DNA of 54,343 bases. It comes from Gemmatimonadetes bacterium bin94 (GTDB lineage Bacteria; Gemmatimonadota; Gemmatimonadetes; Longimicrobiales; Gaopeijiaceae). Where the stretch lies: assembly GCA_002238865.1 (NCBI GenBank), contig MPNE01000028.1, positions 1-54,343 on the forward strand, read 5' to 3'. Positions 1 through 54,343 of the stretch are shown piece by piece. The notes beneath the pieces are model-generated. The model did no database searches and was not told where the DNA came from. It saw only the letters and a list, made by a program, of their open reading frames with translations. A program made the translations under genes and the position numbers. Within the stretch, counting starts at the first letter, position 1. Every line of letters starts with the position of its first letter.

Positions 1-1236
1 GGGGGGATGGGGCTGTCCGGCTCCATCCCCCTTGGCGCCAATCGAGGTTTGCCCGAGATGGGGGTCACTCCCAGCCACGTCCAAGGAGCGCAGACTGGCG
101 TCCGCGCTCCGCTGGCCGTGGTGCAACCGCAAGCGCGCCAGCGACATGGACGGCCGGGGCCGTGTCCGGCCGAACGGCGATTTCGTGTCCGGCGACCCCC
201 AAAGTGAGCCGGACACGCAGGACTTGCCACCATCAGGCATCACGCCGCACCGACACGGGGAAAGGGGGCGACGCCCCCGCCCGCGCAATCCCACCGGAGC
301 GCGGGGCTTGTTGGGGATCGAAGGGGCAACGTCCCTCGCCAGCCCGCGGTTATACCGGGGGTATGCTGGCTGACCGGCCTTAGCCGCGCCAAACAAGCCC
401 GTGGGCGACGTGTCCGAGACGCGTCGTCGGCTGCCGCCAATACGGTGGCGGCGCACCACCGCACGCGCTCCGGGGAACCCGTTCAGACGGGCCTCCCGAA
501 GCGCGGCCAACGGTGGGATGGTGGCCAGCGATGCCGGGCCATCCATGTACGCCCGAAGCCGGAGCGGCGACTGATCCCGCCAGCGTCCCTGTCGAGGGGC
601 GCGGGCACCGGTTCCGCCGTGGGGTGGATCAACCTGACTACGTGCGTCTCCTCCGGTGTTTCGCCTCGTTTGCACGTGCTGCCAATCACCCTTCGGTGAC
701 CCGAAGGGCGACATCTTACGGACTTGACTCGCAATGGTTTCATCCTGGCTCTCTCGCCTTAGCGGGCAAGTCCGCGCGCCGATGCGAGGAACCCTCCGTC
801 AGGTCAGAATCGTCATACCCTACAGTCATGAGGCCGAATCCGACCTTGTCAACTGCGCCGGAATCGGCGATGTCCAAGGGGTTCCAGCGTCGTCCCGAAG
901 ACCGAATTGAAGCCGCCAGCGGCGCCTCCCTCACCCTTCCGACGCCTCACACGAGGCACACCCATGCCCGGCTCGGTGGCGGCTGATCAGGAACGGTCTG
1001 ACGGGCGCCGAATGCCCGCTGAGCGTCTTCAGGTACCCATGTCTGGTCGTGGCGAGCCGGTGAGCCATCCGCTTCCTCCCTGTCCGCCGCTGACAGCTCT
1101 TCGGTCCGCTTCGGTCGGTGCCAGCCAGCGATGGCCGAAAGGAGGAATGGTCGCCCGCCAGCCGTGCGCGCCGTTAGATTAGAAGAATTCTAGGGACTTC
1201 CTTCTTCGCGTCACTGACCCCAACCTGCCCTCGTTC
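1..1236. other. No recognisable gene
   Basis: No reading frame in this stretch carries a domain, signal peptide or Shine-Dalgarno sequence that I recognise, and the open frames overlap in several registers as expected from high-GC noise. The last 50 bases before the first propeller gene are relatively AT-rich (around 1175-1205) and probably contain its promoter. The rest may be decayed accessory DNA. Confidence 0.4.
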
Positions 1237-1269
1237 ATGTTGCCAACCCTCCATTCGTTCAAGCAGACG

Positions 1270-2466
1270 ATGCGTCACCTCACTCTCGCGACGTTCCCAC
1301 TCCTTCTGGGGGCCTGCGGCTCCGGCTCAGACGGAGCCGGTGAGAGTGAATGGTCTGGAACCATGGACACACTTCCGTCCGGCGAGATCGTCGTCCGCAA
1401 TGCCGACGATCCGCTCTGGACGCCGGAGGAGGCTTGGTCGGTGGTCGAGGAGCTGAGAATCGGGGAAGCCCAGAGCGAGGGACCCGATCTGTTCGGGGCC
1501 GTATTCTCCTTCGATGTCGACGCGTGGGGCCGGATCTTCGTCCTCGACCATCAGGCGCAGGAGGTCCGCATCTTCGACTCTGGGGGCAACTTCGTTCGAA
1601 CGGTCGGTGGGAAGGGAGAGGGGCCGGGCGAGTTCACCCAGGCCGGTTCAGTCGATCTTTCCCTGAACGGAGAGATCTGGGTGATGGGAATGTCCCAGGG
1701 GCGCGTCTCTATCTTCGACACAACCGGCACCTACCTGAGAGGGGAGCGGACCAACACGGGCGGCAGGATCATGCTGCCGTACCCCGGAGGGTTTGACCCG
1801 ATGGGCCGGTACAACGTCGTGTTACCGCCCAGCGTTATGAACGGGATGGCCCGCTTCGACCAATCGTTCAACCCGATCGACACGATCTCCCTGCCCGAGA
1901 ATCCGGTGGAGGCCGAGTACTTCGACTTGGTCAACGAGGACGGCTTCGTGACGATGAGTGCGGCAGTCCCCTTCCAAGGTTTCATGGCTTGGCGCTTCTC
2001 GCCGACGGGGACCGTGTGGACGCTGTTGACCGGCCGCTACGAATTGATAGAGATGACGACCGGCGGGGAGATCCTCCGAAGGGTTACGAAGGAGCATGAA
2101 CCGATTCCGGTGACGGAAGAGGAGCGGGAGCAGGCCATCGAGAACCTTGAGTGGTTCACCAGCCAAGGCGGGCAAATCGATCGGTCGAAGTTCCCGAAAT
2201 CCAAGCCTTCCACGGCTTCCTTCTTCATCGACGACGAGGGGAATCTCTGGGTTGAACAGCAGGTTGCGGCCTCTGACTCAGACAATGCGGGCCGCCTCTT
2301 CGATCTCTTCGACCCCGAGGGTCGCTATCTCGGAACACTCAGGCTGCCCTTCTCATTGGCATGGTCGCGTCCTGAGCCGATCGTGCGAGAGGGAATCCTC
2401 TACGGCGTCACGAGTGATGAGGTCGGGGTGCAGTACGTCGTGCGCGCCCGGATCGCCAAGCCCTGA
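1270..2466 (+). CDS. Six-bladed beta-propeller lipoprotein
   Basis: The protein starts with a short basic stretch (MRHLTLATF), a hydrophobic core and a lipobox ending LLLGAC, so it is an exported lipoprotein. The mature part has propeller-type repeats such as FDVDAWGRIFVLDHQAQEVRIFD and the signature GKGEGPGEF at about residue 120. The family is known for six-bladed propellers (DUF5128/BF3164-like), but no ligand or reaction is known for it here. An in-frame ATG lies 33 bases upstream at 1237; I prefer 1270 because it gives a standard signal peptide. It is the first of a co-directional run of propeller genes and is separated from the next by about 465 bases, so it is probably its own transcription unit. 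Confidence 0.85.
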   Translation: MRHLTLATFPLLLGACGSGSDGAGESEWSGTMDTLPSGEIVVRNADDPLWTPEEAWSVVEELRIGEAQSEGPDLFGAVFSFDVDAWGRIFVLDHQAQEVRIFDSGGNFVRTVGGKGEGPGEFTQAGSVDLSLNGEIWVMGMSQGRVSIFDTTGTYLRGERTNTGGRIMLPYPGGFDPMGRYNVVLPPSVMNGMARFDQSFNPIDTISLPENPVEAEYFDLVNEDGFVTMSAAVPFQGFMAWRFSPTGTVWTLLTGRYELIEMTTGGEILRRVTKEHEPIPVTEEEREQAIENLEWFTSQGGQIDRSKFPKSKPSTASFFIDDEGNLWVEQQVAASDSDNAGRLFDLFDPEGRYLGTLRLPFSLAWSRPEPIVREGILYGVTSDEVGVQYVVRARIAKP

Positions 2467-2931
2467 GGCCGGTCGTTGGCGAGTTAGCGGCCTGGAACGG
2501 GGATCGCGACTTGGCGGACGGTTCGGCTCGCCGGGGCTCGATTCCTTGGGAAGCCTATAATAGCTCTCATGCCGTACGCGAGGTGTGCAAGCGACATGGG
2601 AGGTCGATGCACGACAGCGGAGGAACAGCGGCCGCCAGTCGGCTTCGCGGGGACGAGGGAAAGCAGGGCTTCCGGGACCTTCGGCGAAGTGGCGGCGCGG
2701 GCGCGGGAATCCCGCCATTCAAATCCGTTTTTCCCGCTTTCGCGGTACGATCCAGCAAGGTCCAGTACAACGGCAGAAAACGCAGATCGTGCAGCCCTGT
2801 AAGTAGTTAGACGATCTTCTGCCGTGATTCTGGCCTCGTGTGCTCCGCCGTTACGTGAGGGTGTCTTAAGCAGAGGCCGAGGGCTGACCTGCTCAGCCGG
2901 CACACGCCATCTGCGACAGGAAGGGAGACCC
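2467..2931. other. Intergenic region with possible promoter elements
   Basis: No gene is recognised here. A TATAAT hexamer sits at 2556-2561 without a convincing -35 partner. A small hairpin (GCGGG-AAT-CCCGC, 2703-2715) is followed after 13 bases by five T's and could be a weak terminator. The region presumably carries the promoter of the gene starting at 2932. Confidence 0.3.
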
Positions 2932-4209
2932 ATGATGACGCATGCAACCCTGGCAAGAGGTCAAGACCACGCGAGAGGTGTCATGCGGCGCTCAGCGACG
3001 GCCGTGGCACGGTCGCTATTCCCGTGGGTCCTGGCAGCGGGCACCGTCCCGCTTGCCGCCCAGGAGGTGATCGAGCTGCCCCGGGAGAACCGCCTGCTCG
3101 ATGCGGACTTCGAGGAGGTCTACCGTGTGGGGGCGTTGACGGGTGAGGATTGGGAGACCTTCGGCAATGTCTACGGTGTAGTGTTCGACCGGTTCGGCAA
3201 CTTGTACGTGGTCGACAGCGGGGCCGCACGGATCGTGATGGTGAACACGAAGGGAGGATTCGTCCGGCAACTCGGAGGAGCCGGCGAGGGACCCGGAGAA
3301 TTCAGTCAACACAACACCACGTCGATCCGGATTGCGGTGTTGCCTGACGGGCGGATCGTGGCCTTCGACCAGCGTTTCAGCGTGTTCGGCCCGGACGGCG
3401 AGTTCGAGCGTACCGTACGCGTGGGGGGTGACGGCGCGATGACCTTCATGCCGCGCCTGGATGTTGATCGGCAGGGCGGGGGCGTCCTTGCGACCGGAGC
3501 CCTCCGGGTGATCGATATTGCAATGCTGCGCAGCCGGGCTGATGGCACCCCCGCCGAACCGGAGTTTCGCCATATCGTCCGCCTGGATCTGACGGGTGAC
3601 GAAGCCACCACGGACACGGTTGTGTACGCCTGGAATCCGCCTGGAGACGCAACTGGCTTCATACCTCCGCTGGTTGCCGGCGCACTTCCGGACGGTGGCG
3701 TGGCCTACACCGATTCGACCGCCTATGCGATCAAGATAACCAACGCCGACGGGACGCTGGAGCGCATCCTCACAAGGCCGTTTCAGCCCGAACCTGTAAC
3801 GGACCGTATCCGCGAAGAGGAGAGAGCGCGCCGCCTGAATGACCTGGAGGGCGACCCGTTGGGGGCCGGCAGGTCCGGCGGTCAGAGGGGTGCCATGATG
3901 AGCACGATGACCGATATGATGCGCCGGAACGCCGAGTCGATGGAGTTCTACCCCGTGATACCGGTCTTGCGCAGCCTGCGAACGAGTTGGGAGGGGAATA
4001 TCTGGGTCCAGCGCCGCGGCGAAGAGCCGGTCAGCGACGGCCCCATCGACGTGCTCACCCCGGACGGGCGCTACCTGGGTACCTTCGCGGCGGATGCAAC
4101 GGCGATGCCGAGCGCTTTCGGGCCGGATGGCCTGGTCGCGTTCGTGGAGAGGGACGAGCTGGATGTGCAGACGGTGGTGGTGAAGCGGGTCACGGGGAGG
4201 GGTTGGTGA
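2932..4209 (+). CDS. Six-bladed beta-propeller secreted protein, type A
   Basis: The protein has an export signal (core [15 protein letters not shown], with a signal peptidase I-like AxA site and no lipobox) followed by [23 protein letters not shown], a start shared with the proteins at 6144-7472 and, in part, 43014-44282; I call these type A. It carries [10 protein letters not shown] and a C-terminal block ([14 protein letters not shown], then [16 protein letters not shown]) typical of the last blade. The ATG at 2932 follows GGAAGGGAG; an ATG at 2983 preceded by GAGAGG would give a shorter, more standard signal peptide, so the start is uncertain. The function is unknown beyond an extracytoplasmic binding role expected for the fold. 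The next propeller gene follows closely. Confidence 0.85.
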
Positions 4210-4256
4210 GCGACACTGGAAGCCGAGTCCGATCCGGGCTTGGAGGGAGAGTAGGA

Positions 4257-5459
4257 GTGCCGGGCTGCCGAAGCCGCGTCGTTCCTGTGCTCCTGTCGGC
4301 GACTGCCGCGTGCGGGGCCGACCCTTCGACGACCGGCGATGTCACCGTCCAGATCCAGGACAGCGCAGGCGTGCGGATCGTCGAGTATGTGGGCGTGCCC
4401 GAGGTCGAGCCGTCCTTCGCCATCGCGGAAGAGCCGGTGTACCGCCACGGCGCCAACCCGGGCGACTACATCTTCCGGTTCATCAACGTCGGCCGGCTCT
4501 TCCCGGATGGAGGCGCGGTGGTCGCCGGTCGGGAGAACAGCGAAGTGGTCGTCTTGAGCCCGGACGGCACGACACACGAGGTGCTCGCCAGGCAGGGAGA
4601 GGGACCGGGCGAAGTCATCTACCCGTACTCCATGTTCGTCCTGGGCCAGGACAGCGTCCTTGTGCCGGACCGTCGTCAGTCTCGCTTCACCGTCTTCGTC
4701 GGCGATTCGGTCGCGCGCATCGCGAGCCTCCCTCGGGCAGCCCACCTCGGTGTGGCAGGAATCGGTTCATCCGGTGAGCTGATGATGATGAACCGATACC
4801 CCGCCGTTTTCCGGACCGTAGGGGAGGAGGAGTGGCTCGCCGGGCACATGTCCCTGTTCGATACTGAAACCGGTGCCCTCGACACGGTCGCGTCGTACGA
4901 CAACTGGCCGGGCAACCCACCGGGGCTGCCGTCGAACCCGATCAGGCCCATTGGCGGGGTCACGGTCGCCACCGGGCGATTCATCTACACGAGGTCCGAC
5001 AGGCCCGAGATCACCTGGCGCCTGCCTGACGGCACGGTGACGCAGATCGTGCGCTGGCGGCCCGAGCCCACCGAGCTGACCGAGGAACTCCTGGAGCCCG
5101 TCGAGGCCTATGACCGAATGATAGGCCGGATGAACTACCAGGTATCCGATGCCCGGCTCGAGGAGATAGTTCAGGAAGGCATGTCCTGGTATCGCGCCAT
5201 GATCGGCCGGCCGCTGCCGCTCTTCGGTTCCCCCTTCGCCGACGCCGACGGAAACGTGTGGCTGCCCTCCTACCGGCTGGCCTACCCGGAAGAGGGGTCG
5301 CCGTACACCGTCATTTCCCCGGACGGGGAGTGGCTGGGACAGGTCGAAGCTCCGCCCAGGTTCCGAATCCTCGATGTGGCGGGGGGGCTCGTGCTGGGGG
5401 TGGTCAGGGACGAAATGGACGTGGAGAATGTCGTGATGTACGGGTTGATCGGGGGGTAG
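4257..5459 (+). CDS. Six-bladed beta-propeller lipoprotein, type B
   Basis: The product begins MPGCRSRVVPVLLSATAAC, a short lipoprotein signal, then continues with a type B propeller start (DSAGVRIVEYVGVPEVEPSF, YRHGANPGDYIF) shared with the proteins at 7476-8690 and 14839-16086. The signature is [10 protein letters not shown] chose the GTG at 4257 because GGAGGGAG lies 6-7 bases upstream; another in-frame GTG at 4206 overlaps the previous stop codon in a GTGA arrangement, which would couple translation of the two genes. It forms an A-B pair with the preceding gene and the same pairing recurs at 6144-8690. The function is unknown. Confidence 0.82.
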   Translation: MPGCRSRVVPVLLSATAACGADPSTTGDVTVQIQDSAGVRIVEYVGVPEVEPSFAIAEEPVYRHGANPGDYIFRFINVGRLFPDGGAVVAGRENSEVVVLSPDGTTHEVLARQGEGPGEVIYPYSMFVLGQDSVLVPDRRQSRFTVFVGDSVARIASLPRAAHLGVAGIGSSGELMMMNRYPAVFRTVGEEEWLAGHMSLFDTETGALDTVASYDNWPGNPPGLPSNPIRPIGGVTVATGRFIYTRSDRPEITWRLPDGTVTQIVRWRPEPTELTEELLEPVEAYDRMIGRMNYQVSDARLEEIVQEGMSWYRAMIGRPLPLFGSPFADADGNVWLPSYRLAYPEEGSPYTVISPDGEWLGQVEAPPRFRILDVAGGLVLGVVRDEMDVENVVMYGLIGG

Positions 5460-5568
5460 CGCACGCCTGACGACTTGCAGGCGACGAAGGCGCGCTCCGG
5501 ATCCGTGGCATTTTTCTTGCGGAAGGGCTCTCGAGACCCGAAAGTTCCTTCAGCAAGGAGATTCAAGC

Positions 5569-6147
5569 ATGACCCGAGGCCTTCGACCAACCCTCATTGG
5601 TATCACCGGAGCGAGCGTTCTGGCCGCTGCCGGGTGCGCCAGCCGCAGCGCTCCGGTCCCGGACATCGTGACCTTGCACGCCTACAACGGCGAATGGGTG
5701 CTCGAGGCGGGGGAGCGTGCCCCCGTCGGCATGCAGTTCATTTCCCAGGACGGCTACGGGTTCACTTCCGAGGCAGCCGGGAAGATCGTCGGTGCGATGG
5801 CCATCCGGACAGAGCGATTCCGTCTGGAGGTGAGCGACTCGATCTTCCGGATTTCCAGCGATCAACAGGGATCCTCCTTTGCGCTACCTATCGACGGCAC
5901 CGCAATCGAGGTGCCCGGGCAGGACGGTGAAGTACAATCCTTGACGCTGACGTGGGATCGGGGCGCACCGGTCGTGCAGCGCGCGATCCCAGGCGTCGGC
6001 CGGGTGTCCGAGCGCTTCGAGCTGACCGGGGACGGCGCTCTTGTCCTGACGCGTACAGGTGCCCTGAGGAACTCCGGGGGCAGAGTTGTGGAAGCCGTCG
6101 GCATGCGGGAGCTATTCTACACCCGGAATCACGGTTCCAACCCGTGA
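5569..6147 (+). CDS. Small lipoprotein of unknown function
   Basis: The 192-residue product has a clear lipoprotein signal (basic start, [13 protein letters not shown] lipobox) and AAGGAG placed well before the ATG. The mature domain is about 165 residues, mostly predicted beta structure, with a motif [30 protein letters not shown] (shown in part) that looks like the end of a small beta-barrel or sandwich. I do not recognise the family. The gene sits between two propeller A-B pairs and its stop codon overlaps the GTG of the next propeller gene (GTGA), which points to co-translation and a shared envelope location. Confidence 0.75.
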
Positions 6148-7472
6148 CCCGGCCTGCTCACCCCGGCAGGCGGCGCCGGGGGTCCGCGTTGCTGCTATCG
6201 CTATGGCTACTGTACGCGATTCCCGCAGCTGCCCAGGACATCATCGAACTCCCCGCCGACGACACCCCGCTTGCGGCCGACTTCGAGGAGGTGTTCCGGG
6301 TCGGATCGTTCGATGGACCCGAGTGGCAGCAGTTCGGGGTGATCTTTGACGCCGCCTTCGATGGCGCGGGCAACCTCTACCTGCTCGACCTTCACGCGCG
6401 CAGGGTCGTCGTCGTCGATCCGGCCGGTGACCTCGTGAGATTCATCGGGCGGCAGGGGGAGGGTCCGGGCGAGTTCAGCTTCCCCGGGCTCTTGACGACC
6501 ATGGCGGACGGACGCGTGGTCGTGGGCGATATCGTCGGGCGTCGCTCGTTCCAGGTCTTTGGCACAGACGGCACGCTGGATCGGAACGTCCGGGCAGGGG
6601 ACGACCTGCTCAACGTTCGGGGCCGGATCTACCCCGACGGCGGCGGGCGAGACGCGGTTGTCGTGTCTGGAGACCTGGTGACCATCGAGACGATGCGGCC
6701 GGCGGGCATGGAGATTCCGCCCGGCAAACGCCGCATCGTTCGTCTCGCCCTCGATGGCGGTGCCGTGAGCAGGGAGACGATCACCCACGCATGGGCACCT
6801 CCGTCCGCCGGCATCGTCACGTTCCGTGTGGGCGGGCAGGAGATCACTACCGGCGACCAGACGCCACCCCCACGCACATTCGATCCCGGGCTGTTCGTGG
6901 GTCCGCTCCCCGGCGGCGGCGTGGCGTTTTCCGACTCCACGGCCTACGCAATCAAGCTCACCGGGCCGGATGGCGCGGTTTCCCGGATCCTCGGTCGCCC
7001 GTTCTTTCCGCAACCGGTGACGGACCGGATATTGGCGGCCGAAATCGAGCGCCAGCTGGAGGAGTACGTGGCCATGGAGGCGTCGATGAGCGCACAGACA
7101 CGGCGGGTGATGGATGGAAGGACGGGCGAAGTCGTCGATGGTGTGCCGCGCAACATGATGTTGGAGGGTTTGAAGAGAACGAGGCGCGTTTTTCTCGACG
7201 CCCTGCCGTCCGCGGATGAAGTCCCGGTCGTCATCGACCTGCGCACGACCTGGGAGAGCCGGATCTGGGTGCGCCGACGGGGCGAGGATCTGCTCAGCGA
7301 TGGTCCGATCGACGTGCTCACCACGGATGGCCGTTACCTCGGGAGCTATCCGAGCGACACCGCCATGCCGACCGCCTTTGGTCCGGGGGGACTGCTGGCG
7401 TTCGTCGAAAGGGACGAGTTCGGGATGAACACCGTGGTGGTGAAGAGGGTGGTGTCAGAGGCAGGCCGGTAG
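6144..7472 (+). CDS. Six-bladed beta-propeller secreted protein, type A
   Basis: Starting at the GTG at 6144, the protein has an arginine-rich n-region ([12 protein letters not shown]), a hydrophobic core [16 protein letters not shown] with an AxA cleavage site, and then [23 protein letters not shown]. This is clearly paralogous to the protein at 2932-4209, including RQGEGPGEF, the DSTAYAIKL blade and the [14 protein letters not shown] end. The open frame extends further upstream, but only this start places the signal peptide at the N-terminus, and it overlaps the stop of the preceding lipoprotein by four bases. The next propeller gene begins three bases after the stop, so the two are surely one operon. 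The function is unknown. Confidence 0.85.
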
Positions 7473-7475
7473 ACC

Positions 7476-8690
7476 TTGCCAACCCGGCCCCACTTCATCC
7501 TCGCGCTCCTGACGCGGATCGTACTCCTGGGCTTGCTCCCCGCCTGCGCCCCCGACACTTCGCCCCCCACCCACGCCCCACCCCACGTCGCCGACAGCGC
7601 CGGCGTACGGATCGTCACGTACGACCACACCCCAACCACCCCGGCCCATTTCCGGCTCGCCGCCGAACCCCGCTTCTGGCACGGCGCCGACCCCGGTGAC
7701 TACTCCTTTCAGGAGGTCAGCGTCGGTCGTCTCCTGTCGGACGGGAGCGCGGTCGTGTACGACCCGTGGAACGTCGAACTGGTGGCTTTCAGCCCGGACG
7801 GCACAACGCACTCCGTCCTCGCGGGGGAAGGAGAGGGACCGGGGGAAGTGCGCTACGTCAACGCCATATTCGTGCTGGGGCAGGACAGTGTCCTGATCGC
7901 TGACCCGAACCTCGCCCGCGTGACGCTCTTCGTCGGCGGTTCGGTCACGCGCATCGCCGCCCTTCCGCGCTCCGCGGGCCTCGACGTCGAGGGCATCGGG
8001 TCATCCGGCAAGCTCCTGCTGGCTTCTTCCTTCGGCTCGTTCAGCGACGAAGAAGCGTGGCGCCCCGGCCACATGGCCCGGTTCGACATGGCGACCGGAG
8101 TCGTCGACACCGTCGCGTCGTACGACTTCATGCCGCGCATCCCCCCGGGGCTTGAGCGGGAGCCGATTCCGGCTTACGGCGAGGTAACGGTCGCAACCGG
8201 GCACTTCGTCCAGACCAGATCCGACAGGGCGCAGGTCACCTGGCGCCTTCCCGACGGTACAACAACGCAGATCGCCCGCTGGCAGGCCGCTCCGGCCCTG
8301 CTGACAGAGGAGTGGATGCAGCCCATCGAGGCCGAGTATCGGATGTCCGTCCGCAAGCACAGCCCCAGCGTTCCCGAAGCCGGAATCACGGAGAGCACCC
8401 GGCGGGTCATGGGCATCTATCGTGCCAGCATCGGCCGCCCCATGCCCCTGTTTGCCGAACCGTTCGCCGACTCCGGGGGAAGGATCTGGCTGCCCTCCTA
8501 CAAGCCGAGCGGCGAGCGCCACAGCGTGCCGCCCTACACCGTGATCGCGCCCGACGGCACATGGCTGGGCACGGTGAACGTCCCGCCCGGGTTCCGCATT
8601 CTCGATGTTGCCGGCGGGCTCGTGCTCGGCATGGAGCTGGACGAAATGGACGTGGAGAGCGTGGTGGTCTACGAGTTGGTGGGAGGGTAG
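7476..8690 (+). CDS. Six-bladed beta-propeller lipoprotein, type B
   Basis: The likely start is the TTG at 7476, giving MPTRPHFILALLTRIVLLGLLPAC, a lipoprotein signal; no ATG or GTG lies in a suitable place. The mature part (DSAGVRIVTYDHTPTTPAHF, FWHGADPGDYSFQEVSVGRL, GEGEGPGEV) is closest to the type B proteins at 14839-16086 and 4257-5459. The C-terminus FRILDVAGGLVLGMELDEMDVESVVVYEL is almost the same as in those proteins. It closes the second A-B pair. It converges with the toxin gene at 8722, leaving 31 bases between the stop codons. Confidence 0.83.
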   Translation: MPTRPHFILALLTRIVLLGLLPACAPDTSPPTHAPPHVADSAGVRIVTYDHTPTTPAHFRLAAEPRFWHGADPGDYSFQEVSVGRLLSDGSAVVYDPWNVELVAFSPDGTTHSVLAGEGEGPGEVRYVNAIFVLGQDSVLIADPNLARVTLFVGGSVTRIAALPRSAGLDVEGIGSSGKLLLASSFGSFSDEEAWRPGHMARFDMATGVVDTVASYDFMPRIPPGLEREPIPAYGEVTVATGHFVQTRSDRAQVTWRLPDGTTTQIARWQAAPALLTEEWMQPIEAEYRMSVRKHSPSVPEAGITESTRRVMGIYRASIGRPMPLFAEPFADSGGRIWLPSYKPSGERHSVPPYTVIAPDGTWLGTVNVPPGFRILDVAGGLVLGMELDEMDVESVVVYELVGG

Positions 8691-8721
8691 GGGCCTTTGG
8701 AGCGCCGCGGGCGAGGCGCAC

Positions 8722-8994
8722 TCAGTAGTGATACCGTGCCGCAAGAAAGTAGACCCGGTCGTCGCTCACTTGGTAAACCAGGCGGTGCTCGCTGTCGATG
8801 CGTCGCGACCATCGGCCCGTGAGTCCACGGCGGAGGGGTTCGGGCTTGCCGATGCCGTCGAAAGGATCGCGGAGTACCGCTTCAACCAGCCTGAGTGTGC
8901 GAAGGGCCCGCTTGCGGTCGGTCCGCGTCCAGTAGTTCAAGTCTTCAAGGAATCCGGGATCGAATACGGCTTCTCGGCACTGCCGTCCGGTCAT
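8722..8994 (-). CDS. yoeB: YoeB/Txe-family mRNA-interfering toxin
   Basis: The 90-residue protein matches the YoeB fold of ribosome-dependent endoribonucleases: FDPGFLEDLNYW near the start, a middle DPFDGIGKPEPLR, then LTGRWSRRIDSEHRLVYQV and the C-terminal AARYHY with the histidine-tyrosine end expected for catalysis. The length is normal (about 84-90). Its ATG overlaps the stop codon of the antitoxin gene in ATGA, so the pair is translated together. The presence of the conserved ends suggests an active toxin. Confidence 0.93.
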   Translation of the reverse strand: MTGRQCREAVFDPGFLEDLNYWTRTDRKRALRTLRLVEAVLRDPFDGIGKPEPLRRGLTGRWSRRIDSEHRLVYQVSDDRVYFLAARYHY

Positions 8995-9275
8995 TCCTCC
9001 GCCAGACCGAGCTGCTTGCGGAGCCGGTCAACATCAGTGGGCTCGCCCTCCCCCGAGTCGGCCCGCGCCATGGCCTCCCTGAGTCTCTCGGCGTTGGCCG
9101 GCGAGCGAAGCAGGTAGTCTGTCTCCATCCACGAATCGAGATCCTCGGCCGCGATCAGAGCGACGGGTTCCTTTCCCCGCCGCCGGATGACGACCGGCTC
9201 GTGGGTGTCGGTCACCTGGTCCATGAGGGATGCGAGGTTTTTCCGCGCTCCCGTGTAGGTGGTCTCTCGAATCAT
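8991..9275 (-). CDS. yefM: YefM/Phd-family antitoxin
   Basis: The N-terminal half (TTYTGARKNLASLMDQVTDTHEPVVIRRRGKEPVALIAAEDLDSW) is the Phd/YefM DNA-binding fold, and the C-terminal tail beyond about residue 60 is charged and flexible, as expected of the toxin-neutralising part. It is upstream of yoeB with a four-base overlap, the standard order. A perfect palindrome at 9318-9334, about 45 bases upstream of the start, is the probable autoregulatory operator. Confidence 0.93.
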   Translation of the reverse strand: MIRETTYTGARKNLASLMDQVTDTHEPVVIRRRGKEPVALIAAEDLDSWMETDYLLRSPANAERLREAMARADSGEGEPTDVDRLRKQLGLAEE

Positions 9276-9317
9276 GTGCGCATTCCTGGTCCAGATCGTC
9301 GTGGCTGATCAGAAAAC

Positions 9318-9334
9318 GTACAGATAATCTGTAC
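9318..9334. promoter_or_regulatory. Probable YefM operator palindrome
   Basis: GTACAGAT-A-ATCTGTAC is a perfect inverted repeat with 8-base arms around a single A. It lies directly upstream of the antitoxin gene. The E. coli yefM-yoeB operator is built on TGTACA-type cores, and this palindrome ends in GTAC on each side, so binding by this YefM or the YoeB-YefM complex is a reasonable inference. Confidence 0.7.
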
Positions 9335-9355
9335 CACTACGCAATCCCGGTCACC

Positions 9356-10486
9356 TCAGAACCCCACAATCTCGAGCGCCACTATTGACGATTCGCCCAA
9401 ACTGCCGGTGTGGAGCGTCCAAACCCTGCGCCCCCTTGCTTCCAGCAATCGCTGGCCGTCCGGAAGGCGAATCGAGCCAAGAAACCGACCGGACTGGAGG
9501 AAGACGTCATACATGGCTCCGGGTGCCCCGTGTCCGTCGAATGTTCCAGGCAACGGACGGTCTCGCTGAGCCCAGATTCTCCCGTCCAGGTCGACGACGA
9601 TTCGGGAGATGATCGGCGGGTTCGGCGGCACACCGAATTCGCGCAGAGCGTCCCGCCACGCGTCCGGCATTTCCACGTCCGTATCCTCCCCGCGCTCGGC
9701 AGGCGAGAGCGGGACTGCCTCGCCGACATGACAGAATCGAACGAGGCTCGTGCCATCACGGTCGAAGACTTCCAGTTCGTAGCGCCCGTCCGGGTTGGAG
9801 ACGACCCATGTCTCTGCACCGACACCCAGCAAGGCCCGCGGCCATGCGGCCAGTGTCGCACCCGCAAACCCTCTGGCACGGGACCACATGATCGTGTCGT
9901 TCACGGGATTGTCGGGAGACCAGCGGACGAAGGATCGGTCCTCCCAACCTTCCTCGATTGGGCCGGGGTATTCCAGCCACACGGTGCTGTCCGGTTGGAG
10001 GGCCACGAACCTGACCTGACCTGATGTGTAGACAGGTGACAGAAACGCCTGATCGACCGGCGTGACGCTGGCCGAATGGGAAGCAAGGTCAAGCGCAGCT
10101 ATCCGGAATGCCCCGAGGTCCAGGACAAGGAGCGTGTTGGCGTCCACCCAGGTCACCGCGGCGGGTGCCTGGACCTCCGCCGGGCCTTCGCCGCGAGTCA
10201 TGACCGGCCCCTGCCACTCACCGCCGGGGCCGAGAACGATGACTTCGGCCAGGCCCCAGTCTGCGATGGCGACCGATCCGTCAGGGCTGACTGCGACCCC
10301 AGCCGGCCGGAGCAGTGTTTCGTCGTCATTGAGGCCTCCGGCACGCCAGACCTCACGCCAGGAGAGCTCCGCAGGCCAGGCACCGAGGCTCGTGTTCGCT
10401 ACAACCTGACCATCGGGGTCCATGATTTCGCAAGGAGCGGAATCGGGCAAGTCGCACCCGGCGATCACGGCCGTCCAAAGCGACAT
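9356..10486 (-). CDS. Six-bladed beta-propeller lipoprotein
   Basis: The ATG at 10486 gives MSLWTAVIAGC, a very short lipoprotein signal, followed by a propeller with blades such as RPAGVAVSPDGSVAIADWG and the signature variant TRGEGPAEV. The open frame continues 93 codons upstream, but that part encodes an unrelated methyltransferase start (see 10601-10765), so the propeller gene proper is taken from 10486. No good Shine-Dalgarno sequence precedes this ATG, and the signal is shorter than usual, so the first residues may have been lost or replaced at the junction. It diverges in sequence from the type A and B propellers. Confidence 0.7.
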   Translation of the reverse strand: MSLWTAVIAGCDLPDSAPCEIMDPDGQVVANTSLGAWPAELSWREVWRAGGLNDDETLLRPAGVAVSPDGSVAIADWGLAEVIVLGPGGEWQGPVMTRGEGPAEVQAPAAVTWVDANTLLVLDLGAFRIAALDLASHSASVTPVDQAFLSPVYTSGQVRFVALQPDSTVWLEYPGPIEEGWEDRSFVRWSPDNPVNDTIMWSRARGFAGATLAAWPRALLGVGAETWVVSNPDGRYELEVFDRDGTSLVRFCHVGEAVPLSPAERGEDTDVEMPDAWRDALREFGVPPNPPIISRIVVDLDGRIWAQRDRPLPGTFDGHGAPGAMYDVFLQSGRFLGSIRLPDGQRLLEARGRRVWTLHTGSLGESSIVALEIVGF

Positions 10487-10600
10487 CCATGCCGGTCTTG
10501 TTTCGATGCGTCTCACGATGCCCTCCGGACGGCTCGTCAAATCACCCTGGGGACGGCCCCTCGGGCTCCGGCCTGGTGGCAGTCTTCGAGTCTCGACACC

Positions 10601-10765
10601 CGTACCAGATAGCAGCTCCTCGACAATCAGCCCCTGGCCGGCACCGGCGACCAATACGGGTTGGCGAATGTCGCCGAGGATCAGACGCACGCTCGACAGG
10701 CTCAGGTAGTTGTCTTCGATGCGCCAATGATGTGGTGCCAGCGTGTCCCAGTAGTGCTCGCTCAC
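10601..10765 (-). pseudogene. 5' fragment of a class I SAM-dependent methyltransferase
   Basis: The first 52 codons read SEHYWDTLAPHHWRIEDNYLS..., then PVLVAGAGQGLIVEELL, which is the start of a class I methyltransferase with the glycine-rich SAM-binding motif I. After this point the similarity to a methyltransferase stops and the frame runs without a break into the propeller gene at 9356-10486. A complete enzyme would need another 150 residues or more. It is best explained as a deletion junction, although a read-through fusion protein of 469 residues would be possible. Confidence 0.6.
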
Positions 10766-10799
10766 CGTCGATCCGCCATTGACCTGAGGAAACCGCCCG

Positions 10800-13010
10800 C
10801 TACCGCCTCACGCGCACTACGTCGCGAATCCGGTCGCGCACCTCTTCGGCGCGACCCCCTTCCTCCAGCAGGCTCCAGAGCCGCTCGATCGTCCGCGCGT
10901 CAACATAGCCGGGCACGGTCGTCCGCCAGCCCTGATCCGCGCGGAACCGGTCCACCGCTTCCACCGTCTCCTGGTCGTAGACGAGCACGCCGGGCGAATC
11001 GACGGATGGGGAGGGCGAGGCGGGGCCGAAGTAGCCCAGCGCGTGGAGCATCACCTTCAGCTGGAACACGTCACGGCCCACGAACTGCTCGAGTCTGCGG
11101 AAGCCGAGCGTCTCGGACGCCACCGCGTAGATCCGGCGCAGTTCGCCGACCGGCTCCGGGTGTTCGCACACGTTGATGTCGGCCGTGACCCCGTCGGGGC
11201 GACGGGACATTCCGGGCCGCGGATCCGCCACCAGCACCGCCGCGGACTGGGTCTCCCCGTGACGGCCGTCGCCGCCCAGGAGCTGGCCCGCCCGCAGCGA
11301 CTCGATCAGCCTGTCGGCGAGGTGGCGCCCCGATCCCTCACTTCTCTCGAAGACGACGGCCACGGAATCCACCACCGCCGTGCCGACCAGCGAGTTTCCC
11401 TGCACGGCGTAGTGCAAGCCCGTCCGCTCGGCCACCCAGTCGCCCTGCTCTTCGGCTCCGTACTGCCCCGATCCCGTCCACTGCGCCGACCGCCCATCCG
11501 CACCGATCACACCCACTTGCCTGCGCTCGCGACCCTCGTCCGCGGCCACCACCCTGTCCATGGCTTCCTGCGGCGCCACCCCCTGTTCCAGCAGATCGAG
11601 CAGGTCGTTGCCGTACTCCACCCGGGTGCCCCCCTGGGTGGCCACGGCGCCTACACCCGCACGGACCCAGGGGACCGCGTTGCCCACGCAGGGGTTCCGC
11701 GTCGTGACCGCCACGCCCGATTCACCGGTCGAGGGATCGATCGCCACGATCGAGAAGGTGTTGAACAACGGCTCGATGTCGTTGGGAACCGGTTCCAGCC
11801 GGACCACGGCGGTTAGCTCCTCGGCGTGCTCCAGGGCCAGGTAGACGAGTCCGTCCGGGCCCTCGCGGACGTCACGGATCCGTCCCAGCTCTCCTTCGAG
11901 GAGCGTCTCCAGGCTGACAGCGTCGCGACCTTCCAGCGTCACGCGGGCGAGCTGCTGGCCGACCATTCCGCCGACGAATGCGCTGCCGCGCCACCAGGGG
12001 AATGCGTCCCCACGGTAGACCACCATGCCCGAGACACCGATCGAAGGCGTCCAGACGAACCTGGACGACTCCAGGCCCGGGCGTTCCGTCTCGTTGGTGA
12101 ACACGGTGCCGTCGTAGTTGATGCCGTGGGAGACCACCGGCCAACCGTAGTTGGCTCCGGCCACGATCAGGTTGAGTTCGTCCCCGCCGCGGGGGCCGTG
12201 CTCGTTCGACCAGACGTCTCCGGTGAGCGGATCGACCGCGAGCCCCTGGATGTTCCGGTGGCCGTAGCTCCAGACCTCGGGGAGGGCATCGTCCCGTCCG
12301 ACGAACGGGTTGTCGGAGGGCACGCTCCCGTCGTCGTGAAGGCGCACGATGGACCCCATGTGATTGCTCAGGTCCAGCGCCGGGTGATCGGCCAGCGCGT
12401 TCGGTGTCACCATCCGGTCGCCCACCGCGACGTACAGATAACCGTCCAGGCCGAACGCCATCCGGCCGGCGAAGTGATTGTTGTTGTCGCCCCAGGCGTC
12501 GGCTTCGAAGATCTCTTCCACGTCCGTCACCCGGTCCCCCTCCCACCTTCCCCGGACCACCGCGGTGGCCCCCTCCGACCCGTCGTCGTTAGGCTTGCCG
12601 TAGCTCAGGTACAACCACCGATTCCGCGCGAAGTCGGGGTGAGGAAGAACGTCCATGAAGCCGCCCTGCCCCTGTTCGCGATAGACCGCGGGCAGACCCG
12701 CTACCGGGTCCGGCTGAAGGGCACCGTCCCGGACCACCCGGAGTCTTCCGGGACGTTCCACAATCAGCATCTCCCCTCCCGGAAGCCACGCCATCGACCA
12801 GGGATGGTCCAGTCCGTCCGCGACCGTCGTCACCCGGAAGTCGTGGCGGGCCGACGAATGCACCCGGTCGGCGTTATCGTTGCCGGCAGGCTGCTGCGAC
12901 GGCGGTGCGGGCGAGCACGCGCAAGCCAGGGCGGCGATCACTACGCTCGTCCTGATCAGTGCAAGTCGCAGCCAGGAGCGTCCCTCTGAAACCGTGATTC
13001 GTTCCGTCAT
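10800..13010 (-). CDS. Lipoprotein fusion: PQQ-type sugar dehydrogenase - DUF1028 - peptidoglycan-binding-like domain
   Basis: The 736-residue protein has an export signal ending around C30/C32. Residues about 55-405 are a soluble glucose/sorbosone dehydrogenase (GSDH, YliI-like) propeller, with VADGLDHPWSMAWLPGGEMLI, GQGGFMDVLPHPDF, WSYGHRNIQGLA, NEHGPRGGDELN and NYGWPVVSHG. These proteins oxidise sugars with PQQ in the periplasm. Residues about 416-625 are a DUF1028 domain (NTFSIVAIDPSTGESGVAV, CVGNAVPWVRAGVGAVATQG), a predicted Ntn-hydrolase-like fold. Residues about 645-715 resemble the putative peptidoglycan-binding tail found on some DUF1028 proteins (DQETVEAVDRFRADQGW, ARTIERLW). The domains are usually encoded separately, so the fusion is notable. 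It reads as one uninterrupted frame. Confidence 0.85.
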   Translation of the reverse strand: MTERITVSEGRSWLRLALIRTSVVIAALACACSPAPPSQQPAGNDNADRVHSSARHDFRVTTVADGLDHPWSMAWLPGGEMLIVERPGRLRVVRDGALQPDPVAGLPAVYREQGQGGFMDVLPHPDFARNRWLYLSYGKPNDDGSEGATAVVRGRWEGDRVTDVEEIFEADAWGDNNNHFAGRMAFGLDGYLYVAVGDRMVTPNALADHPALDLSNHMGSIVRLHDDGSVPSDNPFVGRDDALPEVWSYGHRNIQGLAVDPLTGDVWSNEHGPRGGDELNLIVAGANYGWPVVSHGINYDGTVFTNETERPGLESSRFVWTPSIGVSGMVVYRGDAFPWWRGSAFVGGMVGQQLARVTLEGRDAVSLETLLEGELGRIRDVREGPDGLVYLALEHAEELTAVVRLEPVPNDIEPLFNTFSIVAIDPSTGESGVAVTTRNPCVGNAVPWVRAGVGAVATQGGTRVEYGNDLLDLLEQGVAPQEAMDRVVAADEGRERRQVGVIGADGRSAQWTGSGQYGAEEQGDWVAERTGLHYAVQGNSLVGTAVVDSVAVVFERSEGSGRHLADRLIESLRAGQLLGGDGRHGETQSAAVLVADPRPGMSRRPDGVTADINVCEHPEPVGELRRIYAVASETLGFRRLEQFVGRDVFQLKVMLHALGYFGPASPSPSVDSPGVLVYDQETVEAVDRFRADQGWRTTVPGYVDARTIERLWSLLEEGGRAEEVRDRIRDVVRVRR

Positions 13011-13032
13011 CGTGTCCTCTTTCCGGTCTGGC

Positions 13033-13305
13033 TCATTCCGTGAACAGATCGGAGTGGGTGCCAGTGCGGATCAAATGCAGTTCGTTACCTCTGACGCAGT
13101 ATATCACGAGGCAGTCGGGTTCAATGTGTGCCTCCCGATGTCCTTTCCAAATGCCCCGAAGCGGATGATCGCGATGTCGTGCGGCCAATGGTTCCTGCTC
13201 GATCAGCGACTCCAGCAGCACCCGCAGCTTGCTCAGATCCTTGCCTCGCGCCCCGGCTTTTCGGACATCGCGCTTGAGCCGGGAGGAACGTACGGGGATC
13301 AGCAC
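13033..13305 (-). CDS. yafQ: YafQ-family RelE-type toxin
   Basis: The 90-residue product shows the YafQ pattern: an N-terminal basic helix (SSRLKRDVRKAGARGKDLSKL), LAARHRDHPLRGIWKGHREAHIEPDCLVIYCV with the histidines used for catalysis, and the C-terminal LHLIRTGTHSDLF. YafQ cleaves mRNA on the ribosome. The probable start is a GTG one base after the antitoxin stop codon. The domain is complete. Confidence 0.92.
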   Translation of the reverse strand: MLIPVRSSRLKRDVRKAGARGKDLSKLRVLLESLIEQEPLAARHRDHPLRGIWKGHREAHIEPDCLVIYCVRGNELHLIRTGTHSDLFTE

Positions 13306-13306
13306 G

Positions 13307-13564
13307 TCAGATGTCGAGGTCGCGGAACAGCTCCTCGGCGCTGTCGAAACGCTGACCCTTACCGTCGTCCAGTTCCTTCATGGCCCTTAGGGTGGTCGGG
13401 TTTGGTACCTGGACGGTGAACGGCAGTCGCTTCTCTTCCGCAACACGCAGCAGCACCAGGCGGATCACGTCGGACACGGACAAACCCATGGCCTTAAGCG
13501 CCTCGGTGGCGCGTGCTTTGGTGTTGCTGTCGATTCTCGCGCGCACAACGGTGTCGGTGCTCAT
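13307..13564 (-). CDS. dinJ: DinJ/RelB-family antitoxin
   Basis: The 85-residue product (STDTVVRARIDSNTKARATEAL, then MGLSVSDVIRLVLLRVAEEKRLPF) is a ribbon-helix-helix DinJ/RelB antitoxin, and the tail RFDSAEELFRDLDI is the toxin-binding part. AAGGAGGAGA precedes the ATG at a good distance. The open frame continues far upstream, but the ribbon-helix-helix start and the ribosome site fix the start at 13564. It precedes yafQ. Confidence 0.92.
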   Translation of the reverse strand: MSTDTVVRARIDSNTKARATEALKAMGLSVSDVIRLVLLRVAEEKRLPFTVQVPNPTTLRAMKELDDGKGQRFDSAEELFRDLDI

Positions 13565-13580
13565 CCTGGATCTCCTCCTT

Positions 13581-13603
13581 GTTGTAGCGTTATTGTAGCT
13601 ACA
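13581..13603. promoter_or_regulatory. Probable DinJ operator
   Basis: The palindrome TGTAGCTACA (13594-13603) is accompanied by a further half-site TGTAGC at 13583-13588. Both are just upstream of dinJ and match the expected position of an autoregulatory site for a ribbon-helix-helix antitoxin. The assignment rests on position and symmetry only. Confidence 0.5.
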
Positions 13604-13666
13604 CATGGTAACTGCGGCAAGCTGCGCGACCAGTGGTTGCCGCCCCCCCAAAGCCGGAGACAAGGA

Positions 13667-14707
13667 ATGAAAGCCTACGCCATCGTGACGACCCTCCTCA
13701 CCCTGCTGGGCCTGGTGGGTCTGTTCTCCCTCCGGGTCCTCGGTCTCTACAGCCACCAGGCGTTGGCGGTCGTACTGCTGCTCGGCTTCGTCTGGGCGGT
13801 CGCGAACCGAAGCTGGCTGGCGTGGAAAGGGCGACTGGATACGGGGTTGCTGCGCGGACTCGGGAGCCGCGACAAACGGCCCCAGCTCCTGGGAGCGGCG
13901 GGACGCGCGAGCTTCTGGGCCATGACCGCCGCCGCGTGCCTGGCGGTTTTTCCGCGCTCTGCGGAGATGACGCCTCTGATCGCCGGCCTGGTCGTCGTCT
14001 CCGTGCTGCGTGTCGCGGCTTCGTTCCTCGTCTCGCGCCGGACCAACCCCGGGCCCGCCCTCGTCATGGCGGCGGGCGCATTGGTCCTGGCATTCGATCT
14101 CGGTCGCGCCGTCCTGGGCGGGCGCTTCGGGAAGGGCGCGGCCGCCGTCGTCCAGATTGCTCCACCCTTCGACGGGGAGTGGCTGGTGCTGCAAGGCGGT
14201 CCAAGTCCTCTTCAGAGTCACCATCTCGTGGCCTACAACCAGCAGTTTGCCCTCGATCTCGTTCGGCTGGGCGACGGCGCGATCTTCACCGACGAGACGG
14301 GCAACGCGGGCGTTCACAGCTGGGAGCAACCGCTGCAGTCGCCCGCGGACGGTACGGTGGTCGTCGCGCGGGACGGGATGGAGGATTCAGAGGGCGTCAA
14401 CCTCGTGTCCGATCGTGCGGACGCGGCAGGGAACGTCATCGTCATTGAGCTCGACAGCGGCCATTTCGTCGTCCTTGCGCACCTCCGGCACGGAACGCTC
14501 CAGGTCAGCGAGGGCGACAGGGTTCGGAAGGGAGATCCGCTGGCCCTGGTCGGCAACTCCGGGAACACGACCATGTCACACCTTCACCTCCAGGTGCAGA
14601 CTCACAGCGACCTCTGGGATCCCGACAACCGCTCCTTGCCCTTCGCATTCGAGCCTGAGGGCCGCGTCTTGGCTCGGAATGATCGGGTTGGGGGCCCGGC
14701 GCGGTAG
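13667..14707 (+). CDS. Membrane-anchored M23-family peptidase
   Basis: The N-terminal 140 residues contain several hydrophobic segments (YAIVTTLLTLLGLVGLFSL, ALAVVLLLGFVWAVA, a third near FWAMTAAACLAVF, and further ones to about residue 145). The C-terminal half is an M23 (LytM-like) domain: NQQFALDLV with the metal-ligand aspartate, SPADGTVVVARDG, LAHLRHGTLQVSEGDRVRKGDPLALVGNSGNT and SHLHLQVQ with the HxH motif. M23 enzymes cut peptidoglycan cross-bridges outside the cytoplasm, and the topology would display the domain on the outer face. I chose the ATG at 13667 behind GGAGACAAGG. It diverges from the dinJ-yafQ operon. Confidence 0.85.
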   Translation: MKAYAIVTTLLTLLGLVGLFSLRVLGLYSHQALAVVLLLGFVWAVANRSWLAWKGRLDTGLLRGLGSRDKRPQLLGAAGRASFWAMTAAACLAVFPRSAEMTPLIAGLVVVSVLRVAASFLVSRRTNPGPALVMAAGALVLAFDLGRAVLGGRFGKGAAAVVQIAPPFDGEWLVLQGGPSPLQSHHLVAYNQQFALDLVRLGDGAIFTDETGNAGVHSWEQPLQSPADGTVVVARDGMEDSEGVNLVSDRADAAGNVIVIELDSGHFVVLAHLRHGTLQVSEGDRVRKGDPLALVGNSGNTTMSHLHLQVQTHSDLWDPDNRSLPFAFEPEGRVLARNDRVGGPAR

Positions 14708-14773
14708 CTCCGGCGGATATCACCGGGCCGCAAGGCGTGCTTCCGCCCCGCCCTGTCAACTGTGAGTGACATG

Positions 14774-14793
14774 ATGTAAGGTGGAGTTTACAT
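14774..14793. repeat. Dispersed palindrome ATGTAA-N8-TTACAT, copy 1
   Basis: ATGTAA and TTACAT flank eight bases (GGTGGAGT). The element is 46 bases upstream of the propeller gene at 14839. The same 20-base architecture recurs at 36866, 44506/44527 and 53623. It could be an operator or part of a small repeat element. Confidence 0.6.
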
Positions 14794-14838
14794 CCGGTCA
14801 GACTCTGGGCAACCCGTTCCCCCCAGGAGAACCCACCC

Positions 14839-16086
14839 ATGCCGGCACCAATGGCCGCATCCGCCGCAGTCGCCGTCTCATTCGGTCGCCCGCGAACCCG
14901 AATCCACCTCATCCTCGCCCTCGTGGCACCGCTCGCCGCCTGCTCCCCCGACCCCTCCACCCCCGCCCACACCGCACCCCACGTCGCCGACAGCGCAGGC
15001 GTGCGGCTAGTCACCTACGACCACACCCCAACCACCGCCGCCCCCTTCCAACTCGCCCCCGAGCCCCGCTACCGCCACGGCGCCAACCCCGGTGACTACG
15101 CCTTCCAGGAGGTCAGCATCGGCCGGCTCCTGCCAGACGGCAACGCCGTCGTCTACGACCCATGGAACGCCGAACTGGTCGTGCTCGGCCCCGACGGCAC
15201 GACACACGAAGCGCTCGCCACGGAGGGAGAGGGACCGGGAGAAGTCAGCTTCGTCGCCGCCATACTTCCGCTTGGGCGGGACAGCATCCTGATCGCCGAC
15301 CCCGGCCTCGCCCGCGCGACCCTCTTCGTCGGCGATTCGGTGGCCGGCATCTCGGCCCTCCCGCGCGGCGCCCGCCTCGAAGTGGAGGGAATCGGTGCAT
15401 CCGGCGAGTTGCTGCTGGCCACTGTCGTGGGCGCGTGGGGCTTCGAAGGGGAGTGGCTCCCCGGGCATATGGCCCGGTTCGACGCGGAGTCCGGCGCCCT
15501 CGACACGGTCGCGGCGTTCGACTTCTGGCCGCGTACCCCGCCCGGGATGCAACGGAACCTGATCGGAGCCGTCGGCGAGGTGACGGTCGCCACCGGGCAC
15601 TTCATCCAGACCCGGTCCGACAAGGCGGAAGTCACCTGGCGCCTGCCCGACGGCACCGTAACGCAGATCGTCCGATGGCAAGGCGAGCCGGCTCTTCTGA
15701 CCGAGGAATGGCTGGCACCCGTCGAGGCCGAGCACCGGATGCAGGTCCGCATGCACAGCCCCGACCTTTCCGAAGCCCGGGTCGCGGAAATCACCCGGAG
15801 TGACATGGGCGCTTATCGCGCCATCATCGGCCGGCCGATGCCGCTCTTCGGTTCCCCGTTCGCCGACGCCGAGGGAAGGGTATGGCTACCCTCCTACAAG
15901 CCGGGCGGCGAGCGGCACAGCATGGCGCCCTACACGGTGATCGCGCCCGACGGAGAGTGGCTTGGCACGGTAGAGGCTGCGCGCGGGTTCCATATTCTCG
16001 ATGCAGGCGCCGGGCTCGTCCTGGGCGTGGAGCGGGACGAAATGGACGTGGAGAGCGTGGTGGTGTTCGAGTTGATTCTCGGCTAG
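14839..16086 (+). CDS. Six-bladed beta-propeller lipoprotein, type B
   Basis: The signal peptide ends at a lipobox (LALVAPLAAC) and the mature protein begins with a proline-rich linker, then DSAGVRLVTYDHTPTTAAPFQL, YRHGANPGDYAFQEVSIGRL and TEGEGPGEV. It is a close paralogue of the protein at 7476-8690: the opening blades and the C-terminus (WLGTVEAARGFHILD, ERDEMDVESVVVFEL) match in order and spacing. Unlike the two other type B genes it has no type A partner upstream. The start at 14839 follows AGGAGAACCC. A copy of the dispersed palindrome lies in its promoter region. Confidence 0.85.
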   Translation: MPAPMAASAAVAVSFGRPRTRIHLILALVAPLAACSPDPSTPAHTAPHVADSAGVRLVTYDHTPTTAAPFQLAPEPRYRHGANPGDYAFQEVSIGRLLPDGNAVVYDPWNAELVVLGPDGTTHEALATEGEGPGEVSFVAAILPLGRDSILIADPGLARATLFVGDSVAGISALPRGARLEVEGIGASGELLLATVVGAWGFEGEWLPGHMARFDAESGALDTVAAFDFWPRTPPGMQRNLIGAVGEVTVATGHFIQTRSDKAEVTWRLPDGTVTQIVRWQGEPALLTEEWLAPVEAEHRMQVRMHSPDLSEARVAEITRSDMGAYRAIIGRPMPLFGSPFADAEGRVWLPSYKPGGERHSMAPYTVIAPDGEWLGTVEAARGFHILDAGAGLVLGVERDEMDVESVVVFELILG

Positions 16087-16306
16087 TTGCGCAAGAGCTC
16101 TGTCGCGAGCGCGATTACCCATCTGGGCCGGACTCCACAGTACCATTCCAGGCCACGTGGTGCTGCAGTACCGGCGCTAGTGGCTCCCAATGGATCCGCT
16201 ACGCTCGCTCTTCTGGGTAATCGCGCGGACCAAGCGCTGGATCACTATTTCTCGAGCCCGTTCCGGCAGTGTCTCGACTGCCTTCCACAGCTGGCCCGTG
16301 CAGGAA

Positions 16307-17521
16307 CTACTCCGATATCGGTACCAGTCTGCGCCCCTGGACCTGTCCCGAGTACCGAGCGTCGACATGCAGCCCCCAGACATGCGTGTGGGTAGCGTCG
16401 CCAAGCCGGAATTCTTCCGGCAACAACACATGGCGTGGCATGGCAGTTGGGTCCGTGCGATCGATAACGTACCAGATGGCCAGCGAGTCGTGCGACTCAC
16501 CGCTTCGAAGCCATACCTCATTCGATGCCGTTGTCACGACCGAGGTTACGGGCGGCAGATGATCAGGAACGTAGAGGGCCGCTTCGACCATTTCGTAGAC
16601 AGTCGAAGTCGCCAACGTGTCTGCACTCGACCGTAGCGGTTCTGTTATGCTACGCATCTTCGCTGCGATAGCCGCCTCGACACGTTGCCGTTCCAGTGGC
16701 ACCAAAGGCACCCGCACTCGCGCTTCAAGGACAGTGTCGTTGCCTGGTGCGATTTCGACCACGGCAACTTCGCCCGTGCCTTCATTCCTCTTGACGATTC
16801 CCAACGCGCCCGCCTGTTGGTTGAAGTAGATCAAGTGGTGATCGGCGAAGGGCTGGCCCGAGAACGTCTGGCTCCCACGCAACGCGACGCCAAAGTCACG
16901 TCCATACGAATCGTGAATGGCGAGCGTATCAGCCACCCATCCCTCTTCGGCCAAGCGGAGATGGGCCACGGCGACCTGCCACCCCGGGTGTCCCGCTTGC
17001 CAGTCGAATACACGGTGCGGGAAGGGAAACCGCTCACGGGCCAGGAGGGTCCCGTCACCGAGAATCGCGGTCCCTCCTCCGAGCCACTCGTCGGACGGGC
17101 CTGGTACCGCCCGCTCGAGACGACCTTCGAGCGAGAATCGCCCCGGCCCGCCGTCAAATCGGACCCAGAGCCCGGCCGAGTCCAACTGGACGCCTCGCGG
17201 GTTACCCAAGGGTGCGACCTCGTCGCGTGACCCCAACTCGAACACGGGCCCGCCCAAGCGATCAGGATCCCAAACCGTGACCCGTCGAGACTGAAGGACA
17301 GCGATCGTGTTGCCGTTCGCGGCGGACCTCACTCCTACCAGCAACGGCAACGCATCGTCCGTCCCCGGTTCTCCCCCGATGACCATGTCGGGTTCCGTCG
17401 ACCAGTCCTGCGGCGAAGTACGGATACCTCCTTCCGCCGACTTCGCAAGACTCATGGTGCAGGGTAGGGCGGCGAGCCAGAGCAACACAATGCGTCCCGA
17501 GACAAGTCCCTTACCCGTCAT
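16307..17521 (-). CDS. Divergent beta-propeller secreted protein
   Basis: The 404-residue product has an export signal (IVLLWLAALPCTMSLAKSA) and propeller-like repeats (SAANGNTIAVLQSRRVTVWDP, GNPRGVQLDSAGLWVRFDG), but the GEGPGEF signature is lost, with only GSRDEVAPLGNPRG at the equivalent place. Its C-terminal region (ALYVPDHLPPVTSVVTTASNEVWLR, HVWGLHVDARY) matches that of the preceding gene product (ALYVPEHYPPVQDPAVLSNGEIWMR, HVWGTRYDSFDVRYV), so the two are paralogues. Its ATG overlaps the stop of that gene (ATGA). It is the last gene of the three-gene unit under promoter A. Confidence 0.75.
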   Translation of the reverse strand: MTGKGLVSGRIVLLWLAALPCTMSLAKSAEGGIRTSPQDWSTEPDMVIGGEPGTDDALPLLVGVRSAANGNTIAVLQSRRVTVWDPDRLGGPVFELGSRDEVAPLGNPRGVQLDSAGLWVRFDGGPGRFSLEGRLERAVPGPSDEWLGGGTAILGDGTLLARERFPFPHRVFDWQAGHPGWQVAVAHLRLAEEGWVADTLAIHDSYGRDFGVALRGSQTFSGQPFADHHLIYFNQQAGALGIVKRNEGTGEVAVVEIAPGNDTVLEARVRVPLVPLERQRVEAAIAAKMRSITEPLRSSADTLATSTVYEMVEAALYVPDHLPPVTSVVTTASNEVWLRSGESHDSLAIWYVIDRTDPTAMPRHVLLPEEFRLGDATHTHVWGLHVDARYSGQVQGRRLVPISE

Positions 17522-18750
17522 TCGGAATCTCCTGGGTCGCGAATCAACAGTCGGCCAACCACATAGCGGACGTCAAAGGAGTCGTATCGGGTGCCCCACA
17601 CATGGGAATCGGTAGCATCATGAGGCAGAAAAGTGGTCGGCAACAGGATTCGCCGCACGGGAGAGTTGTCCGGTGCACCGACCCGCACCGCATACCATAC
17701 GTGCAGCGAATCAGCGCCCGCGTCTTCGTAAGTCCTCATCCAGATCTCGCCGTTGGACAGCACAGCCGGGTCTTGGACAGGCGGATAGTGTTCCGGCACG
17801 TACAGAGCCTCTCGGACCGCGCTCCTCGCGTCCGCCAGCAACAGATTCGATCTCCTGTTCGCGATGGTCGTTGCGGTGTTCTCGACGATTTCCTCCACCT
17901 GTCTCGCCGGCAGAGCAATGGGTGGGAAGCGCAAGCTCCGGGACCAAACTGTATCGCCGTCCGCTGACAACTCCGTCAGATCGACCACCCCTGGGCCTAG
18001 ACCTCTCCGTCGGGTGACTATGACCGTTTTCGACCACGGACTATAGCTCGCCACGTCCGTGTCCCGGTACGGTTGAAGCGAGAACGACGTCAAGCCAGGA
18101 TCCTCCTCATCCTTGCCGGTCGCAAGGATCTCGTTTCGAGTATCGAGCACCGTCAAGGTATCGACGGTCCAATCGCCGTCTCGTTCTCTTAGTCGGACGA
18201 CGGGCAACTCCACGACCGGATCGTCGCCCCACCATCCGGACTGGTAATCCGGTGAAACCCTCGGATAGGCCAGGAAGCTGCCGTCGTCAAGTAGCGATGC
18301 GGGGCGAAACCGAAATCCGCGATGGCTCACCGAAAGAGGTACGGACACCGTGCGGACGTGTAGTCCATCGCGCGAGAACACGACGAAGCGATCCCGGTCC
18401 CGCACCCGGAATCCTTCAGGTGTGACCTGGACTTCATCTGGACCTCGAAACTCTCCCGGTCCTTGTCCTTCACCTCCGACCGAATACAGAGGCGATCCGT
18501 CGGGTGTCCAGACGGTCACTCGGAAGTCGCTGGGGTCGACCACGTAGATCCGGGTCCCGTCATCCCCCAAACTGACATCGGAAACCCTGGTGAACGCGGC
18601 ATCTGCTGCGTGCAAGCTGCCGATCTCATACTTCGGCACCGTGGTCCAGGTATCGGCAGCGTCAGGGGATCCCGGTGGTGAATCGGCACCACAGCCGAAC
18701 ACTGCGACTAACGCCGACGCTATGACCCACCACCGGATCCTGGATGTCAC
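17518..18750 (-). CDS. Six-bladed beta-propeller lipoprotein in the ECF-controlled unit
   Basis: From the GTG at 18750 the protein starts MTSRIRWWVIASALVAVFGC, a proper lipoprotein signal; the longer frame upstream overlaps the Cys-rich gene and has no signal at its start. Blades include FTRVSDVSLGDDGTRIYVVDP and the signature GGEGQGPGEFRGPDEV. It begins four bases after the stop of the Cys-rich secreted protein gene and overlaps the next propeller gene, so the three genes form one operon. The linkage suggests that the propeller works with the Cys-rich protein, for instance in its recognition or export, but no biochemical role is known. Confidence 0.8.
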   Translation of the reverse strand: MTSRIRWWVIASALVAVFGCGADSPPGSPDAADTWTTVPKYEIGSLHAADAAFTRVSDVSLGDDGTRIYVVDPSDFRVTVWTPDGSPLYSVGGEGQGPGEFRGPDEVQVTPEGFRVRDRDRFVVFSRDGLHVRTVSVPLSVSHRGFRFRPASLLDDGSFLAYPRVSPDYQSGWWGDDPVVELPVVRLRERDGDWTVDTLTVLDTRNEILATGKDEEDPGLTSFSLQPYRDTDVASYSPWSKTVIVTRRRGLGPGVVDLTELSADGDTVWSRSLRFPPIALPARQVEEIVENTATTIANRRSNLLLADARSAVREALYVPEHYPPVQDPAVLSNGEIWMRTYEDAGADSLHVWYAVRVGAPDNSPVRRILLPTTFLPHDATDSHVWGTRYDSFDVRYVVGRLLIRDPGDSE

Positions 18751-18754
18751 TTCT

Positions 18755-19198
18755 TCAGCCCCGACTAGCCAGCCCGGACACCTCAGTGGGGGGTCCTTGA
18801 GCCACGACAACCCCGACCAAAGAGCCATCGCACTTCTTTCGCACGAAAAGCCGGTTCCCTTGTGTTCCCACGAAGTAAGGCGTGTCGGCGGGCAGCTTTC
18901 CACTACTTGCAACTAACGCGAGGGCTTCCTGAGTCGCGGCTTCTTCCTCCGCCGGCGCGAGCGCAGATCTTCCGCAGAGCTGGGAATCCGCAGCCGGCAG
19001 ACAGATGCCCTGACCTATGACGGGACCTGCGCCAACCCAGCACGTGGAGAAACCGAATTTACCCGCGTCCTGATGGGCGCACAGGTCAGTGTCGAGGTCG
19101 CACGTGTAGCATTGCGCCATGGCGGGGGTTGCGCCAAGAGCGATTCCCACGAAGGGAAGTGCGATCATCGCCATTGCACCAGCGAACTTCTTGATCAT
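18755..19198 (-). CDS. Cys-rich secreted protein of unknown function
   Basis: The ATG at 19198 follows GGAG and gives a textbook signal peptide (MIKKFAGAMAMIALPFVGIALGATPAMA). The mature protein, about 120 residues, opens with CYTCDLDTDLC and has six cysteines in its first 47 residues, then a charged, alanine- and glutamate-rich stretch and a C-terminal domain with a single cysteine (VRKKCDGSLVG). The cysteine cluster suggests disulfides or a metal site after export. I do not recognise the family. It is the first gene of the unit running to 16307 and lies about 75 bases downstream of promoter A. Confidence 0.75.
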   Translation of the reverse strand: MIKKFAGAMAMIALPFVGIALGATPAMAQCYTCDLDTDLCAHQDAGKFGFSTCWVGAGPVIGQGICLPAADSQLCGRSALAPAEEEAATQEALALVASSGKLPADTPYFVGTQGNRLFVRKKCDGSLVGVVVAQGPPTEVSGLASRG

Positions 19199-19273
19199 GT
19201 GTCTGTCTCCATACTTTTTGGGGCCGAGGGCCCCCTCAGGTTGACAAGTGGTGACTTTCGCCACTCCATATAC

Positions 19274-19302
19274 TTGACAGTTCTCACAGCCGAATTGTGC
19301 AA
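19274..19302 (-). promoter_or_regulatory. Predicted ECF promoter A (TTGCAC-N17-TGTCAA)
   Basis: Read on the minus strand, TTGCAC at 19302-19297 and TGTCAA at 19279-19274 are separated by 17 bases. Bases inside the spacer also match promoters B and C, notably GAAC directly before TGTCAA and TTC after TTGCACA. It points to the Cys-rich protein gene, whose start is about 75 bases downstream. The -10/-35 assignment is inferred from the conservation among three sites. Confidence 0.7.
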
Positions 19303-19333
19303 TCCGTTGCGGCCGGCTCCAGATCGCAGCATA

Positions 19334-19945
19334 TCAGGTCGTCCCCCGGCTGAGCGCTTGAGCAACCTCGGGAAGGCCGTTGCCATGGCCATCGGTCACG
19401 ACCCGGCCCTGCTGATCCAACGCGATTACCCAAGGTGTCCGTTTAGTGAGGTCGTTGCCACCAACCTGCCCTGCATGACCCTCCACTGACACGACCTCAA
19501 TGGGCCAATGGTGCTCGTTCGCAAAAGCAATCGCGTCGGCGAGGGGTCCCGGCGAAATCGCCAGAATGCGATATCTGTCAGACTCTCTGCCAGCAAGCCA
19601 GGACGACCAGGCTGGCGCAACCCGACGCGTGTGGGCGCAGTCGGGATCGAAGACGAGCAGCAGGGTGGCCCGGCCCGCCCCCAGGTTGGCTTCGGTCCCG
19701 TCGACATACCTTGCGGTCATGGACGACAGGTCGTAGCCGACCGAAATCAGTGGAACTTGCGAGTCGGCATCGAGCTTCGGGGCGCCGAGGACCACTGCCT
19801 GGGCAATCGCCGATACGGCCAACACCGCTACGACTGCGCCGTTCCGCCACGCTCGCCCACACACGAACCCTCGGTCCACTGTGCGCGTCACGAGGGAATT
19901 CCGATCTCGTTCCAGGTCATGTTGATTCACATCCGTTGAATTCAT
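19334..19945 (-). CDS. Membrane-anchored thioredoxin-like (TlpA/redoxin-type) protein
   Basis: A single N-terminal membrane segment (about residues 36-54) precedes an extracytoplasmic domain with ANLGAGRATLLLVFDPDCAHTRRVAPAW, the beta-strand and active-site helix of the thioredoxin fold, and later KRTPWVIALDQQGRV with the conserved cis-proline region. The active-site motif is CAHT, not CxxC, so it keeps only the first cysteine (about residue 103), which would suit a peroxiredoxin-like, thiol-isomerase or non-resolving thiol reaction. A TTG at 19975 is an alternative start that overlaps the stop of the small gene upstream. The pairing with Cys-rich exported proteins suggests a role in handling their thiols. 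Confidence 0.75.
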   Translation of the reverse strand: MNSTDVNQHDLERDRNSLVTRTVDRGFVCGRAWRNGAVVAVLAVSAIAQAVVLGAPKLDADSQVPLISVGYDLSSMTARYVDGTEANLGAGRATLLLVFDPDCAHTRRVAPAWSSWLAGRESDRYRILAISPGPLADAIAFANEHHWPIEVVSVEGHAGQVGGNDLTKRTPWVIALDQQGRVVTDGHGNGLPEVAQALSRGTT

Positions 19946-19971
19946 GAGTGAGTGATGCACGCCCCCACACC

Positions 19972-20178
19972 TCAAGGGCGACCGCGAGGCGTTCCTCGGA
20001 TCAGTTGCCGGACCTCGTCCCTGAGTGCGCGAAGCTCGTCGGGCGGGTCATCGTGACCATCGGCGATGAGCAGATCCAGTATCTCGCTGAAGCGATACAC
20101 CAGTACTTCGACGCGCCGCAGCCTTTGCGTCAGGGTCAGTCGCACTTCCGGAATGTCGCCGGCGGCTCTGTCGGCCAT
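19972..20178 (-). CDS. Small hypothetical protein (68 aa)
   Basis: The product is charged and mostly helical (RLTLTQRLRRVEVLVYRFSEILDLLIADGHDDPPDELRALRDEV, shown in part), without a signal peptide or membrane segment. I do not recognise the family. It is the first gene downstream of promoter B, with about 65 bases between them, and is directly followed by the redoxin gene, which supports it as a real gene. Confidence 0.55.
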   Translation of the reverse strand: MADRAAGDIPEVRLTLTQRLRRVEVLVYRFSEILDLLIADGHDDPPDELRALRDEVRQLIRGTPRGRP

Positions 20179-20242
20179 GACGTGTCAACTCCAAATGATC
20201 CATGTCGAACCCCGCATGTCGAGTACTGAGGTCCGTACTTAA

Positions 20243-20271
20243 TTGACAGTTCCCGGGACGGAAATGTGCAA
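20243..20271 (-). promoter_or_regulatory. Predicted ECF promoter B (TTGCAC-N17-TGTCAA)
   Basis: On the minus strand TTGCAC (20271-20266) and TGTCAA (20248-20243) are spaced by 17 bases, followed by TTAAGTA. The flanks GCAACGCA before TTGCAC and GGGAAC before TGTCAA match promoter A. It points to the small protein and redoxin unit. Confidence 0.7.
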
Positions 20272-20375
20272 TGCGTTGCCCCCCGGCCCCGGGTCGGAGC
20301 GGGGCTCGTGACGGACGTCTGGACGGTTTCGCACCGCTTTCGGGAGTTCGGTCAGCGTCTGCTCAGGGACGCAGA

Positions 20376-20404
20376 TTGCACATTTCTCCTCTGAGAACTG
20401 TCAA
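20376..20404 (+). promoter_or_regulatory. Predicted ECF promoter C (TTGCAC-N17-TGTCAA)
   Basis: On the plus strand TTGCAC (20376-20381) and TGTCAA (20399-20404) are 17 bases apart, followed by TTAAC. It shares ATTTC and GAGAAC spacer bases with the other two. It drives the unit of Cys-rich peptide, membrane protein, sigma factor and anti-sigma factor, so the sigma factor would control its own synthesis. Promoters B and C are divergent, about 105 bases apart. Confidence 0.7.
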
Positions 20405-20457
20405 TTAACAGGCCAGTCAGTTTCCCCTCCACGACACGGGGACCGTTCAGTCCCTCA

Positions 20458-20676
20458 ATGGGAGAACGAAGAAAGTTGCGAAAGACCAAGGTGGTTCTTA
20501 TCCTGCTCAACCTCGTCCTGGCAGTGGCTCTGGCAACGCGGGCGAGCGCAGCACGTTCGGCCCGGGGCTGGGCTTCCTGCTGCCGGGGCGATGGCCCTGA
20601 AGCGTACTGCTGTCACAAATGCTGCTGGTGGCCGCCATCTTGCGACACCAACAGCGACTGCGGTGACGCAGAATAG
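20458..20676 (+). CDS. Cys-rich secreted peptide precursor
   Basis: The 72-residue precursor has a basic n-region (GERRKLRKTK), a hydrophobic core (VVLILLNLVLAVALATRASA) with an AxA site, and a mature peptide of about 40 residues with eight cysteines, three of them pairs of adjacent cysteines (SCCRGDG, YCCHKCCWWPP), and two close to the acidic C-terminus. Such spacing suggests four disulfides or a thiolate metal site. The ATG lacks a Shine-Dalgarno sequence; an in-frame TTG at 20476 behind GGGAG is an alternative that leaves the signal peptide intact. A short hairpin (AGAGC-N6-GCTCT, 20675-20690) follows and may tune expression of the genes downstream. I know of no named family with this pattern. 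Confidence 0.7.
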   Translation: MGERRKLRKTKVVLILLNLVLAVALATRASAARSARGWASCCRGDGPEAYCCHKCCWWPPSCDTNSDCGDAE

Positions 20677-20712
20677 AGCCCCCAAGCTCTTCGGAGGAAC
20701 TCGACGGGAGCA

Positions 20713-21546
20713 ATGCCGAAAACTCTAACCGGATCCCGGGGTTGGATGGGTGCCGTCGGGAGGGCAATGCTCCCATGGTATCTCCTCTTCGTCGTCGGTA
20801 TGCTCCTGTTGGATTCCCGATGGCCTCCGCATGATGGGCCCGGCTTCTTCACGCGGTTGTTTTGGCGTGTCACCGAAGACACCGCGCTCGTGCTTCCGTT
20901 CCTTCTTTTCGGGGCTGGCGTGGCGTTGGGCAGCATGCAGTGGCACACCCGTCGCCTCATGCACGTCGCTCTCGGCGTCGGTATCTCGGTCAGTGCGGTT
21001 GCCTACGGTCTGGACGCTTGGGCCGAGCCGGTAGTCCACGATCAGGTACTGGCCAGCCTGGAACCCGAAGTCGTGGATTTGCGTCGGTTCGGGCCGCGCA
21101 CCCCCGTCGGAGTCCTTGAGAATCTTCGCTTCGTGGAGGCAAATCCTCCCGCGGAATACACCTTGAATGTCAGCGCTCCGGACCGATTCCCCCCGAACGT
21201 GCTCCGTTGGGAGCTGCATGGCCCCCCAGCCATGGCCGTGTTCGGCCTCATCAACGTGCTTCTGGGTGTGCTGGCCGCAAGACTGACCGTCGATCTCAAC
21301 CGTCGGGCACAGCGGAACTCTCGACTGGCAATCGGCGTGATCGGTGGGATCGCGTTCTTCGGATGCCTCGTCGTTGCATCTCCCGTCGAACCGTTCCTGC
21401 GAGATGGAACCATGCGATCGGGGACTCTCGGCGCCTGGGGCCCGCTCGTCTTCCCGTTGGGGCAGGCGTTCGTCCTCATGCACCTGGTTCGCAGGCGGGG
21501 ACACCGCCGACCCGAGCCACAACCACCCACGTCCGTCCGGAGATGA
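20713..21546 (+). CDS. Polytopic membrane protein in the ECF operon
   Basis: The 277-residue product has about three membrane segments before residue 100 (PWYLLFVVGMLLL, ALVLPFLLFGAGVALG, MHVALGVGISVSAVAYG), an exported domain of about 70 residues, and three more segments at the C-terminus (AVFGLINVLLGVLAA, IGVIGGIAFFGCLVV, PLVFPLGQAFVLMHL). The 3+domain+3 topology recalls LptF/LptG-type transporters, but I see no sequence match strong enough to claim it. GGGAGCA lies just before the ATG. Sitting between the Cys-rich peptide and the sigma factor, it may export, sense or protect against that peptide; this is inference. Confidence 0.7.
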   Translation: MPKTLTGSRGWMGAVGRAMLPWYLLFVVGMLLLDSRWPPHDGPGFFTRLFWRVTEDTALVLPFLLFGAGVALGSMQWHTRRLMHVALGVGISVSAVAYGLDAWAEPVVHDQVLASLEPEVVDLRRFGPRTPVGVLENLRFVEANPPAEYTLNVSAPDRFPPNVLRWELHGPPAMAVFGLINVLLGVLAARLTVDLNRRAQRNSRLAIGVIGGIAFFGCLVVASPVEPFLRDGTMRSGTLGAWGPLVFPLGQAFVLMHLVRRRGHRRPEPQPPTSVRR

Positions 21547-21585
21547 CCGATGTGAGTCCGGCAATGGAAGTGTCGGCAGATTCCG

Positions 21586-22134
21586 ATGGGTGAATCGACC
21601 CGGCCCAACTTCGACAGTTTCCGGAAACTGCTGGAGCGTTTCGGGCCGCTCATAGAGAGTGTTGCCGCACAGTATGCCAGTGATGGCGATGACCTGGACG
21701 ATCTATACCAGGAGATCTGCATCCACGTCTGGAAGCGACTTCACCAGTTTGAAGGCCGCGGCGCGCTGGGCGGTTGGATTCAAAGGCTGGCGCACCGCTA
21801 CGCCAGAAACTGGTACAACGCACGCACCGGCCACGAGTCGCTACTGGAACGATACGCTGCGGAGACGCTTCCGATCGACCTTGCTGAATCCCTGACCGAC
21901 AACCCATCGAAACTCCTGGACTACAAGGAGTTCCTGGGAGGTTTGGGGCGCGCCTTCGCCAGCCTTCCGGAACGACAATCGGACGTGATGATCTTGATCC
22001 ACCTGGAGGAGCGTAGTATTGCGGAGGTGGCAGAGATCCTGAACTCGAGGGAAGTAACGATACGTTCCCATCATCGGCACGCCAGACAGAATCTTCGGAG
22101 GATGTTGGAAGATGGAAGAGATGACTTGCCCTGA
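21586..22134 (+). CDS. ECF-family RNA polymerase sigma factor
   Basis: The 182-residue protein has sigma region 2 (DLDDLYQEICIHVWKRL, then WIQRLAHRYARNWYN, about residues 35-80) and region 4 (FASLPERQSDVMILIHLEERSIAEVAEILNSREVTIRSHHRHAR, about 125-170, shown in part) and no region 1 or 3, as in extracytoplasmic-function factors. The anti-sigma gene overlaps its end by 23 bases. The start has a weak ribosome site; a 16-codon frame from 21543 links the previous stop to this start and may couple translation. The same promoter pattern precedes its own operon and two neighbouring ones, so these are its likely targets. Confidence 0.92.
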   Translation: MGESTRPNFDSFRKLLERFGPLIESVAAQYASDGDDLDDLYQEICIHVWKRLHQFEGRGALGGWIQRLAHRYARNWYNARTGHESLLERYAAETLPIDLAESLTDNPSKLLDYKEFLGGLGRAFASLPERQSDVMILIHLEERSIAEVAEILNSREVTIRSHHRHARQNLRRMLEDGRDDLP

Positions 22135-22564
22135 CCCGACGGCCCTTGACCGCACAGGCACACCGGATGCCGACCCGGCGCTGGTGGAGCACCTGAAGAC
22201 ATGCCCCTCGTGCTGGCTTGACTGGCAGATTCAGCATGGCCTGCGCCACGTCATGGACCCCCAGCTGGAGGTCCGGACCGACCTGAACGAACGGGTGATT
22301 GCCAGGATCGCCCTGAGAGCAGCACGGTTGGAGAAGACCTTGCGGTGGCGGGATCTTGCGATCTGCGCGGCGCTGGTCACGGCGGCGACGTGCGTCTTTG
22401 TTCTGGCAGCGGTCGATAGCACAACCCCGGTAATGTCGGTCTCAAAGGTGCTCTACACGATCGGGGCAGGCATCGCGGCCGCGCTGTACGTGAGACGAGA
22501 GGACAGAAACGAGCGCGCGTCGGCAGTAGGTGCGGCCGGAGCGTCTCTCGGGTCGCCCGCCTGA
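22112..22564 (+). CDS. Zinc-finger (ZAS-type) membrane anti-sigma factor
   Basis: Near the N-terminus EHLKTCPSC fits the HxxxCxxC zinc motif of ZAS anti-sigma domains (H27, C31, C34), with C6 as a possible further ligand. Two membrane segments follow (about residues 88-108 and 113-130) with a short loop between, and a short cytoplasmic tail ends the protein. The gene overlaps the sigma gene, the usual order for a cognate pair. Cys-based zinc ligation would allow release of the sigma factor by thiol oxidation, which fits the Cys-rich and redoxin targets, but envelope signals are equally possible. Confidence 0.85.
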   Translation: MEEMTCPDPTALDRTGTPDADPALVEHLKTCPSCWLDWQIQHGLRHVMDPQLEVRTDLNERVIARIALRAARLEKTLRWRDLAICAALVTAATCVFVLAAVDSTTPVMSVSKVLYTIGAGIAAALYVRREDRNERASAVGAAGASLGSPA

Positions 22565-22600
22565 GTCTCGCGAACGAGTACCGCTTCCTGTACAACAGCT

Positions 22601-22711
22601 ACGACCGGCGAGGGCGTGTGGCTCGGTGCCACTGACGACTACCAGGTCGAGTTGATCGACTGGACGGGCGAGACGATTCGCCAGGTGCGGGGGTTGGTGG
22701 AGGGGAGGTAG
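22601..22711 (+). pseudogene. Fragment of a six-bladed propeller gene
   Basis: The 36 codons before the stop at 22709-22711 read TGEGVWLGATDDYQVELIDWTGETIRQV..., which matches TGTGVWYGSADDYELEHVDFTGRVTRI in the protein at 24963-26354. No start codon, signal or other blades remain. A further short stretch in another frame just upstream may belong to it. It is an eroded paralogue left downstream of the anti-sigma gene. The 275 bases after it, up to the HU gene, are AT-richer around 22735-22780 with two TGTCAC direct repeats and likely hold the HU promoter. Confidence 0.65.
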
Positions 22712-22986
22712 GGGGCTTCGGCGACTCTGTCACCATATTGTCACGCTATATCATCGAAATATCGCGTATTCACTATATGTCGGTTGCGGCGCGTGCCCTG
22801 TTGGCCGATGATAGTGGGGTTGGTCGTGCTGGTGTGCCCAGGTCTGCAACTTCGATGCGTTTTCGGAAATCGTGGCAGATGATCGATCCGTTGTGGCTGA
22901 CACCGTCAAGCTGATGAATAACGAGGGGTGCGCACGTCAACGCCCCGATGCCAGGCCGAGTCGACACCACGGCCGAGGAGAAAAGG

Positions 22987-23292
22987 GTGACCAAGGCCGA
23001 CATCGTTGAGCGGGTCGTCAAAGCGATTGGCCCGGAAGTCGCCCAGGACGATTGCGGGCTGGTGATCGACGCCTTTCTCGCTGCTGTGCGCGACGCGCTC
23101 GCGAGGGGTGAGAGCATTCAACTCCGGAGATTCGGCACCTTTGAGGTGCGACGCCGCAGGGCGCGACCGGGCCGCAACCCCCGCACCGGAGAACCGGTTG
23201 CGATTCCCGCCCGAGATGTGCCGGTCTTCCGGCCCTCCAAACACTTTCGCAGACGCGTTGAGCGCGAGCACGGATCGTCCGTCACCGCTTAA
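22987..23292 (+). CDS. HU/IHF-family DNA-binding protein
   Basis: From the GTG at 22987 the protein reads MTKADIVERVVKAIG, the normal start of this family, followed by the dimer core and the DNA-binding arm (RRRRARPGRNPRTGEPVAIPARDVPVFRPSKHFRRRV). GAGGAG lies seven bases upstream. The length of 101 residues is normal. It bends or compacts DNA and may act at promoters or recombination sites. The open frame extends 13 codons further upstream, but that part does not match the family. Confidence 0.9.
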   Translation: MTKADIVERVVKAIGPEVAQDDCGLVIDAFLAAVRDALARGESIQLRRFGTFEVRRRRARPGRNPRTGEPVAIPARDVPVFRPSKHFRRRVEREHGSSVTA

Positions 23293-23348
23293 CCCATGGA
23301 GGGGGGTGCCAAGCCCGCGCCCGCTCTCGACGGCCGCGGTGTCGATCG

Positions 23349-23744
23349 TCAGGGTTGACCTTTCTCCTCCATGATCTGGATCAAGTTGCCGCACGAATCG
23401 TCGAAGACTGCGGTAATAACGCTCCCTAGGTCCGTTGGCGGCTGAACGAATCGCACACCTTTCGCCAGGAGACGCTCGTGCTCGGCTCCGGCATCGTCGA
23501 CCGCGAAGGAGGCACTGGGGATCCCGTCCGCCACAAGCGCCTCCCTGAACGGAGCGACTGCGGGGTGGCCATCCGGCTCCAGCAGCAGCTCCGTCCCCTC
23601 TGGAGCTTCCGCGGATACGACGGTGATCCAGGCGTGCTCTCCCAGAGGGATGTTGTGCTTCACACGGAAACCAAGGGTCTCTGTGTAGAAGCGAAGTGCC
23701 TTCTGTTGGTCGTCTACGAAGACACCGGTCAGGTTAATCCTCAT
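23349..23744 (-). CDS. VOC-family (glyoxalase-fold) protein
   Basis: The product has two beta-alpha-beta-beta-beta units of the vicinal oxygen chelate fold: RINLTGVFVDDQQKALRFYTETLGFRVKHNIPLG and, near the end, VRFVQPPTDLGSVITAVFDDSCGNLIQIMEE (both shown in part). The metal-ligand positions are only partly canonical, so the substrate cannot be assigned. AGGAGG precedes the ATG at 23744, which overlaps the stop of the ArsR-type gene. The pair arsR-VOC is a common unit in which the regulator controls the enzyme. Confidence 0.88.
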   Translation of the reverse strand: MRINLTGVFVDDQQKALRFYTETLGFRVKHNIPLGEHAWITVVSAEAPEGTELLLEPDGHPAVAPFREALVADGIPSASFAVDDAGAEHERLLAKGVRFVQPPTDLGSVITAVFDDSCGNLIQIMEEKGQP

Positions 23745-24052
23745 TTGCGGCTGTCCTCCTCTGTCTGGTTTGAAATGCTCTTGTCTGTCGAGATCGGCCA
23801 CCGCTCACCGATGGCCTTCAGCGGGGCGCCCACGAACCAGTGGAGCTTCGACCTCCCCACGCGCCTGGTGCGAATCAGCCCGGCGGCTTCCAGGACGTCC
23901 AGGTGTTGCGAGATCGCCTGCCGCGAGGAGTTGATGCCGTGCTTCATCGTGAGACGTGCGCAGAGTTCGAAGAGCGATTGACCTGACCGATCGACGAGCT
24001 CATCCAGGATGGCTCGCCTGGTTCGGTCAGCGATCGCGCGGTAAATGTCCAC
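23741..24052 (-). CDS. ArsR-family winged-helix repressor
   Basis: The 103-residue protein reads MDIYRAIADRTRRAILDEL, then SLFELCARLTMKHGINSSRQAISQHLDVLEAAGLIRTRRVGRSKLHWF (in part), which is the ArsR helix-turn-helix and wing. No arsenic-type CxC motif is present, so it belongs to the metal-independent branch often paired with VOC or SRPBCC proteins. It is upstream of the VOC gene with a four-base overlap. An inverted repeat at 24100-24115 is a candidate operator. Confidence 0.9.
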   Translation of the reverse strand: MDIYRAIADRTRRAILDELVDRSGQSLFELCARLTMKHGINSSRQAISQHLDVLEAAGLIRTRRVGRSKLHWFVGAPLKAIGERWPISTDKSISNQTEEDSRK

Positions 24053-24099
24053 ATGTTAGTCAAAGCAAGTGTTCGCCTAATGCCATGGCTTCATGATAT

Positions 24100-24115
24100 G
24101 CAAGCATGGGCTTGC
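24100..24115. promoter_or_regulatory. Candidate ArsR operator
   Basis: GCAAGC-ATGG-GCTTGC is an exact inverted repeat with 6-base arms, located about 50 bases upstream of the arsR-like gene and between it and the divergent gene at 24227. Position and symmetry fit an autorepressor site. Confidence 0.45.
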
Positions 24116-24226
24116 CTGTCAACAGTGACCGCGGTGTGCAACCCCGCAGCCACCACCGGTGTCTCAAACCGTGAGAGTCGAAATGCAAGCCCCACGCGCC
24201 GAATTCCGGTTCGCAAGGAGATTTCA

Positions 24227-24931
24227 GTGAGTACGAGTGCCGAGCAACTCAAACGCACGATTCGTTGGCTTCAGGTATATGCCGCACTGATCACCGTCGC
24301 ACTTGCCGTGCTGTTCGTCAGGAGCGGGACGCCTGCGGACGGGGTACTCAGAGCACGCGGACTGATCATCGAAGACGAGGCCGGGCGCGAGAGAATCCTG
24401 ATCGGCGCCCCGGTCCCCGAGGCCGCCAACCGTGTTCGTACCGACGAAGCCCGAGTGCAGGAGGCCTGGGCATCCCGGTACCCGGACGCCGACGGCTACA
24501 TGGGCTACTACCAAGGCTATAGCCACGAAACCAACGGGCTGCTGATCCTCAGCGAGGACGGGTTTGATCGCCTCGTGCTCGGGGATCCGGTGCCCGATCC
24601 GAACATCGGCAGGCGTATCGCGCCGAGCACGGGCATGGTGATCAACGACCTCGAAGGATTCGAGCGGATGGGGTACGGCTTCAAGGTTGTGAACGGTCTC
24701 GGTCGGGTCGGTTTGGGTCTCGACACGGATCGTATCCAGGAGGGCCTGCTCTTGACCCTGGACGACGACGGGCTGCTCGGCGTCACAGTGGGTACCGGGG
24801 CAAACGGGATCTTTCTTGGCAGCGCGCCCGCCGGACACGGGTGGACCGGTCTTGCGGAAGCGTTTCAGGGGCTACTGGTCAGGCGAGACGGCGAGATCGT
24901 CCACCAGGTGAATGCCGCAAAGGGCAGGTGA
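24227..24931 (+). CDS. Membrane-anchored hypothetical protein
   Basis: The GTG at 24227 behind AAGGAG gives a 234-residue protein with one N-terminal membrane segment (LQVYAALITVALAVLFV) and an outward domain built of short repeats: LRARGLIIEDEAGRERILIGAPVP, then related strands at LLILSEDGFDRLVLGDPVP, MVINDLEGFERMGYG and LLLTLDDDGLLGVTVG. The repeated 'I-x-D-x-x-G-x-x-R-x-x-x-G' pattern suggests a beta-solenoid or single-sheet fold. I do not know a function. The longer upstream frame is unlikely because the ribosome site and membrane segment fix this start. Confidence 0.7.
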   Translation: MSTSAEQLKRTIRWLQVYAALITVALAVLFVRSGTPADGVLRARGLIIEDEAGRERILIGAPVPEAANRVRTDEARVQEAWASRYPDADGYMGYYQGYSHETNGLLILSEDGFDRLVLGDPVPDPNIGRRIAPSTGMVINDLEGFERMGYGFKVVNGLGRVGLGLDTDRIQEGLLLTLDDDGLLGVTVGTGANGIFLGSAPAGHGWTGLAEAFQGLLVRRDGEIVHQVNAAKGR

Positions 24932-24962
24932 GGCCCGCCGGCGATCGGTCGATTCCAGCAGG

Positions 24963-26354
24963 TCAGGCCACCAACTCATACACGGCCACGCTCTGCTCGT
25001 CGAACTCGCCTTCTTCAAGCAACAGCACCCAGCCCGGGCCTGCGTCGACAAGGGTCCGGCCGGACGGGATCGTGAGGCGGCGGAGCCACGCGCCGTCGGG
25101 ACCCAGCAGATGGAACTCGTCGCCTCCCATGTCCCGCCACGCGTGCGGCACTACCCACACGCTGCCGTCCGGCAGTGACAGGAGCCCTTCCGATACGTAG
25201 GCGGGAAAGCGCTCCGGCAGGTCGTCACGAATCTCCGGCCACCTTTCGCGCTCGAAGCGCCGGCGCTCCTCGGGCGTTTCGTACCGGGCCAGGTAGGCGT
25301 CCCGGTATCGGCTCAGGTGCTCGCGCGTGACCTCGAGGTCCGGCCCGGCCCACCGCGCGATGCGCGTGACGCGGCCGGTAAAGTCGACGTGTTCCAATTC
25401 GTAGTCGTCGGCCGATCCGTACCACACGCCGGTACCCGTGACCGTGAAGGCCATGTCCTTCCCCCACGTTCTCGGGCCGGAGCCGCCACCATAGTTGAAG
25501 CGCTCCGCCCCGGGGACACCCCTGGCCAGGGTGACCACGCCATCGTCCCGCTCCAGGCTCACGTCCACCTTCCAACGATAGAACTCGCCCAGCGCCACGG
25601 CTTCCGCGTCATCCCACTCGCTTTCGGGCCACTCGTCGAACACCAGATCTCCGTTCGGCGCGCAGGCGGGCTCGTTGTAGGGATTCACTTCGACTCCGGC
25701 GAGCACCCGCGTGTCGATCACGGATCCGTCCGGGCCGAGTCGCGTGATCCGGTTCTGGCTCCAGTCGAATACCGTGACCGTCGCTCCCGGGCAACCCCGC
25801 ATCAGACGGATCCCCCGGTACTCGCCCGGCCCCTCGCCCTCCCGTCCGCTCGTCCACACGTGCCGCCCGCTGGCGTCGAACATCCGGATCTCGAAGCTCG
25901 ACTCGTCCGCGACGACAACGCTCCCGTCCTCGAGCCGGACAGCGCCCGTGATGTCACCGAAAAGGAACTCGTCGGGCCCATCGAGCATGCCGACCCGCAC
26001 CAGCGGCTCGTCGGCGAGCACCAGATCCGCCTCCCGGGGGGAATCGCTCTCCACGATCGTCCGAGCAGCGTTTCGTGAGATCGCCGGCGTCGTTTCGGTC
26101 TCCGGATTCTCGCTGGTTTCCCGGTCCTCGGCCGAGGCGAGCTGCTGATCCCGGTGGGCGGAGAGTTTTGTCAGGAGCTCAGCCGGAGTCCCATAGAAGC
26201 GTAGGCGGTCGATGAGATTCTGCGCCAGATCCCCCGGTGTCAACTCCGTTTCGGCGTCCGGGATGTCGGTTGGCGGCTCTGCAACCTCGGTGATGTCGCA
26301 GGTCAGGCCGACCACGGCAAGAAGGGCAGCGGTGGCGAGGCGGGTGGCGGTCAT
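24963..26354 (-). CDS. Six-bladed beta-propeller lipoprotein with long N-terminal linker
   Basis: From the ATG at 26354 the signal MTATRLATAALLAVVGLTC ends at a lipobox. A charged linker of about 100 residues follows (glutamate- and threonine-rich), and then the propeller: LVRVGMLDGPDEFLFGDITGAVRLEDGSVVVADESSFEIRMFD (in part) and GREGEGPGEYRGI. The blade TGTGVWYGSADDYELEHVDFTG matches the isolated fragment at 22601-22711. It converges with the gene at 24227, with 31 bases between stops. The linker sets it apart from the other paralogues and may span a distance from the membrane. Confidence 0.82.
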   Translation of the reverse strand: MTATRLATAALLAVVGLTCDITEVAEPPTDIPDAETELTPGDLAQNLIDRLRFYGTPAELLTKLSAHRDQQLASAEDRETSENPETETTPAISRNAARTIVESDSPREADLVLADEPLVRVGMLDGPDEFLFGDITGAVRLEDGSVVVADESSFEIRMFDASGRHVWTSGREGEGPGEYRGIRLMRGCPGATVTVFDWSQNRITRLGPDGSVIDTRVLAGVEVNPYNEPACAPNGDLVFDEWPESEWDDAEAVALGEFYRWKVDVSLERDDGVVTLARGVPGAERFNYGGGSGPRTWGKDMAFTVTGTGVWYGSADDYELEHVDFTGRVTRIARWAGPDLEVTREHLSRYRDAYLARYETPEERRRFERERWPEIRDDLPERFPAYVSEGLLSLPDGSVWVVPHAWRDMGGDEFHLLGPDGAWLRRLTIPSGRTLVDAGPGWVLLLEEGEFDEQSVAVYELVA

Positions 26355-26527
26355 GAAAGCGCTTCTGCCTGTGAGAAAGAGCCGAAACCGTGAACGATCC
26401 TGATGTTTGGTACGACAGTCGATTGGTCGCAAGGGTTGTCTTGCCTGCTGCTTTGCAACCTTCGCCGGTTGCTGGAGCGTCGAACCAACGGTCAAGAATG
26501 AACCGATGTGATAGGAGATCCCGAAGC

Positions 26528-27314
26528 ATGGCGCGACTGTCCGTATCTCGTCATCGAGTTCCGACCACGGCGCGCTGGCCGAATCAGGCCGTTGTCGTGC
26601 TGGCCGCTCTGGTGGCCGGCCTGGCCACAGTGCCCCCCCGGTTCCTGTCCGCCCAGCTGGGGCCGACGCTCATCCTGGAAGACAGTGTTGTCCTGCGGGA
26701 GACCGATGAACACCATGTCGGACAGCCGGTCAGCCTCATCCCCGTCGGAGACGGTTCCTTTCTGATAGCCGACGGTTACTCGAACAGTGTGCTGCACTTC
26801 GATTCCCGCGGTCGGCATCAAAGGACATTCGGGCAAAAGGGTGACGGCCCCGGAGAGTTCGGGTTCGTCAGTTACGCCGGGTTTGTGGCGGGCGACGTGG
26901 TCGGCATCGGCGACGATCGGGTGTTCGAACTGGAGTTGTTCGACCTTCGTAGTGCCGCTCACATCGGGGCGGTAAGGATGAGTGCCCTGGTGGACGAGTA
27001 TGCCGTGCGCGGGGATACCATCTGGTTCGGTGGAGTCAACACGGAGAATTGGACCTCGGTCGGATCTGCCGAGGTGGACGACCTCGTCGCTGTCGCTTCC
27101 TCCGTTCTTCGTGTCGAGCGTGAGAGCGGACGGCACACAGCCCTGCCCCGACACCCTAGTCCCCACAGCCGGTGCGGGACTGCCGGAGCTCACGTTGCAG
27201 GGAAGTCGGCTCCATGTGCTGGACCAGCGACTTGCGGGCGTCGGAGTACGGACCGTAGTACGCACCTTCAGGATCGATCCCGAGAACTGCACCGGTAGAA
27301 TCGTCGAAGGGTAG
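26528..27314 (+). pseudogene. Frameshifted, shortened six-bladed propeller gene
   Basis: The first 200 codons encode a signal region (WPNQAVVVLAALVAGLATVPPRFLSAQ) and a propeller start with GQKGDGPGEF. Around 27135-27165 the reading frame changes: the continuation in the first frame is low-complexity and ends at 27298, whereas a second frame provides LPELTLQGSRLHVLDQRLAGVGVRTVVRTFRID, a sensible last blade, to the stop at 27314. Even if repaired the protein would have about 260 residues against about 380 for paralogues, so an internal deletion is likely too. Confidence 0.6.
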
Positions 27315-27324
27315 TCGGGCGTTC

Positions 27325-27609
27325 TCACCGCGAGCCCAGCCAGGGCCGGTTCACGGCGTAGCGGCCAACGGAAGTGATGCTGTCCCGCTCGACACCAATG
27401 AGCCCGCGGGCCTCCAGCCTGGCCAACGCACCCTGGACCGCCCGCCTGGACAGGCCCGTGCCCTCCGCAATCTGCCTCAGGCTCAGCTCAGCGGCCTCAT
27501 CGGCCACCTGCCGATACAGATAGAGGTAGGTCAGATAGGCGCTGGGATGCCGATCGTGCCCGACCAGATCGGGCAAGAGAACGTCGATGACATAGGCGTC
27601 GATTTCCAT
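27325..27609 (-). CDS. Winged helix-turn-helix regulator
   Basis: From the ATG at 27609 the 94-residue product reads EIDAYVIDVLLPDLVGHDRHPSAYLTYLYLYRQ, then SLRQIAEGTGLSRRAVQGALARLEARGLIGVERD, a helix-turn-helix and wing as in MarR- or replication-initiator-like regulators. No effector domain follows. The ribosome site is weak, so the start may be elsewhere. It is divergent from the VOC gene at 27743 and could regulate it. Confidence 0.75.
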   Translation of the reverse strand: MEIDAYVIDVLLPDLVGHDRHPSAYLTYLYLYRQVADEAAELSLRQIAEGTGLSRRAVQGALARLEARGLIGVERDSITSVGRYAVNRPWLGSR

Positions 27610-27742
27610 CGCCCAAAGCTGAGCGTTCCTCAGACATGTGGCAACCGTTGCACTAGCAAGCCCTTCACGCCTTGACCGCACAAGGCGCCCCGGTTTTGAC
27701 TTACGGCATTCCCAAGGAAACGCCCAGTCATGGAGGCCCCCA

Positions 27743-28108
27743 ATGATCCGAGGAATAAAGTTCACTTCCATCCCCGTCCGGAACCAGGACGCCGCGCTCG
27801 ACTTCTACACGAGCAAGCTGGGCTTCCGCGTGGCCACCGATCAGCCACTCGGTGAGCAGCGCTGGATCGAGCTGCGCATCCCCGGGGCCGACACCCGCGT
27901 CGTGCTCTACACGCCTCCCGGCCAGGAAGATCGCATCGGAACGCCGTCGAACGTGGTATTCGCGAGCGACGATGTCCGAGCCACATACAGCGAGCTGGCA
28001 GGGCGCGGTGTGGAGTTCGATGCCGAGCCACAGGAGCAGGCATGGGGCACCTTCGCGACATTCAGCGACCCCGACGGGAACCAGTTCGTGCTCTCGTCCA
28101 GACACTGA
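27743..28108 (+). CDS. VOC-family (glyoxalase-fold) protein
   Basis: The product begins IRGIKFTSIPVRNQDAALDFYTSKLGFRVATDQPLG and ends DVRATYSELAGRGVEFDAEPQEQAWGTFATFSDPDGNQFVLSS (both in part), a typical single-chain VOC protein of 121 residues with the E near the C-terminal sheet replaced by the FSDPDGN loop. These include glyoxalase I, fosfomycin resistance and extradiol dioxygenase relatives; the substrate cannot be told. GGAGG precedes the ATG. The SDR gene follows after 32 bases, so the two probably share a transcript. Confidence 0.9.
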   Translation: MIRGIKFTSIPVRNQDAALDFYTSKLGFRVATDQPLGEQRWIELRIPGADTRVVLYTPPGQEDRIGTPSNVVFASDDVRATYSELAGRGVEFDAEPQEQAWGTFATFSDPDGNQFVLSSRH

Positions 28109-28140
28109 GGGAGCTCGGGCGCTGCGCTCAAGGAGCCCGC

Positions 28141-28944
28141 ATGTCCGACTCGATCTCTCCCAGACCGGCCTTGAACGGAGCCTGTGCGCTGGTGACCGGG
28201 GCGAGCCGCGGCGTCGGGCGCGGCATCGCACAGGGTCTGCACAGCGCGGGCGCGACCGTTTACGCAAGCGGCAGATCCATCATGTCCGCCGACCTCGACG
28301 ACGCGATCGTCGGCGTAGCCTGCGATCATTCCGACGACCAGAGCGTCGACCGGCTGTTCGAACGGATTGCGGCCGAGCAGGGACGCCTCGACGTACTCGT
28401 CAACAACGCTTGGGGCGGCTATGAGAGGATGGTCGAGGACGGCCGATTCACTTGGCCGGCGCCATTCTGGAAACAACCGCTGTGGCGCTGGCGGGCGATG
28501 ATGGACGTCGGCGTGCGTGCCGCATTCGTTGCGAGCCGGCATGCCGCGCGGCTGATGGTGCCGTACCGGCACGGCCTCATCGTGAACATTTCGCAATGGG
28601 CGGCACAAAAGCACCTCGGAAACGTGATCTACGGCGTCTCGAAAGCCGCCACCGACAAGCTCACAGCAGACATGGCGGTCGAGCTCCGCGACCACGATGT
28701 CGCTGTCGTGTCCCTGTACCCGGGCCTCGTGCGGACGGAAGCAGTGCTGGCGGCCGGGGGATTTGACCTCGGCAACTCGGAGAGCCCCGAGTTCATCGGG
28801 CGAGCCGTGGCCGCGCTTGCTTGCGATCCGCAGGTCCGCCGGTGGACGGGGCAGGTGCTCGTGGCGGCTGCGCTCGGCGAACACTACGGCTTCACCGATA
28901 TCGACGGACGGTCACCCCGACCGCTCACGCTTGCCGATGTCTGA
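28141..28944 (+). CDS. Short-chain dehydrogenase/reductase (SDR)
   Basis: The Rossmann fold is clear: ALVTGASRGVGRGIA with the TGxxxGxG nucleotide-binding motif, CDHSDD, LDVLVNNAWGG (NNAG variant), the catalytic serine in IVNISQWA, and the YGVSKAATDK active-site YxxxK. It is closest in plan to DHRS1-like SDRs (NNAW, the long loop after it). It reduces or oxidises a carbonyl/alcohol with NAD(P), with substrate unknown. AAGGAG precedes the ATG, and it follows the VOC gene. Confidence 0.9.
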   Translation: MSDSISPRPALNGACALVTGASRGVGRGIAQGLHSAGATVYASGRSIMSADLDDAIVGVACDHSDDQSVDRLFERIAAEQGRLDVLVNNAWGGYERMVEDGRFTWPAPFWKQPLWRWRAMMDVGVRAAFVASRHAARLMVPYRHGLIVNISQWAAQKHLGNVIYGVSKAATDKLTADMAVELRDHDVAVVSLYPGLVRTEAVLAAGGFDLGNSESPEFIGRAVAALACDPQVRRWTGQVLVAAALGEHYGFTDIDGRSPRPLTLADV

Positions 28945-29147
28945 TCGCGATCGTGGGGCTCGATCCACCGAGACGGGTTTGTCCGCCATTTCGGGGGCAA
29001 AGTGGCGGACAACGGGACGTTTCAGCTGAAACGCATCGGCTTGCCTTCCGAGATGTTGGCAGCCAGTCTGTATCCCCGAAGTGATCACGGCGTCCGTGCA
29101 ATACCCCGGATCGCCGCGCAAGGTCGCCCAAACGAGAAACTGAAATC

Positions 29148-29516
29148 ATGAACGAATGGCTCCGTGAATGGTGGCCGCTGCTGGCTACCCTTCTGTTCCT
29201 TGTAGTCGGTTTGAGCTGGTTTGTCCTGCGACTGGTCAGGAGTACCTCGGCCGGCGACGAGAATGCGTTCGAGACCGTTTTTCGCAAGGAGATGGTGCAG
29301 CCGATCATCACGCACATCATGGCATGGACCTTCGCGATCCTCGCCGCGAGCATGATCATCACCTTCCTCGCGACGCGTGAATTCGACCGGGCCGAGGACG
29401 TGTTTGCGTACATCGTTGCCGTAATTGGTCCGATCGTCGGGTTCTGGTTCGGCTCCCGAGCCGGGGAGACCAGGAAGAGCGACGGCGACAACGAGAACAG
29501 TGGTCCGCCGATGTAA
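29148..29516 (+). CDS. Small membrane protein of unknown function
   Basis: The 122-residue product has three hydrophobic segments (WWPLLATLLFLVVGLSWFVL, MAWTFAILAASMIITFL, FAYIVAVIGPIVGFWFG) and a charged C-terminal tail rich in D, N and E. It has no recognisable domain. It stands alone between the SDR and the hydrolase genes. Confidence 0.65.
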   Translation: MNEWLREWWPLLATLLFLVVGLSWFVLRLVRSTSAGDENAFETVFRKEMVQPIITHIMAWTFAILAASMIITFLATREFDRAEDVFAYIVAVIGPIVGFWFGSRAGETRKSDGDNENSGPPM

Positions 29517-29611
29517 ACCACCCCGAGTGCCCGCTTCAACTCAGGAGAACCGCCGCTCGGGTAGCGATTTCACGGCGCGTGCCAGCGCCCAACCCTCAAC
29601 AAGAGTTCGCA

Positions 29612-30940
29612 ATGCCCATCACTACCTCACCGACCATCGTCATTCCCGGCATCACGGCGTCGGTTCTGCACGACGAGTACGAACTGCCGCCCGAGGCGGT
29701 CTGGACCGCGGTCCGTACCAAGCGCTACGACCGGATCACACTGCATCCGGAGGACCAGCGTTACGAGCTTCACGAGCCAGCCCGCGTCTCGTCCGGCGGT
29801 CCCTTTCCGCTGATCTACGAGGACCTGACCGAGGAGCTGCGAGACGGTCTGGCCGGCGAGGAAGACGAGCCGGCACCGGTCTTCCCCTTCGGGTATGACT
29901 GGCGGTTGCCGCTGGACCGGATCGAGGAGCACCTGGCCGCGCTCGTCCGAGAAGTCATCGACCGAACCCTGCTGCTGAGGCACTACAGGGACGACGAACA
30001 CTACAGGAGCAACCCGACAGTCAACCTCGTGGGCCATTCGATGGGGGGGCTTGTCATCGCGGGCTACATCGAACGCCACGGCGGCAGATACGTCAACAAG
30101 GTGGTGACCCTCGCGTCGCCGTTCCAGGGGTCGCACGAGGCGATTCTCAAACTGGCCACCGGCACCGCCGACCTCGGCGACGAATCCGGCGGGGCACGGG
30201 AACGCCGCATGGCGCGGATGACGCCAGCGCTTTACCACCTGCTGCCGAGCTTCGACGGCGCGCTCGTCGCGGACGACGGCATGGAGACGGACATCTTCCA
30301 CCCGGATGCCTGGCAACCCAGCGTGGTGCGCACGATCGTGCACCAGGTCAGGGGCTGGCGCGTTACAGGTACGGAGTTGTTCAAGGACATGCTCGACACC
30401 GCCAGGACCCACCGGCAGCGGATCTCGGAACTGAGGCTGTCGACGGGCGGCGGCGGGGAGGGCGAAGAAGGCCCTGGCGAGTCGAATGGGGACTTTGTTC
30501 GCGACGACGACTGGCTGGCCATCGCGGGTGCCGATGCGGAAACCCGGGTTTCGCTCAGGGTCGGGCGCGACGACGAGGGAAGGCCTCGCTTCCTGCTACG
30601 TTCGGACGAACGTCGAAACGACTGGGATTCGGAGGACCAGGACGCGAGGCGCAACACCGGCGACGGCACCGTACCGCTTGCCGGTGCCATCCCCCCGTTC
30701 ATGGACGAATCGCGCGTCGTCTGCGTCACGCCCGGCGACATGGGCTACTGGGAACTGCGGGACCGGGCGCTGTCCGGCCTGGGCGGCTTTCACGGCCTCG
30801 TCCCGAAAGTGAACATGCTGCACCGACTCGCAATCCGGTTTCTGTTGGGGGCGAGCGATCCCCACGGCAACACCTGGGGCCGGCGTCTGCCGGGTGTGGA
30901 TGAATGGAAACCACCGCTGGACCTCAGGGAGAGGGGGTAG
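29612..30940 (+). CDS. LCAT-like alpha/beta hydrolase (lipase/acyltransferase family)
   Basis: The product starts with TIVIPGITASVL, has FPFGYDWRLP, the nucleophile elbow GHSMGG (serine about residue 143), and TGDGTVPL near the C-terminus, where LCAT-family enzymes carry the catalytic aspartate; a histidine in GFHGLVPK is a candidate third residue. This order of motifs is that of the lecithin-cholesterol acyltransferase/phospholipase A1 group, which act on lipids. No signal peptide is visible, so it is probably cytoplasmic. A GTG at 29579 is an alternative start. The next gene follows after 14 bases. Confidence 0.8.
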   Translation: MPITTSPTIVIPGITASVLHDEYELPPEAVWTAVRTKRYDRITLHPEDQRYELHEPARVSSGGPFPLIYEDLTEELRDGLAGEEDEPAPVFPFGYDWRLPLDRIEEHLAALVREVIDRTLLLRHYRDDEHYRSNPTVNLVGHSMGGLVIAGYIERHGGRYVNKVVTLASPFQGSHEAILKLATGTADLGDESGGARERRMARMTPALYHLLPSFDGALVADDGMETDIFHPDAWQPSVVRTIVHQVRGWRVTGTELFKDMLDTARTHRQRISELRLSTGGGGEGEEGPGESNGDFVRDDDWLAIAGADAETRVSLRVGRDDEGRPRFLLRSDERRNDWDSEDQDARRNTGDGTVPLAGAIPPFMDESRVVCVTPGDMGYWELRDRALSGLGGFHGLVPKVNMLHRLAIRFLLGASDPHGNTWGRRLPGVDEWKPPLDLRERG

Positions 30941-30954
30941 CGGGAGAAGCCACA

Positions 30955-32448
<1,494 letters not shown>

Positions 32449-33761
32449 GCTGCAGGATTCCGAGGACCGCCACCGGGCTCGAACCGCACGCGCGCGACGC
32501 GCCGTACGTCGAGGGAGTCCGTTGTCGTGCCGTACAGCGCAGATTCGGTGACCCAGGGGACATCCCCGACGCTGACGCGCCGCGGCCAACGATACCGGGC
32601 CACCAGCGCGGACCCGGCGTAGACATCGGCTTCACGCATCTCCTCCCCTTCCGCGGCCGTCTTCTCGACCCACAAGCGACCGGACCGATCAAAGAAGATG
32701 TCGGCGAGCGGCGGTTTGCGGTCGGGGATCCCGAAAGGATGGTCGCGGAGGTCAAGCCGCTGGAGGTCACGGTCAATAGCGGCCTGGGCCCATTCGTGCT
32801 CGGACGGGCCGAGGCGAGGGCCAGGCAGCTGCGGCCCCTCGACTCGCGAAACCGTCCCATCCGGGTGGTGGAGGGTGACCGAGTACTCCGAGGTGACCGC
32901 TTCGGCCCACGCCCCGCCGGGGCTGTGAGCGTGTTCCCACAGCGGGCCGAACGGCTGGTAGACGAAGAACATCACCGGTGTATCGCCTATCGTGCGTTGA
33001 ACCGTGGTCGAGCCCGTCGCCTGCTTCTCCGGGCCGGCCATGATGACCGTGTCCACGGCTCCGTCGGGACCGTGATGAAGGCGCGCAGTGGCGCCCCCGT
33101 CGTCCGTCATCAGCGATCCGATGTCGACAAGCCGGCCTTCCGGATCGAAGGTGATCGGGGCGACCATGCCGATACCCACGTGAGCGATCCTGGCTCCACC
33201 GTCGTACTCCGCACTCGCGTCGTTCAGCCGGAACACACTGTATCGGGTACTCTCGCGCACCCAAAGCCCGCCCTCCGGCCCGAACGCGAGACAACAGGGC
33301 CGCGTCAGTTCGCCCGGTCCCTCTCCATAACCGCCGAAGCTGAACCGGAAGTCGCCCTCGGAACCGAAGACCCGCACCTCGCTCGACTGCAGGTCGGCGA
33401 CGAGCAGCCGCCCGCGCGTGTCCTCGACGATCGACTCGATCCTCGTGAAGAGATAGGGATCTTCACCTTCGATCTCCCCGAACTCCAGGTCGACCGTGCC
33501 ATGGAAGGTCGGGACATCACCCGGTGAGGGTTCAATGTCTCTCTCCGCGCAGCCCGCACCGAAGCAGAGCGCCAGCAGCACGGGAACGGACATGGAGGCG
33601 GTAGCGCGGGAATGTTGGTTCATCGGTCGGAACTCCAGGAGCTCGGGATGCCGGCATGCTTGTTAGACTGGGTGAGCGGGTGGTGCGTTGCGGGCGGGGT
33701 TGGGGTGGGCTTTGGGTTGGGGGCTCGCGGGAATTGGGTTCGAGTGAGGACAAAGAGTTCG

Positions 33762-34025
33762 ATGGTGCATGTTCGGATGGACACCGAGATGAAACGGAAG
33801 GCGACCGAGGCGCTCGCGGCGATGGGCCTGACAGCTTCGCAAGCCGTGCGGCTGCTGTTCCATCGCATTGCCGTCGACCAGGCGTTCCCGCTGGAACTCA
33901 AGGTTCCAAACGCGGAAACACGAGCTGCCATGGCCGAAGTTGACGAGATGGTCAACACGCGTGCGGCGCGATTCGCGAGCGCGGACGAGATGTTTGCGGA
34001 GCTTGAAGAAGCTTCCGACCGGTAA
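33762..34025 (+). CDS. DinJ/RelB-family antitoxin
   Basis: The 87-residue product (VHVRMDTEMKRKATEALAAMGLTASQAVRLLFHRIAVDQAFPLELKVPNAETRAAM, in part) is a ribbon-helix-helix antitoxin with a complete toxin-binding tail (RFASADEMFAELEEASDR). It is related to, but distinct from, the antitoxin at 13307. The toxin gene that follows is truncated, so this is an orphan antitoxin. A 16-codon stretch at 44721 is a remnant of a further close relative. Confidence 0.88.
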   Translation: MVHVRMDTEMKRKATEALAAMGLTASQAVRLLFHRIAVDQAFPLELKVPNAETRAAMAEVDEMVNTRAARFASADEMFAELEEASDR

Positions 34026-34110
34026 GCGGGCCAAGCCCCCGCGTCGGGTTGACTACTCCCGACAGTTCCTCAAGGACTGGAAGCGTCTCTCGCGTTACGG
34101 CCGATACGCA
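34003..34110 (+). pseudogene. Truncated YafQ-family toxin
   Basis: Starting from a TTG that overlaps the antitoxin gene, the frame reads KKLPTGKRAKPPRRVDYSRQFLKDWKRLSRYGRY, the N-terminal quarter of a YafQ toxin. The similarity stops at about 34110, only a few bases before the end of the propeller gene on the opposite strand, and the catalytic histidines are missing. The toxin was cut off at this junction. Confidence 0.7.
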
Positions 34111-34117
34111 TCGACAG

Positions 34118-35284
34118 CTACCCCATCGGACGGAGTGTGCGGACGGTTACCCGATGGACACCAAGCTCGTTCATCGTTCGCACGAGCATCCGGTCTCCAT
34201 CCGCATCCATCAAGACCTCGCGCACCGACATCTCCACGGAAAAAGCTTGCTGGACGCCGTCCCAGACCGTCCACTGCTGTTTCGCGTCGCCCGGCATCAA
34301 AAGGGCTCTGATCCATATCCGTCCGTTTGCGTCGACTTTGACCGCATCGATGGGCGGCAATGGACCGCGACGGGCATCGTACTGGGGTGTAGGCGGCTTC
34401 ACAAAGGGGGCCGGAAGCTCGGGGCGTCCATCCCAATCCGCCGTGAGGGAGTCCCTGATATGCGCGATCTGTCGGTCCGAGGCCACTCGTCTCCGGGAGG
34501 GCATCGGGATCCGTGCGACGATGTCGCCGCGCCGACTGTAGACCATCACGGAATCTTCCGCCGTGTCAGCGACGACCAAGCGACCCCGCGAGACCGCGAG
34601 GTGGGTCGTGTGGCCAAAAATCACGGGAATCAGACGGAGCGGATACATGGGCGGGTCGCGAACATGATTGTATTCCCTCGACGGGACCACAGCCACCAAC
34701 CGGGAAGTTCCGTCCGACGAGACCACTCGCACCTCCCTGGAGTGGCGAGCCATTCCCTGCGGCATGCTGTCCAACGGAGGTCCATTGGCGAAGACGAAGC
34801 TGCTGTCGTCCAGTGCTCCAATGAACCCTTGCCTCCGCTCGATGCTCCGGAGCGCCATCGCCTGCCGAAACTCGCCGGCTTGAGTAAAGCTGGATGCCCT
34901 GCGCAGCCGATCATCCCAGACGACGAGACCTTCCGGCACTCGCGACACCGATGGTCGTAGGGCGAGGATCTCACCGGGCCCCTCGCCGGCGCGGGGCACC
35001 TTGCGGATCCGCTCGGCATCGAGGTCAACGAACACTACTCTGCGTCTGTCCACGAACACGGCACCATCGTCCACAAACACAGCGCGAGTGAGACGGCCAA
35101 GTTCGGACAACTCGGCATCCGCGGCCCTTTCCGAGTCGAACAGGACCGGTCCCCCAATACTTCTTGTCTGGTACGCGTCACCGGACGGCGCATCATCTCG
35201 ACTTTCGGACGCATCCGGGCTCTCCAAGGCATCGCGGCATCCTCCGATGCCGGACGGACCGAAGAGCAATACCAACAGCGTCAT
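34118..35284 (-). CDS. Six-bladed beta-propeller lipoprotein
   Basis: From the ATG at 35284 the signal MTLLVLLFGPSGIGGC ends in a lipobox; a GTG at 35308 would add eight residues. The propeller has AVFVDDGAVFVDRRRVVFVDLDAERIRKV and the signature RAGEGPGEI. Later blades include TTHLAVSRGRLVVADTAEDSVMVYSRRG. It is more distant from the type A and B proteins. Its 3' end lies at the junction that truncates the YafQ gene. The function is unknown. Confidence 0.8.
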   Translation of the reverse strand: MTLLVLLFGPSGIGGCRDALESPDASESRDDAPSGDAYQTRSIGGPVLFDSERAADAELSELGRLTRAVFVDDGAVFVDRRRVVFVDLDAERIRKVPRAGEGPGEILALRPSVSRVPEGLVVWDDRLRRASSFTQAGEFRQAMALRSIERRQGFIGALDDSSFVFANGPPLDSMPQGMARHSREVRVVSSDGTSRLVAVVPSREYNHVRDPPMYPLRLIPVIFGHTTHLAVSRGRLVVADTAEDSVMVYSRRGDIVARIPMPSRRRVASDRQIAHIRDSLTADWDGRPELPAPFVKPPTPQYDARRGPLPPIDAVKVDANGRIWIRALLMPGDAKQQWTVWDGVQQAFSVEMSVREVLMDADGDRMLVRTMNELGVHRVTVRTLRPMG

Positions 35285-35494
35285 CCGGATTGCAATGTTG
35301 ACCACGATGCCAAGCCTGCGCCCCGTTGCTCCTCGGGCGTCAGCGTCTTGATGCCCACCGGGAATCTTGCGCTTCACCGTGCCTCTGCAGTTCGCTTACC
35401 AGTGCGAGGGGCTCTTGTCCGATACCGTGGGATACCCACCGGCCAGATTTCAGGTTCCGGGATCGTCCCCGGCACTCATGAATAGCGTCAACGA

Positions 35495-36568
35495 TCACGC
35501 CAATGGCTGGCCTGCCGCTTCCAGTATCTTCCGCCAGTCGCCTCGCAGCGGCTGCAGGTCCACCTTGGCTCCGACCCAGACCTGTCGGCTCGCCTGGTGC
35601 GCCTGGCCGTAGGCCCAGTGAGCGAGCTGACGGCTCTTGGGCCAGTCGTGCAGGACCCCGAGTTGATCGAAGCCTTCCTCGAGTTCGTCTCGCCGGGTAA
35701 GGGTCCGCTCGGTCCATCGCTGGAGGTGCTCTTCTGCCGCGAGCAGGTCAGATTTGCTTGAGTTACACCCCGGGTGGGCCAGGACGAAGTTGTGGCCGAG
35801 GTCCAGCGAGTACAGTCGCCAGGGGATGAAGTGGTCGACGTCGGCCCGCGACTTGATGTCGCGCTCGCAGTAGAAGCAGCGGCCTTCCTGCAGATCCCTC
35901 AGCAACGGCCGGTAGGCATCGAGCGACTTGCGTCGCGATCCGAAGAGGAACGACCGCAGATCGACGACCTGGCCCAGGTGCTTCCGGTTGCGCTTCTGGA
36001 CGAACTGGGACCACGCTCCCTCGATCATGTCGGTTATCAGCGGATAGAACGCCCGAAAGCAATAGGCGACCCCGGGCTGAAGCTGGACGACCTGCCCGTT
36101 TTCTTGGATCACGTACAGGAAGTCCAGCTGGCCGGACCTGACGGTCTGCAACCTCCTAAGCGGCATGTCCCTTACCGTCTGTTGCACCTTGCTTCGCAGA
36201 TGGGCCCAGTCCGAGTGGTTTCTCTCGATGTCGGCCAGAGACCCCTGGTACCGGGCGCGTTGTTCAGCCACGTGGCGGACAATCGCTGCTTGTCGGCCCG
36301 TGTTCTGGCTCAGGATCGGCTGCTCTGCGCTGGCCGAATACGGTACGACCTGAGGCCAGTACAGCCGGATGAACTGTTCGGCGATCTCGGAAGTGGTCAG
36401 CTCCAGCTCCGCTCCACTGTCATCGCCCTTGACGAGACACAGGTCGGCGATGGCATGGAGCAAGGCAAACTTGTAGCTGGCGACAAAGCTGCCCTCGTCC
36501 ATAAGCCGCTGGAGTGAGCGGAGGAAGGCGAGTTGCTCGCTGGCCGTCGGCGGTCGTGGGAGGTTCAT
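35495..36568 (-). CDS. HNH endonuclease
   Basis: The 357-residue product has a C-terminal HNH domain: CFYC (residues 231-234), DVDHFIPW with the catalytic histidine (about 246), the central N of LGHNFVL (260) and HPGCNSSKSD (265-274). The N-terminal 200 residues are helical and not recognised. The C-terminal arm is also unique to the family. Such proteins are common in defence islands, where they cleave DNA, but this one has no obvious partner nearby. Confidence 0.85.
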   Translation of the reverse strand: MNLPRPPTASEQLAFLRSLQRLMDEGSFVASYKFALLHAIADLCLVKGDDSGAELELTTSEIAEQFIRLYWPQVVPYSASAEQPILSQNTGRQAAIVRHVAEQRARYQGSLADIERNHSDWAHLRSKVQQTVRDMPLRRLQTVRSGQLDFLYVIQENGQVVQLQPGVAYCFRAFYPLITDMIEGAWSQFVQKRNRKHLGQVVDLRSFLFGSRRKSLDAYRPLLRDLQEGRCFYCERDIKSRADVDHFIPWRLYSLDLGHNFVLAHPGCNSSKSDLLAAEEHLQRWTERTLTRRDELEEGFDQLGVLHDWPKSRQLAHWAYGQAHQASRQVWVGAKVDLQPLRGDWRKILEAAGQPLA

Positions 36569-37071
36569 CGGTCCCAACGGCTACGCCCCGACTCCAGACG
36601 CGTGAGCTTCGCGACGGGAGTGTCCTCGGCAGTCGAGCCACGTCAGTGATGATGCCATGGTGGTTCGTGCAGTCGGTTCCTCAAGCCCGGCCCGCCACCT
36701 CAACCCATTCGACTCGGATGATAGTGGATCGCGCGGACGGGTGGGCGGCGAGTGTACCGGTCACAGTGATCGTGGCGCGGCGGTAGCGGGATGGGACGAT
36801 CTGTCTCACCGGATAGGTCCCACCTCCCCCACCAGATCCCAAGAATGACAAGTGAAGTTGTCATAATGTAAAGCGGAGATTACATTGCGAGGCGTAAACA
36901 TTTGGCGCGCACGGTTTTGGTTTCTCGACCGCGAAATGCCGACCTGGATGGGTCTGCAGCCAAATTGAATCACGCCGCCGAATCCTGGCCGATCCACCCA
37001 TACCTCTGACTCACGCGAATCGCTACGTTGCCAGCCGACCCGGAAGACCACCAGCGGAACCGGAGATACCG
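36569..37071. other. Intergenic region with two adjacent palindromes
   Basis: No gene is seen. Two inverted repeats stand side by side: ATGACAA-N6-TTGTCAT at 36845-36864 and ATGTAA-N8-TTACAT at 36866-36885. Both are about 190-230 bases upstream of the AAA+ ATPase gene. They may form its control region. Confidence 0.45.
36866..36885. repeat. Dispersed palindrome ATGTAA-N8-TTACAT, copy 2
   Basis: The spacer is AGCGGAGA, and the arms extend by one base each (AATGTAA, TTACATT). The bases GGAG in the spacer are shared with copy 1. Confidence 0.6.
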
Positions 37072-38061
37072 ATGGCCAGTGCCGAGCAGCTCAAGGCGTT
37101 GCTGAGGTCGCATCTGGAGGGCGACAACGACCGATTCATCTCGGTCGCCATGCAGGTCGCCGCCCACGAAGCGAAGCTGGGCCACGGCAAGCTGGCTACT
37201 GATCTGCGCGACATTATCGATCAGGCAAAGAGCCGGCGTGCCGCCGGGTCCCCGGTCCCAATCGGCCGCCCCCGCGGAGAGCTGGCCAACCTGCTTGAAG
37301 CCTCTTACCCCAAAGCGCGGCTGGGGGACATGATTCTCGGTAAGCCCCTGGCGGGTCGCATCAAGCGTGTCATTCGCGAACAGCGCCACGCGGGGAAGAT
37401 TCTGGATCACGGCCTTTCGCCCAGACGCAAGCTCCTGCTCGTGGGCCCTCCGGGCACCGGGAAGACGCTGTCTGCCTCGGTCCTGGCGGGAGAACTCGGT
37501 CTCCCTCTGCTTCAGGTTCGGCTTGACGGCCTGATCACCAGGTTCATGGGAGAGACCGCGGCCAAGTTGCGGCAGATCTTCGACTCCACCAGCCAGACAA
37601 GGGGCGTCTATTTCTTTGACGAGTTCGATGCGATCGGCTCGGAACGCGGGATCGCCAACGACGTGGGCGAAATCCGGCGGGTGCTGAACAGCTTCCTCCA
37701 GATGATCGAGCAGGACGACTCCCACAGCATCGTGATGGCAGCGACTAATCATCCCAGGGTCCTCGACCGCGCACTCTTCCGTCGCTTCGACGACATACTT
37801 CACTTCGAGATGCCGGACATCGCCCAAATCGCCGAGTTGCTGAAGACGCGGCTTGGTCCGGCCGCCTCGCGAGACACCGCGTGGAGCAACCTCGCCGGCT
37901 GGGCGGTGGGACTGAGTTTCGCGGATGTGGCGCGGGTAGCAAACGATGTTCTCAAGGACGCACTGGTTGGGCAGCGGCAGCGGATCCATGAGCAGGAGAT
38001 TCGGGCCGTGATCGACGAGCGTAAGGCAGTCAGTAACAGACTGGAAGCCTCAAGCGCGTAG
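37072..38061 (+). CDS. AAA+ ATPase (IteA-like, normally paired with a subtilisin)
   Basis: The protein has a Walker A motif GPPGTGKT (125-132), Walker B VYFFDEFDAI (D183, E184), a sensor MAATNHP and an arginine-finger region RALFRRFDD, and its N-terminal 90 residues (SAEQLKALLRSHLEGDNDRFISVAMQVAAHEAKLGHGKL) match the adaptor region of a known ATPase type found next to S8-family proteases. Only the first residues of such a protease remain downstream. The ATPase would remodel or feed substrates using ATP. It is intact by sequence. Confidence 0.85.
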   Translation: MASAEQLKALLRSHLEGDNDRFISVAMQVAAHEAKLGHGKLATDLRDIIDQAKSRRAAGSPVPIGRPRGELANLLEASYPKARLGDMILGKPLAGRIKRVIREQRHAGKILDHGLSPRRKLLLVGPPGTGKTLSASVLAGELGLPLLQVRLDGLITRFMGETAAKLRQIFDSTSQTRGVYFFDEFDAIGSERGIANDVGEIRRVLNSFLQMIEQDDSHSIVMAATNHPRVLDRALFRRFDDILHFEMPDIAQIAELLKTRLGPAASRDTAWSNLAGWAVGLSFADVARVANDVLKDALVGQRQRIHEQEIRAVIDERKAVSNRLEASSA

Positions 38062-38079
38062 TCGGCGCACGATCTCCAC

Positions 38080-38187
38080 ATGGCGAACGGAAACGGCGGA
38101 CAGAATCCGCACTGCATTCTCGAGGGCGTAACAGAGACCCAGGCGTATCGGTACCCGGGTGGTCGTGGTGGTGATCAAACAGGACCT
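38080..38187 (+). pseudogene. N-terminal remnant of a subtilisin-like S8 protease
   Basis: The frame begins 18 bases after the ATPase stop and reads NGGQNPHCILEGVTETQAYRYPGG, the conserved opening of the S8 proteases that accompany this ATPase. After about 36 codons it runs into a fragment from another gene on the opposite strand and stops at 38292. The catalytic Asp-His-Ser triad is absent, so the pair cannot act as a protease here. Confidence 0.6.
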
Positions 38188-38345
38188 TCACGAAGCGACA
38201 GTCTCAGCCAGTTCGTCGAGTTCGTGATCCAGGACAGTCTCAACCTTCCATCGGTCGACACCCTGAAACCACTCGAGGAATTGGTCGATTGACGCGCCGG
38301 CCTTGAGATTCTCTGCCGCGTGCTGCGCAGAGCGCTCAGGAGTAT
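38188..38345 (-). pseudogene. C-terminal remnant of a DUF433-type antitoxin
   Basis: On the minus strand a frame reads AENLKAGASIDQFLEWFQGVDRWKVETVLDHELDEL before the stop at 38188-38190. The motif 'GASIDxFLEWFxGVxxxxVxxVL' is that of the DUF433 family, part of VapBC-like and other small modules. No start codon or N-terminal half is present. Its edge coincides with the break in the S8 protease. Confidence 0.5.
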
Positions 38346-38358
38346 GTGACCCTGCACT

Positions 38359-38643
38359 TCATTTCGACGCCAGCAATGCACGCCTGACCGCGTTGGGCTC
38401 TTGCGCGATAATGTGCAGAAGAGTCGCGGCCGGGCCGCTGACGCGCCGCGTTCCGTGTTCCCATTTTCGGTAGCCGGACACGCTCATGCCCATCAGGACA
38501 GCCATCTGTGCCTGCGTCAGCTTGGCCTGCTTCCGGACCTCGCGCGGAGCTATCGGCGAGTGAACAATGGCAGGGCCTTCGCCCTTCGCATGAGCCAATG
38601 CTTCGCTCAGGGACTGGATCAGGTCTTCTCCGAACGTACTCAT
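38359..38643 (-). CDS. Xre-family HTH antitoxin (HigA/NadS-like)
   Basis: The 94-residue product has an Xre helix-turn-helix in its second half (REVRKQAKLTQAQMAVLMGMSVSGYRKWEHGTRRVSGPAATLLHIIAQEP, in part), with an N-terminal helix for dimerisation or toxin binding. Its ATG overlaps the stop of the toxin gene. The order toxin then antitoxin is that of higBA-type modules. Confidence 0.9.
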   Translation of the reverse strand: MSTFGEDLIQSLSEALAHAKGEGPAIVHSPIAPREVRKQAKLTQAQMAVLMGMSVSGYRKWEHGTRRVSGPAATLLHIIAQEPNAVRRALLASK

Positions 38644-38978
38644 TGCATTTCCCTCCAGTGACTCTTGATCGCCTTCACGAGTGCGGCTACGGCTCGTCGT
38701 TCCCCAGGGCTCAAGTCGGTCCTATCGGATTTCGAATAGGCGAGAAGCGCATAGATCGGCATTCTCTGCCCTCCGTAGAAGTAGACCACCCGCGCACCCC
38801 CTCGCTTGCCGCGGCCCAAGGCCCCGAATCGCACCTTTCTAACGCCGCCCGTCCCGGGAATCTCGTCACCCGCCAGAGGATTTTCGGCCAGATAGTCGAT
38901 CAGATCGCGCTTCTCTTCCTCACCGAACAGCTTGTCGGCTTGGCGGGAAAAGAGCGGAGTCTCGGCAACGGTCTGCAT
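38640..38978 (-). CDS. RelE/HigB-type toxin
   Basis: The 112-residue product (FSRQADKLFGEEEKRDLIDYLAENPLAGDEIPGTGGVRKVRFGALGRGKRGGARVVYFY, in part, then MPIYALLAYSKSDRTDLSPGERRAVAALVKAI) fits the RelE/HigB fold of the type often annotated with NadS antitoxins. It cleaves mRNA at the ribosome. An imperfect inverted repeat (TAACCC-ATTG-GGGTAG) about 10-25 bases upstream may be the operator. Confidence 0.88.
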   Translation of the reverse strand: MQTVAETPLFSRQADKLFGEEEKRDLIDYLAENPLAGDEIPGTGGVRKVRFGALGRGKRGGARVVYFYGGQRMPIYALLAYSKSDRTDLSPGERRAVAALVKAIKSHWREMQ

Positions 38979-39057
38979 GCGATCGAAAGTAACCCATTGG
39001 GGTAGTGTTTACCAGCCTTCGTCGGGCAGGCGCGGACCATCATCGGTCGCATGCGGC

Positions 39058-39153
39058 ATGCGCGACCTACTCGAACTCAAGAACATCGCGCTGCTGTACG
39101 AGCTCTGGACCTTATTCCGCCTGGTTCACGAGATCTCGGCGGTGTTGGGGAAC
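39058..39153 (+). pseudogene. Fragment of a DUF2357/McrC-like restriction gene
   Basis: MRDLLELKNIALLYELWTLFRLVHEISAVLGN resembles the conserved 'RNIALLYELW-FF-LV' segment of DUF2357/PD-(D/E)XK McrC-like proteins. The flanking codons show no further similarity. It is a short relic and the assignment is tentative. Confidence 0.4.
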
Positions 39154-39355
39154 CGGAATGGGCAGGCGGTCGGGTTGGCCACCGGGCAGGTTCTTCGCCT
39201 GAGGAGTTGCCGGGAAAACTCAATGGGGTCGGCGCGATTCCGGTGGGTCCGGTCGTCGGACGGGACGGGGGCGATGGCCGCGGAATGGCGGCTGCTAGTG
39301 ACGGAGTGCTGCGGGCGACATTGGGGAGGATGCTCGCGGAGTAGGGAAGAATGTA

Positions 39356-39538
39356 AACTGGAGGAACTTCCGCCATCTTTACCGGAGGGTTGTGGACGAA
39401 TGGCGGGTATACGACAATTCCGGCGAGGTTCCGGTTCTTCTGGAGGAGTTCGAAGAATGGAATGCGGTCCGCGAGCCGGGCACGAAGTGGCCGCCATCGG
39501 GCCCCACGCAACGAACCACAGATGTCGGAAGGCGACAG
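39356..39538 (+). pseudogene. C-terminal fragment of a zeta-toxin-like protein
   Basis: In frame before the small gene at 39539 the sequence reads NWRNFRHLYRRVVDEWRVYDNSGEVPVLLEE. This matches the C-terminal segment of zeta-toxin/AAA_33 proteins (pattern 'LRNFFELY-PLADSWRVYDNS'). The kinase domain with its P-loop is missing; the upstream DNA has no continuation. It starts within a half-copy of the dispersed palindrome (ATGTAAACTGGAG at 39351). Confidence 0.5.
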
Positions 39539-39724
39539 ATGACAGAGCAACCCTGGAGGTTTCCGGAAGGGGAACCATCGCACAAAAGCATTCTCGCCGC
39601 CCTCGTCCTCGCACGGAAGGACGCCATGCGAAGGGTAGCCGAATACGAGGCCCAGGAAGCGGCGAAGGAAGCGGGGGGCGGCGACGCTTCCGATGGCACC
39701 GCCAGGAGCAGGCGGCACCGATAG
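39539..39724 (+). CDS. Small hypothetical protein
   Basis: The ATG at 39539 is preceded by GGAAGG and gives a 61-residue helical protein (PSHKSILAALVLARKDAMRRVAEYEAQEAAKEAG, in part). Small helical genes of this sort often follow zeta-like toxins. Without its partner the role is unclear, and it may be part of the same decayed locus. Confidence 0.45.
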   Translation: MTEQPWRFPEGEPSHKSILAALVLARKDAMRRVAEYEAQEAAKEAGGGDASDGTARSRRHR

Positions 39725-40238
39725 GTTGCTCCCACGCGGATTCTGCCACGCGCCGATCCAGGATGGCCCCCTGCCCCCACCCCATTTCAGCTACCGGGTT
39801 CCGGTCGAATTCACGTCCCATCGCTACTCCCATGGCTACTTCATGAGAGCCACATTCGTAGCAAGCTTGGCCTTCCGTTGCTCGGCGTCCGGCTTCGTTG
39901 ATCGTCTCATCGACCAGGACATCGAGGAGAGGTCGGTCACCGGGCTCCTACGCAGACCTGACGGTTCACAAAGAAGAAGGCGTCGCTATGGCAGGTTCTC
40001 CAGCGCTCCTACTCGCTCACTCCAGGGATGATCGGCTTGCGCTACAATCAGCACACGATCGCTCGACTCCCTGTTCCCCACCAGGATACTTCCTCGAAGA
40101 GGCGGCTCTCCATTTCCCGGGAGTTCCGCCCCAGTTCGAGTGAGTCGGGTTGCCAAGACAGGGTACGCCCTCTCTCATCCACCCCTTGGCCCGTTACTCT
40201 TCCCTGGCAACCAACAACTCAGAGGAAGCTGGATCCCG
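39725..40238. other. Non-coding or decayed stretch
   Basis: Several overlapping open frames exist but none has a ribosome site or familiar motif. The region lies between the zeta-like remnant and a lipoprotein gene and may be decayed. Confidence 0.35.
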
Positions 40239-41207
40239 ATGAAACGTCTACTCCCCCTCGTTACGCTACTCGCCTGCGAAACGCGGCCGGCCACGTCTTG
40301 GCCCGGTGCCGTAGAAGCAACAACTATGGAGGCAGCAGAACGATTTCGTACCGACGGCCCTTCCCAGACGCTGATCGCCGGGCGCGATACCATACAGGCT
40401 ACGCTCGGCTACTACTGTAGTGTCGGCGGACGGTATTGGGATGATCCCGACTACGACATAGTCACCATATGGGACGGTCTCTTCCTTAGACTGGCCGAGG
40501 ATAGCGCAACCTTCGCAGGAATCCGGTCAAGACACAGCCTCCCAGATACCATCCGGCTCGTTGTCGACGCCGCAGAACTCCGTCCGATGGAGAGCCGTCC
40601 CGCGATAGAGAACGCGAAGGGCTACATCCATATCCCATCGTGGTCGCCCCCGACATGGAGTCGAGCGATCGTTGCCAACGTGCTGTTCTACGCGCGTTCC
40701 TACGCCCGCCTCAACTCGCTGGAGGCCGCTGAAGAAGCTCTGTGGGGTGAGGTTTTCGGGGATTCAATATCGTCCCACTTCGTCGGCAAGGACTCTCTCA
40801 GGCTCCAGCTACTAGGAGACACCCTCGCGTTTTCCCTTAGCGGTTTCGCCACGGCCATTGACTCCGTACGTGCCAGATGCCCGGCAGATCAGTCCATCCG
40901 GGATTGGAACGGGCTGCGGAGTATTCTCGCCAGCGAGATTCCAGGGCTACGCGATACGATTCTCGTATCCCTTGCTACCCTATCACACACCGAGATAGGG
41001 GATCATGGGGAGGAATACATCGCTGCCTATGCCTACCTCGCGGGAATGGCCCCCCTCCACACTACCAACGATATCCGGAGGCTTTGTGCGCTCCACCGGC
41101 GCGTACCACTAGATCCCAATGACTTCTCTGGCGTTACAGTACCTTCGCTCAATAGCAGCCTCGATTTCTACTGTGAACCCGAGATGCTGAACCATATACT
41201 CCGTTGA
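40239..41207 (+). CDS. Lipoprotein of unknown function
   Basis: From the ATG at 40239, preceded by AGGAAG, the product starts MKRLLPLVTLLAC, a short lipoprotein signal. The remaining 310 residues contain no propeller signature and no recognised domain; they include helices rich in A, L and E (YARLNSLEAAEEALWGEVFGD) and a cysteine near the C-terminus. The codon use is less GC-biased (more A and T at third positions) than its neighbours, so the gene may be acquired. It stands alone. Confidence 0.65.
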   Translation: MKRLLPLVTLLACETRPATSWPGAVEATTMEAAERFRTDGPSQTLIAGRDTIQATLGYYCSVGGRYWDDPDYDIVTIWDGLFLRLAEDSATFAGIRSRHSLPDTIRLVVDAAELRPMESRPAIENAKGYIHIPSWSPPTWSRAIVANVLFYARSYARLNSLEAAEEALWGEVFGDSISSHFVGKDSLRLQLLGDTLAFSLSGFATAIDSVRARCPADQSIRDWNGLRSILASEIPGLRDTILVSLATLSHTEIGDHGEEYIAAYAYLAGMAPLHTTNDIRRLCALHRRVPLDPNDFSGVTVPSLNSSLDFYCEPEMLNHILR

Positions 41208-41348
41208 CTGACATCGGGATCTGGGAGATCGACCGGAGATGGCACTAACAACGTGCCTTCGGCCAGCCCAACAACCCTCTCCGGGGGAGAAGTGCGGACA
41301 TGTACCAGAGTGGAAGGCATGCGTCGGAATCAGCAGCCCGATCGCCGC

Positions 41349-42269
41349 CTACGGTACCTTGCTGAACCGAAGGAGCGTGATCCGCGGTTCGATCGCCGCC
41401 GAGTTGAGCACCTTCTGCGAAAAGGCGGGCGCAACCAAAATCCCGCGCACCTTGTCGGCGGGCACGCCGCTCGACTCCATGTTCCCCAGGTACGACGTGA
41501 GCTGGGTGTAGTCCCCACGTCGCGCCTCGACGATCTTGAGTTCAATTGCGATGTGCTCACCCGACCTGCCCCTGGCAACCAGGTCGACCCGGTCACTGGT
41601 GTTCGCGCTCAGGCGTTGCTGCTTCCCGACGAGGTAGATGGGCCGGTCGAATCCGAAGTCGATGGACTCCCAGTTGGCCCAAATGAATCCATCCAGATCC
41701 TTTTCCTTCCACCGATCAGGCACGGGGAGGAACCCCCTCGGAGGGTTCTGGATGCGCTCCAATACCCACTTGGCCCCGCGTCCTGCGCTCGGTCTTGGCT
41801 TGCCTGAGAACCGATCGAAGATACTGGGACCGTCCTCCGCGTCCTCTTCGGAGCCATCCAGGTCGGGGTCGTCATCCTCAAGCACGACCTGCGTCTCCTC
41901 GTAGTAGTCGCAGACGATTGACTTCAGCTCCCACTGATCGTCCAGGAACTCCTCTTGCGAGGAATCGAATAGCAGCCTTGCCAGTTTCGGATCATCCGCT
42001 CTGGCGACGACATCGCGACCGGCGGCCTCGGCCCGTATCAGGGAGACCAGCCGTCTTCCACCCTTGGAAAGGACCAGCTGGGCGACGGCCTTCGCTGCCC
42101 CTTCGTCGCCGCGATCCATCAGAAGCGCATTCCACCAAGCTCTTGGATCGTCGCCGGCGACGATTACGTCGAACGCACCAAGCAGATGGGCGCGAGTCAC
42201 CGCCGGTGAGTCCGGCAGTGCTCCAAGGAGTTCGATGAAGTCCTCTTCATTGACGTTGTGGAAGAACAT
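41349..42269 (-). CDS. NucS/DUF91-like nuclease
   Basis: The C-terminal 120 residues (SDRVDLVARGRSGEHIAIELKIVEARRGDYTQLTSYLGNME, in part, then KVRGILVAPAFSQKVLNSA) match the RecB-like nuclease domain of NucS/DUF91 proteins, with the D-(E)LK catalytic pattern and the QL-x-YL segment. The N-terminal 180 residues are not the NucS binding domain and are unfamiliar, with an acidic stretch near the middle. The protein may cleave foreign or mismatched DNA; its context in a defence-type island favours a role in defence. Confidence 0.8.
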   Translation of the reverse strand: MFFHNVNEEDFIELLGALPDSPAVTRAHLLGAFDVIVAGDDPRAWWNALLMDRGDEGAAKAVAQLVLSKGGRRLVSLIRAEAAGRDVVARADDPKLARLLFDSSQEEFLDDQWELKSIVCDYYEETQVVLEDDDPDLDGSEEDAEDGPSIFDRFSGKPRPSAGRGAKWVLERIQNPPRGFLPVPDRWKEKDLDGFIWANWESIDFGFDRPIYLVGKQQRLSANTSDRVDLVARGRSGEHIAIELKIVEARRGDYTQLTSYLGNMESSGVPADKVRGILVAPAFSQKVLNSAAIEPRITLLRFSKVP

Positions 42270-42457
42270 GGCGGCAACTCTGTCTCATGGTGGGGGGCGG
42301 GCATCTTGGGAATCGGAACATAGCGGACCGGAGGAAGGTCAACTGGGCGATGAGGAGGCAATTGGTTGCGTTCCGCGACCGCGCCCGCTGAGCGCGCTTA
42401 CGGTAACCACTTGAGACTCCCTCGGCGTACGGTCGCAGCCAAGACCAGACCGCGAAC

Positions 42458-42982
42458 TTCACCCCCGAAACCGATTCTCATTGTGCCACACCAGGTGCTC
42501 CCGCCCCGGCCGATGCTCGGAGCTCTCCGGAACCCACAGCTTCGTGTCTTTGAGGCCGTAGTAGTGCTCCCCGTCGCCGAAGTCGGTGTGGATGTGGTCG
42601 CTCACTCGAACTGGTAGTCCGGTGTGACCGTCACGTAGCCGGCATCGAACAGCTTGTGGATATCGGAGCGCAGCAGCAGCCCGTTCCTGACATAGTGCCG
42701 TGGCTCTTCCTTGAAGGGTCGGATGTGAGCCGCCTCGAGCGCCGGAAACGCCTTCTCGCGTGTTACGGCGCACTGCCGCCCGTACACGTCGGCAACGACG
42801 GTCCGGAAGATCCCCTGCCCGACTCGGGGCTTCACGGGGACCGGATCGCCGTAGCCGCCGGGAATGTCGAGCCAGCTGCCCGGCCTGGGCTCCGAGACGA
42901 TGGTTCCGCGCAGACGATCGAATACCTGCGTCCATAGCGTCCGTCCGATCTCCGCTCGGAGGTCGTTTACGTTCCGTGGCAC
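42458..42982 (-). pseudogene. HNH endonuclease, copy 1, frameshifted
   Basis: From 42982 the frame reads LRAEIGRTLWTQVFDRLRGT, then AVTREKAFPALEAAHIRPFKEEPRHYVRNGLLLRSDIHKLFDAGYVTVTPDYQFE and stops at 42602. The rest of the gene (VSDHIHTDFGDGEHYYGLKDTKLWV, ending HNENRFRG) continues in another frame to 42458. Compared with copy 2 at 53029, one C is missing near 42605, which creates the stop. The N-terminal part of the usual protein is also absent. The HNH histidines and asparagine (AAHIRPF, RNGLLL, HKLFD) are present. Confidence 0.8.
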
Positions 42983-43013
42983 CTTTCGTCGGCAATGACG
43001 CCAGGCCCCTCGG

Positions 43014-44282
43014 TCACCTCACCCCAGGCGGCAACCTTCCCACGATGATCGTTGGTACGTCCAGTTCGTTGAGCTCGACCCAGGCGGCCAGCCCATCGGG
43101 GCCGAAGGCGTCGGGCATGGGGGGATCGTCCGGCGGCAGGGTGCCGACGTAGCGTCCGTCGGGATTCCAGACATCAATCACGCCGACCGCTCCTTGCCAG
43201 GGGTCACCTTCGCGCCGGCGGCGCACCCAGAGCCCGCCCTCCCATGTGGCCCTGAGGGAAAGGACGAGGGGAATCTCGTGGTTGAACTGCATGCCCTCGA
43301 TGTCGGCGCGCAGCTCCGCGACCATCTGCGCCATGAACTCCGGCGGCGCCCGGTCGGGCCCCTGCGGGTTTGCGGGGTCGCCGTAGAGGCGCTCGAACTC
43401 CGCCATGGCCGAATCCCGCACGGTCGTCTCGACCTCGGTGGTCACCGGCTCGGGGCTGATGGGTCTTGTGATGGTGCCGATGGGTGCACCGTCGCCCGCA
43501 ACCAGCTTGATCGAATAGCCGGCGGAATCGGAATAGGCCACCGACCCGTCGGGCAGGACATCGAAGCGCAGACCCGGGTCGAACCTTCTCGGCTCGTCCG
43601 TAGCGCCGGACGCTTCTCCACCAGACGCCGGTGCCCGTACCTCGCCCGCCCTGACGATGGGCTCTGCGGTGGTGCCTGTCGATCCCAGGGTCAACCGCTC
43701 CAGGCCCCGCGGACCGATGGTCGGGTTGGGCGATTCCAACCGCCGAAACTGCTCTTGAACGACATTGCTCATGCCGCGCGCCACCAGCGCGACGGCACCG
43801 GGATGCGGCCTGGCACCGCTCCGGAACGCCATCATTCCATAATCCGCGACATGGCCCGCCGACATGTTCACTTGACGGTCGAAGGAGCCATCGGGAGCAA
43901 ACACGACATAGGTGCCGCTTCCGCGGTTCGCCACGACCACCGTGCCGTCCCTCCACACGTAGATGTCGTCGGGGCCGGTGAACTCCCCGGGGCCCTCGCC
44001 TCTCCGTCCCAGGGTCCGGACGAGTCCGCCATTGCGGTCCAGAACGGCGACAACCGCGGCATCGGGGTTCAGGACGAACAGGTTGCCGCGGCCGTCGAAC
44101 CCCAGGCTCGGAGGTGTCCCGAACTGAGCCCAATCGGGCGGGTCCATGTCACCCACCCTGAACACCTCGACGAACTCTGCGGTCAGGGGACGATCGGTGT
44201 CCAAGGCGTCATCCGGCACGTCGGAGCAGGCACCCGCCGCAATGGCCAGCGCGAGGGTCCGCACAGCTATTCGTCCGCTCAC
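43014..44282 (-). CDS. Six-bladed beta-propeller lipoprotein, type A
   Basis: The GTG at 44282 behind AAGGAG gives a signal ending in LAIAAGAC. The protein then has RPLTAEFVEVFRVGDMDPPDWAQFG, which is the type A start seen at 2932 and 6144, GRRGEGPGEFTG, YSDSAGYSIKLV and the ending LSLRATWEGGLWVRRRREG. It is separated from the other propellers by the decayed island, so it is a dispersed member of the type A group. The function is unknown. Confidence 0.83.
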   Translation of the reverse strand: MSGRIAVRTLALAIAAGACSDVPDDALDTDRPLTAEFVEVFRVGDMDPPDWAQFGTPPSLGFDGRGNLFVLNPDAAVVAVLDRNGGLVRTLGRRGEGPGEFTGPDDIYVWRDGTVVVANRGSGTYVVFAPDGSFDRQVNMSAGHVADYGMMAFRSGARPHPGAVALVARGMSNVVQEQFRRLESPNPTIGPRGLERLTLGSTGTTAEPIVRAGEVRAPASGGEASGATDEPRRFDPGLRFDVLPDGSVAYSDSAGYSIKLVAGDGAPIGTITRPISPEPVTTEVETTVRDSAMAEFERLYGDPANPQGPDRAPPEFMAQMVAELRADIEGMQFNHEIPLVLSLRATWEGGLWVRRRREGDPWQGAVGVIDVWNPDGRYVGTLPPDDPPMPDAFGPDGLAAWVELNELDVPTIIVGRLPPGVR

Positions 44283-44505
44283 GGGGTTCTCCTTGTCGGC
44301 GTGACGGGTGTTGTCGCTTTCGGGGTGGCACCCTGGCCGCCGCCTCCGATCCTATGACACCGGCGATGCACGGATCGGTTGCAACGGGGGCTCGAGTCCG
44401 GGTTCGAGAGGCCCTGAAGGGAACGGGAGTTGGGTGTCTACAGAGGCTGACCCCGTTCGAGCACCGCGGACCCGGCCGCCCCATGTCTTCGGGGTCCGGT
44501 GGCCA

Positions 44506-44546
44506 ATGTAAACTAAAGTGTACATTAAGTTAACTGGACTTTACAT
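44506..44546. repeat. Dispersed palindrome, copies 3a and 3b in tandem
   Basis: ATGTAA-N8-GTACAT (44506-44525) is followed by AAGTTA-N8-TTACAT (44527-44546). The second unit and its flank (TACATTAAGTTAACTGGACT, then TTACATTCCGTGGCT) agree at about 30 of 35 positions with copy 4 at 53617-53651. Confidence 0.6.
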
Positions 44547-44720
44547 TCCGTGGCTTCTCCCGTCGGCGGCGCCGCGACTCTGGAGGTTGAGGAAGTAGGA
44601 GAAGAGGGCGACAACGGCCATCCCGGCCGAGTTGGCCGCGCCGACCTGCAATGATCGGAAACCGGCACGAGGGAAGTTGACCGCGCCACGCGGTCTTGGC
44701 CCCACGCGCAAGGGCGCCGT

Positions 44721-44771
44721 GCCCACGAAATGAAACGGAACGCGACGGCAGCGCTCGCGACGATGAGCCTG
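44721..44771 (+). pseudogene. Remnant of a dinJ-type antitoxin
   Basis: The DNA encodes HEMKRNATAALATMSL, matching TEMKRKATEALAAMGL of the antitoxin at 33762 in 11 of 16 residues. The rest of the gene is missing on both sides. Confidence 0.55.
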
Positions 44772-44970
44772 CCCGCGCTTCCAGGCCGGACGACAGCGGT
44801 TTCACGGGCATCGCCACCCCGGACGGCAGGGAGTCCGGTGGGCTTCAGATGCCCCTCAGCCATTGACAGGGGCGACGCGTCGGAAACAGTATCGCCGCCG
44901 ACGCGTGGCCACAGGCTTCAGGCCGAGGCATGCGTGAACCGGTTCCAATGGCAAAGGGTAGGCTGGCTAG

Positions 44971-45888
44971 ATGATCGGACGGATTCAGCGTGTGAGACTG
45001 CGTGAAGTGTGGCGCCACGAGGCACTCGACTTCTCCACATGGTTAGAGGAGAACGTTGACGTCCTTGTCGAGGCGACCGGCCTTCAGCTCAGCGGTGTCG
45101 AACGCGAGCAGGCTGTCGGCGCCTTCAGTGTCGACCTCATTGCCGAAGACGAGGACGGTCGCCCGGTGGTCATCGAGAACCAGCTAGAGAAGAGCAATCA
45201 TGACCACCTTGGGAAGCTCCTCACGTACCTCGTAGGAATCGAGGCAAGGAAAGCCATTTGGATCGTAGCGGATCCTCGCCCGGAACATGTGGGAGTCGTC
45301 ACATGGTTGAATGAGAGTTCTTCTGCGGACTTCTACCTCCTCAAGCTCGAGGCCATACGGATCGGTGACTCTGAACCCGCAGCGCTCCTGACTCAGATCG
45401 TGGGCCCGAGCGAAGAAGCACGCAAAGCGGGCGCGAAGAAGAAACAGATGGCTGAGCGAGAACGACAGCGCTACCGCTTCTTCGAGGGGTTGCTGGAGCA
45501 CGCGAAGCTACGGACCCAGCTGCACGCGAACATCAGCCCCAGCAAGGAAAGCTGGGTTGCGGCCGGGGCGGGGATTGGCGGCCTCGCTTTCACGTACGTG
45601 GTGCGACAGCGTGACGCCCGTGTCGAGTTGTACATCGACACTCCGGACGGCGACAGGAACCAGCGCATCTTCGAGGCGCTGTCGCTCAAGAAGGAGAGGA
45701 TCGAAGCAGTGTTCGGGCTCCCGTTGGTGTGGGACACCAAGGAAGGGCGACGGGCATGCCGGATTCAGAAGACCTTCGCCACAGGCGGGTACCGGGATGA
45801 AGGAGCCTGGGAGGCCGTGTACGAGGAATTGGCCGAGGCGATGGCAAAGCTCGAGTCTGCGCTGAAGCCGCACCTTCAGGGGTTGTAA
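44971..45888 (+). CDS. DUF4268 protein with PD-(D/E)XK-like nuclease domain
   Basis: The N-terminal domain (about 20-140) has AVGAFSVDLIAEDEDGRPVVIENQLEKSNHDHLGKLLTYLVG, a restriction-endonuclease-like core with an acidic residue followed by the IENQ motif in place of ExK, as in DUF4268 and related defence proteins. The C-terminal DUF4268 domain (about 165-300) includes WVAAGAGIGGLAFTYVVRQRDARVELYID and RIFEALSLKKERIEAVFG. It lies six bases before the sacsin-like gene, so the two form one operon. It probably cuts DNA on activation, but this is inferred from the fold. Confidence 0.82.
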   Translation: MIGRIQRVRLREVWRHEALDFSTWLEENVDVLVEATGLQLSGVEREQAVGAFSVDLIAEDEDGRPVVIENQLEKSNHDHLGKLLTYLVGIEARKAIWIVADPRPEHVGVVTWLNESSSADFYLLKLEAIRIGDSEPAALLTQIVGPSEEARKAGAKKKQMAERERQRYRFFEGLLEHAKLRTQLHANISPSKESWVAAGAGIGGLAFTYVVRQRDARVELYIDTPDGDRNQRIFEALSLKKERIEAVFGLPLVWDTKEGRRACRIQKTFATGGYRDEGAWEAVYEELAEAMAKLESALKPHLQGL

Positions 45889-45894
45889 GGCGTC

Positions 45895-48800
45895 ATGATC
45901 GCATCCCGAGTCGGAGGCGATGACGTCTCCACTGATCCTCACCGCCGATTGGCCGCCAAGCGGATCATTGATGAGCAGGCCCGGCGCCAGGTGCGCACCT
46001 TCCTCGATGAACTCAAGAACGGCACTCAGAACTACCGGACAGTCGCGAGCCTGGGCAGCCAAGTCGCGCAGGAATACCGTGGCCGAGCGATCCTCGAGTT
46101 GCTTCAGAATGCCCACGATGTCCTCGCGTTCGCTGACAACGTTGATTCGCGACGCATTTGCTTCGTCCTGAGATCATCTCCCGAACCTGAACTGCTCGTC
46201 GCCAACAGCGGTCGACCTTTTCGCCGTGCAGACTTCCGTGGACTCTGCCAACTGGCGCAAAGCCCCAAGGATCCGAACGAGAGCGTCGGCAACAAGGGGC
46301 TCGGCTTTCAGAGCGTACTCGAACTGTCGACGCGCCCGGAAGTGTGGTCGACGACTCCAGCGGGAAGCGATGCCGCCTTTGTGTTCGGTTTCGACCCCGA
46401 CGTGCACAAGCCGATAGCCCGATTAGCACGGGCGCTCGTCAATGGTGACCCGCCGACCGACGCGGCATTCGGCACGGAGCCCGTTGTAGACTGGTCGTCG
46501 GAACAGACCGACGAATACCGACAGCGCTTGTCCCAGGATGGCATCGATCCAGCGGAAGAGGTGACCAAGTACCTCTCGCCCTACGTGGTTCCTCGTTTCC
46601 TCGGCGATCCGCCTCCTGAGGTCGCCGCACTGCTCGAAGACGGGCATGTGACGGTCATTCGTCTTCCGCTCGACGGCGGGAAGACGGGCAACCCGGATGA
46701 GGCCATAGAGTCGATCCGGGAGCAACTAAAGGCGTTGGACGAAGCGGCGATGGTCTTCCTTCATCACCTGTCGGTGCTCCGTATCAACATTGATGACGAG
46801 GTCGTCGAACTCAAACGAGCGGTCGATGCCGAGCGTGCCAATCTGGGCTCAGCCACGCGCAAGGAGCGTCTGCTGGTCAGCAGGGCAGCACCGGACGCAA
46901 CTGATCCAACCGAGCGCGCATTCCACGTCTGGAGTCGGGTAGTCGGCGGTGACGGTCAGCCGGAGGAGATGAAGCAGATTTCCACAGCTGTCCGCCACCT
47001 GCCGAATCGATGGCCTGAGGTACGGAAAGTCGAAGTCGCCGTTGCGGTCGAGGAGGCGCGAGAAGCAAGGACTGGCGTCTTCGTCATCTTCCTGCCGACC
47101 AGAATGAAGACGGGTGTTGGCGCGCACATAAACGCACCATTCTATGGATCCCTGGACAGGCGGCAGATCAACTTTGACGACGATTACAACGAGCTTCTGC
47201 TCGACTTTGTTACGGACCTGATCCTCGATGCAACCATCGAACTCGTGGACTTTGATCCTGAGCCTTGGCGAGGGAGAGCGGTAATTGATCTCCTGGCGCA
47301 GAAAGCTGGTTCGCCGACAGCCAACCAGACTGACTCGCTGACGGATCGTCTCCGGCAAAGAGCTCACGATCAGGGGCGGCCTCTCGATCAACTGGCGCGT
47401 GTCCTGTGCGACGATGGGTGGCACCGGCCGGAAAACGTGCGAACGATGCCCGCGATTCCGGACGACGATCCGATCAGGCGCAAGGCGTGGCGGAGATGCG
47501 CAGGGTTCACCGTTGCATCGTCGGAACTCGACGAGCGGCGCGATGCGGTCAGGGGGCTCCTTCGATCTCTCGGGGGCTCGCCGGATCCGACCGACGAGGA
47601 GTGGGTGGACACGCTGGGACGCCTGGCCTGCCAAGTTGGCCAGCGTCAGGTAGACGCCGACTGGCATCAGGTCCTGCGCAGCGTGCTCGCCGTGCTTCCC
47701 TCGAAGTTGAAATCCGAGCCGAGGCAGTCCGATGCGGATCCGATGATTGACGCGAGCTTCCTACCCACCGAGGACGGACGGTTGCTGCCGGCGTCCGGCA
47801 ACGTCCAGATCTTCTTCCGGCCTCGCCGCGGCGTTGACGACGCAGCGGACTTCGTTGGTTCGGTGCCGGACTCCCTCAAGAAGCGGATCGCCTTCCTTCA
47901 CCCCGAGGTCAGGACGCTCGAAGGGCAACCCCAACGGAACACAGAGGTCCAGAAGTTCCTCGACGGGCGATTCGTGCAGAGCTTTCGCAGAGAGGATCTA
48001 CTGCGAAATGTCGTCATTCCCTCACTGCCGGAACTGCCGGTCACGCATGAGAGCCCTGAAGCCAAGGTGTGCGGCGAGACGCTCGCCTGGACGCTGAAGA
48101 TGATTGGCAAGGAGGAGCAGGAGGGCCTTAAGCAGTTGCTTGCAAGTCTGCCGGTCGCCTGCTTTGCGGGTTGGTTCGCAATGCGGGAGGCCGTATTCGG
48201 CCCAGGGTGGAAAGGTCGCGGCGGCGATGATCTCATGACTTTGGCCGACGCCCTTCCCGACGAGGAGGGTGACAAGCTGATTCGGTGTGCCCTTCTTCCC
48301 GCCGACGATCACCGATGGGGCATCGACATGGCGGATCGTGGCGATCTGTTAGCGCGTGGAGGGGTTGTGGAGGGACTCCGTCTCCAGACCCACGAGCCGA
48401 TCCGATTCAGGATGAGTCGATCGCATCCGGAACTCCCGGCGCATGCCCCTTTGATCATGCCGCAATCGGCTTGGGACGACTGGAGAAAAGCGGTTCAAGA
48501 GCAGATCAAGCCCCCGTTTTCGGGGGAGTTTGAATACGAAGTCAAGGACGTCCAAGCAATTCCTGTGCTTCTTCGCCAGAATCTCGGCGACAACGCTCGT
48601 TCCGCCCTGTCCAATCTGATTCTTTCCTCGCTCCCGCACTGGAACGAGCGCTGGGAGGAAGTTACGATCAGGAAAATGGACGGCTGGCGTTGGTCGCACC
48701 GAATAGCCTCACCGCTCAAACACCGGCTTTCAACCCAGCCGTGGGTTTATGACAGTCCGTCGACAACCAACAAGCCATTGCGACAACGGTGGTTTGTGCC

Positions 48801-49671
48801 GGAGTCTCTCATTCGAGGTCAAAGAGGGCGCTTTCGTCACCTCGCGCCGCTTTCCCTGCCGCTGGCACACCGGCTCGCTGAAGACGGCGAGCTGCTTCAG
48901 GCTCTGGAGAGGCTCAGACTCAGTGTCTACCCTACGGAGGACGACCTGACTGGTCCGGATCTCCTCAGGGCCCTCGCCGCCGTCGCCATGGCTGGGGGAC
49001 CGATGCCCGCCGGCGGATTCGACGTATTCCTCGGTCAGGTTCGCCATGCCTGGAGACATTTTGATCCGGATCGACAGCTTCCGGATCAGTTCGTAGTGCG
49101 GACGAGACCACGTACTTTCGTCGTCCGTACCGCCGATGCGCTAAAGGACGTCTACCTTCCCGATCACGATGCACGTACTCGATCACTTCGCGAACACGAG
49201 CAGCCGACCTTCGCGATGTTGCGCCGTGAAGCGAGCGGCCGAGTCGGTGACCTTCTACACAAACTTGGTGCCAGGCGGGCGTCCGGGCTGGAAGAACGTA
49301 GTCTGATCGATGGCAGGTCGGATGCTCAGGCATCAGATGGGGCGCAAACGCTCCAAGATGCAAACCTGAATTGGCTTCCCGTCGTCCTCCTCACACTGGC
49401 TGCCCACGGAGGCGCAAACCCGCGAGGGCCTGCGACCGACGCGTGGCGGCAGGCCGCCGCAAGACTTCACCGGGTCCGTGTCCGCCATTGCCACACCATC
49501 GCGGTCGAACTACTGGACGCCGGACGGATCGTCGCGAGCAGTGATCCAGAAGCCCATTGGCTGTCGCAAAACGGCATCCTCCTCGTGAACTGGGATGTGC
49601 CACGGTCCGGCTCTTACGAGGGGATTGCCACAGCCTGCCAAGGGTTCCCTGACCGGTGCATTGCGACCTGA
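45895..49671 (+). CDS. Sacsin-like GHKL ATPase, giant protein (first part)
   Basis: The 1258-residue product has a Hsp90/sacsin-type ATPase domain at its N-terminus: RGRAILELLQNAHDV (N72 is the metal-binding asparagine), LLVANSGRPF and VGNKGLGFQSVLELSTRPEVWS (131-152). The remaining 1000 residues have no domain I recognise. Large proteins with this ATPase domain and a C-terminal DUF3883 are found in bacterial defence islands and are thought to act as ATP-driven sensors or remodelers. The next frame provides a DUF3883 domain, and the two may have been one gene (see findings). A GTG at 45925 is an alternative start. Confidence 0.82.
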   Translation: MIASRVGGDDVSTDPHRRLAAKRIIDEQARRQVRTFLDELKNGTQNYRTVASLGSQVAQEYRGRAILELLQNAHDVLAFADNVDSRRICFVLRSSPEPELLVANSGRPFRRADFRGLCQLAQSPKDPNESVGNKGLGFQSVLELSTRPEVWSTTPAGSDAAFVFGFDPDVHKPIARLARALVNGDPPTDAAFGTEPVVDWSSEQTDEYRQRLSQDGIDPAEEVTKYLSPYVVPRFLGDPPPEVAALLEDGHVTVIRLPLDGGKTGNPDEAIESIREQLKALDEAAMVFLHHLSVLRINIDDEVVELKRAVDAERANLGSATRKERLLVSRAAPDATDPTERAFHVWSRVVGGDGQPEEMKQISTAVRHLPNRWPEVRKVEVAVAVEEAREARTGVFVIFLPTRMKTGVGAHINAPFYGSLDRRQINFDDDYNELLLDFVTDLILDATIELVDFDPEPWRGRAVIDLLAQKAGSPTANQTDSLTDRLRQRAHDQGRPLDQLARVLCDDGWHRPENVRTMPAIPDDDPIRRKAWRRCAGFTVASSELDERRDAVRGLLRSLGGSPDPTDEEWVDTLGRLACQVGQRQVDADWHQVLRSVLAVLPSKLKSEPRQSDADPMIDASFLPTEDGRLLPASGNVQIFFRPRRGVDDAADFVGSVPDSLKKRIAFLHPEVRTLEGQPQRNTEVQKFLDGRFVQSFRREDLLRNVVIPSLPELPVTHESPEAKVCGETLAWTLKMIGKEEQEGLKQLLASLPVACFAGWFAMREAVFGPGWKGRGGDDLMTLADALPDEEGDKLIRCALLPADDHRWGIDMADRGDLLARGGVVEGLRLQTHEPIRFRMSRSHPELPAHAPLIMPQSAWDDWRKAVQEQIKPPFSGEFEYEVKDVQAIPVLLRQNLGDNARSALSNLILSSLPHWNERWEEVTIRKMDGWRWSHRIASPLKHRLSTQPWVYDSPSTTNKPLRQRWFVPESLIRGQRGRFRHLAPLSLPLAHRLAEDGELLQALERLRLSVYPTEDDLTGPDLLRALAAVAMAGGPMPAGGFDVFLGQVRHAWRHFDPDRQLPDQFVVRTRPRTFVVRTADALKDVYLPDHDARTRSLREHEQPTFAMLRREASGRVGDLLHKLGARRASGLEERSLIDGRSDAQASDGAQTLQDANLNWLPVVLLTLAAHGGANPRGPATDAWRQAAARLHRVRVRHCHTIAVELLDAGRIVASSDPEAHWLSQNGILLVNWDVPRSGSYEGIATACQGFPDRCIAT

Positions 49672-51430
49672 CCGGACCCAAGTCGAGAGAGCGCTCGAAC
49701 GCGCGGAGATCGACCGCGAGGCCGTGAGCGACATTCGACTCCGGTGGTACGGCCAGACGAGTATGCTTCTCGCCCGCATCCGACCGGTCGTAAGGCTTCT
49801 CGGTGTATCAGACAACGGGCTCGAGACCGCCGCGACCGATGCCGTTCGGTTGTCCAAGTGGTTAACCGACGAAATCCGTCAATGGTGCAGCGAAGAACTG
49901 CTCGCGGCCGCCCGAGAGTCGTATGACGACTTCGAGATGGGATTCAGGGCCCGGCAAGTCCTCGGTGAGAACGCCGAGCTTCCGCAGTGGAACGAAGCCC
50001 TGCGGGCGCTTGGCGGCGAGTATGTACCCGTGAAGAACGACCGCGCCATGGACCAAGCGAAGCGACACTTGGAGGGCGCGGTGCGTTCGCTCCGTGCCTT
50101 TGCTCGGCATGTCGCCGTCACAGACGCCAGCATCTGTCGGGAAGACGATCAGGCGAAGCTATTCTCCGAGATCAGCGCCGTCCACGAACGCCTTGAGATG
50201 GACGCTGAATGGTCCGACCGCTGGTGGGAAGTGCCGTTCCGCGCGGTAGTGGACGCCCTACGTGCGCGTTATGAGGGCATCCTGGCGGTCAAGCCGTATC
50301 TCGATGTCTTCGAGGGTGCCGAGAGCATCGACGAGCTCAACTCGGTACTTGAGCGAAGAGAAGTGACCCTGGAGACCGACCCTCTCGCGGTAGCGCGTCG
50401 CAACTGGCGCCATCTCAATCGCGTCGTCCGGTCGTTGTGGGAACTATACGAGGATTGGCTCATGATGGAGGAGGCGGATCGGCCGGTCCGGAAAGTACCT
50501 GAAATCACCTTGGACGCGTCGATGTTCCTCCGAGTATGGTCGAAAGAGGATTTGTTGACACAGGCCAAGGACAGAGTCGAGGACCAGGTATTCCTCGCGG
50601 TCGTCACGGACTGCAAGACGATCGCCGAAATGCGAAAGACAATTGGGCCCCGGCCGCGGCGCCCGCAAGGACCAAAGGACGCACATAAGACAATCACGAT
50701 CGCCGGAATGGAATATCATATCGGTGGCGCCGAAACGCACAGTGCCCTCTTGGGGCGGCTCCAGGATCTTCCCGTACCAACGGAATCGGCGCCAGGTCCC
50801 CGCCCGTCGCCACCGGACGCCATCGGTCCGAGGTCGAGATCTGGAGGCGAGGCAATCCGGCGCGGAGGGAAGACCTCACACCTGTATGGGTCGCCTCACC
50901 TCCCTGAACTGGTGGGGATCGTCGGGGAAATGCACGCCTTCCGTTTCCTGCAATCCAAGTTCGACATCGACGAACATGCGTGGGTCTCGGAGTTCAGAAC
51001 CAAGGTCCTACCCTTGCGAGAAGGCGAAACGGATGAGACAAGCGACAGCCATGGCTACGATTTCCGGTTCACGCACGATCGCAAGACGTGGTGCGTGGAG
51101 GTAAAGGCGACAACCGAGGACGGTACTAGCTTCGATCTCTCGTCGGGTGAGATCGCCGCAGCCAGCCGTATCGCCCCCAGGAAGGACGAGCGATGGCGGA
51201 TTCTGCGCGTTAGGAGAGCGCTGTCCGAGCAGCCCGAATGCGATTGGCTCCCCAACCCGTTCGACCCGGTCGCCGGCCATCTTCTTCGGCTCCGTCAGGG
51301 CAGCATGACCGTCGAATACACTCTATCGCAAGATGTCGAAGACGAACCGCTGGCTGTAACCGTCGTGGAAGACCTGAAGATCACCGTGTTGCGTAAGGCA
51401 GGCACACGGGTTGGAAAGGCGTCATCCTAA
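49661..51430 (+). CDS. DUF3883-domain protein, likely second part of the sacsin-like gene
   Basis: The frame begins inside the previous gene, is open from 49595, and has no ATG or ribosome site in the likely place; a TTG at 49661 is the best start. The N-terminal 380 residues are helical (RALERAEIDREAVSDIRLRWYGQTSMLLARIRPVVRLLG). The C-terminal DUF3883 domain (PELVGIVGEMHAFRFLQSKF, SHGYDFRFTHDRKTWCVEVKATTED, then RIAPRKDERWRILRV) is a nuclease-like fold with the D...EVK motif. The weak start and the usual co-occurrence of the domains in one protein suggest a frameshift. It may also be a real separate subunit. Confidence 0.75.
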   Translation: MRPDRTQVERALERAEIDREAVSDIRLRWYGQTSMLLARIRPVVRLLGVSDNGLETAATDAVRLSKWLTDEIRQWCSEELLAAARESYDDFEMGFRARQVLGENAELPQWNEALRALGGEYVPVKNDRAMDQAKRHLEGAVRSLRAFARHVAVTDASICREDDQAKLFSEISAVHERLEMDAEWSDRWWEVPFRAVVDALRARYEGILAVKPYLDVFEGAESIDELNSVLERREVTLETDPLAVARRNWRHLNRVVRSLWELYEDWLMMEEADRPVRKVPEITLDASMFLRVWSKEDLLTQAKDRVEDQVFLAVVTDCKTIAEMRKTIGPRPRRPQGPKDAHKTITIAGMEYHIGGAETHSALLGRLQDLPVPTESAPGPRPSPPDAIGPRSRSGGEAIRRGGKTSHLYGSPHLPELVGIVGEMHAFRFLQSKFDIDEHAWVSEFRTKVLPLREGETDETSDSHGYDFRFTHDRKTWCVEVKATTEDGTSFDLSSGEIAAASRIAPRKDERWRILRVRRALSEQPECDWLPNPFDPVAGHLLRLRQGSMTVEYTLSQDVEDEPLAVTVVEDLKITVLRKAGTRVGKASS

Positions 51431-52170
51431 TGGTCACTGTCGGAGTCGATTTGGCATCTCAGCCGAACAAGACCGCCACCTGCCGGATCGACTGGGGTAG
51501 CACGCCGGCACACGTCACATCGCTCTCGAGCGGAGCGACAGATTCGGACCTGCTGGGGTTGTTCAAGCACGCAAACAAGATCGGAATCGATGCTCCCTTC
51601 GGCTGGCCGAGGCCTTTCGTCCAGGCCATCCAGCGGTACTCGAATGCGAGGGAATGGCCCGCTGTTGGAATCCGCCAGCTTCGGTATCGCAGGACGGATT
51701 ACGCGGCAAGGGACAAACTGGATCGATGGCCCCTGAGTGTCTCGTCAGATCGGATCGCAGTAACCGCAATGCGGGTGGCGCGTCTGTTCGACGCAGCTGC
51801 GAGGACCGGTGAGGCTATTGATCGGACCGGCGGTGGTCGCTTCGTCGAGGTGTATCCTGCTGCGGCGCTCTGGGTCTGGAGTTTCCGGTCACGTGGCTAC
51901 AAGGGGCCCGAGAATAGGGAAGCTCTGACCCAGCTCGTTCGTGACTTCACCGGCGTGACCAAGGCTTGGTTGCAGCTGACCGAAGGAGACTGGGCCAAGT
52001 GCAGGGCATCAGACGATGTGTTCGATGCGCTCGTGGCAGCGCTCGTCGCTCGAGCCGCAGCAATCGGCTTCTGCGAACCCATTCCCTCTGAGGATCTTGA
52101 TCGAGCTGCAGAGGAGGGCTGGATCGCGCTGCCCCAGCGTGGAAGTCTCGAACGGCTCGGGCGGGAATGA
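51430..52170 (+). CDS. DUF429 protein (RNase H-like fold)
   Basis: The product begins VTVGVDLASQPNKTATCRIDW, with an acidic residue in the first strand, has IGIDAPFGWP, and later SSDRIAVTAMRVARLF and SDDVFDALVAALVARAAAIG, the ordered motifs of DUF429, a predicted RNase H-like nuclease family. Its ATG overlaps the stop of the DUF3883 gene (TAATG), so it belongs to the same operon. The operon is then DUF4268 nuclease, sacsin-like ATPase, DUF3883 and DUF429. Confidence 0.85.
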   Translation: MVTVGVDLASQPNKTATCRIDWGSTPAHVTSLSSGATDSDLLGLFKHANKIGIDAPFGWPRPFVQAIQRYSNAREWPAVGIRQLRYRRTDYAARDKLDRWPLSVSSDRIAVTAMRVARLFDAAARTGEAIDRTGGGRFVEVYPAAALWVWSFRSRGYKGPENREALTQLVRDFTGVTKAWLQLTEGDWAKCRASDDVFDALVAALVARAAAIGFCEPIPSEDLDRAAEEGWIALPQRGSLERLGRE

Positions 52171-52385
52171 CCACAGCAGCGTTCTGGCCGGTGACGGAGA
52201 CGGGTGTCGGCGTTACCGGGCCGTCACCACGCTCATGCCCCCGGGAACCCAACAACCGAGGTCTTCAGGGCCAAGATCCCGACCAAGTCCCCGCCCGGAG
52301 GAATCCAGCCCGCAGGGAGATCAAGCGGCCACGTAGCCCCTGACGTCGGCGAGGTCGCGTGTCAGGTGACCACCGCACTTGTACA
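52171..52385. other. Intergenic, no feature seen
   Basis: The 215 bases between the DUF429 gene and the convergent MGMT-like pseudogene contain no recognised gene or clear terminator. Confidence 0.4.
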
Positions 52386-52971
52386 CTAGCTTGGCTCCTT
52401 GAGCGGTGACCCTGAGTAGACCAGAGAATACCGCACGTCTTCTGCTTCGAATGAGTGCCGAATAATCGACCACATGCCCACGTGGTCGCCCGTTGCCAAT
52501 CGTACGGGGATTATTCCAGACGGACTACTTATGGCATCCTCAAGCTGGTGAAGCAATCGCTGTTCATCGGATCTGAGCGGAGCCACAATGTCGATATCAT
52601 CCATTTTGCTCCGACCTAAGTCGTCCGGCGGCGAACAATGAATCGGCGTCATTTTGACGGAAATGCTGACCACGTTCCCTCCGTTCACATTCGGGTGGTA
52701 GAGTTCGACCATTCTGATTTGCATCCTGTCTTCTCCGGTAGCCTTGAGGATCACCAATCCATCCAGCAGTGTGCGTAGATTGTCGCCGCTGTCACCCCAA
52801 CGACGCGCCACCAAGGCACATCGGGTGGACACTCTTGACCGCCTCTCCGACCGCCTGGGCGGCCCCCGGCTTGCCCAGCGCTTCCGCGATATTGCCATAC
52901 GTGGTGACCTTGCCGGGCGGGATCTGTCTCACATGAGACCAGACAGCTTTCTGGAAATCCGTCGATGTCAT
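52386..52971 (-). pseudogene. Decayed MGMT/alkyltransferase-like gene with C-terminal extension
   Basis: From 52971, behind GGAGG, the frame reads TSTDFQKAVWSHVRQIPPGKVTTYGNIAEALGKPGAAQAVGEAVKS, the DNA-binding half of O6-alkylguanine-DNA alkyltransferase-like proteins. A missing base near 52820 breaks it; restoring one G gives HPDVPWWRVVG at the active-site position, which is the W form without the reactive cysteine. A second shift near 52800 leads into a 125-residue tail (DNLRTLLDGLVILKATGEDRMQIRMVELYHPN..., ending at 52386) that I do not recognise. At least two frame changes make it a pseudogene. Confidence 0.65.
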
Positions 52972-53028
52972 TGGAACTGCCTCCATGTCGTGGGCAGAGG
53001 TTCTTCGGGAGAATCGAGTGACCCGCGG

Positions 53029-53621
53029 TTCACCCCCGAAACCGATTCTCATTGTGCCACTCCAGGTGCTCTCGCCCCGGCCGAAGCTCGGAGCTTCTCG
53101 GCACCCACAACTCCGTCCCACCAAGCTCGTAGTAGTGCTCCCCGTCGTCAAAGTCCGTGTGGATGTGGTCGCTTACCTCGAACTGGTAGTCCGGGGTGAC
53201 CGTCACGTAGCCGGCATCGAACAGCTTGTGGATATCGGAGCGCAGCAGCAGCCCGTTTCTGACATAGTGCCGTGGCTCTTCCTTGAAGGGTCGGATGTGA
53301 GCCGCCTCGAGCGCCGGAAACGCCTTCTCGCGCGTTACAGCGCACTGCCGCCTGTACACGTCGGCAACCACGGTCCGGAAGATCCCCTGCCCGACTCGGG
53401 GCTTCACGGGCACCGGATCGCCGTAGCCGCCGGGAATGTCGAGCCAGCTGCCCGGCCTGGGCTCCGAGACGATGGTTCCGCGCAGACGAATCGAATACCT
53501 GCGTCCATAGCGTCCGTCCGATCTCCGCTCGGAGGTCGTATCCCTTCCCGCGCTGCGTTGACGGGGCCCAGTTCTCAGGCTGTGGAAGTTGAAGGGCAGG
53601 AATGCCAACTGCATCATACAT
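53029..53621 (-). pseudogene. HNH endonuclease, copy 2, frameshifted
   Basis: The segment 53029-53539 is nearly identical to 42458-42966. The start reads MYDAVGIPALQLPQPENWAP, then DLRAEIGRTLWTQVF; at 53489-53490 one extra A shifts the frame, and the next frame continues without break from LRGTIVSEPRPGSWLDIPGGYGDPVPVKP (in part) through AAHIRPF and HKLFDAGYVTV to HNENRFRG at 53030. Copy 1 lacks this insertion but has its own deletion. The copy is thus broken in its N-terminal region but intact in the HNH part; an internal start could still give a functional domain. Confidence 0.78.
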
Positions 53622-53622
53622 T

Positions 53623-53642
53623 ATGTGAACTAGACCTTACAT
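53623..53642. repeat. Dispersed palindrome, copy 4
   Basis: ATGTGA-N8-TTACAT with spacer ACTAGACC. It overlaps the region just upstream of the HNH copy 2 start on the minus strand and agrees with copy 3b over 35 bases including TTACATTCCG and GGCT. Confidence 0.6.
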
Positions 53643-53823
53643 TCCGCGGCTGTTGGTGGAGGGAGGGGGGGAGAGGGCGACCACGGCAGTCACCGACCGA
53701 GGTAGACGCGCCGTTTTCCGCGAGCCGCGCGACAAATAGCGGATCGAGTGACCCTCCAAGTGTGGTCCCGTCTGGATACCGGGATCAATACACCATCATA
53801 GTAATGCTTGATATGCTGATCAG

Positions 53824-53841
53824 TATAGTATACACTATAAT
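53824..53841 (+). promoter_or_regulatory. AT-rich promoter/operator of the last gene
   Basis: A distinctly AT-rich island (53785-53860) contains TATAGT-ATAC-ACTATA (53824-53839), an exact inverted repeat, directly overlapping a TATAAT box at 53836-53841. The nearest TTGATA (53808-53813) is 22 bases from that box, so the -35 is doubtful. The symmetry suggests a repressor site on the promoter. Confidence 0.45.
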
Positions 53842-53888
53842 CACATTATGGTAGTCACATTGAATCCGCATCGAGAAGGATGGTGAAA

Positions 53889-54218
53889 ATGCTCCAGCAC
53901 TTCATCGCGACCAACATTGCCGACGAGAAACTGGCAGACGAGCTGTTCGTGGACGATGGTCAAGCAGTCTCAATGGTAGTCGGTGGTACCTACTGTGTTC
54001 CGGTTTCGGGCAGGCACTTTGAGCGCATCGTCAGCGATCTTCAGGGGCGCCAGCGGAAGGCTTTCGTGGTTTTTCACTGCCACACCAAGACTCCTCAGGA
54101 TCTTGCCGAGACAGCCGAACGCCACGGGAATGACTGGCCCCGGACCATTCGGTTACTATCACTACGCGTCGATGGCGATCTCCCAGCCGAAGTCGAGATT
54201 TCCGACCTTCCATTCTGA
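53889..54218 (+). CDS. Hypothetical protein (109 aa)
   Basis: The ATG at 53889 lies nine bases after AGAAGG; an ATG at 53880 directly abuts that site and is less likely. The product (LQHFIATNIADEKLADELFVDDGQAVSMVVGGTYCVPVSGRHFERIVSDLQGRQRKAFVVFHCHTKTPQDLAETAERHG, in part) has no signal peptide and no domain that I recognise, with a C-terminal strand-rich part (IRLLSLRVDGDLPAEVEIS). Its AT-rich promoter and location next to the repeat and the HNH relic hint at recent acquisition. Confidence 0.6.
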   Translation: MLQHFIATNIADEKLADELFVDDGQAVSMVVGGTYCVPVSGRHFERIVSDLQGRQRKAFVVFHCHTKTPQDLAETAERHGNDWPRTIRLLSLRVDGDLPAEVEISDLPF

Positions 54219-54343
54219 GGAGTGACTTCAGCGAGTCGCCGCTAGTACCGACGCCGAACCGCGAACACAGATGAGAGAAATGAAGGACAGCATGCCGAGG
54301 AGCAGCGATTCGGTCCCAACCGACGGCACCGACCGTTCCCACG

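Follow-up and report, generated by a model that had tools for sequence, protein, structure and literature searches.

In autoregulated ECF pairs of the E. coli RpoE-RseA type, a sigma factor having only the sigma2 and sigma4 regions is co-encoded with its anti-sigma factor, and a bipartite promoter with a GT(C) -10 stands before their own operon (PMC8103513). The early hallmark of ECF promoters, AAC at -35 and CGT at -10, is no longer defining (PMC8103513), and the ECF41 promoter, TGTCACA-N16-CGTC, illustrates that ECF groups can have a -35 of their own (PMC3426412). The locus considered here, part of a 54,343-nucleotide stretch of DNA analysed as a whole and called the window below, resembles the RpoE-RseA type in its two sigma regions, its co-encoded anti-sigma factor and the GT(C) -10 of a bipartite promoter placed before its own operon. 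It is unlike it in that the -35, TTGCAC, is without AAC and the -10 is TGTC (CGTC in some relatives), so that the hallmark is absent, in that the operon opens with an 8-cysteine peptide and an LptF/LptG-like protein, and in the presence of several paralogous cassettes per genome, the -10 elements of which have diverged. With ECF41 it has in common a group-specific -35 without AAC, a -10 of the TGTT/CGTC type and a local regulon (PMC3426412). However, the window sigma factor (182 aa) ends 12 residues after region 4 and has no C-terminal extension, the -35 is a different one, the anti-sigma factor is a separate protein and the target genes are others. Regulation of this kind is textbook knowledge; the cassette and its sigma/promoter family, judged by literature titles and abstracts, are apparently undescribed. 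Those titles and abstracts held no description of TTGCAC-type ECF promoters, of an ECF/LptF operon or of a matching Gemmatimonadota system.

The window has exactly three copies of TTGCAC-N17-TGTCAA (shuffled-window mean 0.01, with at least three in 0 of 100 shuffles). One copy, P1 (20376..20404, plus strand), is the candidate ECF promoter of the sigma operon; the second, P2 (20243..20271, minus strand), is divergent from it and would serve a unit for a 68-aa protein and a redoxin; the third, P3 (19274..19302, minus strand), would serve a unit for an exported Cys-rich protein and propellers. All three are conserved in the related loci L035 and L037. The original prediction had the coordinates, the strands and the 17-base spacer right, as it did the TTC and GAAC common to the spacers of all three sites, and its statement that each site is aimed at a different unit agrees with the finding of a gene start downstream of each, the likely start codons lying ~71 nt (P1), ~64 nt (P2) and ~75 nt (P3) beyond the last base of the -10. 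It went too far in taking both the spacing and the -10 to be unlike those of housekeeping promoters: the hexamers do differ, but a 17-base spacer is the sigma-70 optimum. A sigma-70 reading of the sites was rejected, as not one of them came up in a scan for the sigma-70 consensus. Elsewhere the 4.42 Mb home genome has one further exact copy, on contig C57, in which the spacer features are absent, and which has a position weight matrix score of 13 versus 41-47 for the window sites. The matrix was built from exact matches and, since it was trained on them, these scores are partly circular; the tests of spacing, direction, tree and enrichment described below are not. No known RNA element was detected at gathering threshold in positions 16000-23000.

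What do the three units encode? The sigma-operon unit (20476-22564, plus strand) has four closely spaced genes, here called CYS, MEM, sigma and ASIG. A sigma/anti-sigma unit had been predicted and both of its genes are there, with the correction that genes for a Cys-rich peptide and a membrane protein precede the sigma gene. CYS (20476..20676, with a likely TTG start and an alternative ATG at 20458) specifies a 66-aa exported or membrane-anchored peptide whose core in the window copy, CC-x8-CC-x2-CC-...-C-...-C, follows a hydrophobic start, and 8 of 8 cysteines are invariant in an alignment of 13 members. Its sole PDB profile match, to the quinohemoprotein amine dehydrogenase small subunit, has an E of 0.77, which is not evidence, and that identity was rejected. 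The sigma gene (21586..22134, plus strand) specifies a protein with Sigma70_r2 at residues 15-79 and r4_2 at 120-170 of its 182; it scores 93.8 bits against TIGR02937, above the cut-off, its best PDB match is E. coli sigma-E, and no specific NCBIfam sigma subfamily was above its cut-off among the 25 matches listed. Having regions 2 and 4 only, it is by its predicted domains a plain ECF (sigma-70 group IV) factor. Its gene overlaps that of the co-encoded ASIG (22112..22564, plus strand), a putative zinc-type anti-sigma factor of 150 aa with a transmembrane segment by hydropathy, weak zf-HC2 and RsrA matches, and the Hx3Cx2C motif of ZAS (ASDI) proteins in the form EHLKTCPSC, which is kept in most relatives and lost in L054/L056. 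According to PMC7406223, ~79% of the ECFs of Gemmatimonadetes go with class I anti-sigma domains, so the sigma/anti-sigma pairing in the window is ordinary.

The P2 unit (20178-19334, minus strand) starts with the small 68-aa protein (19972..20178), conserved in L035 and L036, and continues with RED (19334..19945), a membrane-anchored thioredoxin/AhpC-like protein that has a single Cys (CxH[ST]) where CxxC is usual; an AhpC-TSA match in its relative in L043 (E 5e-4) is below the Pfam cut-off. The P3 unit (19198-16307, minus strand) has as its first gene that for the exported Cys-rich protein (18755..19198), whose signal sequence ends ...ATPAMAQC. This is followed by the gene for a propeller lipoprotein (17518..18750) with the lipobox VFGC and a weak match to the 6-bladed propeller DUF5128, and that for a second propeller-family protein (16307..17521), both belonging to a family, F0, with 83 members across 30 loci. 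The sigma factor, MEM, CYS, RED, the propellers and the exported Cys-rich protein gave no match to PADLOC defence families.

MEM (20713..21546, plus strand) deserves separate consideration. Its AF2 model (pLDDT 83, pTM 0.81) aligned in VIA-align with LptF/LptG chains (6mjp_G and relatives) at Z 14.5-18.4, the best of these over 237 residues, the next unrelated row having a Z of 8.2. Foldseek gave a probability of 1.00 against LptF/LptG, yet no E-value <0.001, and Pfam LptF_LptG was weakly matched in 9 of 18 MEM members. As modelled, MEM shares the six-helix membrane fold of LptF/LptG, the permeases of the LptB2FG lipopolysaccharide exporter. Unlike them, it has 277 aa and no beta-jellyroll, the model being without strands and its helices 3 and 4 being joined by a short loop, and no LptB-type ATPase gene was seen in the cassette.

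Within the genus the window sigma factor has three orthologues (69-77%) and many paralogues (~36-46%), with 12 sigma-like matches in the home genome; a scan of genome contigs with the sigma protein alone as query gave no match. The related loci belong to Gemmatimonadota/Longimicrobiales MAGs (named records), and this genus of uncultured bacteria is apparently sponge-associated, several bin names looking sponge-derived. The locus set analysed had forty regions of up to 20 kb each, 683 kb in total, and its conserved ORFs were derived from all-against-all BLAST and then clustered, since a codon-bias gene caller missed island genes. A recurrent set emerged: MEM in 41 of 41 loci, ASIG and propellers in 30 each, RED in 25 and CYS in 24. 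Within the genus MEM occurs in 20 of 23 genomes, and within the order in 24 of 154. The home genome has three paralogous cassettes, in the window, on C55 and on C63, with the -35 TTGCAC common to all.

Throughout the 683 kb, TTGCAC-N17-TGTC occurs 44 times and TTGCAC-N17-TGTT 19 times (63 together), versus 0-7 per variant at other spacings from 5 to 30 bases. The extended consensus is roughly A-TTGCAC-GTTT...-G(A/G)GAAC-TGT(C/T), and other -10 forms in relatives are CGTC and, after 18 bases, GGTC. Strong sites face a same-strand conserved ORF in 54 of 61 cases, mostly RED, CYS, MEM or a propeller, and an opposite-strand one in two. The original prediction had proposed looking for the motif at related sigma loci, and of the 41 cassette loci 32 have, by our own tally, a recognisable TTGCAC-type promoter close to the sigma operon, with no clear site there in the other nine, among them L050, which is cut by a contig end, L040 and L066/L067/L073. 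L035 and L037 carry the three window sites in matching positions, where they form conserved blocks within diverged intergenic DNA. Two of the three close orthologues (G001, G019) keep all three sites, and the third, L036 (G016), has a replaced upstream segment and, for that reason, no motif. In L036 (G016:C9) the CYS upstream region and the promoter pair were lost by rearrangement or misassembly, and a fragment of the 68-aa gene is ~7 kb away.

Is the motif as frequent where the cassette is missing? With the reversed pattern as control, TTGCAC-N17-TGTY in whole genomes gave 206 sites versus 88 in the 20 cassette-bearing genomes of the genus, 5 versus 9 in the three genus members without the cassette, and 320 versus 389 in 127 genomes of other genera (Mann-Whitney, cassette genomes versus other genera, p 2.6e-10), a contrast against which the weak MEM matches of a few other-genus genomes work. 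The home genome has 22 versus one. Genome-wide, the excess is confined to genomes with the cassette. Outside the genus, the single full cassette (L169) carries three TTGCAC-N17-CGTC sites. A second, more distant ECF sigma family of the phylum, represented by nine loci (L160-L168), gave no site under a loose pattern. It has a RED-like gene near in 8 of 9 loci and a CYS-like gene for a variant Cys peptide of the CCKxxxxxRxYCCxxCCxFxWNC type, often with propellers and without MEM or the TTGCAC motif.

The -10 classes were also placed on a sigma tree, a quick one of 40 rows with two long branches (L058, L059). They require 7 changes versus 17.6 with shuffled labels, and 0 of 200 shuffles were as low, i.e., the -10 variant (TGTCA, TGTT, GGTC, TGTC[T/C]) tracks the tree, with the GGTC class forming one supported clade. 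In region 4.2 the recognition helix (TxRSxxRHAxxxLR) hardly changes, and neither does the -35 TTGCAC, while region 2 varies.

Given the strict spacing, the gene-facing direction, the cassette-limited excess and a -10 that tracks the sigma tree, we infer that the three sites are autoregulated ECF promoters, read by the window sigma factor itself, and hold this to be very probable, as throughout the genus the same sites reappear beside related sigma genes and vary in step with them. The original prediction, in which the sites are promoters for the sigma factor's own unit and for units of exported proteins, thus has the support of spacing, direction, sigma-clade tracking and enrichment limited to the cassette. 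Could the repeated sequence rather be an operator, bound by a repressor or activator? Close divergent pairs of sites are also typical of operators and the TTG...CAA ends form a partial dyad, but this dyad is not kept, the relatives ending in TGTTAG, TGTCTG or GGTCTG, and the sites, with their ECF-like architecture, are fixed in direction towards genes and go with the sigma gene, not with another regulator; an operator is accordingly quite improbable.

Less remote, though still unlikely, is that these ECF promoters are served mainly by another sigma factor, e.g., the C55 or C63 paralogue, and that the window sigma factor is not autoregulated. The -35 that all three paralogous cassettes have in common and the 12 sigma-like matches in the genome would accord with that, and against it are the restriction of the strong TGTCA -10 to the window locus within the genome and the way in which this -10 moves with the window sigma clade in other genomes. 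That chance or a dispersed repeat produced the sites is scarcely credible, for while the loose TTGCAC-N17-TGTY is at background level in most genomes, there are three exact copies versus 0.01 expected, and the flanks are not in common, conservation being confined to the promoter blocks.

How would autoregulated ECF promoters of this sort be worked? At rest, the membrane-bound zinc-type ASIG would hold the sigma factor, until an envelope or redox signal releases it. Region 4 of the freed sigma factor would then recognise TTGCAC and its region 2 TGTCAA. A matching promoter is kept upstream of the sigma operon. The sigma factor would raise its own operon, its own inhibitor included, in a presumptive positive feedback, and would also switch on the divergent redoxin unit and the unit for the Cys-rich protein and propellers. 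The output would be exported, disulfide-rich and membrane proteins, which might serve in secretion, in signalling or in envelope or disulfide-related defence.

Of the strong TGTC sites in the home genome, three lie in the window and the only other, a TGTCTA, at the C63 cassette, and the regulon of the window sigma factor therefore seems purely local, consisting of three units. Strong TGTT sites are more numerous, being at the C55 cassette and also elsewhere, before propeller genes and an AraC-like gene, and the C55 sigma factor seems to have a wider reach. Within that genome the strong TGTCA form is at the window only, the sister cassettes having TGTT and TGTCT, and from this difference the three sigma factors are probably insulated at the -10. 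Distant TTGCAC-N17-TGTY sites at L150, L151 and L142 precede an AraC-like gene with a Cys-rich exported gene further downstream; the sites before AraC-like genes suggest wider regulons for sister sigma factors. Some TTGCAC sites, at L147, L054 and L056, are followed by a further sigma-like gene, a hint of sigma cascades.

Paralogous ECF sigma factors with one -35 and differing -10 elements, in which sigma and promoter change together, are a natural series, suited to experiments on how sigma factors can grow apart without crosstalk and a source of orthogonal promoter pairs. In bacteria so far not grown, an uncharacterised 8-Cys peptide family and a reduced LptF/LptG-like protein are both linked to one regulon. 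A speculative extension, which we regard as possible and somewhat short of an even chance, is that these bacteria have in the cassette a system for secretion or signalling that is undescribed and has been duplicated repeatedly. Each copy would combine the exported 8-cysteine peptide, the LptF/LptG-like permease without jellyroll, the redoxin with its single Cys and the propeller lipoproteins under an ECF sigma factor of its own with a private -10, and several copies could then coexist in one cell without crosstalk.

Some further observations concern single loci. An identical site core, TTGCACGTTTCCGGGTTTGGAACTGTT, is in L140, L141, L153 and L154, i.e., in several genomes, one of them from a different genus (G067), and no gene is evident shortly downstream of it. 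In the window, a RelB antitoxin match (E 3.8e-20) is to the C-terminal part of a long ORF (13307-14329, minus strand), and the true gene is probably shorter than that ORF. In the C55 sister cassette (L059 6893-7708, G000) a subtilisin-like protease (Peptidase_S8, E 1.2e-12) lies between RED and a TGTTCT site.
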